Virus record (IMG/VR): IMGVR_UViG_3300046656_000100
Location: 1 to 43,345 of that record
Direction: 5' to 3' (one strand)
DNA length: 43,345 bases
Source: a virus
The notes beneath the pieces were generated by a model that did not search any database, had not been told where the DNA came from, and worked only from the letters and a program-made list of their open reading frames with translations. This document shows, piece by piece, positions 1-43,345 of this stretch (position 1 is its first letter; every line of letters begins with the position of its first letter). The position numbers and the translations under genes were made by a program.

Positions 1-12
1 ACCTATGGGCAC
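1..12 (-). CDS. First codons of the GH30-like gene (partial, left edge)
   Basis: The first 12 bases read leftward as GTG CCC ATA GGT, the same four codons that begin the GH30-like gene at 42514 in the right-hand copy. The gene runs off the left edge here and appears whole at 41249-42514. This supports circular closure of the genome. Confidence 0.6.
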
Positions 13-21
13 CCGAAGGGA

Positions 22-522
22 TTAACCGATTTCGCGATATGCGACGCCCCACGACCATGAGGTCAGCGTGCCCGGCGTGCTCGTGAACTGGAGGAAGTTG
101 CCAGACGTGCAGCCCGGCATCGCCAGCATCGTTTCAGCCGGGGTCGGCACCCAGAGCCAGCCGTTCAGCACGTTGAAGTTGTCCCAATAAATCTTCACTT
201 CCGTGCCGCCACCGTTGGCCGAGCTATTGACCCCGCAGGTGCCCGCGGCGCCGGACGTGCCACCGACAAGGTTAGCGGTTGGCAGACCTAGCGACGTCTT
301 CGCGGGCGTGGCGCTGACCACGGTCGGAAAGACGGTCAGTTTCGTGCCGAGGGCGATCCCCTGCTGCGCGCTCGTGGCGTTGGCCCGCTGACTCGCCCAG
401 GCGCGGAGGATTTCATAGCCGGGCACGGCCGCGCCGCCGGCTGACGGGTTCATGAAGACCAACTGCGGCGCCGCAACCACGGTCTGCGCGTCGACGGAAA
501 TCGTATAGGTGCGGTCAGCCAC
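22..522 (-). CDS. Virion-associated hypothetical protein, 166 aa (copy 1)
   Basis: This leftward gene encodes a 166-aa protein rich in small residues, Ser/Thr and Gly, with no signal peptide or membrane segment. The composition and its place between capsid-side genes and the receptor/depolymerase module suggest a beta-rich structural or tail-associated protein. That is inference; I do not recognise a family. ATG at 522 follows an AGGAG-like ribosome site (forward agactcctttt just right of the start). The same protein, identical at every residue, is encoded again at 42524-43024 with 40 synonymous differences. The lack of any amino-acid change points to strong purifying selection. Confidence 0.8.
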   Translation of the reverse strand: MADRTYTISVDAQTVVAAPQLVFMNPSAGGAAVPGYEILRAWASQRANATSAQQGIALGTKLTVFPTVVSATPAKTSLGLPTANLVGGTSGAAGTCGVNSSANGGGTEVKIYWDNFNVLNGWLWVPTPAETMLAMPGCTSGNFLQFTSTPGTLTSWSWGVAYREIG

Positions 523-534
523 GGGAGACTCCTT

Positions 535-801
535 TTACTGCGATGACAGTTCGCCAGCCATAACAAACGTCTGGCCCGGCCGTTCGTAATCGATTTCCTG
601 CCCTGTGCGCGCGTCCAGACACTTCAACCGCTCAACCTGCCCTGTCCCGTTGCACTTCGGACAGTCGATCGTGAGATCTTCCCCGGTCAGCCGGTTATAC
701 CCGAGCCACATCTTGCCGGGATGCCGTTTGTAATCGCTGCACGCAATGCACTTCATCCAGCCCACCGGAATCATGATGACGGGCACGGCTTCCTGAGCCA
801 T
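535..801 (-). CDS. Small zinc-binding protein, DnaJ-type CxxCxGxG (copy 1)
   Basis: 88 aa. Two cysteine pairs, CIAC near residue 18 and CPKCNGTGQV near residue 50, with a further Cys at about 61. The second resembles the CxxCxGxG zinc motif of DnaJ/HSP40, so one structural zinc is likely. Small zinc-ribbon proteins beside phage head genes are common, but their job is usually unknown. ATG at 801 overlaps the stop of the upstream 170-aa gene as TAATG, so translation is probably coupled. The same protein is repeated at 43037-43303 with only synonymous changes. Confidence 0.8.
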   Translation of the reverse strand: MAQEAVPVIMIPVGWMKCIACSDYKRHPGKMWLGYNRLTGEDLTIDCPKCNGTGQVERLKCLDARTGQEIDYERPGQTFVMAGELSSQ

Positions 802-1313
802 TACGCGCTCTTCGCCTTCTTCGGCTCAAACGAGGCCAGCATAGATTCCAAGTCTTCCGCCGAGAGTTCGGCCATCTGCTCTTGAATGGCCTGCATCCGC
901 GCTTTCTTCTGGCCGTCAATCACCAGACGGCGATCTTCTAGGGACAACTTCTCCAGCATCGCCCGAATGTGTTCCGCTTGGTCTACGACAGCCGTGCCAG
1001 GGTCTACCTCGAGATAGCCCTGCGCCAGCATCCGCTTATGCTCCGGCTCGCTCTGGACGGTGATCTCTTCGCCGTCCGAGCTCCAGAGCAAGCGCGGATA
1101 GGGAAACGTCTTGCCGGCATCCGGGTTGTTGCGTGGCCCTTCGACCGACCAGAAGAACGTGGGCCGCGGGTCGTCCTTCGTCGGCAGCAGTCGCAGATCA
1201 TGCAACTGCCGCGGGCGGAACGGTGAGCGCCCGCCTTGCAGATCCGCCGTGTTCAGCGAGCCGTCTGCAATCGCCGCCCGAATTTCTGCGAGCAGTTCAG
1301 CATTCAGTGCCAT
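801..1313 (-). CDS. Head-module hypothetical protein, 170 aa
   Basis: A 170-aa soluble protein with a Pro/Arg-rich first half and a charged helical C-terminal half (about residues 105-170, many Glu, Lys, Met and Gln) that could form a coiled coil. No domain is recognised. It starts with ATG overlapping the preceding stop (TAATG) and ends in the same arrangement with the zinc protein, so it belongs to the tightly packed capsid operon. Its last codons are repeated at the right edge of the window (43303-43345). Confidence 0.75.
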   Translation of the reverse strand: MALNAELLAEIRAAIADGSLNTADLQGGRSPFRPRQLHDLRLLPTKDDPRPTFFWSVEGPRNNPDAGKTFPYPRLLWSSDGEEITVQSEPEHKRMLAQGYLEVDPGTAVVDQAEHIRAMLEKLSLEDRRLVIDGQKKARMQAIQEQMAELSAEDLESMLASFEPKKAKSA

Positions 1314-2101
1314 TAGTAGCCCTTCAGCTCCGATTCCACAATCGTGTTCGTGCCCACGAAGTTGGTGCCGCCATTGAACGAGACGCCCAGGAATCCGCCC
1401 GGCGTCGAATCAAAGGCCGACGACACCACGGACAACTGACCATTCCCAGAGGCGCCGGTCGCCACAAGGCCCGTCGCCGCCAGCGCATGACTACAGACAC
1501 ATGTGCCGGCCATAATCGCGGCCGTGCCGCCGAGGCGGATATGCGATGTGACCGTAAAGGTGCCAGTATCCACGGCCGCCGTGCCTGCGCCCCAGGTAAA
1601 CGTCAGAATCGCCGGATCGGCCACGGTCCCGAGCGTGCCATACCGCACGATGACGGTGGCCGCCGCGGTGCCTGCCGCCGTCTTCACCATGTCGAAGACA
1701 CAGGTGAAGCGCATGCCATTCTGGATGACACCCGGCCCGACCGGAATCGCGGATCCCGCCAGATAGGTATCCGCCGCGTAGCCCGTTGAGGAGGTGACAC
1801 TCGCCACACTCACGGCCGAATTGAGAATCTGATTAAACGCCGGGCCGATCTGATAGGTCTGCTGAAACTCACTGGTTAGCCCATACCAGACCGGGGCGCC
1901 GTTTTCGTGCGGCAGTGAGATCGAGCCGTTGTAGCCTGGCACGACCCCAATGGTCGGTGACACCGTGACATCCGTTACGCGGAAGTATTCGTCTTCGCAG
2001 AGGATGATCATCTTGTTCGCGATGCCGGTCGCGGACGTCAACTTCAGCGTCTTGTCGTTGGCCGCTTTCGCGAGGGCGAGCGTCGTGGATACGAGTGCCA
2101 T
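1313..2101 (-). CDS. Putative capsid decoration or structural protein, 262 aa
   Basis: The first ~75 residues are clearly paralogous to the upstream 195-aa protein. Both begin MAL.. TTLA.AKA.ND, then share TSATG, a GVVPGY..S motif and a following PH. Phage proteins of this kind, with a short beta domain built on a TTLA..TSATG start, sit just after the coat gene and are often decoration or head-fibre proteins. I infer that role from position and composition. The rest is Thr/Ala/Val-rich and beta-like. ATG at 2101 overlaps the stop of the previous gene (TAATG). Confidence 0.7.
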   Translation of the reverse strand: MALVSTTLALAKAANDKTLKLTSATGIANKMIILCEDEYFRVTDVTVSPTIGVVPGYNGSISLPHENGAPVWYGLTSEFQQTYQIGPAFNQILNSAVSVASVTSSTGYAADTYLAGSAIPVGPGVIQNGMRFTCVFDMVKTAAGTAAATVIVRYGTLGTVADPAILTFTWGAGTAAVDTGTFTVTSHIRLGGTAAIMAGTCVCSHALAATGLVATGASGNGQLSVVSSAFDSTPGGFLGVSFNGGTNFVGTNTIVESELKGY

Positions 2102-2688
2102 TAGGCCACCGTGACGCCGTTCTGTGCCACGCAGGCCCAGACGCCGTTAGATGCTTTCATCGTGCAACTATTGCCGACCGCGCCGCCGAAGGTCGCCACG
2201 TCTGTGGCTGCGGCGTTACCCGCCATCGTGATCGTATGCGCCTGCGCCGTCGTGCTGATAAACACGAGCGTATTCTGCTGATCAATGGCTGGTGCGGCGA
2301 GCGTCATCGCACCGACGCCGGCTTTCGTCAGGTAAATCAAGGCCACGTCAGACGTCGGCACCGTGCCCGCACCGCCGGGGCCGGTAATCGCGCCACTGAC
2401 ACCAAAGCTCTGACTCGTGACCACGCCACGCGGGACAATGCCCACGTTGACGAAGTCGCTCTGATTGCCGTAGATGACTTGCGCGAGGATGCCATGCGGC
2501 CCCGCCGTTGAGCCGAGGTAGCCTGGCACCACCCCCAGCACGGGCGTCAAGGCGTTGCTGGTGATCCGCATCCATTCGGCATCCACCAGCGCCAGCATCT
2601 TCGGCAGGGCACCGGTCGCGGACGTCAGATTGATGACGACGTCATTAGTGGCTTTCGCACTCGCGAGCGTGGTCGCAGTTAAGGCCAA
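2101..2688 (-). CDS. Putative capsid decoration or structural protein, 195 aa
   Basis: First gene after the coat gene. The N-terminal ~75 residues match the 262-aa neighbour. The C-terminal half is a beta-type segment with T/A/G-rich strands ending in a short aromatic motif (GVWACVAQNG). A TTG start at 2688 is preceded by GGAG at suitable spacing, and the reading frame has no better upstream start. Probably a decoration or head-surface protein by position. The two paralogues differ completely beyond residue ~80, as if a common anchoring domain carries different outer parts. Confidence 0.7.
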   Translation of the reverse strand: MALTATTLASAKATNDVVINLTSATGALPKMLALVDAEWMRITSNALTPVLGVVPGYLGSTAGPHGILAQVIYGNQSDFVNVGIVPRGVVTSQSFGVSGAITGPGGAGTVPTSDVALIYLTKAGVGAMTLAAPAIDQQNTLVFISTTAQAHTITMAGNAAATDVATFGGAVGNSCTMKASNGVWACVAQNGVTVA

Positions 2689-2743
2689 GTTCGTATCTCC
2701 AAGTTGAGGTTCACGGGCACGTGCTCTCTAGACCTCTCGGCCT

Positions 2744-3988
2744 CTAACCGCACACTTTGCACGCCAGCTCTTGCCGCAGCACCGCCGTGCCATACAGCAC
2801 GTCGAGGCGCTGAATCCACTGGTCGGTCGTCGCTACATAATCGCGGATGCAGCGAATCGCCTTGCCGGATTTCTTCGACGCCGCTCGATACGCCCTATCC
2901 GTCCCGCCCGGGAGCGGCATATCGACCATCGCCAGCGTGCCGAAATTCTTATTGGCAACCATATTGAACGGGGTTGACTTACTCAGAATGGTCGAGAACG
3001 AGGCGGCAGGCGTGTCGTAGACATACACGGCTGTCGAGACTGCGGGCAGGTTCGTCACGTTCTGCAACTGCTGGCCGGGGCCATACATCGCAGGCGCAAA
3101 GGGAATCACCATCGTGCCGCCCGAATCGCTCGTGGTCGCCGTGACCACGAACTGCATCGGCGATCCCATATTCTGATAATTCTGGGGATTGACGAGGTTG
3201 ACCGGCGTCGTCGTCGAGACGAAGCTAATCGTATCGCCCGCGTTGAGTGTGCCCGTCGTCCAGCCAGTCGTGCTGATCGTCGTGGCGCCGTTGGCCGGCG
3301 CCGTGCCAACCACAGGCGTGGAGGAGCCGAGGGCGCCAACGGTCTGCACGTAGATGTTCTGGTCCATGTCCCAGGCCATGCCGAGCGTGCCCGATTCCGT
3401 CATGCTGCCCGACTCATACTGCGCGCTAATGGCTTTGCCGCTGTTATACAGCGTCTTCAAGTTGTCCATCAGGGTGAAATCCGCAACGGGCGAGAGCCAC
3501 GCGTAGCGGTCTTCGGACGGGCAGGCGTTGTTGTCGAGCTTCACCTTCGCGAGCCCATACGTCGTGAGCGTCGTCGGCGTCGTGCCCGGCGTGCCGACCG
3601 AGTTATTCAGGCCCTGCGCCAAGTTGCAGACGTCCTGATCGATCAGGTTGTTCAGGCGCACGATCTGGGGCTTCAAGACGCGCTCGCGGTAGTTGTCGAT
3701 ATCGAGGGCGAGGTTCTGCGATGAGACCTGCGTATCAATGCCGCGCTGATACGACAGCGTCAGCGGCACGAACGTCTCGGTAATCGCTTCGATCTGGGCG
3801 GCCTGTCCGAGACGCCCCAGATACCGGGGTGGCTTGCGGATATTCAACGTCTGGCCGAGGACGGTCCCACCAAAGTCGAACTGGTCGGAATACTCGCTGT
3901 TGATGCGCTGCATCACCTTATCGGTGTTTTCCAGCACGTCCAGCGCTTCGAACGTCACGATATCGTTGGTGAGGAACGTATTCGCCAT
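2744..3988 (-). CDS. Major capsid protein, P22 gp5-like
   Basis: 414 aa, close to P22 coat protein (430 aa). The N-terminus (ANTFLTNDIVTFEALDVLEN), the RKPPRY segment near residue 52, the LSYQRGIDTQVSSQ stretch near 78-91 and the LNNLIDQDVC region fit the P22 coat family (HK97 fold with an inserted domain). It would self-assemble on the scaffold encoded immediately upstream (4004-4990). A Gly/Thr-rich region at about 220-310 probably corresponds to surface-exposed loops or the insertion domain. ATG at 3988 follows a short purine-rich ribosome site. Family assignment is by motif recognition, and its position after portal and scaffold agrees. Confidence 0.9.
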   Translation of the reverse strand: MANTFLTNDIVTFEALDVLENTDKVMQRINSEYSDQFDFGGTVLGQTLNIRKPPRYLGRLGQAAQIEAITETFVPLTLSYQRGIDTQVSSQNLALDIDNYRERVLKPQIVRLNNLIDQDVCNLAQGLNNSVGTPGTTPTTLTTYGLAKVKLDNNACPSEDRYAWLSPVADFTLMDNLKTLYNSGKAISAQYESGSMTESGTLGMAWDMDQNIYVQTVGALGSSTPVVGTAPANGATTISTTGWTTGTLNAGDTISFVSTTTPVNLVNPQNYQNMGSPMQFVVTATTSDSGGTMVIPFAPAMYGPGQQLQNVTNLPAVSTAVYVYDTPAASFSTILSKSTPFNMVANKNFGTLAMVDMPLPGGTDRAYRAASKKSGKAIRCIRDYVATTDQWIQRLDVLYGTAVLRQELACKVCG

Positions 3989-4003
3989 CGGGCGGCCCTA
4001 CTC

Positions 4004-4990
4004 TTATCGACGCGCTTTCCGTTCGGCCTCCCGCCGCGCTTTGTAGGCGGCGTAATCGCCCTTGCGGGCAGCTTCGGCAGACGGTGTTGGCGTCGTTGGG
4101 CTACCGGACCCCACTGGCTGAATTGGGGCAGGCGGCGTGATCGTTCCGGCGGTCGGCGTCGAGGCCAGCTGTGCGGCGCCGTTCGTCGGGGCCACCGTGG
4201 AGAGCAGCATTCCAAACTCAATCGGATTCGCTTGCGCGAGCTTTTGAGCGAGGGCGCCGTCCTTCACGATCGCATATTGCACATGCTCACTCTGCGGATG
4301 CTGCAAGATCGCCTGAATCTTCGCGTGATCCATCGGCACTTGCGAGCCGGGTCCGGTCGTGCGCATGGCATCGAAGTCTGCATAGACTTTCCGGCCTTTC
4401 GCCCAGGTGCTTTCGGCGTGGTTCAGAAAGTCGCGAGAGGCCCGATCCGCTTCGATGCTCTGACGGATACGGGCGTCGATGCCGGATTGCTGCTCTTCAG
4501 CGACCCAGCGCGCAGAGTCTAGCACGAATTCTGCGTAGGTTTTATATTTCGTGCCGATCTCGTCTTCGGCCGGCTGTGCGCGTAACCCCGAAGGGTGCCC
4601 CGAATCTCCCCGTTCGGGGCCAGACGGTGAAGGCGGCGCCGGGGCCGCAGCCGCAACCGGGGCGGTCGCGGGCGGGGTGGGTGCCGTAGGAGGCTGAACC
4701 TGCGCCCGAAGCTCCGCAAGCTCGCGCTCGTAGGTGGCCGCTTTCGCTTCGGCCTCCTTCCGGGCTTTCGTCAGTTCAGCAAATCGCGCTTGGCCGCGGG
4801 ACGGCTTAGCGGGTTCTGTCGGAGCAGTAGGCGTTTCGGCGGGCGCTTCGACGGGCTCCGGTTCGTGCCGCTCCATCACGTCGGCTAGCGCCTCTGATGT
4901 GACGCCCATGCCGCTCAGTGTGCGCCCGGTCGTCGATTCGTGCGTGGTAATCGCGTTCGGGTCCGGTGCTGCCGCTTCTGTTTCTGCCAT
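4004..4990 (-). CDS. Scaffolding protein
   Basis: 328 aa, lying directly upstream of the coat gene, the usual place for a scaffold. The N-terminal third is acidic and Pro/Ala/Thr-rich, then a charged helix (about residues 70-95, with FAELTKARKEAEAKAATYER) predicts a coiled coil. A Pro/Ala-rich linker follows, then helices with TWAKGRKVYADFDAM near 195. The C-terminus is strongly basic (RKGDYAAYKARREAERKARR), as in scaffolds that bind coat protein through a basic C-terminal helix-turn-helix. No protease domain is visible. Sequence similarity alone would not prove it; position and architecture carry the call. Confidence 0.8.
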   Translation of the reverse strand: MAETEAAAPDPNAITTHESTTGRTLSGMGVTSEALADVMERHEPEPVEAPAETPTAPTEPAKPSRGQARFAELTKARKEAEAKAATYERELAELRAQVQPPTAPTPPATAPVAAAAPAPPSPSGPERGDSGHPSGLRAQPAEDEIGTKYKTYAEFVLDSARWVAEEQQSGIDARIRQSIEADRASRDFLNHAESTWAKGRKVYADFDAMRTTGPGSQVPMDHAKIQAILQHPQSEHVQYAIVKDGALAQKLAQANPIEFGMLLSTVAPTNGAAQLASTPTAGTITPPAPIQPVGSGSPTTPTPSAEAARKGDYAAYKARREAERKARR

Positions 4991-5205
4991 TAGCCCTTCT
5001 TGCTATGGAGGTATTTCCCGAGGTTACGGTGCGGATGCCCGCTCGCCTTCGCGACGTGCGCTAGCTTGCCCTTCATGCTCCCGACCGCAAAATCATGCAG
5101 CTGCGACATGCTCATCGAGCCGCGCACCTTCTGCGCCATCGGGAATTTGGCGCCATGTTCTGCCGCCGCCATCAACCGTTGCTGACTTTTACTCTTTGCC
5201 GGCAT
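4990..5205 (-). CDS. Small basic DUF3008-like protein
   Basis: 71 aa when started at ATG 5205. The N-terminus PAKSKSQQRLMAAAEHGAKF and the later MSMSQLHDFA segment match the small DUF3008-type proteins (PAKSKAQQR... S..QLRDFA) seen in phages and bacteria, whose function is unknown. The protein is basic with a Lys/His-rich tail. A longer frame back to 5379 exists, but it would bury most of the VPDSG gene end, so the short start is preferred. It ends in a TAATG overlap with the scaffold gene. Confidence 0.75.
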   Translation of the reverse strand: MPAKSKSQQRLMAAAEHGAKFPMAQKVRGSMSMSQLHDFAVGSMKGKLAHVAKASGHPHRNLGKYLHSKKG

Positions 5206-5882
5206 AAACCTAACCCCAATAACGCAGTGACGAGTAAGACGACCGACGATCCCGAATCTGGAATCGTCGCCCGCGCCATCACCGTCGTTCCCGCCATGAA
5301 ATCGACGAGCGGCCCCCACGTTGGTTGATCGAACGGCAGACTCACGCTCAGGATGCCTGCGAGTGGCCCGTCCCCGCACGACGCATGGACGGCTTGATAC
5401 CCATTCGGCCGCACCCCTGGGCCGTCTTCCAAAAAGACGCCCGCACTCGCCTCGGCGGCTTCATTAAATCCACTTGAGCACGTCGCCTGCACGGCATACG
5501 GCACGCTGACCGTGACGGTCCCACTCCCTGAGCCATAGAGCCAGAAGTTTTCCATCGTCAGCGTCGAGGCGTGCGCCAGCGCCGTTTCCGTCTCCAGCAC
5601 CGTCGCCTTCGCACTGGTCGAGAGCATCCCATCGACCGCCGAGGCCGTCGCGGTGCTCATGGCCGTATCAGTCAGCAGCGGCAGGGTGGCGGTCGCCACA
5701 TTGATGGCCGGGGGGGCGCCATCGGGATAATCGATCTGGGAAATCACGAGCGGGCCACTCACCGTAAACGTCCAATGCGGCCAGTCCAGCGAGGCAGAAC
5801 TGAAGGCAATTGGAGTCGCCCAGAGGGGCGTGCCCCACAAGACACACACCAGCGGGAGCAATCGGCGTAGAATCGGCGCCAT
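5172..5882 (-). CDS. Secreted protein with VPDSG/PEP-CTERM-like sorting tail
   Basis: 236 aa from ATG 5882; an upstream ATG at 5909 would add nine residues. The N-terminus is a Sec signal peptide: basic APILRR, hydrophobic LLPLVCVLWG, then small residues ending PLWA. The C-terminus carries IPDSGSS at about residues 207-213, a ~16-residue hydrophobic stretch (VVLLVTALLGLGL) and a basic end (CRQRVKV). This is the three-part layout of VPDSG-CTERM / PEP-CTERM signals cleaved by exosortases. The middle is Ser/Thr/Ala-rich, with four Cys. It sits within the head operon, overlapping the DUF3008 gene by 34 bases. Substrate-like status is a motif call; what it does for the phage is unknown. Confidence 0.75.
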   Translation of the reverse strand: MAPILRRLLPLVCVLWGTPLWATPIAFSSASLDWPHWTFTVSGPLVISQIDYPDGAPPAINVATATLPLLTDTAMSTATASAVDGMLSTSAKATVLETETALAHASTLTMENFWLYGSGSGTVTVSVPYAVQATCSSGFNEAAEASAGVFLEDGPGVRPNGYQAVHASCGDGPLAGILSVSLPFDQPTWGPLVDFMAGTTVMARATIPDSGSSVVLLVTALLGLGLCRQRVKVSNG

Positions 5883-6060
5883 GATTGAACTACTGCTGAT
5901 CCTTGTCATCTGCGGTGTCGCGCTCTACCTCGTCGAAACCTACATCCCCATGAGCCCGCCCATCAAGGTCGTCATCCGTGTCGTCGTCGTGCTCCTGCTT
6001 GTGCTCGTCCTGCTCAGAGCCTTCGGTATCGGGGACATCCCCGTCCCCAGGGTGCGATAA
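5881..6060 (+). CDS. Small two-helix membrane protein, Thivi_2564-like, antisense
   Basis: 59 aa on the plus strand, opposite the leftward operon. Two membrane helices (about residues 2-17 and 27-46) are separated by ETYIPMSPPIK, and the protein ends AFGIGDIPVPRVR. The pattern of helix, YIPM.PP.K, Val/Leu-rich helix and (A)FG matches a small membrane protein family found in bacteria and phages, including holin-like candidates. Its ATG overlaps the ATG of the divergent VPDSG gene (CATG at 5880-5883), and it is antisense to the acidic tail of the 5890-6210 gene. No strong ribosome site is visible, so expression is uncertain, but the family match argues against a chance frame. Confidence 0.55.
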   Translation: MIELLLILVICGVALYLVETYIPMSPPIKVVIRVVVVLLLVLVLLRAFGIGDIPVPRVR

Positions 6061-6210
6061 CTCGTATTCCATCACCGCCTCCCGCGCCTCAAGCACGGCC
6101 TCAGCACTGCGCCCGATACAGCGCAGGCCGGGGCCGAGTTCCATATACAGCCGCGTCCGCATGCCCGGCGACAGCTCCACTTCCTGCGGCTCCGGCATGA
6201 GCCGGGACAT
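5890..6210 (-). CDS. Hypothetical protein with acidic C-terminal tail
   Basis: 106 aa, starting in a TAATG overlap with the Ig-like gene. The first ~55 residues look like a normal small soluble protein (EVELSPGMRTRLYMELGPGL). The remaining ~50 are extremely Asp/Glu-rich (HDDDTDDDLDG). That acidic half is exactly antisense to the two membrane helices of the plus-strand gene at 5881-6060, so one of the two readings may be a by-product of the other. The operon position supports at least the N-terminal half being translated. Confidence 0.55.
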   Translation of the reverse strand: MSRLMPEPQEVELSPGMRTRLYMELGPGLRCIGRSAEAVLEAREAVMEYELSHPGDGDVPDTEGSEQDEHKQEHDDDTDDDLDGRAHGDVGFDEVERDTADDKDQQ

Positions 6211-6638
6211 TACGGCTGCGCCACCGGATCCGACGCCGTAATCTCGATCGACGTCGCTTCAGCCGCGGTCACGGTAATGTCAAACGTGCCCTGAATGTTC
6301 CTGACTCCAGGCGTCAGGTCCGCATCGGCAATGACCGTCACGGTGCAGGCGCCGATCGCTGTGCCTTTGACAAGCGCCGTGAGGCCCGTCGCATCCGGCG
6401 TGATGGACACGACCGCCGGATTCGAGAGCTGCCATTCGGGCACGCCATCGACAGTTGAACCCTTCGGCAGCGGCGTGGCGGTCAGCGTGGACTGTTGCGT
6501 GGTGCTCATGGAGATAGGCATCGGATTCTGCTCCTGTATCGGGCCGCTAGTAATCTGCAACGATTTGGCGCCGGGTTTCTTGTTCGGCGACACGATGGTA
6601 ACGCGCTTCTTCTTGATCACCACGATAATTGTGCTCAT
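6210..6638 (-). CDS. Bacterial Ig-like domain protein, head operon
   Basis: 142 aa. After a basic, hydrophobic N-terminal segment (IIVVIKKKRVTIV), residues ~45-130 form one Ig-like (Big_2-type) domain: LTATPLPKGS, EWQLSNPAVVSITPD, GLTALVKGTAIGACTVTVIA and a final FDITVTAAE strand. Such domains decorate phage capsids and tails and are thought to promote weak carbohydrate binding. It starts in an ATGA overlap with the 214-aa secreted gene and ends in TAATG with the next. A capsid-surface or tail-surface role is inferred. Confidence 0.75.
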   Translation of the reverse strand: MSTIIVVIKKKRVTIVSPNKKPGAKSLQITSGPIQEQNPMPISMSTTQQSTLTATPLPKGSTVDGVPEWQLSNPAVVSITPDATGLTALVKGTAIGACTVTVIADADLTPGVRNIQGTFDITVTAAEATSIEITASDPVAQP

Positions 6639-7279
6639 TGCACCACGACGGTCATCGGCCGCGCCGCCCCGCCATCCGTGCAGCCGGCCGCATCCGTCGC
6701 TTGCACGGTCAGTTGATACGTCCCCGCCGGCACCGTCGCCGTGAAATACGAGCCCGCAATGGTATTGAGCCGCGCGCCGTCGACGCGGCCCTGCTCGATG
6801 CCATTAAACCGCACGCTCACCGTCGTCACATTCGTTTTGCTTTGCAGCAGCGAATACAGCACCTGTCCAACGCCGCCCGTGGGCAACGTGCGCGCCCACG
6901 TCCCGACGACCACTTTCACATTCGTGGGATCGGGACAACCGGCCATCACGAAGGGAAGCGATTTCGTGCTTTCCGCTGAACCATTCACACTATCGGTCGC
7001 CGTCAGTTGCGAGGACGCGCCAGGCGCGATCGCGGCAGGCGCTTGCGCGGCCGGCGCTTGGCAATTGGCTGTGAAAGGGGCCGGCGTCGTGGCGGCGACA
7101 CAGGTCACGGAGGTGAGCGTCAACGTCGTCGGCGTCGTCGCACCTGGGGCTGTGATATAGAGCTTATAGGCGTAACCTTGCGCGACGGCCACACTTGGCA
7201 CGTTCGCCTGATCCCACAAGATTTGCGCCTGCACCGGGGAGGCGATGACGAGCAACCCCATGAGCAGGCGGGCTCTCAC
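6635..7279 (-). CDS. Secreted Ig/Fn3-like protein with signal peptide
   Basis: 214 aa, with a probable GTG start overlapping the upstream stop (GTGA). Residues 1-18 (RARLLMGLLVIASPVQA) form a Sec signal peptide with an AxA-type end. The mature part has four Cys and Thr/Ala-rich strands that look like two Ig/fibronectin-like domains; the second ends TYQLTVQATDAAGC. Phage head operons rarely carry exported proteins, so this may act in the periplasm or on the cell surface during infection. No enzymatic motif is seen. Confidence 0.7.
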   Translation of the reverse strand: MRARLLMGLLVIASPVQAQILWDQANVPSVAVAQGYAYKLYITAPGATTPTTLTLTSVTCVAATTPAPFTANCQAPAAQAPAAIAPGASSQLTATDSVNGSAESTKSLPFVMAGCPDPTNVKVVVGTWARTLPTGGVGQVLYSLLQSKTNVTTVSVRFNGIEQGRVDGARLNTIAGSYFTATVPAGTYQLTVQATDAAGCTDGGAARPMTVVVQ

Positions 7280-7500
7280 TTGCCGTCTCGCAGGATTTCC
7301 AGTTTGGCTTCAATCTCGCGGATATCGGATGCCGCATCCTGCACGGCGTGCCAATCGCCAGATTCGAGCTTGATCTGACAATACGCAATCAGGCCCGCCT
7401 TGCGCTTCTGGAGTTCAATGAGCAACCGGTCCTGCGGATGCGGTTCAAACGTCGTCCCGGTGTGCGCGATATCGAATTCGTTCGTAATGAAATGCGCCAT
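7276..7500 (-). CDS. Small hypothetical protein after the portal
   Basis: 74 aa, mixed alpha/beta at the start and helical at the end (AVQDAASDIREIEAKLEILR), suggesting a short coiled coil. ATG at 7500 overlaps the portal stop (TAATG). Phages often have a small helical protein here, but I do not recognise this one. Confidence 0.7.
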   Translation of the reverse strand: MAHFITNEFDIAHTGTTFEPHPQDRLLIELQKRKAGLIAYCQIKLESGDWHAVQDAASDIREIEAKLEILRDGK

Positions 7501-9815
7501 TACTGCCCACTTCCATTCGGCTGCGCTTCTGCCGCAGCCTCTTGCGCCTGCTGCGCCATCTCGGCTTGGTGCTGCTGGTCGCTCTGTTGCGATTGCTGCG
7601 CAGTCTGCGCCTGTTGCGCCCCCTGCGTCAAGGCGTGGTCATGCTGCTGCGCGGCCTGCTCCAGCTCGTGCTGATGCTCCATCGCCGCCATCCCCACTTC
7701 ATGCGCCATCTGCAGCCCGGTCGCCAGCCGCTCTTCCGCCGCTTCGGCCTGCGGGTCCATCATGACCTTGGCCGCCGAGATGCGCGCCACGGCAATCGCG
7801 TTCGCGTTCTTCATCTCCTGCAGCTTCAGTTCATTCGCAAAGCCCATCTGCGCTTTTTGCATATCGGCCTGCGTCTTGATCTGTGTCTCTTGCAAGCTGC
7901 CCTGTTGTTCCGCCTGCTTCGTCTGAATGAACTGCTGCGCCTTCTGCAACTCGGCCTGCATCTGCTGCATCTGCGCTTGCACGGCGGGAGGAATCTGCGG
8001 CTGATCGTTTTTGTCCTGCAACTGCGGCGGCAGCGCGTTTCGCAATTTCTCCGCGATCTTGTGACTACCCGGGAACGACAACTGCTCCACATAATCCGGC
8101 GTCGCCACCGCGGCCATCTCCGGCGGCAGATGCGGAATCAGTTCGCCCAGCGCCTGCGCGCCCTCTTCCCGCTTCGTCGCCGTCGCCTTCCCCACCGACA
8201 CCGTCACGGCATAGCGGCCCTTATTCAAGTCGTAAAACTTGTGCAGGCTGCCTTCCAGTTGCGCGATCTCCGGCGTGATGTTCGGCGGGGACGCTTGCGG
8301 TTGCCCGTTCGGCCCTTCCTGGTAGGGCTGGCCCACCATCACCTGTTCGGGCTCGTCATCCATGCCGAGAATGTGAATAATCTGCCCCTTCGTCGTAATC
8401 TTCGGGATGATCTTCACCGCGAGCTCGCCCGCGTAAATCAGCGCCCGCTTCACGTTATCGGGATAGTTGCTATTGGCGAGGTCTGATTGCGCCTGGAGGG
8501 CTTGCAACGCCCGCCCGCTCCGCTCATTCGGGTTCGTGTTCCCGAGACTGGCATCGCCCGTCGATGTCGTCGCCTTAATCGCATCCTCGCTCACCCGCAT
8601 CAATTCCACGGCGGCCTGAATCGGCGGTTCCGTCGTATCCAGCATCGGCGTTGGATACTCTTTGCCTTCCTGGTCCCACGGGTCAAACGGCAGATACGCG
8701 TGATTGATGATGTTCCGCGTCTGCCAAATCTGCTTGTAGTTCGCCACGCTCGCCGCCGCAATCATCGGCGCATTCTTCGGCGCCAGCGCGAAAATCTCCA
8801 CGGCGCCGCTATACGTGTAGTTGACCATCCGCTGCGCATCCATGCCCTCTTCAATCACGCCGCGCAGCCACACCTTTCCGTCGACGTTCAACTCTTCGCC
8901 CAGAATCGGAATCAGCGGAATCCGCGAGCCCACCCAATCGAACGACTGCAACGATTCAATCGCGTTAATCTTGTCGCACTTCACGGAGGGCACGCGCATG
9001 ACGCGTTCAGCCTTGATGTCCGCCTTGTCATCCGGCTTCTCTTCAACGACGGACCCATCCTGCAACTGATACAGATGCCGGTTCGTATACTCGATGCGGT
9101 AATACTCGGCAATGCGAATGCTGTCTTCGCTGACCCACGACGACCACGCCGCCTTATCGCCCGTCGCCATGAACGCTTCGAGCCCTCGAATATCGGCCTT
9201 CGGATACAGCCGCTCGAATTCATCGCGGCTGATGTCCTCCGTTACAAACGCCCATTGCATGTCCGATCGCGTCGGCTTCATTGCGGACGGATCGCAGTAA
9301 ACCGTGAGATTATTCGCAATGCGCTCCATGAACAGCGCTTGCCACATCACCTCTTCCGTCAACTCCCCGTCCCACGTCTCGTTGATGTAATCCGTGCGCA
9401 GCCGGAACCAGCCGATCCCGCCTTCAATCGCCTGGTCCGCGGCCCATTCAATCGGGGATTCCTCACGGCTGTTGTTCATCATCCAGCGCAGATAGCCCTT
9501 GAAGATATCGGCCGTGTCCTGGTCGCTCGAGCCGCCAGCAGGCAGCACGTCAAACCCGAAGCTGGCGTTCTTGATGGTGTTGCTCACTTGCCGCACGGGC
9601 TGCGAGAGGCGGTCGACCACGAGGCACGGCCGCGGCGGTTGCGGCGCCATCCCCTGCAGACTGTTCCCGCCTTCCCGCGCGAGCTTAATCGCCGCCGGCC
9701 ACTGGTCGCCCACCCGGAACTGTTTCGCGCGCACGATGCGATTGCGCTGCTGCTCTTCGGCTTCCGCCGCTCGGTTCCACCGTTCCCGCGCTTCGCGGAT
9801 GAGATCCTTCGCCAC
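7500..9815 (-). CDS. Portal protein, P22 gp1-like
   Basis: 771 aa, the size of P22-type portals (about 725 aa). The N-terminus has QFRVGDQWP and PCLVVDRLSQPVRQVSN, followed by NNSREESPIEWAADQAIEGG and GWFRLRTDY, then VYCDPSAMKPTRSDMQWAF. These are hallmarks of the P22-like portal family, which forms the dodecameric ring at the packaging vertex. The C-terminal ~200 residues are strongly Gln/Ala-rich and helical (QMQQMQAELQKAQQFIQ), matching the long barrel helix of P22-like portals but unusually Gln-rich. It lies downstream of the terminase genes and starts in a short overlap with the 67-aa gene. Confidence 0.92.
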   Translation of the reverse strand: MAKDLIREARERWNRAAEAEEQQRNRIVRAKQFRVGDQWPAAIKLAREGGNSLQGMAPQPPRPCLVVDRLSQPVRQVSNTIKNASFGFDVLPAGGSSDQDTADIFKGYLRWMMNNSREESPIEWAADQAIEGGIGWFRLRTDYINETWDGELTEEVMWQALFMERIANNLTVYCDPSAMKPTRSDMQWAFVTEDISRDEFERLYPKADIRGLEAFMATGDKAAWSSWVSEDSIRIAEYYRIEYTNRHLYQLQDGSVVEEKPDDKADIKAERVMRVPSVKCDKINAIESLQSFDWVGSRIPLIPILGEELNVDGKVWLRGVIEEGMDAQRMVNYTYSGAVEIFALAPKNAPMIAAASVANYKQIWQTRNIINHAYLPFDPWDQEGKEYPTPMLDTTEPPIQAAVELMRVSEDAIKATTSTGDASLGNTNPNERSGRALQALQAQSDLANSNYPDNVKRALIYAGELAVKIIPKITTKGQIIHILGMDDEPEQVMVGQPYQEGPNGQPQASPPNITPEIAQLEGSLHKFYDLNKGRYAVTVSVGKATATKREEGAQALGELIPHLPPEMAAVATPDYVEQLSFPGSHKIAEKLRNALPPQLQDKNDQPQIPPAVQAQMQQMQAELQKAQQFIQTKQAEQQGSLQETQIKTQADMQKAQMGFANELKLQEMKNANAIAVARISAAKVMMDPQAEAAEERLATGLQMAHEVGMAAMEHQHELEQAAQQHDHALTQGAQQAQTAQQSQQSDQQHQAEMAQQAQEAAAEAQPNGSGQ

Positions 9816-10018
9816 TAGGCGACCTCAATCAACTGATGCTTCTTGCGCGGAATACCCGCCACGAGATCGCCGATCTCATGCACAAACAGACAATCGGGAT
9901 GCTGGCAATGCGGGAACAGCACAGGATGCAGCACGCCATGCTGATGCACGTGCACGCGCTGCTGCTCCTTCGTAGCCAACAGCAGCAGGTATTCCAGTTC
10001 GCCGCGCGTCAGCGTCAT
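9815..10018 (-). CDS. Small His/Cys-containing hypothetical protein
   Basis: 67 aa, between terminase and portal. Residues 21-48 contain several His and two Cys (HVHQHGVLHPVLFPHCQHPD), a possible metal site. The first part is a Leu-rich helix (GELEYLLLLATKEQQR). The ATG overlaps the previous stop (ATGA). No family recognised. Confidence 0.65.
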   Translation of the reverse strand: MTLTRGELEYLLLLATKEQQRVHVHQHGVLHPVLFPHCQHPDCLFVHEIGDLVAGIPRKKHQLIEVA

Positions 10019-10383
10019 CGCCGTAGCCCCTTCAAGGCTTCGCGTTCCGCTTCAATCCCCGGCATCGCCTGCCGCATCGTTTCCCGCCACTTCAGTGCAT
10101 TCTTCGGCGCGTGCAGCAGCTTCGCCTGCACCCGCGGCGGGCTCGCCAGTAACTCAAAGTAGGCGAATATGGCATTGAGGGTGCCATCCTCTTCCCCAAT
10201 CCGATAGCCCCGCCAGATATCCCCCGCTACCTTGCGCCACTTCTCGCGCCCTTCGCACACAATCGTCAGCAGCCGCGGTCGGTCGCGCTCCATCTGCCGG
10301 ATGAACTCCTGAATGTTGTCCGTGAGCGCCTTCTCGCGCGTCGTGCTATAGCCGACAATGGGGAGATCAGGCAGGTGGAACAT
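10015..10383 (-). CDS. Hypothetical helical protein, terminase-portal gap
   Basis: 122 aa, soluble and charged, with helices such as IQEFIRQMERDRPRLL and a basic C-terminus. The ATG overlaps the stop of the 76-aa gene (TAATG). No family recognised. Its position between terminase and portal is common for small accessory genes. Confidence 0.65.
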   Translation of the reverse strand: MFHLPDLPIVGYSTTREKALTDNIQEFIRQMERDRPRLLTIVCEGREKWRKVAGDIWRGYRIGEEDGTLNAIFAYFELLASPPRVQAKLLHAPKNALKWRETMRQAMPGIEAEREALKGLRR

Positions 10384-10613
10384 TACTCTTCCACGTCAAA
10401 CGCTTCGACATAGAGGCGATGGCCCTCTATTTCAACCGTGCAGCGCAACATCTTAGGATCGCCATCAATAAATTCACACACCCATGATTGGTCATAGCCC
10501 ATATCTTCCGCGTTGCAGAGATGCATATTCGCGGTCTGCTTCATCGCCAATTCAACAGTCGTCGCCACGACGGTCGGCGTCTCCCCATAATCCCCTCCGA
10601 CATACACTTTCAT
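10383..10613 (-). CDS. Small hypothetical protein after TerL
   Basis: 76 aa, beginning KVYVGGDYGETPTVVATTVE, with an alpha/beta pattern and acidic end. ATG at 10613 has a good ribosome site (AGGAAGGGAG on the minus strand). It is separated from TerL by about 40 bases that include the GGGTGTAGACTAG motif also found at 32722-32734. No family recognised. Confidence 0.7.
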   Translation of the reverse strand: MKVYVGGDYGETPTVVATTVELAMKQTANMHLCNAEDMGYDQSWVCEFIDGDPKMLRCTVEIEGHRLYVEAFDVEE

Positions 10614-10638
10614 CGCGCACTCCCTTCCTGAAGTGCCG

Positions 10639-10651
10639 CTAGTCTACACCC
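10639..10651 (-). repeat. Intergenic GGGTGTAGACTAG motif (second copy)
   Basis: Identical to 32722-32734; here it follows the TerL stop codon and precedes the ribosome site of the 76-aa gene. Both copies are followed within ten bases by an ACTTC. Confidence 0.45.
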
Positions 10652-10652
10652 G

Positions 10653-12155
10653 TCATCCCATCCACGACTGGCTAAACCCCGTAAACGCCGGCGTCGGCAC
10701 CGGTTCCTCTTTCCGCTTCTTCGCCACGGTCTGCGCAAACGTCAGCGCCAGCGCGTCCCCTTCATCCGGACTCGGCACGTCCCGCGCCTTCATCTCTTTC
10801 TTACTCTCCAGCCACACCCGCTGCTTCAAATCCTCCCGCAACCCCGGCGCCGTCAAGTCATTCTCCAGCCGCGGCGAGGTATCAATCGCCCCGTTGACCA
10901 GCCACTCCTTCATCCGGCCCCACATCATGTCGCGCATATAGCGGTATTTCTTATCAGGACTATCGGCGCCGAAGTTCACTTCCAGAAGGTTCGTATGTCC
11001 TAATTCCCGCAGTCGTGTCCCCACGCTTCCAGCAATACCAGCACTGTCGAGGAAGAGCATCGAGACACGACGACCCCCGTAGGTGCCGCCCAAGACATCG
11101 GCGAGCCGGTTCGTAAGCACGGAGGGGTCGCGAGTAAGCTCGCCGGCAATACGGATAGCAGGAATGCTACGGGCATCGCGTCCCAGTCGAAAACGGATGA
11201 CATTGGAATCCTTGCCACCCCAGGCCAAGTCGCATCCGGCCACAAGGGGTTCATCATCAAGCACCTCCACCTTTCGCTTCTGCGCCTCGCGCACGCGCAC
11301 CGCATCGATAAACTGCGCGTCTTCCGCATTCGGCGGCAGCCCTCTGACGCGCACCCGAAACCGATCGCTATCCTCGCCCCAGTCTTCCAACTGTTCCGCA
11401 ATCAGCGCCTTATTCGGGAACTGACACGTTCGCGCATCAATCTGCCACGTCTTCCATCCGCGCCCCTTGCCGGCAAACACGATGTCGTGAAAACTGCCCC
11501 TGCGTCTCGTCGGGTTGCCAAACAGAAACTGCATCGGCTCCCCGTCCGTCAAGCCGCCCTCCTGCACCTCGTGGATAATCTCCGGCACGTTGCTGTCTTC
11601 GTCGTTGATGTAAAAACTCGTGCTCGCCGCGTTGTGCTGTCCGGCGAAGCTCTCGCTGTTGTCCGGGTCGCACGTCTGCGGGCTGCACTTCCACTCTTCC
11701 CGATGGCCTTTGCGATACAGGATGCTCGTGTTCAGCTCGAACCAATCGCGCGTAATCGCCCGCTTCACCCATGTTGTAATGCTCGGCCATGTCTTATCTT
11801 GGAGCTGTGGCCCGGTGTTCGCCGTGATGACGCCTTTCGCGTGGCGCCTGGTCGACATCAGGAAGCTGACGAGCATGCCCGTCAACGCGCCCTTCCCAAT
11901 GCCGTGGCCTGAACTCACCGCCGCGCGGATGGGCATCACGGGATGCACGCCATCAAAGTCCCGCGCTTTAATCTCATCGCCCAACCAAGCTAAAAACTCA
12001 CATTGCCAGATGTCCGGCTCACGATAGTGCTGCAAGGGCCCTGGCTCGCCCCAGGGGAACGCGCCGCACACCCACGCAAGGGGATCGCTATAGAGGGACG
12101 CGCACCACTCCACGAGGTCGTCATCGTAGCTGCGCGAGGGGGCCGGGCTGCTCAT
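10653..12155 (-). CDS. Terminase large subunit (ATPase and nuclease)
   Basis: 500 aa. The ATPase half shows a Walker A-like SSGHGIGKGAL at 81-91, a form known in phage terminases, and a Walker B-like FYINDEDSNVPE at 181-192. A coupling-type segment QFLFGNPTRRRGSF follows at about 209-222. The nuclease half has the RNase H-like acidic residues: Asp in AGCDLAWGGKDSNV (D309), Asp in MLFLDSAGIAG (D370) and SPDEGDALAL near 462-470. It would translocate DNA into the procapsid and cut concatemers. ATG at 12155 overlaps the TerS stop (ATGA). With a P22-like portal and circular closure, headful packaging is likely. Confidence 0.92.
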   Translation of the reverse strand: MSSPAPSRSYDDDLVEWCASLYSDPLAWVCGAFPWGEPGPLQHYREPDIWQCEFLAWLGDEIKARDFDGVHPVMPIRAAVSSGHGIGKGALTGMLVSFLMSTRRHAKGVITANTGPQLQDKTWPSITTWVKRAITRDWFELNTSILYRKGHREEWKCSPQTCDPDNSESFAGQHNAASTSFYINDEDSNVPEIIHEVQEGGLTDGEPMQFLFGNPTRRRGSFHDIVFAGKGRGWKTWQIDARTCQFPNKALIAEQLEDWGEDSDRFRVRVRGLPPNAEDAQFIDAVRVREAQKRKVEVLDDEPLVAGCDLAWGGKDSNVIRFRLGRDARSIPAIRIAGELTRDPSVLTNRLADVLGGTYGGRRVSMLFLDSAGIAGSVGTRLRELGHTNLLEVNFGADSPDKKYRYMRDMMWGRMKEWLVNGAIDTSPRLENDLTAPGLREDLKQRVWLESKKEMKARDVPSPDEGDALALTFAQTVAKKRKEEPVPTPAFTGFSQSWMG

Positions 12156-12565
12156 GGTTTCAGCTTCAGCAACGATCGCTCCTTCGCGCGATCGAGTGCC
12201 GTCGTATTATCCGCCCGAATCTCAATCTCCTGCACTTGTTCTTTCGGCCGGTCAATCGCTCTGTTGAGCAAATCGCTGAAGGCTTGCACGCTCGGGTCTT
12301 TCTCCCAGACCTCGATGACTTCGGCATCCTGGTCAACATCCTCGAGCGAGCGTACGCGTTCGAATTTGCCGGTCTGCTTATCGCGATAGACCAGATACTG
12401 CAGACCGGCGGCATTGGCGAGCTGGGCATTGATGAGAACGTCCAAATGCGCCGTAATGGCTTGACGCACCTTCTCCCGCGCGGCCTCCTTGGCCATAGTG
12501 GATGGCCACTTGGAGCCGGGCTTTCGACCGGAGCCTGGACGATAGCCGCCTCGGTTCTTTTTCAA
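12152..12565 (-). CDS. Terminase small subunit (putative)
   Basis: 137 aa directly upstream of TerL. It starts KKNRGGYRPGSGRKPGSKW, the basic Gly/Pro/Arg N-terminus common in terminase small subunits and other phage DNA-binding proteins. A helical middle (AREKVRQAITAHLDVLINAQ) would serve oligomerisation. The frame needs a TTG start at 12565, with no clear ribosome site. A sigma70-like promoter lies about 50 bases upstream (12614-12642), so this is probably the first gene of the packaging/head operon. Recognition of the pac site is inferred. Confidence 0.75.
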   Translation of the reverse strand: MKKNRGGYRPGSGRKPGSKWPSTMAKEAAREKVRQAITAHLDVLINAQLANAAGLQYLVYRDKQTGKFERVRSLEDVDQDAEVIEVWEKDPSVQAFSDLLNRAIDRPKEQVQEIEIRADNTTALDRAKERSLLKLKP

Positions 12566-12582
12566 AGTAATCAGTTGGAGGA

Positions 12583-12674
12583 AGTCTACCCCTCTACTCT
12601 ACTCATGGGTGTGTTCATACTTGATATTATTGTGATTGTAAAATGTATGTATATATAGGGTAGAGAGGGTAGAG
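12583..12674. repeat. AT-rich segment flanked by TCTAC/GTAGA repeats
   Basis: Three TCTAC units (12585, 12593, 12598) on one side and two GTAGA units in gggtagagagggtagag (12658-12674) on the other form an imperfect inverted array around an AT-rich core (about 12605-12657). Further right are TCTAC at 12720 and two copies of GGTCCTACCC (12706-12715, 12734-12743). The array sits between the VapE-type helicase gene and TerS. It could be a replication origin, a pac/regulatory region or both. The repeats are seen directly; the function is inference. Confidence 0.5.
12614..12642 (-). promoter_or_regulatory. Sigma70-like promoter for the terminase/head operon
   Basis: Read leftward, -35 TTTACA (12637-12642), a 17-base spacer and -10 TATGAA (12614-12619). 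The expected start is near 12607, about 40 bases before the TTG of the small terminase gene. It is the best consensus-like promoter I find on the leftward strand, and it lies in the most AT-rich intergenic stretch. Confidence 0.55.
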
Positions 12675-12720
12675 AAAGTAAGGTATCTATGGAATAAGGA
12701 TTTGCGGTCCTACCCTTGGT

Positions 12721-13908
12721 CTACTCATTGGCTGGTCCTACCCATCGTTTGCCTTGTTTGCCGCGGCGCATGATGTTTTTCTTGGTCCAGCCAGCTAATC
12801 GGAGGATACGGCCGACCCTCAGCTCATCCGCGCGACCAATCTGGGCGGCGTCAAATTTGAGTATACGGATGAGCACTTCAGCGACGGTAATTTCTGTGTC
12901 GAGGCCAATCCCGGCGAAGACGAGGTCGGTCCATGCATCATCGGCTTGGCGATCGGCTTGGACAGCGAGGGTAGGGAGCGTCGGCGTGATCCACCACGGT
13001 TCGCCGGCCTGCACGCGATAGACGGCTTCAGCGAGGAGCTGCGTGCGGGCCGTGGCGAGCGATTCGAGGTTGACGAGGCCGCAGCGAATGGGCCAAAAGC
13101 GCCGCAAGCCGGTTTCATCAGCGCCCCACCCGTCATGGTTGGTCGTGCCGGCAAAGATGCATTGACGAGGATGGTCAGCCGCGTAATGGCCATAACTCAC
13201 ACGATAGCGATCGGTGGGCGTGCTGATGACGGTTTTGACGCGACTCACTTCGGCACGGCTGAAGGCGTCGAGCTCACCGATTTCAATCACCCATTTGCCT
13301 TGGAGGCCCTCAAAGAAATCCTTATGCGTGACGGATTCATGCGCTTGGGCGTAATACGCCCCGCCGAGGATGCGTAAGGCGGATGTCTTGCCGATGCCTT
13401 GGCCGCCTTCAAACACGACCATCGTGTCGAGTTGACAGCCAGGACGCAGCACGCGAGCGACGAGGCCCAAGAACAGATTCGCGCTGACGGCGCGCACATA
13501 GGCGCAGGGCATCGTCTCGCCACACTCGACGCCCCAATGGTCCTCCAGCGCGAGGTTAATCCGGGGCGTCTCGTCCCATGTCAGCGTGCAGAGGTTATCG
13601 CGCACGACATGGCGCAGACGTTGGCTGGCGACATAATGCACCGCTTTTTTCACTTCGGTCGTCGTCATGGCGGGAATGCCGATCGTCTGCTGCATATGCG
13701 CCGTAAGACGATACGTGTCGGCTTCGTCCCACTCCCGGGGCATATCGCCAGTGGGGCAGGTCATGAGGCGATCGAGGAATTCATCGCGCCAGAGCACGTC
13801 AGGCCCGTAAGCGCCATCATGCTGGAGCACGCCCACGGCGTTGGAGAGATTCGCCCGTAGACCGCGCTCGCCGCGGTCGAGATGAGCAATCCACGAATAA
13901 TCAGGCAC
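12721..13908 (-). CDS. VapE-type SF3-like helicase/ATPase
   Basis: 395 aa. Walker A GGQGIGKTSAL at 168-178, Walker B-like WVIEIGELD at 206-214, and a sensor-type FAGTTNHDGW at 252-261 followed by RRFWPI at 269-274. These are the diagnostic motifs of the virulence-associated E family of phage and satellite replication ATPases. The usual N-terminal primase part is missing, so it probably acts as initiator/helicase. With no polymerase in the window, it is the best candidate for starting replication. GTG at 13908 follows AGAGGTGG. It lies just downstream of the methyltransferase cluster and just upstream of the repeat-rich AT segment. Confidence 0.85.
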   Translation of the reverse strand: MPDYSWIAHLDRGERGLRANLSNAVGVLQHDGAYGPDVLWRDEFLDRLMTCPTGDMPREWDEADTYRLTAHMQQTIGIPAMTTTEVKKAVHYVASQRLRHVVRDNLCTLTWDETPRINLALEDHWGVECGETMPCAYVRAVSANLFLGLVARVLRPGCQLDTMVVFEGGQGIGKTSALRILGGAYYAQAHESVTHKDFFEGLQGKWVIEIGELDAFSRAEVSRVKTVISTPTDRYRVSYGHYAADHPRQCIFAGTTNHDGWGADETGLRRFWPIRCGLVNLESLATARTQLLAEAVYRVQAGEPWWITPTLPTLAVQADRQADDAWTDLVFAGIGLDTEITVAEVLIRILKFDAAQIGRADELRVGRILRLAGWTKKNIMRRGKQGKRWVGPANE

Positions 13909-13945
13909 GGACCACCTCTTGATCAGGTGTGAAAAGCGGCGGGCT

Positions 13946-13970
13946 CGTGTGGTGGATCAAGCACCACGCG
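13946..13970 (-). other. Hairpin between methyltransferase and helicase genes
   Basis: CGTGTGGTG (13946-13954), a 7-base loop and CACCACGCG (13962-13970) pair over nine positions with one G-U. No T-tract follows, so it does not look like a standard intrinsic terminator. It may tune expression of the downstream helicase gene or be a processing site. Confidence 0.4.
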
Positions 13971-13999
13971 ACAGGGGCCTCGCCAGGCGCCCGCCGGCA

Positions 14000-14716
14000 C
14001 TACTCTACCAAACTCAACGGCATCTGCGTCCGTTCGTTTCTTACCGTGTCATCGCCCAATAGGAGGACGTCTTGCGCGAGACGGTTCGCGGCGATCTCGC
14101 AGTAGCGTTCTTCGCGTTCAATGCCGACGCATTGACGGCCGAGGCGTTTGGCAGCGACTAGCGTCGTGCCGCTGCCCATAAATGGATCAAGAACGAGCGA
14201 TGCGTTCGGGAAGAATCCGAGGCACCACTGCATTAGAGATTCTGGTTTCTGCGTCGGATGCACTCGCTGATTCGCGATAGCGTTGTTCGATAAATCACGA
14301 CGGCAATACACTCCGTGCCCCTTACTCATCCATGCCAACTCTGCGTCACTCAGGAATGATCCGAATGCGGCATCGTTCCTCTTCAACCACACCAAGCAGG
14401 CGCCTCTTGGCAATAGGTTTGGATAGTGATTCCAGCCCCAGATCACTTGGTCGCGTCCGATAGTCAGGAGAAACGATGGATCGAACGGCTTGTCATCGTT
14501 CGCAATAGGGCGACCACCGGACGAACCTATGCCATTGCCGCGCTTCGCAATGTTCTCCTTCGTGCCACCAGAGAACCGACTATTATCGGTATCCAGTGAG
14601 ACTCCGTAGGGTGGATCCGTCAGGAGCAGATCGACGCCAAACCACACGGAAGGAAGCACCTCTCGGCAGTCGCCGTGGTAAATCGTCATCCCACCGTGTT
14701 CATAATAGGGTGTCAT
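14000..14716 (-). CDS. DPPY-type DNA methyltransferase (N6-adenine likely)
   Basis: 238 aa from ATG 14716. Catalytic motif DPPYGVS at 34-40, HPTQKPESLM at 153-162, and the SAM-binding motif DPFMGSGTT at 177-185 followed by CVGIEREERY. The order (catalytic motif before the FxGxG motif) is that of beta-class amino-methyltransferases. DPPY usually means N6-adenine, though N4-cytosine is not excluded. It starts in an ATGA overlap with the nuclease gene, so the C5 methylase, nuclease and this enzyme form one translational block. It probably protects phage DNA from host restriction. Confidence 0.88.
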   Translation of the reverse strand: MTPYYEHGGMTIYHGDCREVLPSVWFGVDLLLTDPPYGVSLDTDNSRFSGGTKENIAKRGNGIGSSGGRPIANDDKPFDPSFLLTIGRDQVIWGWNHYPNLLPRGACLVWLKRNDAAFGSFLSDAELAWMSKGHGVYCRRDLSNNAIANQRVHPTQKPESLMQWCLGFFPNASLVLDPFMGSGTTLVAAKRLGRQCVGIEREERYCEIAANRLAQDVLLLGDDTVRNERTQMPLSLVE

Positions 14717-15105
14717 GTCAGTTGTGTCCGCAACCACTCAATCGTCTCGACGCTGGCGAGCTGCTTCGGCGTGAATTGGAACACCTTCCAGCCAGCGGCT
14801 TGCGCCAGATTCAGCTTTTCATAATCGCGCTGGAGGCCCTTGCGCGTGGAATGGTCGCGAAAGCCTTGCTGCTCCACGATGATTTTCTGCAGGGGCCAGC
14901 AATAATCTGCGCGGAAATCCCGGTCGGCCAGGAACAGCACTTCGCGAGCCGGGATGGGCAGCTTGGCCGCGGCGCACAGCTCCATGAAGCGATCGAAGGG
15001 CTGGGCATGGGGCCGCAGCGGCAAGGGGAGCGGAGGCGCGAGGCCATCCATGCGACGGCGGAAGGCGGCGTATTCTTCTTCCGTCCAGCGCAGCCCGTGG
15101 CTCAT
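14713..15105 (-). CDS. PD-(D/E)XK-like endonuclease (Vsr/DUF559-type)
   Basis: 130 aa from ATG 15105, chosen because it makes an ATGA overlap with the C5 methyltransferase stop. RDFRADYCWP (D67), KIIVEQQG (E78, with Q80 in place of the usual third catalytic residue), then DHSTRKGLQRDYEKLNLAQ and GWKVFQFTPKQL give the layout of small phage PD-(D/E)XK nucleases related to Vsr/DUF559. Those proteins pair a strand Asp with ExE/ExK and a HTRG-like loop. It is sandwiched between two DNA methyltransferases. It may be a mismatch, junction or restriction-like nuclease; activity is not certain because of the Gln. Confidence 0.7.
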   Translation of the reverse strand: MSHGLRWTEEEYAAFRRRMDGLAPPLPLPLRPHAQPFDRFMELCAAAKLPIPAREVLFLADRDFRADYCWPLQKIIVEQQGFRDHSTRKGLQRDYEKLNLAQAAGWKVFQFTPKQLASVETIEWLRTQLT

Positions 15106-15926
15106 GGATGCCATGCCTGGGCGATATGCGTGGCGAGAGCCAGCGGGATCTTGGCGATGTGCGCGGAGGCGGCTTTGCGGGCCGATGACTGACTGCCTGA
15201 TTTGCAAATGCCGTTGTCGAACCAGGCGGCACCGCTGCCCTTCTGTTTCCGCCCGTCTGGGTTCTGCCCGTGTCCGCTCGTCGTGTTGTGTGCGACATTG
15301 AACCAGGAGCCGCCGTCGTTCTTCGTGGCCGCAATCGCCCGATTCATGTCTCCCTCGCGGTTGCTAAATTTTGTTTTATCGAACCATGATCCACCGCGAA
15401 AACCACCTTGAGACGATCCCACAAATTTAGACAGTGCCTCATGGACCTGTCCACCCTTACCGCTATTGCGATGCCTAGCAAACGGCATGAGCGCCGGCAC
15501 ATCGCCCCACAGATAAAAACTCCCATAGTGCCACCGGGCACGTCCCACCCATTTCTGCGCCCCGCAGACGTTCTCCACGACCAGCGGAATGTGATGCCCC
15601 GCCGCCTCGCAGGCTTCCCGCTGAATCCGAAAGCAGGCATCGAACAGTTCATTCGACGGCGGCGACAAGGCTTTCGCACGTTTCCACGGCATCGCCCGAT
15701 ACGAATACGCCTGACACGGCGGGCTGGCGACAATCAACGCCACGTCCTTGAACTGCCGCCCGTGCAGCGTCAGCACGTCCTGGATCACGAGCTGCGCCGG
15801 ATACCGGGCCTCGCCGTAGATGTGCTGTTCGTTATCGAAGCCGATGACGCGGTAGCCAGCGGCGAGCAGTCCTTCGGTCCATCCGCCGAGGCCGCAGAAG
15901 AGGTCGATGGCGAGCGGCTTAGGCAC
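15102..15926 (-). CDS. C5-cytosine DNA methyltransferase
   Basis: 274 aa from GTG 15926; a longer frame reaches back to 16019 but would overlap the upstream gene by about 100 bases. Motif I AIDLFCGLGGWTEGL (about 6-20), motif IV VASPPCQAYS with the catalytic Cys at about 71, motif VI LVVENV at about 115-120, an RARWHYGSF segment resembling motif VIII, and a C-terminal IAKIPLALATHIAQA region in motif X position. The target-recognition part is short and rich in GGSWF/AAWF patterns, so specificity cannot be guessed. Part of the overlapping methylase-nuclease-methylase block. Confidence 0.87.
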   Translation of the reverse strand: MPKPLAIDLFCGLGGWTEGLLAAGYRVIGFDNEQHIYGEARYPAQLVIQDVLTLHGRQFKDVALIVASPPCQAYSYRAMPWKRAKALSPPSNELFDACFRIQREACEAAGHHIPLVVENVCGAQKWVGRARWHYGSFYLWGDVPALMPFARHRNSGKGGQVHEALSKFVGSSQGGFRGGSWFDKTKFSNREGDMNRAIAATKNDGGSWFNVAHNTTSGHGQNPDGRKQKGSGAAWFDNGICKSGSQSSARKAASAHIAKIPLALATHIAQAWHP

Positions 15927-16134
15927 TCGCCATCTGCGATTCCGTGTAACGGCGGATTTCCTCGCGTCGGTCATTGATTTGCTGGCGCAGCGCCGCATTG
16001 TGTCGCAGCAGTTCGCCATTCTGGGCCAGCAGGATCTGGCTCATCTCCCGGTAAATGACGACCTCTTGTTCCAACTCAGCCACATCGGCGGCGAGGTGTT
16101 CCAGCACGGCTTGCACAACGTGTTCTTTCGACAT
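15919..16134 (-). CDS. Small coiled-coil protein, first gene of leftward block
   Basis: 71 aa from ATG 16134 (a longer frame starts at 16161). Nearly all helix with heptad character (HLAADVAELEQEVVIYREM, then LLRHNAALRQQIND), so a dimeric coiled coil is likely. It is the most upstream gene of the leftward unit, facing the divergent control region, and its end overlaps the GTG of the C5 methyltransferase. No family recognised. A regulatory or adaptor role is possible. Confidence 0.65.
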   Translation of the reverse strand: MSKEHVVQAVLEHLAADVAELEQEVVIYREMSQILLAQNGELLRHNAALRQQINDRREEIRRYTESQMASA

Positions 16135-16243
16135 GACGAACCAGTATGTTCCCGCTGTCAATGCCCTAATACAGAGTGGCTAAGTTCTTACCCGACCACT
16201 ACATATCGCGGTGTTCGTGCTACTCTTGCGCGCATCGTCTGAC
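16135..16243. promoter_or_regulatory. Divergent intergenic control region
   Basis: The only place where leftward and rightward transcription units diverge, so promoters for both are expected here. It contains a leftward TTGACA (forward tgtcaa 16157-16162) without a convincing -10, and a rightward TGCTACTCT (16218-16226) resembling an extended -10 and similar to the TGCTAG elements at 18442 and 18630. No clear operator palindrome. Assignment is from gene layout more than from sequence. Confidence 0.45.
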
Positions 16244-16555
16244 ATGCCCCCAGAGCTCGACCCCAACGCCGTTGGAGATGCGCTTGCCGCGCGTTTGCCG
16301 GTATGGGCGAAAGCCCTCGTCCAAATTGGCGGGATGGCGGCGATTGCCTGCTATTTGACCTATATCGGCGCGCAAACCCTGCCGGCCATTCGTTCCGAAG
16401 TCATCATCACGAACGAACGACTCCTCCAATCTGAACGTGTCCATGCGGAAATGGCCGCGTCGATCGAACGCCTCTATGTCGTCACCCTCCAAATGTGTGC
16501 CAATGCGGCACACGGGCAATCGGAGAGGGATTCATGCTTCCGGAAAAAAGATTGA
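16244..16555 (+). CDS. Small membrane protein, rightward operon start
   Basis: 103 aa from ATG 16244; a GTG at 16211 would add 11 residues. One membrane helix (about residues 20-42, LVQIGGMAAIACYLTYIGAQTL) is followed by a helical charged segment (RSEVIITNERLLQSERVHAE). It resembles phage membrane accessory or lysis proteins with a single anchor. The next gene begins inside its end and also has one membrane anchor, suggesting a functional pair. No ribosome site is obvious. Confidence 0.65.
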   Translation: MPPELDPNAVGDALAARLPVWAKALVQIGGMAAIACYLTYIGAQTLPAIRSEVIITNERLLQSERVHAEMAASIERLYVVTLQMCANAAHGQSERDSCFRKKD

Positions 16556-16935
16556 GCGATGTGCGATTAGCGATTGCCAGTACCGTCATCGTGATTCTCA
16601 CCATCGGAATCACGTATCAAGGCACGCGCCTGCATGCGACCTATAAGAATTCCACGGAGTTAGCAGCGCTGAAAACCGAGCTGCAAATACGCGCCGCCGC
16701 ACAGGAGGCGCGAGACAAGGCCGAGGAAGTCGTGCTCGAGCAATTAGCGCGCACGGTGTGGGCGGGGGATGGGCTTGCGAAGGAAGCGAAGGCGACGACA
16801 GAGGCGCGGCGCCAGTCCATCATCGAAGTCTGGCAAGCGAACAACAACAAGATTATTCAGACGCGCCTGACCGAGATCGAGTATCGTCTGCTCAAGTTGA
16901 ACGCCGACGTCGAGCGCTTACAGAAGGAGAAATAA
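16534..16935 (+). CDS. Membrane-anchored coiled-coil protein (spanin/holin-like?)
   Basis: 133 aa from ATG 16534, preceded by GGAGAGGG at ideal spacing. An N-terminal anchor (LAIASTVIVILTIGITY, about residues 12-28) is followed by a long charged helix to the C-terminus (LKTELQIRAAAQEARDKAEE ... LNADVERLQKEK), the shape of an inner-membrane spanin or a membrane-tethered coiled coil. It overlaps the previous gene by 22 bases and joins the next by TAATG. A lysis role is suggested by topology and neighbours only. Confidence 0.65.
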   Translation: MLPEKRLSDVRLAIASTVIVILTIGITYQGTRLHATYKNSTELAALKTELQIRAAAQEARDKAEEVVLEQLARTVWAGDGLAKEAKATTEARRQSIIEVWQANNNKIIQTRLTEIEYRLLKLNADVERLQKEK

Positions 16936-18017
16936 TGGCCTTTGTGGTGTGGCATGTACAAGACCCGGAGGGCAAACCGATCGGTGGCGCCGTCGTCAGC
17001 GGGAAATCGACCACGATGGGCGACTGGTCCTCCGTCACGAATGCCTGCGGCGATTGCAAAACGACACTCGGCGCGGCGACGTATGACATGACGTTCGAGG
17101 CGTATGGCTTCGTGACGCGCCTCTATCCGGCCACCATCGGCGACAGCGGCGAAATCATCACTGGCCTCGAGCGCGGAGCCGTCGACCCTTTTAAGCCTGC
17201 CCCGCGCTTCTGGGCCGCGAATATGTGCGGCATCAGAATCCCGGGGCTGCCTCCCGTGCCTGGTGGTGCGGCTGATCCGTCGCTGCTGCTCTCGTGGTTC
17301 TATGACCGCTATGACACGGGCTGGCGCGCGGCGATTCGCGGACAATGGCAAGTCAAGGACTACACGCATGTGTTGCTCTCGTGGCCGGACAGCCACGGCC
17401 AAGGTGCCACACCGGAATCATTCCTCGCCACATGCAAAGAACTGATCGATGACGGGTTCTATCCGTGCGTGATGCTCAGTTCAAAAGACTTCGATAGCAC
17501 CTACGATACACCGACGCTCGTCGACAATCTCACGCCCGTCATCAACACGCTCGTCGGCACCGTGCCGATGTTTTGTATTGGCTGGGAGCTGTCGATCTGG
17601 CGAACGCCGACGCAAGTGCAAGACATGATCAACGCGCTCAGTCCGCTCTGCATGGCGCAAGCGGGCACGCTCGTGTATGTGCATTTTCAGGAGGGGTATC
17701 CGAGCTTTCAGCAACCCGGCGGCGTCGTGGCCGATTTCTGGAATCCGAATGTTGGCAAGCTGACGGGCCTGCTCTATCAGAAGCGGATCGCACAGACCGA
17801 TGCCGAATTTCTCGATAGCATCAATGATTGTCTCGAACGCTTCGCGGGCGGCTGGGGCATGGTCGCGGGCTTTGATTTCGTCGCGCTCGAGCTGACGGCG
17901 ATGACGCAGTTTAATGGCTCATGCAGCGAAGCGGAAGGCAATCGGGTCGGGCGGCTGGCCATCAATGCGCCCGCGGTCAATGGCACGAAGGTGAGCGGCA
18001 GCGGCAACGGACATTAG
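16935..18017 (+). CDS. Ig-like plus glycosidase-like protein, possible lysis or surface enzyme
   Basis: 360 aa, ATG 16935 after AAGGAGAAAT. Residues 1-75 form a carboxypeptidase-regulatory/Ig-like domain (VQDPEGKPIGGAVVSG ... TTLGAATYDMTFEAYGF). From ~95 onward the spacing of strands and aromatics looks like a TIM barrel: LLSWFYDRYDTGW, YTHVLLSWPDSHG, GFYPCVMLSS, FCIGWELSIW with a Glu in a typical acid/base position, then LVYVHFQEGYP. It may be a glycoside-hydrolase-like protein. It lies among small membrane proteins where an endolysin would be expected, yet shows no standard peptidoglycan-hydrolase motif. The enzymatic role is an inference. Confidence 0.6.
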   Translation: MAFVVWHVQDPEGKPIGGAVVSGKSTTMGDWSSVTNACGDCKTTLGAATYDMTFEAYGFVTRLYPATIGDSGEIITGLERGAVDPFKPAPRFWAANMCGIRIPGLPPVPGGAADPSLLLSWFYDRYDTGWRAAIRGQWQVKDYTHVLLSWPDSHGQGATPESFLATCKELIDDGFYPCVMLSSKDFDSTYDTPTLVDNLTPVINTLVGTVPMFCIGWELSIWRTPTQVQDMINALSPLCMAQAGTLVYVHFQEGYPSFQQPGGVVADFWNPNVGKLTGLLYQKRIAQTDAEFLDSINDCLERFAGGWGMVAGFDFVALELTAMTQFNGSCSEAEGNRVGRLAINAPAVNGTKVSGSGNGH

Positions 18018-18025
18018 GAGGCGAT

Positions 18026-18160
18026 ATGGCCAGTCTGAGTGAAATTCTGCAAATCATTACGCTCGTGCGCGACATCATTGCGACGCTCAGCGGCATGGGC
18101 CTGAAGGTTAACGGCGAAGTGCACATTGACCAAATTCTGGCGCTGATTCCCAAGCCATGA
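18026..18160 (+). CDS. Small hypothetical protein, 44 aa
   Basis: ATG 18026 follows AGGAGGCGAT, a near-perfect ribosome site. 44 aa, hydrophobic-amphipathic (LSEILQIITLVRDIIATLSG), with no clear membrane helix. It ends in an ATGA overlap with the holin-like gene. Function unknown; possibly a holin partner. Confidence 0.65.
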   Translation: MASLSEILQIITLVRDIIATLSGMGLKVNGEVHIDQILALIPKP

Positions 18161-18417
18161 TGCAATCCTTTTCGGCGTTCATCCGCACGGAGCCCGTGCG
18201 CGCGATGGCCATTCTGAATGCGATCATCGTGGTCGCGGTGGCATTTGGCGCGAAGTTGACGCTGCCGCAGATTTCAGCGATTGGCGCACTGGCCGCGGCG
18301 ATCTTCGGCGTCGGGAGCCAGATCACGCGTGGGCAGGTGCAGCCGATTGCGAAGATGCCGCCCGCGCAAGCCGTGCAGGTGCTGGAACAAACGAAGGCCG
18401 AAGAAACCAAGCCATAG
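18157..18417 (+). CDS. Holin-like small membrane protein
   Basis: 86 aa. Two membrane helices (about 16-34, VRAMAILNAIIVVAVAFGA, and 39-57, QISAIGALAAAIFGVGSQI) separated by a short turn (KLTLP), then a polar tail ending in charged residues. This two-helix layout with short loops and a hydrophilic C-terminus is typical of many phage holins. ATG overlaps the preceding stop. Holin function is inferred from topology and company. Confidence 0.6.
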   Translation: MMQSFSAFIRTEPVRAMAILNAIIVVAVAFGAKLTLPQISAIGALAAAIFGVGSQITRGQVQPIAKMPPAQAVQVLEQTKAEETKP

Positions 18418-18457
18418 CACTTGCTATAGGCATATCGCACGTGCTAGCCTGTGCGGT
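18414..18457 (+). promoter_or_regulatory. Promoter/operator upstream of the RHH regulator
   Basis: Contains the perfect palindrome ATAGCA-CT-TGCTAT (18414-18427), a -35-like TTGCTA (18421-18426), GCACGTGC (18437-18444) and an extended -10-like TGCTAGCCT (18442-18450). The expected start is about the A of the ATG at 18458, so the transcript may be leaderless. The TGCTA core recurs at 18630, consistent with an operator for the protein encoded next. Confidence 0.45.
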
Positions 18458-18616
18458 ATGCCCAAGCCTGCCGAGACGCACGTCCTCTATCTCCGCAAAT
18501 TCCCTAAAGATTTATCGCAACGCCTGAAGATCGAGGCGGCGATCCGGGGGTGCACCATTCCGCATGCCTTGGCGCTGATTCTTCGGGAATATTTCAAGCT
18601 TGCGAAAAGTGCTTGA
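18458..18616 (+). CDS. Ribbon-helix-helix (Arc/CopG-like) regulator
   Basis: 52 aa from ATG 18458. HVLYLRKFPKDLSQRLKIEA forms the strand and first helix, RGCTIPHALALILREYFK the second: the layout of Arc/CopG-type DNA-binding proteins, which bind as dimers to short palindromes. No ribosome site precedes the ATG, but promoter-like elements end just before it. The next promoter starts at its stop codon. It probably represses this early region, possibly its own gene, through the TGCTA-containing sites. Confidence 0.7.
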   Translation: MPKPAETHVLYLRKFPKDLSQRLKIEAAIRGCTIPHALALILREYFKLAKSA

Positions 18617-18641
18617 CATGGCTAGCTAGTGCTAGTAAGCT
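18613..18641 (+). promoter_or_regulatory. Promoter with perfect -35, probable leaderless start
   Basis: TTGACA at 18613-18618, then a CTAG-rich spacer (gctagctagtgctag) and a -10 candidate, either TAAGCT (18636-18641, 17-base spacing) or TAGTAA (18633-18638, preceded by TGC). Either places the start within a few bases of the ATG at 18648. The TGCTAG core is shared with 18442, suggesting joint control by the RHH protein. Confidence 0.5.
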
Positions 18642-18647
18642 CTTCTC

Positions 18648-18896
18648 ATGGACAACATTTCAAAGCACCTATTCGCCACTCTCACGGCGCTCTCGCGGGC
18701 TGAAGCCGCGATGGTCGCTCCCAGCCGCCCGCGCTATGCGGTGCGCCTCACGTCTGGCATCTATGCCAGCCCGAATCGACACTGGACGCAGGAGCCTGAT
18801 CGCGCGCAGACGTTCGACCTCATCACGTCCGCGAACATCTACGCCGTCAACGAGCTGGGCCTGGAACTGGACGATTACACCGTTGAGGTGCTGTGA
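18648..18896 (+). CDS. Hypothetical early protein, 82 aa
   Basis: 82 aa, soluble, beta-rich (RYAVRLTSGIYASPNRHWTQ) with an acidic C-terminus. It starts right at the end of a promoter with no ribosome site, so it may be translated from a leaderless transcript. It ends TGATG, coupled to the next gene. No family recognised. Confidence 0.65.
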   Translation: MDNISKHLFATLTALSRAEAAMVAPSRPRYAVRLTSGIYASPNRHWTQEPDRAQTFDLITSANIYAVNELGLELDDYTVEVL

Positions 18897-19066
18897 TGCG
18901 CTACTGCGAAATGTGCGAGGCATATACGTCGCGCAAGGAATGCAAGGCGTGCGGCGCTGATACCGTGCCGGTCCCGAAGGCGCCGAAGCTGACGCGACAG
19001 GAACAGTTGCAGGGATTGGCCGACCGCGGCTGCGATACGTGGGAAGAATATCGAGGTGAACGATGA
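18896..19066 (+). CDS. Small zinc-ribbon protein, 56 aa
   Basis: MRYCEMCEAYTSRKECKACG has four Cys in two CxxC pairs, a compact zinc ribbon, followed by a short helical tail (TRQEQLQGLADRGCDTWEEY). It starts overlapping the previous stop (TGATG) and ends overlapping the next start (ATGA). It may bind nucleic acid or a protein partner; function unknown. Confidence 0.65.
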   Translation: MRYCEMCEAYTSRKECKACGADTVPVPKAPKLTRQEQLQGLADRGCDTWEEYRGER

Positions 19067-19248
19067 GCCGCTGGAGTCAGGAACCCGACGCCGACGACGA
19101 CAACGCGCTGAGCCCGGAGCGCGAAGAACCCAACTGCGAAACCTGCGGCGAACCGGCGAGCGAGGCCATCTGGGCGGCGAATGGGCAGTATGCGTTCTGC
19201 TCTGATAAGTGCCGCGATGCCTACTACAAAGCCTTAGAGGAACTGTAA
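19063..19248 (+). CDS. Small zinc-finger protein, 61 aa
   Basis: Acidic N-terminus, then CETCGEPASEAIW and AFCSDKCRDAYYKALEE. Two cysteine pairs with a helix after the second resemble MYM/TRASH-like treble-clef zinc fingers. Second zinc protein in a row, coupled by ATGA. No precise family. Confidence 0.65.
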   Translation: MSRWSQEPDADDDNALSPEREEPNCETCGEPASEAIWAANGQYAFCSDKCRDAYYKALEEL

Positions 19249-19448
19249 TGCGCGATGCTGGAGAACAGCGAATGCCTGATCAGTTTACTTCGTGGCTAAC
19301 GTATAGCTGGCTTGGTTGGAAAGTCGAGTTTCAACAGTCAACTATACAGTTCACTAATCCAGCGAATGGAGACGTGTGGCGCATCAGTCTAGATCCGTAT
19401 TCTGATCTGCCGTTCATGATCCAGTTAATCGAACGAGGAAAGCGATGA
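19248..19448 (+). CDS. Hypothetical protein, 66 aa
   Basis: ATG 19248 overlaps the previous stop (TAATG). 66 aa, aromatic-rich (WLTYSWLGWKVEFQQS), probably a small beta-sheet protein. The base composition is less GC-rich than its neighbours, suggesting a different recent origin. A second ATG lies nine codons in. No family recognised. Confidence 0.55.
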   Translation: MRDAGEQRMPDQFTSWLTYSWLGWKVEFQQSTIQFTNPANGDVWRISLDPYSDLPFMIQLIERGKR

Positions 19449-19549
19449 TCCGCATCGGCCAGCGTCTGCCGTGGCTGGATATTGCCATCATTGTGGCAAT
19501 GGGGCTGATGTTGGGCACGGCGATTGGTCTGTGGCTGGTGGCGCCATGA
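19445..19549 (+). CDS. Single-span membrane microprotein, 34 aa
   Basis: MIRIGQRLPWLDIAIIVAMG and onward: one hydrophobic helix (about residues 11-32). Both ends overlap neighbours by ATGA, the pattern seen throughout this operon, which supports translation. Function unknown. Confidence 0.5.
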   Translation: MIRIGQRLPWLDIAIIVAMGLMLGTAIGLWLVAP

Positions 19550-19659
19550 TGGCTGCCATGTGGGCGCGGTTGCTGCGCTGGCTATTCGTGCCATCGTTCG
19601 ATCCGCAGATGTCCGATGAATGGAGAACGAATCACTTATACACGTCCGGTAAATCATAA
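19546..19659 (+). CDS. Short hypothetical protein, 37 aa
   Basis: Starts MMAAMWARLLRWLF, an amphipathic hydrophobic helix, followed by a polar tail (DEWRTNHLYTSGKS). ATGA coupling with the previous gene and a ribosome site for the next gene at its stop fit operon organisation. May be membrane-associated. Confidence 0.45.
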   Translation: MMAAMWARLLRWLFVPSFDPQMSDEWRTNHLYTSGKS

Positions 19660-19669
19660 GGAGCCGTGG

Positions 19670-20155
19670 ATGAAATCGCTTGGAATCGCCCTAGTCGTGC
19701 TCATCGGCGTCAGTCTCTCGGCTCAATCCCGCTTTGTTCCCGGCAAGTATCTGTCTCGGCGCGCGGCCCAGATTGTCGAAGTCTCCACCGAGGGCAATTT
19801 CCTGAAGTGGACAATTGGCGCGCATGTCTTTTATTGGGGCGGGAACGGAGACATTCCCCTTGAGGCGCACGACTACGATGGCGATGGCTTGGACGACCCG
19901 ACGATCTATCATCCGCAAACGCACGAATGGTGGATCCTGCGGTCACGTTGCGAGGGCGGGCGCTGGACCTGTTATGACGTGCTGACGATGGCGGCCGTGC
20001 ATACAAGCGCCAGTGAACCGCTGGTGTGCGCGCCAGGCACGGTGCTGGCGCTGGGCGAAGGCGACCCGTATTGTGCGCCGCCGATCCAGACGTTTACCTG
20101 CCCGCCAGGCACGCATATCGCGCTAGGCGACGTCCTGAGTTGTGAGGCGCTATGA
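19670..20155 (+). CDS. Secreted FG-GAP/VCBS-like protein
   Basis: 161 aa, ATG 19670 after AAGGAGCCG. Signal peptide KSLGIALVVLIGVSLSAQ, then one clear FG-GAP/VCBS-like repeat, DYDGDGLDDPTIYHPQTHEW followed by WILRS; the DxDxDG loop would bind calcium. The C-terminal third has paired Cys motifs (CAPGTVLALGEGDPYC and CPPGTHIALGDVLSC) that look like a duplicated disulfide unit. Such proteins are usually extracellular. It precedes the recombination gene with ATGA overlap. It may modify the cell surface, for example in superinfection exclusion; this is speculative. Confidence 0.65.
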   Translation: MKSLGIALVVLIGVSLSAQSRFVPGKYLSRRAAQIVEVSTEGNFLKWTIGAHVFYWGGNGDIPLEAHDYDGDGLDDPTIYHPQTHEWWILRSRCEGGRWTCYDVLTMAAVHTSASEPLVCAPGTVLALGEGDPYCAPPIQTFTCPPGTHIALGDVLSCEAL

Positions 20156-21582
20156 GCGATACGCAGATCGTGCTGATCGACTTCAGCAGCATCGCGCATC
20201 CCATCTGGCACATGGCCGCGAGCGATCCGAATCCGGATGCCACGTCTATTGGCATCATTGCGAAGGTGCGGGCGCTGACGTCAGGCCAGCCGCATGCCGC
20301 CCTCTGCCTGGATTCGCCCAAGTCGTTCCGTCGCGAGATGGACGCGACGTATAAGGCGGCGCGCGAGAGCAAACCGGCCCCATTCTGGCATCAATGCGAG
20401 ATCGCGATGGGAGTCTTAGCGGCTGATGGCTATCCAATGTGGTCGGCGGAAGGCTTTGAAGCCGATGACATTATTGCGTCTGCCGTGCAGTGTGCGAGTC
20501 AACAGGTGCCGCTGATTCGTCCCTTCATGCCGATCGTAATTGTCAGCGCGGATAAAGACTTATTGGCGCTTGTTAGTGGCTACGTCAGCGTCAAGTCACC
20601 CATTACCGGCAATATCATGGACATTGCCGCCGTGAAGGAAAAATTTGGCGTGATGCCAAATCAGATCCGCGATTACCTGACGCTGGTCGGCGATGCGTCA
20701 GACGGCGTCGTCGGTGTCAAAGGCATCGGTGCGAAGGGGGCGGCTGGGCTGCTGACGGCTTATGGGAATCTTGATGATTTATATGCTGCCCTTCCTGAGT
20801 CTGTTGGTCAATTAGCGGCTGATGGCTCTATCAAGCCAGCGCAGATGCTGGCATTGAAGAATTTTCAAGACCGCCTGCCCATCGTCCGCACGTTGCTATC
20901 CCTGCGCGAAGATGCGCCGATAGATTTCGCCGCCGTGCTGAAGGAACGCCAGACCACCGATCGCGAGGATGAGATCATGCAGGACATCGAAGAAGCGATG
21001 CCGACGATTACGCCAGAGGAGCAAGTGGCATTTATCGAACAGGCATCAACCGTCAAGCCAGAGCCGCAGCGCATGTCGCTCGTGCCGATGAATGGCGATT
21101 ATGAACGGCAGCTTGAGCCGCAGAGCATGAATCAAGCCGTGCAGTTGGCGCAGTTGCTGTTCAAGGCTCGATTGTTTGGCGCCTATGGCACGCCAGAAGC
21201 CGTGCTGTCGACAGTGCTCTCAGGTCGCGAATTGGGCCTGTCCGCAATGGCTAGTCTGCGCGCCTTTCACATCGTCGAAGGCAAGCCCACGATGGCGGCT
21301 GATGCCCTCCGCGCGCTCGTCCTGAAGTCAGGGAAGGCGAAGTCGTTCAGGTGCACCGAGCGCACGGCCTCGGCGGCAACGTTCAGCACGCAACGCCAGG
21401 ATGAAGAACCGATGACGCTACGCTATACCATCGAAGAGGCGCAAGCCGCTGGCCTCGTGAAGAACGGCAGCGGCTGGACGAAGAACCCCGCCGATATGCT
21501 CGTCGCGCGGGCCTCAAGCAAACTGGCGCGGCTCGTGTATCCCGACGTGGTGGCTGGCCTCTATGCACCTGAGGAGTTCTGA
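20152..21582 (+). CDS. Fusion: FEN-type 5'-3' exonuclease + annealing-protein-like domain
   Basis: 476 aa in one uninterrupted frame. Residues 1-~215 match the 5' nuclease of DNA polymerase I: Asp10 in IVLIDFSS, YKAARES, GFEADDIIAS (101-110), VSADKDLLAL (131-140), DYLTLVGDASDG (174-185) and the helix-hairpin-helix GVKGIGAKGAAGLL (188-201). After a charged linker (~255-320), residues ~325-476 resemble a phage family often annotated as RecT-like or recombination-associated: LSGRELGLSAMASLRAFHIV, GKPTMAADALRALVLKSG, FRCTERTASAATF, TIEEAQAAGL, WTKNPADMLVARASS and YPDVVAGLY. Exonuclease and annealing protein are normally separate partners; here they share one chain. The second assignment is weaker than the first. 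Confidence 0.8.
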   Translation: MSDTQIVLIDFSSIAHPIWHMAASDPNPDATSIGIIAKVRALTSGQPHAALCLDSPKSFRREMDATYKAARESKPAPFWHQCEIAMGVLAADGYPMWSAEGFEADDIIASAVQCASQQVPLIRPFMPIVIVSADKDLLALVSGYVSVKSPITGNIMDIAAVKEKFGVMPNQIRDYLTLVGDASDGVVGVKGIGAKGAAGLLTAYGNLDDLYAALPESVGQLAADGSIKPAQMLALKNFQDRLPIVRTLLSLREDAPIDFAAVLKERQTTDREDEIMQDIEEAMPTITPEEQVAFIEQASTVKPEPQRMSLVPMNGDYERQLEPQSMNQAVQLAQLLFKARLFGAYGTPEAVLSTVLSGRELGLSAMASLRAFHIVEGKPTMAADALRALVLKSGKAKSFRCTERTASAATFSTQRQDEEPMTLRYTIEEAQAAGLVKNGSGWTKNPADMLVARASSKLARLVYPDVVAGLYAPEEF

Positions 21583-21986
21583 TGACCGCCTACGAATTGG
21601 AAACGGTCGGCCTGCTGAAGCGCATTGACGCCACGCTGGCGGAATTGCTAGCCCTGTCGAAATCGAAGCGTGCCGGGACACCAATGCCCGCTGCGGCGAT
21701 TGATCTCGAAGGCCCCTACGGCGATCCGATCATCAAGGCGAAAGACCCGCGCGACTGGAACGGGCCGTCCATGAACGGCCGGCATCTGTCCGAATGCCCG
21801 CCGGAATACCTCGATCTGCTGGCGTCCCGGTATGACTACTTCGCGGGCAAGGAAGAGGATGAGAAGAAGAAGCGCTATGCCGTCATCGATGCCGCGAAGG
21901 CGCGGGCCTGGGCCGCACGGTTGCGCAGCGGATATCAGCCGAAGGTGGCTGAGCCGATGATTGACGAGGGGCAAATCAAATGGTGA
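21582..21986 (+). CDS. Recombination-associated hypothetical protein
   Basis: 134 aa, starting in a TGATG overlap with the exonuclease-annealase gene. An N-terminal helix (LLKRIDATLAELLALSKS), then DPIIKAKDPRDWNGPSMNGR and LSECPPEYLDLLASRYDYFA, then a basic/acidic helix and ARAWAARLR. I recall similar unnamed proteins beside RecT-like genes in other phages. An ssDNA-binding or recombination-mediator role is possible but not shown. Confidence 0.65.
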   Translation: MTAYELETVGLLKRIDATLAELLALSKSKRAGTPMPAAAIDLEGPYGDPIIKAKDPRDWNGPSMNGRHLSECPPEYLDLLASRYDYFAGKEEDEKKKRYAVIDAAKARAWAARLRSGYQPKVAEPMIDEGQIKW

Positions 21987-22390
21987 CTGACGACGCCCGC
22001 ACCCGACGACTCCGAGAGCTGCGTGAGCATGAACTGAAATGCTGGCCTGAATTCTTTCAGGCGCTCGTGACTGGCGAAAAGACGTTTGAGCTTCGCAAGG
22101 ATGATCGCGGCTATCGCTACGGCGACGTGCTCTGGCTGCGCGAGTGGCGGCGTGAGCGCATCGTGGACGGCGTGGGCATTGGCAATTACACGGGCCGGGA
22201 GATGCGGAGAACCGTCACGTATGTGTTGTCAGGTTTCGGCCTTCAGCCTGATTTTGTGTGCCTTGGGCTGGCCGTGCTGGACACCGAGGGGGACCAACCT
22301 GCCAAATTGCCCTGTGGCTGCTACATCGCGCAGTGTCCGACGCATCGCAGCCAGCCGCCTGCGCTCCCTGATCCTCCGGTGCAGCCATGA
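21980..22390 (+). CDS. DUF3850 / ASCH-like protein
   Basis: 136 aa. HELKCWPEFFQALVTGEKTF, ELRKDDRGYRYGDVLWLREW, then YTGREMRRTVTYVLSGFG and VCLGLAVL give the full DUF3850 pattern, a member of the ASCH/PUA-like superfamily proposed to bind RNA. The C-terminus adds a short Cys-containing tail (PCGCYIAQCPTH), an extra possible zinc site. ATG overlaps the previous gene by seven bases. Confidence 0.82.
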   Translation: MVTDDARTRRLRELREHELKCWPEFFQALVTGEKTFELRKDDRGYRYGDVLWLREWRRERIVDGVGIGNYTGREMRRTVTYVLSGFGLQPDFVCLGLAVLDTEGDQPAKLPCGCYIAQCPTHRSQPPALPDPPVQP

Positions 22391-22406
22391 TGGAAGGAGA
22401 ACAACC

Positions 22407-22577
22407 ATGCTGACGAATCTGATTCGCGCCGGTCGGTGGAGTGACCTGCCCTCTGAGCGATGGGTCCGTCCGGTCTTTCGTCTCTGGAGTGCCACATGCC
22501 TCATCTGCGTGATCGGCGGGATCGCCCTGACAGATATGGGCACGTTCTGGGATTTCTTCTATGCGTTCTTCTGCTAG
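22407..22577 (+). CDS. Small membrane protein, 56 aa
   Basis: ATG 22407 follows GGAAGGAG. One hydrophobic helix (FRLWSATCLICVIGGIALT) with a second aromatic hydrophobic end (FWDFFYAFFC). The next gene starts inside it in another frame. Could be part of a lysis or membrane pair; function unknown. Confidence 0.55.
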   Translation: MLTNLIRAGRWSDLPSERWVRPVFRLWSATCLICVIGGIALTDMGTFWDFFYAFFC

Positions 22578-22825
22578 TCGGCCTCGCCTATCTGCACGCG
22601 CAAGAGGCCAGCGCCGAAGATAAGCTCCGTCTGCAAGTCGTGCTGCTGCGTGGCGAACTGGCTGAGGCGTTGAAGGCCCATGCCAAATGTGAAACCGACG
22701 GCTCAGCCGCCGCGAAGCAATTGCAGCAGGCGCAGACAGAAGGGCAGGCACTGATGAAGGCGCTCGAGGCCCGCGGCCTGACCGTCAATCAGCAGAATGA
22801 GATTGTGGCGAAGCCTGCGCCTTAA
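22496..22825 (+). CDS. Membrane-anchored coiled-coil protein (Rz-like topology)
   Basis: 109 aa from ATG 22496, preceded by GGAG. Basic N-terminus, membrane anchor HVLGFLLCVLLLVGLAYL, then a long helix (LRLQVVLLRGELAEALKAHA ... KQLQQAQTEGQALMKALEAR). This is the topology of an inner-membrane spanin. It overlaps the 56-aa membrane gene by 82 bases and is the last rightward gene. Its TAA (22823-22825) overlaps the TAA of the convergent leftward gene in a shared TTAA. No lipobox partner is evident, so the spanin call is tentative. Confidence 0.55.
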   Translation: MPHLRDRRDRPDRYGHVLGFLLCVLLLVGLAYLHAQEASAEDKLRLQVVLLRGELAEALKAHAKCETDGSAAAKQLQQAQTEGQALMKALEARGLTVNQQNEIVAKPAP

Positions 22826-23886
22826 AAGCCTCGGCAGAGGACGTAGAGCTTATCGCCCGCGATGTAGTTGCCATCGATCTCAACCGCCGTCGTGGTGGGT
22901 GCCACATTCAGCGAATACGTGGCCCCACTGGTCTGCGCGGAGGCGGTGCAGACGGGAGCCGAGGGATACGGCGTGCTAAAGGTCGCGAAGCCGGTGCCTC
23001 CAGGCGCGGCACCAACCGTCACCACGAAGGCATAATTGCGGCCGGTAATAGCCCGTCCTGCGCCACCCCAGCCCCCGCCCACGGTCGGCGTCCCCACCGC
23101 ATCCGTCGTCGTCGCGCCACCGAGCGCGAGACTCCCGGTCACACTGAGATTGGTGGCGCCGGGATCGGCCGTGTTCCCGATACTCACCCCGCCCGACGCG
23201 AAGAGCCGCATCGCTTCGGTATTGCTCGGAAAGAAGCGGATCGGCGTGGCCGGCAAGGTGCCGAGGTTGAGGCCGCCTGTGCCCGTGCCCACGAGGACGG
23301 AACTGTTCGCGATATTGTAATTTTGCCCCGCTGGGAGAAACGTGGACGAGAGCCCTTCTAACACCGTCAGCGCCGGGTTGAGGTCATTCCCCAACTGGAC
23401 GACCGTGCCATTGCCGGTTCCTGCGGTTAAATTTCTGATCAGGAGGCTTTGATTGCCCGTGCCTCCGGCCGAAAAGGTATGACTCCCGAACCCCGTCGCC
23501 GTGAAGAGGCCGGCGAGCGTCATCGTCGTGCCGGATTCTGAGAACAGGCTATTGCCCAATGACGTAGGCGTGAGAAATTTACTCAGCACGCCAGTCGTGC
23601 CGCTGACCGAGGAGCCAGAGGCCAAGCCGGTGCCATTGAAGAAAAGCGATCCGCCAATGGAATAGAGCTTATTGGTCGTAATGGTGGGAGCGCCGCTGGG
23701 CAAGACGACAGCTGCCGCCGTGATGCCGCTATCAGGCGCGGGCGTTGTGCTGCCGAGCGGACAGCCCGCACAGACGGATGCGGGGCTGGGCGTGGTCGTC
23801 GTCACGGTCGTAAACGCCCCCGGTCGTGGCTGCGCAGAGGCAGAGGCCGCGACGAGCAGCGCGCAGAGGGTCAGGAAGATTTTCAT
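22822..23886 (-). CDS. Fibre-like protein with signal peptide
   Basis: 354 aa, last gene of the leftward unit. N-terminal signal peptide MKIFLTLCALLVAASASAQ. The body is Gly/Ser/Thr-rich with repeated short strand patterns (SLGNSLFSESGTTMTLAG, FSAGGTGNQSLLIRNL, VSIGNTADPGATNLSVTG) as in phage tail fibres and related trimerising proteins. The C-terminal ~60 residues (APVCTASAQTSGATYSLNV ... YVLCRGF) look like a compact beta domain with two Cys. A tail fibre with a Sec signal is unusual. ATG overlaps the previous stop (ATGA). Confidence 0.7.
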   Translation of the reverse strand: MKIFLTLCALLVAASASAQPRPGAFTTVTTTTPSPASVCAGCPLGSTTPAPDSGITAAAVVLPSGAPTITTNKLYSIGGSLFFNGTGLASGSSVSGTTGVLSKFLTPTSLGNSLFSESGTTMTLAGLFTATGFGSHTFSAGGTGNQSLLIRNLTAGTGNGTVVQLGNDLNPALTVLEGLSSTFLPAGQNYNIANSSVLVGTGTGGLNLGTLPATPIRFFPSNTEAMRLFASGGVSIGNTADPGATNLSVTGSLALGGATTTDAVGTPTVGGGWGGAGRAITGRNYAFVVTVGAAPGGTGFATFSTPYPSAPVCTASAQTSGATYSLNVAPTTTAVEIDGNYIAGDKLYVLCRGF

Positions 23887-24569
23887 GCGGGAACCTTCAC
23901 GAGCTGAATCGCCCAGGCAAAGCCCGAGCCCGTATCGACTTTGGCTTTAATGCCGTAGTTCTTCACGCTGCCGCCTGCCGCAAAGGTAATGGGGCCGCTC
24001 GTGATGACATTGCCCGCGGCATTTGATCCCGACATCTCGACAATCGGCGTATCGGGCGCCCCATCCGTCAGGTTGACCAGGGCGACCGTCACGATGGCCG
24101 CGCCGAGCGTGCTCAGGGCCATGCCTTGCAGCTTATAGGTGCCCGGTGCCAAGTTGGCGCTATCCAGCGGATAGATCGCTGTGCCCGCGTGGCAACTGGC
24201 GAAGGTCGGGCCGAGGGGATAGCCGGTCGTAATGGGCGAGGTCGGATCGCCGCCGAAATTGAAGATGGTATAGACGCCGGATTGCGTCAGACCGACAGAG
24301 CCGACCGGGTCGGTCGAGTCGATGACGACGCCGAGGGCATCCGTCAGGATGAATTTATAGGACTGCGCGGCGAGGTAAATCTTGTAGCGCCCGCCGCTGC
24401 TGAGGACGATGGGGTTGGCGTTGGGCACGAGCAAATCCGCATCAGTCCACGTCGTCGCGGGCGTTGACGTGCCAGCCGCATACGTCCAGAGGAAGCCGCC
24501 ATCCAGCGGGAAGCCGTTATCGTCCAAGGCTTGCGGGAAGGCATACGGCGCTAATGTGCCCAGACTCAC
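23883..24569 (-). CDS. Tail-fibre/tailspike N-terminal-like protein
   Basis: 228 aa. LDGGFLWTYAAGTSTPATTW, VPNANPIVLSSGGRYKIYLA and YKFILTDALGVVIDSTDPVG follow the pattern of head- or tail-binding N-terminal domains of podovirus fibres and spikes (NP.VLD..GR..IYL...Y.F.L.D..G..I...D). The C-terminal ~110 residues form a second beta domain. It probably attaches a receptor-binding module to the tail. It is coupled by short overlaps to the ejection protein upstream and the fibre-like protein downstream. Confidence 0.75.
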   Translation of the reverse strand: MSLGTLAPYAFPQALDDNGFPLDGGFLWTYAAGTSTPATTWTDADLLVPNANPIVLSSGGRYKIYLAAQSYKFILTDALGVVIDSTDPVGSVGLTQSGVYTIFNFGGDPTSPITTGYPLGPTFASCHAGTAIYPLDSANLAPGTYKLQGMALSTLGAAIVTVALVNLTDGAPDTPIVEMSGSNAAGNVITSGPITFAAGGSVKNYGIKAKVDTGSGFAWAIQLVKVPA

Positions 24570-25621
24570 GGATTCCCCCCATACTTCGGCATCAGCGACT
24601 TCTGGCCCCTCACGGCCCGACGGGCCATGTCGGCGTTCATCTCGTCCTCTGACGGCGTCCCGAGGCGCTTGGCGAGCTCGGCGGCGGGATTCGCAGGCGC
24701 GGGCGGGCGATTGCCCAGCACCCTCTTCAGCGCCTCATCCGGGGTGATGCCGCGTTTGATGAGCATGGCCGCATTGTTCACTTCCGCCGCCTGCGGGGCC
24801 ACCTTGGCCGTATCGAAGGCGTTCAGCGCCGCCTTAAAAGCATCCGGGGTCGACATCGGCGCTGATGCGACGGCCGCGGCCTCAGGGGCCGCAACGGCTG
24901 GCGACGTTGGCGCAGGCGAGGCGACCGGCGCAGGCGTAGGGGCTTGGGCCTGTGGCGCCGCGGGACGCGCCTCGAGGGTCGCAGCGAGGTCCGGCTTAAC
25001 GTTCCCATGCGCCGCCGCATTCTCTGCGGTTAACCGCGCCGTCAGTTCGGCTGGCGTCTCAACGACGGCTGGCGCGACTTCAGCCATGGGTCTCGCGCCG
25101 ACGTCCTGCAGGAACCGGCCCCCGCTCTGCAGCACTTTGCCCGCAGCGGTCGCGGCTGGCGGCGCACCGGCCGCAATGGCCGCTTTCCCGAGATTCCCAC
25201 TGAGGGCGGCATAGCCAGCCCCATAGGTGCCAATGCGCTGCGCGATCTTGGAAGCGCCCAAGGCTTCCAGACCCTTCCCAACCGTCTCGGCTCCGCTGCC
25301 AGCCGCACGAGCAGCCGCGCGGGCGCCTGTCACGACACCAGCCGCATCGGGGACGAGCAGCGCGGCAATATCCGAGATGGTTTCCGGCCGCGCGACCTTC
25401 TCCAATACCGGCTTCAGTTCGTTGTTGAACCAATCCTGAAAACCGCTCGACGCTTCCGGCTGGCCTGACGTCGCAGCTGAGGCCCGCCCTTCTGCCAAGA
25501 TATTGCGCGGCTGATACGGTTGGGAAGCCTGCGGATAGCCCTTGATGACCGTGGCAATATTCGCCTCTGGTTCCCCGGCATCAATCATCCGCTGCACGAT
25601 GGCCTTGAGCTCGTCAGGCAT
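24566..25621 (-). CDS. Putative ejection (internal virion) protein, 351 aa
   Basis: Ala/Pro-rich, helical, with a Gly/Ala-rich amphipathic centre (SKIAQRIGTYGAGYAALSGN ... AAIAAGAPPAATAAGKVL) that could insert into membranes. The C-terminal domain has MLIKRGITPDEALKRVLGN. Third in a row of large internal-protein-like genes at the place where P22 has genes 7, 20 and 16. Assignment is by position and composition. Confidence 0.6.
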   Translation of the reverse strand: MPDELKAIVQRMIDAGEPEANIATVIKGYPQASQPYQPRNILAEGRASAATSGQPEASSGFQDWFNNELKPVLEKVARPETISDIAALLVPDAAGVVTGARAAARAAGSGAETVGKGLEALGASKIAQRIGTYGAGYAALSGNLGKAAIAAGAPPAATAAGKVLQSGGRFLQDVGARPMAEVAPAVVETPAELTARLTAENAAAHGNVKPDLAATLEARPAAPQAQAPTPAPVASPAPTSPAVAAPEAAAVASAPMSTPDAFKAALNAFDTAKVAPQAAEVNNAAMLIKRGITPDEALKRVLGNRPPAPANPAAELAKRLGTPSEDEMNADMARRAVRGQKSLMPKYGGNP

Positions 25622-26917
25622 TTACTGGCCACCGCTGTATTTCTTGATGAGATCTTCGGCGCTGAGAGCTGTAGTAGGCGCCGCGCCAATCGCTGACTGG
25701 AAACCACTCACATCGAATCCGCCGCGCTTCAGGTTTTCGATATGCCCGATCTTGCTGTCATTGGCGAGCTTCAGGATGTTCGCCAGCTTCGCCTGGACGA
25801 CTTGCGGCGGATCGTCCTGCTTCGGCATGTATTGCTCGGCCTGTTCCTGATCGTTCTTCCGCATGACGCCGCCATGAATGGCCCGCCCCGCCACTTGCCG
25901 CGCAAGGGCAATATTCGCGGCCGTTTCCTTCGCGGCTTCCGCGCCAGGCACATACGGCGCCAAGCCGCCAGGAACAATGGCGTTTTCGATCCGAGCCATC
26001 CCGCCCATGCCCTGCCCGGTGCTCAGTTTGTTGCCCAAATCCTTCAATTCGCTGATGGATTTGTCGAGGTCGCTGATCTTGTTGATATCGGCGGCCTGCA
26101 CGGGTCGCCCTGCGGCGGCTTTCGCCGCTTTTGCCGCTTCGGTATCGGCCCTGGTCTTCTGCTCCAGCGCCACGCGCTGCGCTTCAAGCTTTAGCCGCTC
26201 TGCCCCTTGTTTCGCTGCCACTTGCCGTGCCGCATCTTCCGCCTGCTGATTGGCCGTCATGCCCGTAGGCGATGTGCCTGCTAGGACGAGCTGAGCAGAC
26301 TTCGCTTTAGCCTCTTGTTCTGGCTGTTCGGCCGTCTGCTTCGACGCCGCCGGATTGGCGGCAATCAGGGCCGATGTCATCTGGGCAATCGACTGTGGCC
26401 CCTGCTGCCGCACAAGATCGCGATAGGTATCCGGCTGCTTAGAATCGGGAAAGGCATCCTGATGAATCTTCATCGCCAGTTCAAAAGCGGTTGGCGTATC
26501 GCCGGCCGCCTTGATGCTGCGCGCCATGTTGGCCAAATAGGCTTGCTGCCCTTGCTGCGCTTCTGCGTTGGCCCGCTGCGCGGTTGCAGCTTTATCGGCG
26601 AGATCAGCGGCGTTCTTCTTCGCTTCGTCGACCATCTTCGACGCCGCTTCGTAATGCTCCGGCGCATGGATCTTGACTTGGCCGAGAAAGTTATCGACGG
26701 TCACGTCCGGGTTGCCAATCACCTGATAAAAGCGGGCATTGGCTTCGTCCTGCTGCTGTTTATCCTTTAGCGCCTGCTGCCGCAGTTGTTCTTCCGCCTG
26801 CGACGACTGAATCTCCTGCCGCTGCCGTTGCAAAGCTCCGACCTGCGCCAGTGTCTGAAACGGCGTATTGAAGCCCTGCGAGGGCGGTTGTTGATAGATG
26901 GAGGTATCGATCGGCAT
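25622..26917 (-). CDS. Putative ejection (internal virion) protein, 431 aa, coiled coil
   Basis: Long Gln/Ala/Lys-rich helices: LQRQRQEIQSSQAEEQLRQQ, then QVKIHAPEHYEAASKMVDEA and KQGAERLKLEAQRVALEQKT. The C-terminal part (LDKSISELKDLGNKL ... GGVMRKNDQEQAEQYMP) resembles helical domains of podovirus internal proteins. It lies between two other such genes and would form part of the DNA-ejection conduit. Function inferred. Confidence 0.65.
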   Translation of the reverse strand: MPIDTSIYQQPPSQGFNTPFQTLAQVGALQRQRQEIQSSQAEEQLRQQALKDKQQQDEANARFYQVIGNPDVTVDNFLGQVKIHAPEHYEAASKMVDEAKKNAADLADKAATAQRANAEAQQGQQAYLANMARSIKAAGDTPTAFELAMKIHQDAFPDSKQPDTYRDLVRQQGPQSIAQMTSALIAANPAASKQTAEQPEQEAKAKSAQLVLAGTSPTGMTANQQAEDAARQVAAKQGAERLKLEAQRVALEQKTRADTEAAKAAKAAAGRPVQAADINKISDLDKSISELKDLGNKLSTGQGMGGMARIENAIVPGGLAPYVPGAEAAKETAANIALARQVAGRAIHGGVMRKNDQEQAEQYMPKQDDPPQVVQAKLANILKLANDSKIGHIENLKRGGFDVSGFQSAIGAAPTTALSAEDLIKKYSGGQ

Positions 26918-26918
26918 A

Positions 26919-28664
26919 TTACTGATTCATCGTCTGCCACGGGTCGCCATACCCGCCCGTCTGTGCCGTGGATGGCAATTGCGATCCGTAATTCGGATAG
27001 GTGCCCGGGGCCGCTTGCCACCCGCCGGTATTCTGCCCACCGCTGCTGGTCTGCCCAAGTTGCCCTAGCGCCCACAGTTGCGTGCCCGTATTCACGGCAT
27101 TACCAAATGCCCCGCCCCAATTCTGGCCCTGCTGCTGCGACCCGGCCGCCTGCGCGTTGCCGATGCCCTCATAGGCATTGGTTGCTTGGTTGCCGTAGTT
27201 CTGCCCGGCCTGCGCCATCTGCCCATTCGCCTGCATCCCGAGCTGCGCGAGCGAATAGTTATTGTTGAACAGTTGCTGATTCGCGCCCTGATTCAATTGA
27301 TACGTGTTCGCCGCTTGCCCATAGTTCTGGGCGTTCTGATTCAAGCCGTAATTCGCATAGCCAAGGCCGAGCTGCCCCTGTCCGAGTGCGAGCGAATTCG
27401 CGCCCTGCTGATAGCCCAACCCCAATTGCCCTTGCCCTAGCGCGTTTTGCACATTGGCCTGATACGCATTTAAGCCCGTTTGCGCGTTTAAACCATAGGC
27501 GGAGGCGGCATTGGCTTGATTCGCCTGCTGCGTATTGAAATTCATGCCGGCGTTGAACTGCCCGGCATTGAGCCCAGCGCTCTGATTGGCCAACTGCCCC
27601 TGGAGGTTCTGGCCTGCATTGAACTGGCCGCTCTGCATCTGGTTGCCGACATTCGCGCTTTGCGCCTGGAGGTTCGCGCCCTGATTGGCCAAGGCCGCCT
27701 GTTGCTGATACTGATTCGTCAGCCCATATGCCTGCGCGAGATTCCCCTGATTCGCTTGGTTATAGTTCAGGGTGTTCTGCGTATTCGTCTGGTAGCCTTG
27801 CAAGGCATTGTTGTAAACCTGCTGGTATTGCTGGCCGGCCAGATTCGCCGCTTGGTCCTGTAGCGCCTTCCATGTATTCGATCCACGCGCCACGCCTTTC
27901 GCCGCCCCAGAATTGACCAGCTGCTGCATGGCCTGTTGCTGGGCGTATTGAAACTGCGGATTGTTCTGGAGGTCCGCTTGTGTCGGCGCTTGGAAGCCGG
28001 AGGGATTGGCCAGCGTCTGCGCTTGCAGCGCCTGCGGCCCTTGCACGGTCTGCGGCGTAATCGTCCCCGGCGCGGCCGTTGGCTGCGGCGTGACTTGCTG
28101 CGGCGTCACATTGCCGGGCTGCTGAATCTGCTGCGGCGTATAGGCGCCCGGCGCTTGATACGGCCCCTGCTGCTGCGCATTCTGGAAGTTCTGCCCAGCC
28201 TGCGGAACGGTTGGGTTCGCAATGGTGCCCGTGCCGCCTCCCGCGCCCTTCCCGCCGGTATCCGGTCCTTGCCCGGCAAGGTCGGACCCGAGGCGCCCCG
28301 TGATATAGGACCAGTCCCCGTTGGCGTTGTTCAGCGCCTGCCCTTGCCAGTATTGCCAATCGCCGAGGCCCGACCCGCTGCCGCCCGGCGTAATGCCGTA
28401 TTGCTGATAGAGCTGCGCCAGATGCGGATCGATCCCCGCCGGCATGCCCCCGCCTTGCTGCCCGCCGCCGGTCTGCTGCGTCAGCCACGAGGGTGCCCCG
28501 CCCTGAAACTGCTGCGTCATGCTGCCGTCAGCGTTCTTCGTGAAGTATTGCCCGCCAGACGAATACACGGGCACGCCATCGGGCGCCGTGGCGACTTGTG
28601 CCATTCCTTGCGGCTGGCCCTGCTGATTGACGCCCGCGACTTGCTGATCGAACCAGTCGGCCAC
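26919..28664 (-). CDS. Internal virion protein with Q/N-rich prion-like region
   Basis: 581 aa. An N-terminal region with a recognisable podovirus domain at about 85-140 (YGITPGGSGSGLGDWQYW, then ITGRLGSDLAGQGPD) precedes a long low-complexity tract (about 250-510) of Gln, Asn, Ala, Gly and Tyr with near-repeats such as AQAYGLTNQY, SGQFNAGQNLQ, AGQFNAGMNF and GQGQLGLGY. Composition is prion-like. It is probably an ejected or internal protein by position. The GQGQLGLGY unit occurs at least twice. Confidence 0.7.
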   Translation of the reverse strand: MADWFDQQVAGVNQQGQPQGMAQVATAPDGVPVYSSGGQYFTKNADGSMTQQFQGGAPSWLTQQTGGGQQGGGMPAGIDPHLAQLYQQYGITPGGSGSGLGDWQYWQGQALNNANGDWSYITGRLGSDLAGQGPDTGGKGAGGGTGTIANPTVPQAGQNFQNAQQQGPYQAPGAYTPQQIQQPGNVTPQQVTPQPTAAPGTITPQTVQGPQALQAQTLANPSGFQAPTQADLQNNPQFQYAQQQAMQQLVNSGAAKGVARGSNTWKALQDQAANLAGQQYQQVYNNALQGYQTNTQNTLNYNQANQGNLAQAYGLTNQYQQQAALANQGANLQAQSANVGNQMQSGQFNAGQNLQGQLANQSAGLNAGQFNAGMNFNTQQANQANAASAYGLNAQTGLNAYQANVQNALGQGQLGLGYQQGANSLALGQGQLGLGYANYGLNQNAQNYGQAANTYQLNQGANQQLFNNNYSLAQLGMQANGQMAQAGQNYGNQATNAYEGIGNAQAAGSQQQGQNWGGAFGNAVNTGTQLWALGQLGQTSSGGQNTGGWQAAPGTYPNYGSQLPSTAQTGGYGDPWQTMNQ

Positions 28665-28665
28665 G

Positions 28666-29160
28666 TTAGCCCATCACTTTCGCGCCGCGCTGCATCGCTT
28701 CCTGCACCCGTGCGCGAGGAAAGCCCTGAATCGTCCGCCCATCCGGCGTCTGAATCGTCACGGTGTCGCCCTGCCCGCCCGGCGTCGGCATGCCAGGCAT
28801 GGGCTGCCCCGGCGGCTGGCCGAGCGCCCCCATCGACGGCATTTGCTGCGAGGGCATCTGCGGCAGGTTCGGTTTCGGCACGCCTTGCTGGTAGTTCTGC
28901 GGATTGAACTGATTGGCTGGCTGCGCGGCCATTTGCCCGAGGCGCCCGAGCGTCATCTGTCCGGCCTGCTGATAGGGTGCCGCCGCCTGCTGCTGATTGC
29001 CGTAGACCTGTTGCTGCACACCCAGCGCCTTATTCGCCGCCGCCGTCTGGGCATCGACCGCCTTGCCCGTCTGGTGCCCCTTGATGGCCGCTTCAGCCAC
29101 GCCCGCGCCCGCTGAGGCCGCCGTCAGCCCGATAATCGCCGCCGTCGTTAATGCGCTCAT
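28666..29160 (-). CDS. Putative ejection (internal virion) protein, 164 aa
   Basis: N-terminal hydrophobic Ala/Gly segment (TTAAIIGLTAASAGAGVAEA) that could cross a membrane, then a Gln-rich helix (NKALGVQQQVYGNQQQAAAP), a Pro/Met-rich linker and a small C-terminal beta-helix unit (TVTIQTPDGRTIQGFPRA). Size and place match P22 gene 7-type ejection proteins. Starts overlapping the GNAT gene stop. Confidence 0.65.
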   Translation of the reverse strand: MSALTTAAIIGLTAASAGAGVAEAAIKGHQTGKAVDAQTAAANKALGVQQQVYGNQQQAAAPYQQAGQMTLGRLGQMAAQPANQFNPQNYQQGVPKPNLPQMPSQQMPSMGALGQPPGQPMPGMPTPGGQGDTVTIQTPDGRTIQGFPRARVQEAMQRGAKVMG

Positions 29161-29630
29161 AGCTTCACCTGATAGGCCGTTTCGACGGCCTGATATCCCA
29201 GCGCCTCATACATCGCCCCGACGCGCGGATTATCCGAGGGGGCAATCATCTGCAGCGACTGCGCGCCATAGGCTTTCGCCCACTTCTCCGCCCGCCGCAG
29301 GAGCCAGCCCCCGGCGCCGCGGTCCTGCGGATTGAGCCACCAAAAGAGTTCGCCCGCCACGACCTTGCCGCTCATCGGATGGACATACCCGAGCACGCCA
29401 ATGGTGCCCATGATGACGCCGTCGCGTTCCGCTACGAAGATGGCCGCATCGCACCGATTCATCAGGCCATTGAGGAAGCGCATTAGGGCCTCCGCACTTT
29501 CTCCGATGTATTCCCGATATTTCGTCGATGTCACGAACTCGCGCAGGAGTGCGACGATCTCTGGCACGTCAGGCTCACCAGCCTGTCGGTAGGTAATCGC
29601 GCTCCGCACGGCCGTGGCCAGCGTCGTCAT
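29157..29630 (-). CDS. GNAT-family N-acetyltransferase
   Basis: 157 aa from ATG 29630, which makes an ATGA overlap with the upstream gene. ITYRQAGEPDVPEIVALLRE, AIFVAERDGVIMGTIGVLGY, GELFWWLNPQDRGAGGWLLR (the acetyl-CoA loop, usually Q/RxxGxG/A), then PSDNPRVGAMYEALGYQAVE. Complete GNAT fold. Such genes occur among podovirus tail/ejection genes; the substrate is unknown and may be a host or virion protein. Confidence 0.85.
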   Translation of the reverse strand: MTTLATAVRSAITYRQAGEPDVPEIVALLREFVTSTKYREYIGESAEALMRFLNGLMNRCDAAIFVAERDGVIMGTIGVLGYVHPMSGKVVAGELFWWLNPQDRGAGGWLLRRAEKWAKAYGAQSLQMIAPSDNPRVGAMYEALGYQAVETAYQVKL

Positions 29631-29905
29631 TTGGCGCAGACCGTCCAATTCGTGCCGTTATAGAAGGCGCCGACCGTCAAGGCTCCGCCGCCGGCCACGA
29701 TGCTGCCCCAGGTATTGACCGTGGAATCCGTCACGACGAAGACCATCCCGGCAATCGGCTGCGGCAGGTTCGCAAACGTCACCGGGGCCGAGTTGCCCGG
29801 CGTGCCATTCACGGCCGCGCGTAGGCCGGTGAACCACTGCCCCCATGGATAACTCAGGAGATGGCCTTCAAGCGGCGCCGTCAGTTGCGGAAAGGGCGTA
29901 ATCAT
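29627..29905 (-). CDS. Small tail-associated protein, 92 aa
   Basis: 92 aa, beta-rich. PIAGMVFVVTDSTVNTWGSI, then GAFYNGTNWTVCAK at the end, a pattern common in small tail or fibre-adjacent proteins. The end also resembles the C-terminus of the capsid-side 195-aa protein. It overlaps the gp10-like gene by four bases. Function unknown. Confidence 0.65.
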   Translation of the reverse strand: MITPFPQLTAPLEGHLLSYPWGQWFTGLRAAVNGTPGNSAPVTFANLPQPIAGMVFVVTDSTVNTWGSIVAGGGALTVGAFYNGTNWTVCAK

Positions 29906-31329
29906 GATGGCCCCACCGAGACATCAATCAACGCATCGACCCAGCGCGACGGCACGGGGTCCGTATCGATGAAGCGATCCACGCGGTTGCGCGCCTGCCC
30001 GCACTGCGTCCAGCGCACGCGCGTATCAAAGGCGCCAATCGCCCCGCTCGAGGCCCACTGTTCATTACCCCACGTCTGCCCGCCATCCTTCGAGGTCTGC
30101 CGCATGATCTGCGGGTCCGAGCCCTGCCCGCGCTGCACGCCTTGGCCGACGTCCATCACGAGTTGGATCGCGTGCGTCGTAAACCGCTTCTGGTCAAACG
30201 ACAGACGCGGCGGCTGGCGCAGGCGGCGAATCGCGGCCCCGTCCACGTCGGTAAACAAATCCGTCCCCATCCGGTAGATCGCTCCCGTCAAGCGGTCCTG
30301 CACCAGATTCCGATCGGGATGGGCGAAGAACATGGGCCGATAGGCGAGCCATTGTGCTTGCCGCGTATCCCAATACAACCGTTCGTGCCAGAGGCTTGTC
30401 GCCTGATCAAAGACCCAGGTCCGTTCGGCGCTCGGGAACGTCAGCACATAGAAGGTGTGGCCGTTCTCCTGATAACTGAACGCCACCGCATCCGAGAGAT
30501 CGCCATAGGTCGCGATCGACGCTTCCACGGCATGCGTGCTGATGCGGCTGGGCGTATACCCAGAGGCCGACACCACCTGTCCATGTCCCTGCTCATTATG
30601 CGAGAGCCAGATCAGCGACTTATCCAGCCGCGCGCCCGAAAACGCCGCGGCCGTGCCCGTCTGCATAAACGCCTCTTGAATCGAGGCGAAGGGAAACGGC
30701 GCCGTCCCGGCGTCATACCAAACCTCAGACGTATGATCACCCAGCAAATAGATCAGACGATTGACGACATACAGAGCCCGCCAGGGGTCGCTGCCGTCCG
30801 TGCGCTGCTGGATGTTCCCCAGGTCGATACTCAGGAAATTCTCGAACGCCGTCACTTGCAGGGTAGAAGAGGTGGCATCGAGAATGACGCCAAACCCATC
30901 CAGAAAGCCGCACATCGTGGCGCCCAGCACCGTGGGCGTTGTGAAGGCGTTCGTCGTGAGGTCCAGCACGTAAAATTGATTGCCGCTCGTCAGGCCCAAC
31001 TGATTCCCGGCATCCCCGTTGGACATGAACGTCACGGGCGAGGCGTTGCGCTCAATGATGCCGCGCGATACGGCGGTAGTGCCGACGAGCTCATAGAGCG
31101 TAAACCCCGTGACGAAAAACGTCCGCTCACCGAGGGAAAACATGCCGCCGCCGAAATTCGCCGTGGGGGCGACAATCAATTCAAAGCCGGGACACTGGAG
31201 AAGCGCCCCCGGCGTCGGGGCCGTCTGTGATTCGTTCAGCTCGACGTAGCGATTGATCAGGCGTTCGGCATCGGCCATATACGATTGGCTTTGATACGAC
31301 GGGCCGAGGAAGCCGGGATACTGGGGCAT
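29902..31329 (-). CDS. Tail hub / DNA stabilisation protein, P22 gp10-like
   Basis: 475 aa, the size of P22 gp10 (472 aa). The start PQYPGFLGPSYQSQSYMADA followed by ERLINRYVELNES is the family signature. Later, LGERTFFVTGFTLYELVG, TDGSDPWRALYVVNRLIYLL, GDHTSEVWYDAGTAPFPF and WLSHNEQGHGQVVSASGYTP fit the beta-propeller-like body. It closes the filled head and carries the tailspikes/needle. It follows the gp4-like gene with one small gene between, as in related phages. Confidence 0.85.
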   Translation of the reverse strand: MPQYPGFLGPSYQSQSYMADAERLINRYVELNESQTAPTPGALLQCPGFELIVAPTANFGGGMFSLGERTFFVTGFTLYELVGTTAVSRGIIERNASPVTFMSNGDAGNQLGLTSGNQFYVLDLTTNAFTTPTVLGATMCGFLDGFGVILDATSSTLQVTAFENFLSIDLGNIQQRTDGSDPWRALYVVNRLIYLLGDHTSEVWYDAGTAPFPFASIQEAFMQTGTAAAFSGARLDKSLIWLSHNEQGHGQVVSASGYTPSRISTHAVEASIATYGDLSDAVAFSYQENGHTFYVLTFPSAERTWVFDQATSLWHERLYWDTRQAQWLAYRPMFFAHPDRNLVQDRLTGAIYRMGTDLFTDVDGAAIRRLRQPPRLSFDQKRFTTHAIQLVMDVGQGVQRGQGSDPQIMRQTSKDGGQTWGNEQWASSGAIGAFDTRVRWTQCGQARNRVDRFIDTDPVPSRWVDALIDVSVGPS

Positions 31330-31662
31330 TTACGACAATCCAAGACTCACGGTCAGCGCCGAGGCGGGCGCACTGGAGCCAGCCGCCGTTGTGGTCGCCG
31401 CCATCCACAGGCCATCCTTGAAGTAGAGCCCGCCACCATCCTGCACGCCGAGTGTCTTACTCGCCAACGTGGCCAAGCCGACCTGATACTTCGGCACCGT
31501 CGTGCCCACGGTCGGCGCGATGGCCGTATCGTAAAAGCTCACATACGAGGCCGCGGCGGCCGCGTTGTAAATGTCGTAATCGAAGATCTTGCACGGCCCA
31601 CTAACAAAGATGGCCGTAGCCAGCAAGCCGGACGTGCCATTGACGAGAACGGGACTGGCCAT
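31330..31662 (-). CDS. Small structural protein, 110 aa
   Basis: 110 aa, beta-rich. Starts ASPVLVNGTSGLLATAIFVS with YDIYNAAAAASYVSFYDTAI in the middle, similar in style to small minor virion proteins next to tail genes. It sits between the gp4-like and gp10-like genes. No signal peptide. Function unknown. Confidence 0.65.
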   Translation of the reverse strand: MASPVLVNGTSGLLATAIFVSGPCKIFDYDIYNAAAAASYVSFYDTAIAPTVGTTVPKYQVGLATLASKTLGVQDGGGLYFKDGLWMAATTTAAGSSAPASALTVSLGLS

Positions 31663-31671
31663 CGCTGCTCC

Positions 31672-32709
31672 TTATCGGTTCGAGGTCGTCGTATTGCCCG
31701 TGAGGTAATTCCAGCCCGCGCCCAAGCCCGGCACAAGCGCCGGATCGATCGACATCGCCCCCGGGTCGACGTTCGGCTTTTTCATGTTCTCAAAGGCCGC
31801 GCTGGCCATCCGAGGCAATAGGGGCGGAATCTGCACGCCAAAGGGACTACAGAAGCGCAAGGCGAGCTGATAGAGGAAGGCATCCTGATAGCCCGGCGGC
31901 CCTTGCAGAATGCTATCGAGGCTGGCCGGGACACCCACGGCTTGCGGCGTATAGAGCACAATCGACAGGCTCTGCGGCTGCGGCCACAGGAACAGCGTGC
32001 CGTGGCTGTCCGTCAGATTGGTCTGATAAAAGCTCTGGGTCGGCAGTGCAGACGGCAAGCTCTTGATGGAGAGCGACGAGAACGCATCTTCATCCATCAT
32101 CCCGATCGGCACTTCGATGGCGGGCGATGAGCCGGGAATGAGAAAGCTGATGGCGTTGATCCACATGGGCCGGTCAATGTTGACCGTCTGCCCGATGCCG
32201 ACTAAGACACTGGAGGTCGACGCCGGCCAGACAAACGTCGTCTGCAATTGCAGCGACAGCGTCAGTCGATCGGCCGCCCAGGTATCAATCATCGTCTGGA
32301 CGCGCCGGAGGCCGAGGGCAATCTGGCCGGCGTTGGCCTGCTCCCCCGGCTCGAGCACGCCGATCTCCACCAGCGCATCCGTAATCAGCGACCGCACCGT
32401 ATAGGCCAGCGCGAAGACGCCTGAGGCTGGGGTCGCCGCCGCCGTGGTGGCCACCTGAATCGAGGCGGAGACGGCGCCGAGGCCCGTAAACGTAAACGCA
32501 ATCAGGGCGCCGTTCGTCTCGGCTTGCGAGGGCCGATACGTGTAATACCCGTGCCCTTCTGCTGTGCAGATGCCCGCCCCGACGCTGCCAATGGCCTGGA
32601 CGCCGCCATCCACCGTGACGTAGACCGTGACGACGCCGACATAATCGAGGCCCGTTGAGGCATCGACCATCTGCGCGCCAATGACCTGATTCGGCTGGTT
32701 AATGACCAT
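31672..32709 (-). CDS. Tail adaptor (P22 gp4-like) fused to N-terminal beta domain
   Basis: 345 aa. Residues 1-~95 form a beta domain (QVIGAQMVDASTGLDYVGVV ... ALIAFTFTGLGAVSASIQVA) paralogous to the stand-alone 98-aa protein at 37951-38247. From ~100 the chain follows the P22 gp4 tail-adaptor pattern: VRSLITDALVEIGVLEPGEQ, GLRRVQTMIDTWAADRLTLS, VPIGMMDEDAFSSLSIKSLP and LALRFCSPFGVQIPP. P22 gp4 is about 166 aa and lacks such an N-terminal domain. It would sit directly on the portal and seal packaged DNA. Confidence 0.75.
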   Translation of the reverse strand: MVINQPNQVIGAQMVDASTGLDYVGVVTVYVTVDGGVQAIGSVGAGICTAEGHGYYTYRPSQAETNGALIAFTFTGLGAVSASIQVATTAAATPASGVFALAYTVRSLITDALVEIGVLEPGEQANAGQIALGLRRVQTMIDTWAADRLTLSLQLQTTFVWPASTSSVLVGIGQTVNIDRPMWINAISFLIPGSSPAIEVPIGMMDEDAFSSLSIKSLPSALPTQSFYQTNLTDSHGTLFLWPQPQSLSIVLYTPQAVGVPASLDSILQGPPGYQDAFLYQLALRFCSPFGVQIPPLLPRMASAAFENMKKPNVDPGAMSIDPALVPGLGAGWNYLTGNTTTSNR

Positions 32710-32721
32710 AGGAAGTCGCGC

Positions 32722-32734
32722 CTAGTCTACACCC
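32722..32734 (-). repeat. Intergenic GGGTGTAGACTAG motif
   Basis: Reads GGGTGTAGACTAG on the minus strand immediately after a stop codon and before the gp4-like gene. The same 13 bases occur after TerL at 10639-10651, and a looser form (AGGTGTTACACTACA) at 38257-38271. Possibly a phage regulatory element; function unknown. Confidence 0.45.
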
Positions 32735-33619
32735 TCAGTGTGTTTCCGGCTGGGTTCTGGTCGGGCCGAGCAACTGATTACTATCCGCCGCCCATTCCGG
32801 CTTAAACCGCTGCACCAGCAAGATCGATACGCTCTGCCGGTCCACGCGCGCCAGCGAGGAATCAGGCAGCGGCCGAGGATTCGGCCAGTCCAGTGGGCGC
32901 ACAGGCCGCGCAATGGGCAGCGTCAGCAGGCCCAGGTCGTTGAGCGTATGACTGCCCTGTTGCGACTTCGCGCCTTGCGGGTTCGGCCAATCGGTCTGAT
33001 GCGTCGGCAAGCCGACCGGCGGCGGCAGGAACGCATTGCGCCCCTGTGGGTCATTGACCTTCGCCAGTTGGATCGTCGCCGGGTTGAGCCAGTCGCGCTG
33101 GCGGAAGGGCGGCGCAATCGCGGTGACGGGTAAGCCCAGCCGACTCGGCACCTGATCGGCTACCAAGGATGGCAGCTTCGGCGCCTTCGGCCAGTCAAAC
33201 TGAATAAACGCAGGATTCGTCTGGTCCTGCATGTAATAGAACAGGTGCGTCTCAGGCTTCAGCGCCACGCGAGCGGGCAGCGGGAAGTCTTGATTAAAGA
33301 ACGGCTGCCCAGGCGGCGGCAGGGGCAACAGAATCCTGTTGTAGACGGGATCAATGACCATCTGCCGCAGCGGCACCGCCGGCAACGGCCAGTCGCAGCA
33401 ATTAAACGACATGCCCGCCCCAGGCGGCTGCGGGCGATGATGCCAGACACCGAGCGCCGGCAGACGCGAGGGCGGATCGATATCGGGGCCGATAAAGGGT
33501 AACGCGGCGGCGAGGGGCAGACGGACGTTGAAATTGGGCTGTGAGTGCGCGCTATTGGCGGCTGTCGTCGACAACGCCGCAATCGCCGTGATGAGCGGCG
33601 CGCGGAAGATCGTCGACAT
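32735..33619 (-). CDS. DWPxP-repeat protein with conserved C-terminal tail
   Basis: 294 aa, Pro/Leu/Gln-rich, with about six aromatic-proline units: CCDWPLPAV, NQDFPLPAR, QFDWPKAPK, QRDWLNPAT, QTDWPNPQG and PLDWPNPRP, spaced about 25-50 residues. An N-terminal hydrophobic segment (FRAPLITAIAALSTTAANSA) may be a signal or anchor. The last ~25 residues (FKPEWAADSNQLLGP ... QPETH) are nearly identical to the end of the 602-aa repeat protein at 38270-40078. Both are followed by a paralogous small beta domain. Unknown function; a virion fibre or scaffold-like spacer is possible. Confidence 0.75.
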   Translation of the reverse strand: MSTIFRAPLITAIAALSTTAANSAHSQPNFNVRLPLAAALPFIGPDIDPPSRLPALGVWHHRPQPPGAGMSFNCCDWPLPAVPLRQMVIDPVYNRILLPLPPPGQPFFNQDFPLPARVALKPETHLFYYMQDQTNPAFIQFDWPKAPKLPSLVADQVPSRLGLPVTAIAPPFRQRDWLNPATIQLAKVNDPQGRNAFLPPPVGLPTHQTDWPNPQGAKSQQGSHTLNDLGLLTLPIARPVRPLDWPNPRPLPDSSLARVDRQSVSILLVQRFKPEWAADSNQLLGPTRTQPETH

Positions 33620-34816
33620 CTACATCACACTCGCCGCCCAGAGGTCATTGGGCGCGGGACCGACGACGAATTCATACGCGCCGATATCGAACGCCGAGCC
33701 CTGCGGACGCGTCACGCCGAGAATGTCGGTGGTATAGGCGTTCGTCGTCCCTGCATCAATCGCCGGACTGCCGACCGTCAACTGAAAATTATTACCGGAA
33801 GGATTCACGAAGACGGGATTGACGCCCACGAGGTTCGTCGTCAGCGTCGAGGAGGCATCGTCGACGAGATTATTCGGCGTGTTCCCATACGCGATATTGT
33901 TTTCGACAAGCGTGCCACCGGACCCAGATGAGAGATGGATCCCGATCATCGCATTTGCCGTCACGGTGTTCTGATAAATCTTCGCGGCATCAGAGCCGCC
34001 GGTTGCCACAAGAAGGGCCGCATTCCCCCCGCCAGACACGGACAGGTTGTAAATCACATTGTTGTAGATTTGCGAGCCGGTCCCTGGCCCGAGGAAAATG
34101 CCACTGCTGAAGGCGGGCGAGCGCGACACATCATGCACGATGGTGTTGCGCACAATGTTGTTGTTGATGCCGAAGGACACATTCAGAATCACGATGCAAT
34201 TGCCGCTGGAATCGTACGCATTGCAGTTGCTGATCAGATTGTCTGAGGTCTGGACATTGAAGGCTGCGGAGTAATCGCCCGAATCGCCGCACCCATGCAC
34301 GGTGAGATTGAGCAGTTCGTTGCCGCCCGTCAGGCCGCCGACTTCGGACGTGAGTTCAAAGCAGCTAAAGGCCGCCGTGCCCTCATTGATCACGCCATTG
34401 GTCGGCCCAATACATTCGCCCCCATTGAAGCGGATGTGATTCGGATTCCCGCCTGACCAGCCCCGCAGATAGACGCACCCCTGCGTAATGCCACGCGTGG
34501 CATCGAGGTTGATGTTCAGGAATTGAATAAATTGCTGCGCGCCATCGAACAGCACGACATTCGCATAGCCCGCGCCACCAGTCGGAGCCAGCCACACCGT
34601 CGTGCCCGTCGCCGCTTGGATCGTCGTCGGCGCCCCCCACGAGGCGCCCGAAGGCACATTATCAAGAATGCCCTCGTTGTAGGTGCCTGCGCCGATGATG
34701 AGCGTATCGCCACCGGCCAGCAGCGCACACCCGGCCGTGACGGTCAATTTCGCGAGGGCAGGCGACGTGCCATTGTTGGCGTCGTTGCCAGTCGTCGCGA
34801 CGTAGAAGGTCGCCAT
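33620..34816 (-). CDS. Right-handed beta-helix protein, putative tailspike/depolymerase
   Basis: 398 aa from ATG 34816, which overlaps the previous stop (TGATG). TFYVATTGNDANNGTSPALA and GGDTLIIGAGTYNEG are the usual beginning of secreted or phage parallel beta-helix proteins. Repeated PbH1-type rungs follow (NLISNCNAYDSSGNCIVILN, NNIVRNTIVHDVSRS, IYNNVIYNLSVSGGG, IYQNTVTANAMIGIHL, LVENNIAYGNT). It ends with VGSPAIDAGTTNAY and FDIGAYEF, a common C-terminal motif. No catalytic residues can be assigned. Confidence 0.75.
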   Translation of the reverse strand: MATFYVATTGNDANNGTSPALAKLTVTAGCALLAGGDTLIIGAGTYNEGILDNVPSGASWGAPTTIQAATGTTVWLAPTGGAGYANVVLFDGAQQFIQFLNINLDATRGITQGCVYLRGWSGGNPNHIRFNGGECIGPTNGVINEGTAAFSCFELTSEVGGLTGGNELLNLTVHGCGDSGDYSAAFNVQTSDNLISNCNAYDSSGNCIVILNVSFGINNNIVRNTIVHDVSRSPAFSSGIFLGPGTGSQIYNNVIYNLSVSGGGNAALLVATGGSDAAKIYQNTVTANAMIGIHLSSGSGGTLVENNIAYGNTPNNLVDDASSTLTTNLVGVNPVFVNPSGNNFQLTVGSPAIDAGTTNAYTTDILGVTRPQGSAFDIGAYEFVVGPAPNDLWAASVM

Positions 34817-37128
34817 CAGGTCACCGTGAACTGAATCCCGTTCGACACGCCGGCCCCGACCGTGACGCGCACTTGGCCGGTCGTGGCGCCGGCTGGCACC
34901 GTGACGGTGATGGATGTCGCAGACCACGCGCTTGGCACGGCATTCACCCCGTTAAAGGTCACGGTGCTTTGTGCCTGCGTGGCGCGAAAGTTGGCGCCCG
35001 TGAGCGTGACCGTCGTGCCCACCGGGCCCGTCGTGACGCTGAGAGTCGTCAGCGTCGGAGCCGGCAGCCCTTGCAGGGGATGCGGGTAGAAATAGGGCGT
35101 ATAGCCCGGCTTCATCACGGTGTCGCTCACGAAATAGTCACGATTCAAGACAAGCCGCGCCGCCGATTCCGCATTGAAGGGGGCGAAGATCATCGACGCG
35201 CCATTCATTTTATTATTCGTGAAATAGACCGGCTCTGAGGATTGCGGCGGCGGCGAATATGGCGGCGGCGATCCGTTGAACGGTCCCATGTTATCGCTGC
35301 CTCGCCCGATCTGATCGATACAGGGCCAGCCGGCCGAGGCACCTGATCCAAGATTCCCATCCCATGGAGACGTGCCATCACAGGCATTCAAGAATGGGGC
35401 ATTGTTCGTATAGGCACGTGTGACCACCAGCGTGCCGTGCCCATCGCCAAAGGTGCCGGTCCAGGTGGTATTAAACATCACACCCGCGCCACCGCGAATG
35501 TTCACGGGCGCCCCGACCATCAGCGTCGATTGGGTCATGGTGTCGTTATAGATTTCCCATTTCCGGCACCCACGGGCGCCGCCGCTGGCCGGATGCACCT
35601 CGATATAAGAATCTGCGACGGTGTTATAGCGAAAGACGAAGGCGCCGCTACTCTGGCAATCGACCACATTCTCAAAGGATTCAAACCGGAAATCATTGTC
35701 TTCGACATACATCGCGTTATCGCCGCCGAGCCCCAGCGGCCGTGACCACCAGGTCGACCCGTTGTGATCGGCCAGCGATTCCGCCTGATAGCCGAAGTCC
35801 AAGACTCGCTGATCGATAAAATGGTTGTTATCGATCAATCCTTTCAAATCGGCCGTGAGTTGATTCGTGGCATTCGTCGCTTCAGCCTTCACCCCTGTGC
35901 CCCACACCTGAAAGTCATGCTGGTGACACTCGAATGTATTGTGATCGACGCGCCAGCCTGATCCCGCGAGATCGATGCGGGCGCAGATCCAATGAATGCC
36001 CGTGATGCGCGCCACATCTGATTGGGTATTAATGGCCGCCTGCTCGGCATTCCCTGATCCGCCCACGCCCAGCGGCGTGGCATCGATGAATGTCTGTGTA
36101 TCGCCCGCTCCTTGGATCGTCACGCCATTCCAGTTGGGATAGAGAAACATGTTGCTGTTCCATGTGCAATGCCCAGGCGGGATGGTGACGATGTGTTTTT
36201 GCGGGGACGCCATAAAGGCCGTTGTGACGGCCGCGGCCACGGACCCGACGTTGCAATCTGCGGCGGCCACGGTATCGTTGCTGGATGTCACGGTAAACGT
36301 CAGGCCATTACTGGTAACACCTAAGACGAGAATCGTCACAAGCCCTGTGGTCGCTGACGCAGGCACCGTCGCCGTGGCGGATGTATCGGACCATGCCGAA
36401 TAGCCCGCCGCCGGCACGCCATTGAAGAACACGAGACTGGAGTTCTGCACAGCTCCGAAATGCAGGCCCGTCAGCGTGACCGCTGTGCCGACTGGACCGG
36501 AATTCAGATTGAGACTCGTCAACACCGGCTGCACGGTCACGGTAAAGGTGAGATTGTTGGATGTCTGCCCGAGCACGACCACATGGACCGGCCCCGTCGT
36601 CGCGCCCACTGGCACCGTCGTGGCAATCGATGTCGCGCTCCAACTGGTCGCCGTAGCCACCGTGCCGTTAAACGTGAGGACGGACGTGCCCTGCGTGGCG
36701 CCGAAGTTTGTGCCCGTGACCGTCACCGCTGTGCCGGGCGGCCCGGTGATGACGCTTAGGCTGGTGAGTGTGGGCGGCGGCGAGGGAATGACCGTAAACG
36801 GCAGACCGGCCGTCGACACGCCGCCGCGCACGACCATGACCGGCCCGGTCGTGCCGGCTGGCGGCACCAACGCCGTAATGGAGGTGTTCGACCAGGCGAT
36901 CGTTACTGCCGGGGCGCCGTTAAATGTGACGAGGCTATTTTCCTGCGCCGGGCCGAAATTGTTGCCTGTGAGCACGACAGAGCTCCCCACCAGACCGGAG
37001 GTCGGCGCAATGGTGTTGAGCGCCGGTATTTCCGGGCGGATGATAACTTGCCCCGGAGTGGACGGCGCCGCCTGCGCTCCCGCCAAGGCCAGCAGCGCCA
37101 GCACCGCGGCGAGGCGCATGGGGGTCAA
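34816..37128 (-). CDS. Secreted IPT/TIG-repeat and beta-helix protein, 770 aa
   Basis: TTG at 37128 or, more likely, ATG at 37119 followed by signal peptide MRLAAVLALLALAGAQA. Three IPT/TIG domains (about 36-113, 118-198, 200-281), each with the P.SG..G..V.LTG.NFG...SLVTFNG pattern, then a parallel beta-helix/pectate-lyase-like domain (~285-680; TIPPGHCTWNSNMFLYPNWN, NHFIDQRVLDFGYQ, FRYNTVADSYIEVHP), then a fourth IPT domain (~690-770). The layout resembles bacterial surface adhesins or polysaccharide-binding enzymes. In a tail module it may be a spike or an exported surface-modifying protein. Confidence 0.8.
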   Translation of the reverse strand: MTPMRLAAVLALLALAGAQAAPSTPGQVIIRPEIPALNTIAPTSGLVGSSVVLTGNNFGPAQENSLVTFNGAPAVTIAWSNTSITALVPPAGTTGPVMVVRGGVSTAGLPFTVIPSPPPTLTSLSVITGPPGTAVTVTGTNFGATQGTSVLTFNGTVATATSWSATSIATTVPVGATTGPVHVVVLGQTSNNLTFTVTVQPVLTSLNLNSGPVGTAVTLTGLHFGAVQNSSLVFFNGVPAAGYSAWSDTSATATVPASATTGLVTILVLGVTSNGLTFTVTSSNDTVAAADCNVGSVAAAVTTAFMASPQKHIVTIPPGHCTWNSNMFLYPNWNGVTIQGAGDTQTFIDATPLGVGGSGNAEQAAINTQSDVARITGIHWICARIDLAGSGWRVDHNTFECHQHDFQVWGTGVKAEATNATNQLTADLKGLIDNNHFIDQRVLDFGYQAESLADHNGSTWWSRPLGLGGDNAMYVEDNDFRFESFENVVDCQSSGAFVFRYNTVADSYIEVHPASGGARGCRKWEIYNDTMTQSTLMVGAPVNIRGGAGVMFNTTWTGTFGDGHGTLVVTRAYTNNAPFLNACDGTSPWDGNLGSGASAGWPCIDQIGRGSDNMGPFNGSPPPYSPPPQSSEPVYFTNNKMNGASMIFAPFNAESAARLVLNRDYFVSDTVMKPGYTPYFYPHPLQGLPAPTLTTLSVTTGPVGTTVTLTGANFRATQAQSTVTFNGVNAVPSAWSATSITVTVPAGATTGQVRVTVGAGVSNGIQFTVT

Positions 37129-37634
37129 AACGGCTCGTACAGGATGTGGGCGCTCATGGCGCCAGACGTGCCCGTATCATTCTTCGCGGAGAGCGACATT
37201 TCGCCCAAGCTGGCCGTATTGCCCAGCCCGACTGGCCGCGCCTGCGTGTTGCTGTAGTTCAGCCTGACGATCCCACCGAAGGCGTTGTAGGACGGCGTCA
37301 GGAGGTAGCCCTGCGTCAGCCGCTGCGGGCCGGTGCTCGCCGCGGTGAACGTGACGACAATCGTTGCCAAGGCATTGGCCGAGCCATCGAGCGCGCGATC
37401 CGCCGCGGGAGCTGACAGCGCGGTCGGCGTGATGGCAATCGTGGAGTGCAGCGCCAGCACCATGTCATTGATGCTCGATGCCGAGGCCTGTCCGCCCATG
37501 TAGAGCTCTTCGACGGCCCAGCGCTGCGTGCCGCTGCCGCCCTTCAGCGCCATATACGTGGCGTTGGCGAGGGTGCTGGTATCGGCCGTGTTCGTCGGCG
37601 TGAATGTGGTAAAGGTGAAGGTGCGCAGAGCCAT
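37125..37634 (-). CDS. Tail-module structural protein, 169 aa
   Basis: 169 aa, Thr/Ala/Ser-rich, beta-like (ALRTFTFTTFTPTNTADTST, AVEELYMGGQASASSIN, GIVRLNYSNTQARPVGL). No signal peptide. The pattern recalls small capsid or tail decoration proteins. It starts with a TAATG overlap with the zinc protein. Function unknown. Confidence 0.65.
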   Translation of the reverse strand: MALRTFTFTTFTPTNTADTSTLANATYMALKGGSGTQRWAVEELYMGGQASASSINDMVLALHSTIAITPTALSAPAADRALDGSANALATIVVTFTAASTGPQRLTQGYLLTPSYNAFGGIVRLNYSNTQARPVGLGNTASLGEMSLSAKNDTGTSGAMSAHILYEPF

Positions 37635-37951
37635 TAGAGCGATCTCCTTTTCTCAAGTACGAGGTCAAGTTTGCCATCCCCGCAGGCGTCAATCAGCTCC
37701 TGCACCGTGAAACAGGCGTTGGTGGCGTGGTAGGTCGCTTCGCAGGCGCGACAGATATAGCGGGCGCATTTCGGGCATCGGCCCAAGGGCACCGTGCGAT
37801 TCGGGTTGAGAATCACGTTGCGCTGGCAGTGATTGCAAACATGCAAGGCGGATTCAAACGTGCGGCCTTCGGGCACGTCCGGCGTGCCAGGGGAATTCCG
37901 ATGGTCAATGAGAATGACGCCTTCGTAGGACCGTTGGGAATGGATGGGCAT
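37634..37951 (-). CDS. Conserved phage zinc protein (IDHRxSPG type)
   Basis: 105 aa. PIHSQRSYEGVILIDHRNSP followed by CNHCQRNVILNPNRT and CPKCARYICRACEATYH gives several CxxC pairs, so two zinc sites are likely. Proteins starting MPIH..R.YEGVILIDHR.SPG are common in podovirus head/tail regions with unknown function; this one fits well. ATG overlaps the upstream stop. Confidence 0.72.
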   Translation of the reverse strand: MPIHSQRSYEGVILIDHRNSPGTPDVPEGRTFESALHVCNHCQRNVILNPNRTVPLGRCPKCARYICRACEATYHATNACFTVQELIDACGDGKLDLVLEKRRSL

Positions 37952-38247
37952 CAGGCGATCCGCTGCTTCGGCGGGATGATGACGTTCGGCACCGTCGCCA
38001 CCTGCATCGTCACGGCAATGGCATTTGGGCCGGTAAACGTAAACGCCACGAGGGTATAGTTCGTTTCGGCCGCCGTGGGAAAATAGTTATACAAGCCGTT
38101 GCCTTCCACCTGAATGGACCCGAGTCCCAGCGCCTGCGTGCCCCCGTCGCCCGTCACATAGACCGTGACCACGCCCGCGAAGGGAGAGCCGTTACCGACG
38201 TCAAGCATTTCCGCGCCAATCACTTGACCGGCGACCCCTTTAACCAT
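37951..38247 (-). CDS. Stand-alone beta domain, paralogue of gp4-like N-terminus
   Basis: 98 aa from ATG 38247. QVIGAEMLDVGNGSPFAGVV, then TVYVTGDGGTQALG and TLVAFTFTGPNAIAVTMQVA match residues ~8-92 of the gp4-like protein at 31672-32709. Here the domain is alone. It directly follows the 602-aa repeat protein, just as its paralogue follows the 294-aa one. The pair probably works together in the virion. Confidence 0.75.
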   Translation of the reverse strand: MVKGVAGQVIGAEMLDVGNGSPFAGVVTVYVTGDGGTQALGLGSIQVEGNGLYNYFPTAAETNYTLVAFTFTGPNAIAVTMQVATVPNVIIPPKQRIA

Positions 38248-38269
38248 GAAAGCGCGTGTAGTGTAACAC

Positions 38270-40078
38270 CTAATGCGTCTCCGGCTGGGCCTTCGACGGC
38301 CCCAACAGTTGATTGCTGTTCGCTGCCCATTCCGGCTTGAAATGCACGATGGCACTGTCATTCCGGCGAGGCTTCACGGATTGCGCCGGCCAATTCGGCT
38401 GCCACTGCGCCACCACCGTGCCGAGGTTCGCCACGCTCAACGCGTAGATCGGCGGCGGCTGCGAGCCAGGCGGCGGCAGACTGGCGATCATCGTCGGCGC
38501 CGACTGCGCGGGCCATGTCTGCGCCCACTGGCTGACGGCAATGATGATTTCGGTAGCGGTCAGCGGCCCAGATGGCACCGGCTGGCTTGAGCCTGGCTGA
38601 ATCGCAGTGACAAGGCGCTGCGGCTGATCCCAGCCCCGAGGCCATGCTTGCAGAATGACGAGCTCGGTCGCCGTCAACGGCGGATTGCTCGGCGGCGCTG
38701 GCGTTCCCTGCACCACGGCCAGTGGGCGGGCTTGGGCCGGCCATGTCGTCGGCCACGCGCCGACCGACTCCGAGATTTCGGAGGGCGAGAGCGGACCTTG
38801 CGGGATAGGCTGTGCGCCCGGCGAAGGCTGAACGACAACAATGGGCCGCGATTGGGCCGCCCATGCTGTCGGCCACGACGCCACGATGAGGGCCAGATTC
38901 GTTGGGCTGATCGGCCCTTCTGGCGTCGGCTGATTGACGACGGGCGGCACGAACCACGCCGCCACCTTCGGCCCGGTCTGCGCGGGCCACTCGGTCGGCC
39001 AAAGCCGCTGGATCAGCAGTTCTGTCTGCGTCAGCGGCCCTTGCGGACTCGGCTGGTCGCCTGTCGATGGTTGTTTCAGCGTCGTCAGCCGCTGCGGCTG
39101 ATCCCAGCCACGTGGCCATGCCCCCACGATCGCCACATCGGCCGTGGGGAGCGGCCCCACATTGATCGTCGGCGTCGTCGGCTGCGTGGCGGCGACGGCC
39201 TTGGATTGCGAGGACCACGTGATTTCCCACGCCAGCCGAATCTGCGCCAACTGGGACGCTAAAAGCGGACTCTGTCGAACCGGCTGATTCCCGCTGGACG
39301 GTTGCACCAAGAGCGGCGCATGCTGCGCCGGCCAATCAATCGCCCAACTGCGCTGGATGGCGATTTCAGTCGGACTGCTCGGTCCCGTAATCGGCGGCTG
39401 ATCCGGGTTATCTGGTGCAATCGTCCACGTTGTGACGACTTCAATAACCGTCGCGTCATACCAGGCGGAGAGAATACTGCTCTGCTCGCGCGGGGCCGGG
39501 AGGAAGGATGGCGCCCCAGATGGCGGCGGAATGATCGCGGCGTTGATGGGTGGCTTCTGCGCGGGCCAATCCGTTGGCCACGATCGCGTAATCGCTAATT
39601 CGGTTGCGCTCAGGGGCGCATTGATCGGCGGCTGATCCCCGGTGAGCGGTTGAACGAGTTGGATTAATTCCTGCGGCTGACTCCAGCCGATCGGCCACGA
39701 GCCCACGAGCGATTGCCGTACATAGGGAATCGTGACCGAGGGAATAGGCGGCGGAATCAGCGCCGCGCCAGTCTCTGCTTGCTGCGCTGACCATGCTTCT
39801 GGGTTCCAGCCGATCGTCGGGAGTCGATACGTCTGCCGCGGCGGCGGTTGATCACCTCTCGGGAGCGTCAGCGGCGCGATCTTGTTCTGTTGGTTATTCG
39901 GCGCTTGCAGGCGTGGTTCTAAGGACGCGGGCCACGAGGCCAGCACCGCCACCATCATCAAGGCGGCCTGCACCTGACGCCGCGGCGGCTGATCACCGGA
40001 TGTCTGCGGCTCGTGCGGGACCGGCGGCGCATAACTCGCCGACTGGCTGGGCGGCGGCGGCGGATAGAAAAACGCCAT
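38270..40078 (-). CDS. WPxxWPAQ-repeat protein, 602 aa
   Basis: About 13 units of a W-P repeat roughly 40-50 residues long, with core W(P/A)xxWxxQ: SWPIGWSQPQ, SWPTDWPAQK, SWAIDWPAQH, AWEITWSSQS, AWPRGWDQPQ (twice), LWPTEWPAQT, SWPTAWAAQS, AWPTTWPAQA, QWAQTWPAQS and QWQPNWPAQS. Between them, QP..GPL..TE(L/I) recurs. No signal peptide, membrane segment or catalytic motif. The C-terminal ~25 residues match the 294-aa protein at 32735. Function unknown; an extended virion fibre or spacer is a reasonable guess. Confidence 0.78.
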   Translation of the reverse strand: MAFFYPPPPPSQSASYAPPVPHEPQTSGDQPPRRQVQAALMMVAVLASWPASLEPRLQAPNNQQNKIAPLTLPRGDQPPPRQTYRLPTIGWNPEAWSAQQAETGAALIPPPIPSVTIPYVRQSLVGSWPIGWSQPQELIQLVQPLTGDQPPINAPLSATELAITRSWPTDWPAQKPPINAAIIPPPSGAPSFLPAPREQSSILSAWYDATVIEVVTTWTIAPDNPDQPPITGPSSPTEIAIQRSWAIDWPAQHAPLLVQPSSGNQPVRQSPLLASQLAQIRLAWEITWSSQSKAVAATQPTTPTINVGPLPTADVAIVGAWPRGWDQPQRLTTLKQPSTGDQPSPQGPLTQTELLIQRLWPTEWPAQTGPKVAAWFVPPVVNQPTPEGPISPTNLALIVASWPTAWAAQSRPIVVVQPSPGAQPIPQGPLSPSEISESVGAWPTTWPAQARPLAVVQGTPAPPSNPPLTATELVILQAWPRGWDQPQRLVTAIQPGSSQPVPSGPLTATEIIIAVSQWAQTWPAQSAPTMIASLPPPGSQPPPIYALSVANLGTVVAQWQPNWPAQSVKPRRNDSAIVHFKPEWAANSNQLLGPSKAQPETH

Positions 40079-40079
40079 G

Positions 40080-41249
40080 CTATTGCGTCAGGATGCCGAC
40101 CATATAAGTCTGCCGCGGCACTTGCCCCGGCGGCGCCGTCGGATTGTATGCCACCACGACGCCGCATTCGTAAAGGCTCACCGTAGTGAGCGCTGTCGTC
40201 GTGATGAGCCCGACATCCGTCCCGCCTGCGGGATAGGTCGTGGAACCTTTCGCCGCCATAAAGAGTGTCGGCGTCGATGTCAGCGCCGCATTGCTCGTTG
40301 AGCCGCCGACAATCAATGACGCCGTTTCGCCGGCCAGGGCTGACGCGAAGGCCCAGCCCATCCAGTCATATAGCGTCAGGCCCGTAATGTTGACATCGCC
40401 CGTCGCGGCGTTTTCTACGCTGTATTCTTCCGTGACCGCAGAACCGGCGCCGACCATCGACCAGCCGTTCGTCTGGCTTAGTGGCTGTTCGTTCACTTGT
40501 GGTGCATGGCCGGAGCCATACCCGGACCCGCCCGCGCCGATCTGCGTCGTGAAGCCGTTCGTCGTGCCATTACTGAAGGGCCGTTTCGCCGTGACCCTGA
40601 TATCACCAGGGTCCGCCAAGTCAGTGCCATTATCCAGATAGATATCGTCATACCAAACTTGTAAATTGGAAATCGTATCCCCGCTGAGTGCCTTCGACAG
40701 CGTGGGGCCAAATTCACTCGTGGCGGTATGCAATAACGTGGCGTCGGCGTTGGTGCGCGTCAGCTCCAGCGCGCCATTGATATAGATTTTGCACGTCCAA
40801 TTTGTCGTGGTCGTAATCACCCAGGACATACCAATGCGCGTCCACGTCGTCGCCGCGATCGTCGTGGCGCCTGCCGCGCCAATGGCCGACGCCGCATTGA
40901 ATCCATTCAAGAGTTCGATCTTTCCGCTGGATGTCACGCCCAAGCCCAATACGCCCGATCCGAATACAGCCTGATTTATCAGGAGCACGCACATATTGGT
41001 CGATGGGGTCGCGCCGAGCCGCATCCAGAACGAGCAGCGCGTGCCCGCATCCGCACAGGCGCCATCTCCCGATCCCAGAAACACGGTATGCGGGGTGCCC
41101 GTTGTATCGAGCTTCAGCGATCGCGTTCCGGTATGCGCCTGATCGGACGCCGAGGCCGCCGTGCCGCCCGCTGAGACATCGATATTCGGCCAAAACGTCA
41201 GATCTTGCGTGGCATCCGTCCCAGGATCAAGAAACGTCGTGGTCGGCAT
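40080..41249 (-). CDS. Concanavalin-like lectin-domain protein, 389 aa
   Basis: Residues ~1-225 look like a LamG/ConA-like jelly roll: HTGTRSLKLDTTGTPHTVFL, CSFWMRLGATPSTNMCVLLI, TRIGMSWVITTTTNWTCKIY, INGALELTRTNAD and LQVWYDDIYLDNGTDL. The remaining part (GWSMVGAGSAVTEEY ... YECGVVVAYNP) is a second beta domain. It is coupled by TAATG to the GH30-like gene, suggesting a carbohydrate-binding partner of that enzyme or a tail-tip protein. Confidence 0.7.
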   Translation of the reverse strand: MPTTTFLDPGTDATQDLTFWPNIDVSAGGTAASASDQAHTGTRSLKLDTTGTPHTVFLGSGDGACADAGTRCSFWMRLGATPSTNMCVLLINQAVFGSGVLGLGVTSSGKIELLNGFNAASAIGAAGATTIAATTWTRIGMSWVITTTTNWTCKIYINGALELTRTNADATLLHTATSEFGPTLSKALSGDTISNLQVWYDDIYLDNGTDLADPGDIRVTAKRPFSNGTTNGFTTQIGAGGSGYGSGHAPQVNEQPLSQTNGWSMVGAGSAVTEEYSVENAATGDVNITGLTLYDWMGWAFASALAGETASLIVGGSTSNAALTSTPTLFMAAKGSTTYPAGGTDVGLITTTALTTVSLYECGVVVAYNPTAPPGQVPRQTYMVGILTQ

Positions 41250-42514
41250 TAGGTGCTCGTGCCCGCAAACGTCGTCACACTCGATGCGGCGAGCGTCGTT
41301 GACAGCACACCCGCCACCACCGCCACGCCCGTCTGAGCCGCTAAATCATGCGTGGCATCCGTGAGGTAGGGCGTCATCGTAGTTAGACGCCGCGGTAGAC
41401 CAAAGGTCAGCGTGGCGGCGCTGCCAGTATTGATCGCCACAATGACATACGAAGTCCCTGAGACAAATGCTGTCACGGATACTCCACTGACCGTGCCAGT
41501 CGTGGATACCCGCACATATCCAGGCCGGATGAACTTGGCAAAATTCCCCAAGGCGAACGACCGTTTTGTCGTCTGCGTCGGCGCCCCGTTGTAGCCGACC
41601 AGGTTCTCGTTATCGGATTGGTTGCCCCCTTCAAGCTCCCACCAATGCCACGCCGTCACGTTCGCGACGGTTAACGCCGCATGGATGTCGGTCGCCATCG
41701 TCAGCGCATTCGTCATGGTCGGATCGAAGGCGTTGAAATAAGACATTTCTGACATCCAATTGCGATAATTCGCAACAGGCGTGGCATTGTTGCCCGCGTA
41801 TTGATGCCACGCCACGATATCGAGATAGGCCGCCGCGGTGCCATCCGCCAACATCGCATTTACATACCCTGCCATGAGCGTGGCATCGGAGACTTCCGGC
41901 AAGATCAGATGTGGCACAGGTGAGAGCGCGGCCAGTTTAGGGCCGAGCACCTTGACGAAATTGACCATCTCGGCGTTGGTATAGATCATCGAGTTGTAGG
42001 TCGCCACGAAATTCGGCTCGCCCTGCACGCTGATGCCGTAGAGATTCACGCTCGCGGATGATTGGCAGGTGGCCTGAAAACCCGCCATGCGCGTGGCCCA
42101 ATCGTCATAATGCCCGACGAGCAAATGACCCCCATTATTTAAGTCCCCGTTATCCTTCCATGCCGCAGGCGCAGTCCATGGGGCCATCCAAATAATGGCC
42201 CCGCGCGCCGCCGCTTTCGTCAGGTTCGTGGGGAATCCAGCGCTGCCGCTGCCATCGGAATACATGGTGGTGCGGAGAATCGTCAGGCCCAGTTGGCCCG
42301 TGCCCGTGCCAAAGAAAAAATCGGCATCGGCATCCGTCATCGTGATGCAGTTGCGATCGCACGCCCCAAACCCATCCATCGTCTGTTGCGGGGTAAAGCG
42401 ATTGATCGTGATATCACCGATCCCGTCAGGGCCGGTAATGTTGGTGGGCGTGATGCCGTGCCCACGTGTCGACGGGATGTAATAGGTGCCCATAAGCCCG
42501 TTACCTATGGGCAC
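41249..42514 (-). CDS. GH30-family-like glycoside hydrolase
   Basis: 421 aa (GTG 42514; ATG 42493 also possible). TPQQTMDGFGACDRNC (41-56), IIWMAPWTAPAAWKDNGDLN, YGISVQGEPNF with acid/base Glu166, PHLILPE, LDIVAWHQYAG (231-241), NWMSEMSYF with nucleophile Glu256, and WHWWELEGGNQSD match clan-A GH30 enzymes (xylan/glucan-type). A small C-terminal beta domain (~335-421, ending SSVTTFAGTST) is the usual GH30 side domain. No signal peptide, so it is probably virion-borne. It would degrade host capsule or biofilm polysaccharide. Confidence 0.85.
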   Translation of the reverse strand: MPIGNGLMGTYYIPSTRGHGITPTNITGPDGIGDITINRFTPQQTMDGFGACDRNCITMTDADADFFFGTGTGQLGLTILRTTMYSDGSGSAGFPTNLTKAAARGAIIWMAPWTAPAAWKDNGDLNNGGHLLVGHYDDWATRMAGFQATCQSSASVNLYGISVQGEPNFVATYNSMIYTNAEMVNFVKVLGPKLAALSPVPHLILPEVSDATLMAGYVNAMLADGTAAAYLDIVAWHQYAGNNATPVANYRNWMSEMSYFNAFDPTMTNALTMATDIHAALTVANVTAWHWWELEGGNQSDNENLVGYNGAPTQTTKRSFALGNFAKFIRPGYVRVSTTGTVSGVSVTAFVSGTSYVIVAINTGSAATLTFGLPRRLTTMTPYLTDATHDLAAQTGVAVVAGVLSTTLAASSVTTFAGTST

Positions 42515-42523
42515 CCGAAGGGA

Positions 42524-43024
42524 TTAACCGATTTCGCGATACGCCACGCCCCACGACCATGAGGTCAGCGTGCCCGGCGTGCTCGTGAACTGCAGAAAGT
42601 TCCCAGACGTGCACCCAGGCATGGCGAGCATGGTTTCAGCCGGCGTCGGCACCCAGAGCCAGCCGTTCAGCACGTTGAAGTTGTCCCAATAGATTTTGAC
42701 TTCGGTGCCGCCGCCGTTGGCCGAGCTGTTGACGCCGCAGGTGCCCGCAGCGCCTGAGGTGCCGCCCACGAGGTTGGCGGTCGGCAGGCCCAGCGACGTT
42801 TTGGCCGGCGTGGCGCTAACCACGGTTGGAAACACGGTCAGCTTCGTGCCGAGGGCGATCCCCTGCTGCGCGCTGGTGGCATTGGCCCGCTGACTCGCCC
42901 AGGCGCGGAGGATTTCATAGCCGGGCACTGCCGCGCCGCCGGCCGATGGGTTCATGAAGACCAACTGCGGCGCCGCAACCACGGTCTGCGCGTCGACGGA
43001 AATCGTATAGGTGCGGTCAGCCAC
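42524..43024 (-). CDS. Virion-associated hypothetical protein, 166 aa (copy 2)
   Basis: Encodes exactly the same 166 residues as 22-522 while differing at 40 third-codon positions. This copy lies beside the complete GH30-like gene (10 bases apart), so it shows the true gene order across the circle junction. Same ribosome site. Function unknown, probably virion-related. Confidence 0.8.
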   Translation of the reverse strand: MADRTYTISVDAQTVVAAPQLVFMNPSAGGAAVPGYEILRAWASQRANATSAQQGIALGTKLTVFPTVVSATPAKTSLGLPTANLVGGTSGAAGTCGVNSSANGGGTEVKIYWDNFNVLNGWLWVPTPAETMLAMPGCTSGNFLQFTSTPGTLTSWSWGVAYREIG

Positions 43025-43036
43025 GGGAGACTCCTT

Positions 43037-43303
43037 TTACTGCGATGACAGTTCGCCAGCCATAACAAACGTCTGGCCCGGCCGTTCGTAATCGATTTCC
43101 TGCCCTGTGCGCGCGTCCAGACACTTCAACCGCTCAACCTGCCCTGTCCCGTTGCATTTCGGACAGTCGATCGTGAGGTCTTCCCCGGTCAACCGGTTAT
43201 ACCCGAGCCACATTTTGCCGGGATGCCGCTTGTAATCGCTGCACGCAATGCACTTCATCCAGCCCACCGGAATCATGATGACGGGCACGGCTTCCTGAGC
43301 CAT
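43037..43303 (-). CDS. Small zinc-binding protein, DnaJ-type CxxCxGxG (copy 2)
   Basis: 88 aa identical to the product of 535-801 despite five synonymous base changes. CIAC and CPKCNGTGQV zinc motifs. ATG overlaps the stop of the truncated gene at the right edge (TAATG). Confidence 0.8.
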   Translation of the reverse strand: MAQEAVPVIMIPVGWMKCIACSDYKRHPGKMWLGYNRLTGEDLTIDCPKCNGTGQVERLKCLDARTGQEIDYERPGQTFVMAGELSSQ

Positions 43304-43345
43304 TACGCGCTCTTCGCCTTCTTCGGCTCGAATGAAGCCAACATG
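43303..43345 (-). CDS. 3' end of 170-aa head protein gene (partial, right edge)
   Basis: Encodes the last codons (ending ASFEPKKAKSA) of the same protein as 801-1313. The window ends inside the gene. Its five differences from copy 1 are synonymous. Confidence 0.75.
   Translation of the reverse strand, partial: MLASFEPKKAKSA

Follow-up and report, generated by a model that had tools for sequence, protein, structure and literature searches.

We analysed a window of 43,345 bases that makes up a virus record of IMG/VR (IMGVR_UViG_3300046656_000100) and carries genes for phage capsid, portal, terminase and helicase. One open reading frame of this window, starting with ATG and free of internal stops, joins a FEN/Pol I-type 5' nuclease to a RecT/Red-beta-type annealase core. 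The gene, its parts and its immediate neighbours are as follows.

19616 to 20155, + strand: upstream gene, operon context (its stop overlaps the fusion start, ATGA)
20152 to 21582, + strand: exonuclease-annealase fusion gene (476 aa plus stop; uninterrupted homologous fusions in 39 contigs)
20167 to 20649, + strand: 5'-3' exonuclease N-terminal resolvase-like (PIN) domain, residues 6-166 (PF02739, E 1.6e-24)
20650 to 20937, + strand: 5'-3' exonuclease C-terminal SAM/H3TH domain, residues 167-262 (PF01367, E 1.1e-18)
20947 to 21099, + strand: flexible linker, residues ~266-316 (low pLDDT at 280-316)
21100 to 21579, + strand: RecT/Red-beta annealase core, residues 317-476, with W442 and R460 (PHROG 561/4171; 7UJL match; AlphaFold2 model)
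21582 to 21986, + strand: downstream gene for a 134-aa protein (its start overlaps the fusion stop, TGATG)

The 134-aa downstream protein had no Pfam or PHROG match. ORFs related to it lie near eight fusion loci, mostly directly 3' of the fusion, and it is a possible functional partner. The next gene of the operon (window positions 21980-22390, + strand) encodes a DUF3850/ASCH-like protein (PF12961, E 2.4e-24). Elsewhere in the window, two DNA methyltransferase genes (14000-16019, - strand) adjoin a DnaB/primase-type helicase gene (12721-13908).

The N-terminal half of the fusion, spanning residues ~5-265, is almost certainly a FEN/Pol I-type 5' nuclease domain. Both of its Pfam families score above their cut-offs (PF02739, 87 bits vs 34.3; PF01367, 67.9 bits vs 40). 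The metal ligands are D10, E103, D105, D106, D134 and D136 in the PIN domain, and D181 and D184 in the SAM/H3TH domain. All eight carboxylates are also placed by alignment to Taq and are invariant across 32 aligned fusions, as are Y67, K68 and R71 of the arch motif TYKxxR (residues 66-71). The helix-hairpin-helix starts at residue ~188, and we found every motif where the original prediction had put it (D10, EADD at 103-106, SADKD at 132-136, GDASDG at 180-185 and the helix-hairpin-helix). With every metal ligand invariant, a dead nuclease was disfavoured. Among solved structures, those nearest in sequence belong to Pol I 5' nucleases, E. coli ExoIX and a mycobacterial FEN, and the predicted structure superposes on the best ExoIX chains with a target TM-score of 0.86-0.90 at 2.1-2.4 A, further fold matches including FEN and the T5 5' exonuclease. 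T5 D15, ExoIX and the Pol I 5' nuclease thus resemble this half in fold and motifs but come without an annealase domain, the Pol I nuclease being joined to a polymerase instead.

We consider it near certain that a complete RecT/Red-beta annealase core makes up the C-terminal half. PHROG 561 and 4171, both of RecT-like ssDNA annealing proteins, match residues 322-475 (E 4.1e-24 and 1.7e-19). Pfam RecT stays below its gathering score for the window protein (E 0.0018 with the whole protein, 0.00054 with the domain alone), and a homologue in contig L121 exceeds the cut-off (26.3 bits vs 24). When a profile of 34 relatives was compared with the whole PDB, Red-beta (7UJL) was the sole sequence match (E 7.2e-5). 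A tryptophan and an arginine of Red-beta align with W442 and R460 at an identical spacing of 18 residues, and from this spacing and the published numbering we take them to be W143 and R161 (PMC9512822). Both W442 and R460, the counterparts of residues in the DNA groove, are invariant in the 32 aligned fusions. In Red-beta, W143 is almost universally conserved and R161 touches DNA, its mutation lowering in vivo annealing efficiency about 1000-fold (PMC9512822).

The AlphaFold2 model of the annealase half (mean pLDDT 90.3) presents a hairpin, a helix, three strands and a helix, an order of elements that the cores of LiRecT and RAD52 also have (PMC9772228). Out of 350,542 PDB chains, the top two folds were Red-beta (7UJL, E 2.3e-4) and LiRecT (7UB2, E 2.0e-3), each with a match probability of 1.00, at moderate TM-scores (~0.5) and 16% identity. 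This part of the protein had first been called RecT-like, with a fold comparison proposed as a check. That comparison returned Red-beta and LiRecT as the best matches; together with the profile matches and the conservation of DNA-contact residues, the predicted structure bears the call out and therefore excludes a lack of structural similarity to annealing proteins. In the full-length model, the two confident domains are separated by a disordered stretch at residues 280-316. The linker measures ~50 residues in the window protein, shorter than the ~65 first proposed, and 46-149 aa across homologues.

Counting the window, 39 contigs encode the fusion in a single unbroken reading frame; 37 are viral and two come from bacterial metagenome-assembled genomes (MAGs; Thermoanaerobaculia, L026, and Myxococcota, L027). 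A few of them are near copies, and L009 is truncated at the N-terminus. The lowest identity to the window protein is ~31%. A stop, frameshift or assembly join between the domains, named at the outset as fatal to the fusion, is therefore excluded. The UniProt protein A0A6J5MUB0 from an uncultured Caudovirales phage (462 aa, 42% identity) also matches along the whole chain and was the only whole-chain match among those listed from a predicted viral structure library; its database name, "PIN_53EXO domain containing protein", covers the nuclease and not the annealase half. We found nothing in favour of an artefact of assembly or annotation that joined two genes and give it practically no weight, since the single-frame contigs stem from many different metagenomes and include two bacterial MAG contigs, and since this database entry matches over the whole length.

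Beyond these contigs, no record of a named phage or plasmid covered 80% of the query, the phage matches listed being to one half only, and 379 and 396 genomes sampled from the phyla to which the two MAG contigs belong yielded standalone relatives only, besides L026 and L027 themselves. Among the retrieved relatives, spanning ~31-100% identity, we found no split version of the fusion, and the retrieved loci held no unfused FEN and RecT neighbours of the kind expected of an evolutionary intermediate.

In a tree of the annealase half, the fused sequences form one group with moderate support (88/85), adjoined by the standalone sequence L204. This grouping holds once the fragments L020 and L198 are set aside; we rejected these two as unfused annealases, both being pieces cut at contig ends. 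The fused domains also cluster in a tree of the nuclease half (SH-aLRT 100, by a quick method), in a group that takes in L123 and also L010, which runs off the end of its contig. The simplest explanation is that the fusion arose once, long ago. Purifying selection acts on both domains (dN/dS 0.13-0.31 for the nuclease and 0.02-0.20 for the annealase), the linker being less constrained. Seven remote fusion genes (L013, L021, L107, L111, L112, L113 and L122) have, at most 6 kb away, an ORF of a shared family that resembles phage integrase by eye, which suggests that some of the phages concerned are temperate.

The fusions differ from standalone annealases in how they end. A tail past the core is an accessory that RecT/Red-beta annealases usually have, without being strictly definitive of them. 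Only 0-14 residues follow the annealase core in the fusions (n=31), as against 61-243 in standalone relatives (n=16), with no overlap between the two ranges, and the window fusion has no C-terminal tail at all beyond the core. Because all fusions share one ancestor, this contrast counts as one evolutionary event and not as 31 independent ones. In phage lambda, dsDNA recombination requires the C-terminus of Red-beta, which also has a part in binding Red-alpha (PMC5052646), and the interaction with the exonuclease is thought to load Red-beta onto the emerging ssDNA (PMC5052646, PMC9772228). The annealase core of the fusion aligns with Red-beta and stops at roughly the same point as the Red-beta 1-177 core. 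Lambda Red differs in being made of two proteins that associate non-covalently, partly via the Red-beta C-terminus, and in having an exonuclease of unrelated fold. With a covalent linker a docking tail would be dispensable, and by analogy the linker of the fusion probably stands in for the exonuclease-binding tail of the lambda type. Nevertheless, Red-beta without its C-terminus still anneals but fails to recombine (PMC5052646). The absence of the tail may thus alternatively indicate that the fusion has lost a function in recombination.

We further considered which exonucleases accompany the standalone relatives of the annealase half, which occur in phages of Gordonia, Thermobifida, Propionibacterium, Arthrobacter, Mycobacterium and Salmonella and in environmental phages. 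In all nine relatives with a recognisable exonuclease, the exonuclease gene lies upstream, with an HNH gene in between in two of them. These partners are annotated as RecE/ExoVIII/Cas4-type exonucleases or are YqaJ/DUF3799 domain genes; no such neighbour was found in the Salinibacter phages, phiKX1 or L204. Firmicutes RecT likewise pairs with YqaJ or DUF3799 (PMC8093625). The order of exonuclease then annealase is common to fusion and standalone loci. In 22 fusion-phage records, which may be incomplete, we found no YqaJ or DUF3799 gene, no family A polymerase and only one SSB. With the usual exonucleases not found in these records and the gene order the same, the fusion therefore seems to take the position of the partner exonuclease, and a FEN-fold nuclease would occupy the place usual for PD-(D/E)XK exonucleases. 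We also considered that the fusion might complete a split phage Pol I, which is disfavoured by the absence of the family A polymerase from these records.

The annealase belongs to the same superfamily as those of the RecE/RecT and YqaJ-RecT (SynExo) systems, and its closest named standalone relatives are encoded downstream of RecE/DUF3799 or YqaJ. SynExo systems consist of separate exonuclease and annealase proteins, whereas here the two are covalently joined in one chain, the exonuclease is of the FEN/Pol I type and not PD-(D/E)XK, and the C-terminal tail of the annealase is gone. A FEN-related exonuclease does take part in another phage system, as gp6 of T7 is of this kind. Recombination in T7 uses gp6 together with gp2.5, which can mediate strand annealing (PMC3276506). 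These are separate proteins, however, and gp2.5 is an OB-fold ssDNA-binding protein, not a RecT. The original prediction had stated that phage recombination usually relies on two partners with an exonuclease of a different fold; this stands as the usual case, with YqaJ/DUF3799 exonucleases of the PD-(D/E)XK type, but is not absolute given T7 gp6/gp2.5.

The shared gene order could also reflect two independent activities in one chain, in which a neighbouring exonuclease gene and recT were fused and are co-expressed without mechanistic coupling. A long, variable (46-149 aa) and disordered linker is what such a fusion might look like, and exonuclease then recT is the usual operon order among relatives. 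We nonetheless regard this explanation as quite improbable, given that no split version was found among the relatives retrieved at ~31-100% identity and that the tail contributing to lambda exonuclease binding is missing only in the fusions.

One contig combines the nuclease with a different annealase. The gene at L123:7989-9713 (IMGVR_UViG_3300032157_000017) encodes 575 aa from its likely start, with a charged linker of ~150 aa, and its nuclease half falls inside the fused clade as sister to that of L121. Its C-terminal half is a single strand annealing protein of PHROG 3290 (E 2.8e-49), with no RecT match and no PDB relative by sequence. This half shares 53-56% identity with proteins from Streptomyces phage ZL12 and from mycobacteriophages, and some of these proteins carry the RefSeq name single strand annealing protein. 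The swap was seen in this one contig; if the contig is sound, the presence of two annealase families on one nuclease lineage argues that the partner serves annealing.

FEN/Pol I 5' nucleases have a classical role in the removal of flaps and primers. FEN enzymes are known above all for removing flaps, and are not known to act as long-range processive resectors of the lambda exonuclease kind. The fusion could be a replication or flap-processing enzyme, in which the RecT core would only tether the nuclease to ssDNA at the fork, and flaps, RNA primers or branched intermediates would be trimmed, annealing not being the purpose. The retention of all metal ligands and of the arch motif, as well as a fold near ExoIX and FEN, agrees with this role. 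We judge it unlikely in view of the 22 fusion-phage records lacking a family A polymerase, of a full annealase core whose DNA-contact residues are kept under strong selection (dN/dS 0.02-0.20), and of the partner in L123, which was swapped for another annealase family and not for a generic ssDNA binder.

The best reading of the locus, which we hold to be probable, is a single-chain phage recombinase that would resect and anneal DNA. At a DNA end, nick or flap, the FEN/Pol I-type nuclease would digest the 5' strand and thereby expose 3' single-stranded DNA, which the tethered RecT/Red-beta core would coat as it emerges and anneal to a complementary strand. The flexible linker would do the job performed in lambda by the C-terminal tail of Red-beta, which helps to bind a separate exonuclease. 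We infer the nuclease activity and its polarity on duplex ends, the annealing activity, their coupling through a direct hand-over of ssDNA, and the formation of oligomers that would accommodate a bulky 30-kDa nuclease on each RecT subunit. More broadly, FEN-type nucleases tethered to an annealase, usually RecT and another family in L123, may form a modular class of single-chain recombinases, in which the linker replaces the protein-protein interface of two-component systems to give a natural one-protein system for dsDNA recombination; taken as a whole, we rate this proposal slightly better than even.

Our search of the open-access literature turned up no account of FEN and RecT being naturally fused, and this single-chain arrangement is apparently previously undescribed, its relative A0A6J5MUB0 being already public. 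In lambda Red, the hand-over of the strand from exonuclease to annealase is still incompletely understood, and an exonuclease combined with a mismatched annealase fails (PMC5052646). With a natural covalent pair, this hand-over becomes directly testable, by altering the linker or splitting the chain, and such a pair might offer a one-gene recombineering enzyme that is independent of specific contacts between separate partners. C-terminal extensions of 150-200 aa, of no known family, are also carried by two other viral FEN-type nucleases (L126:7239-9143 and L137:1887-3293).
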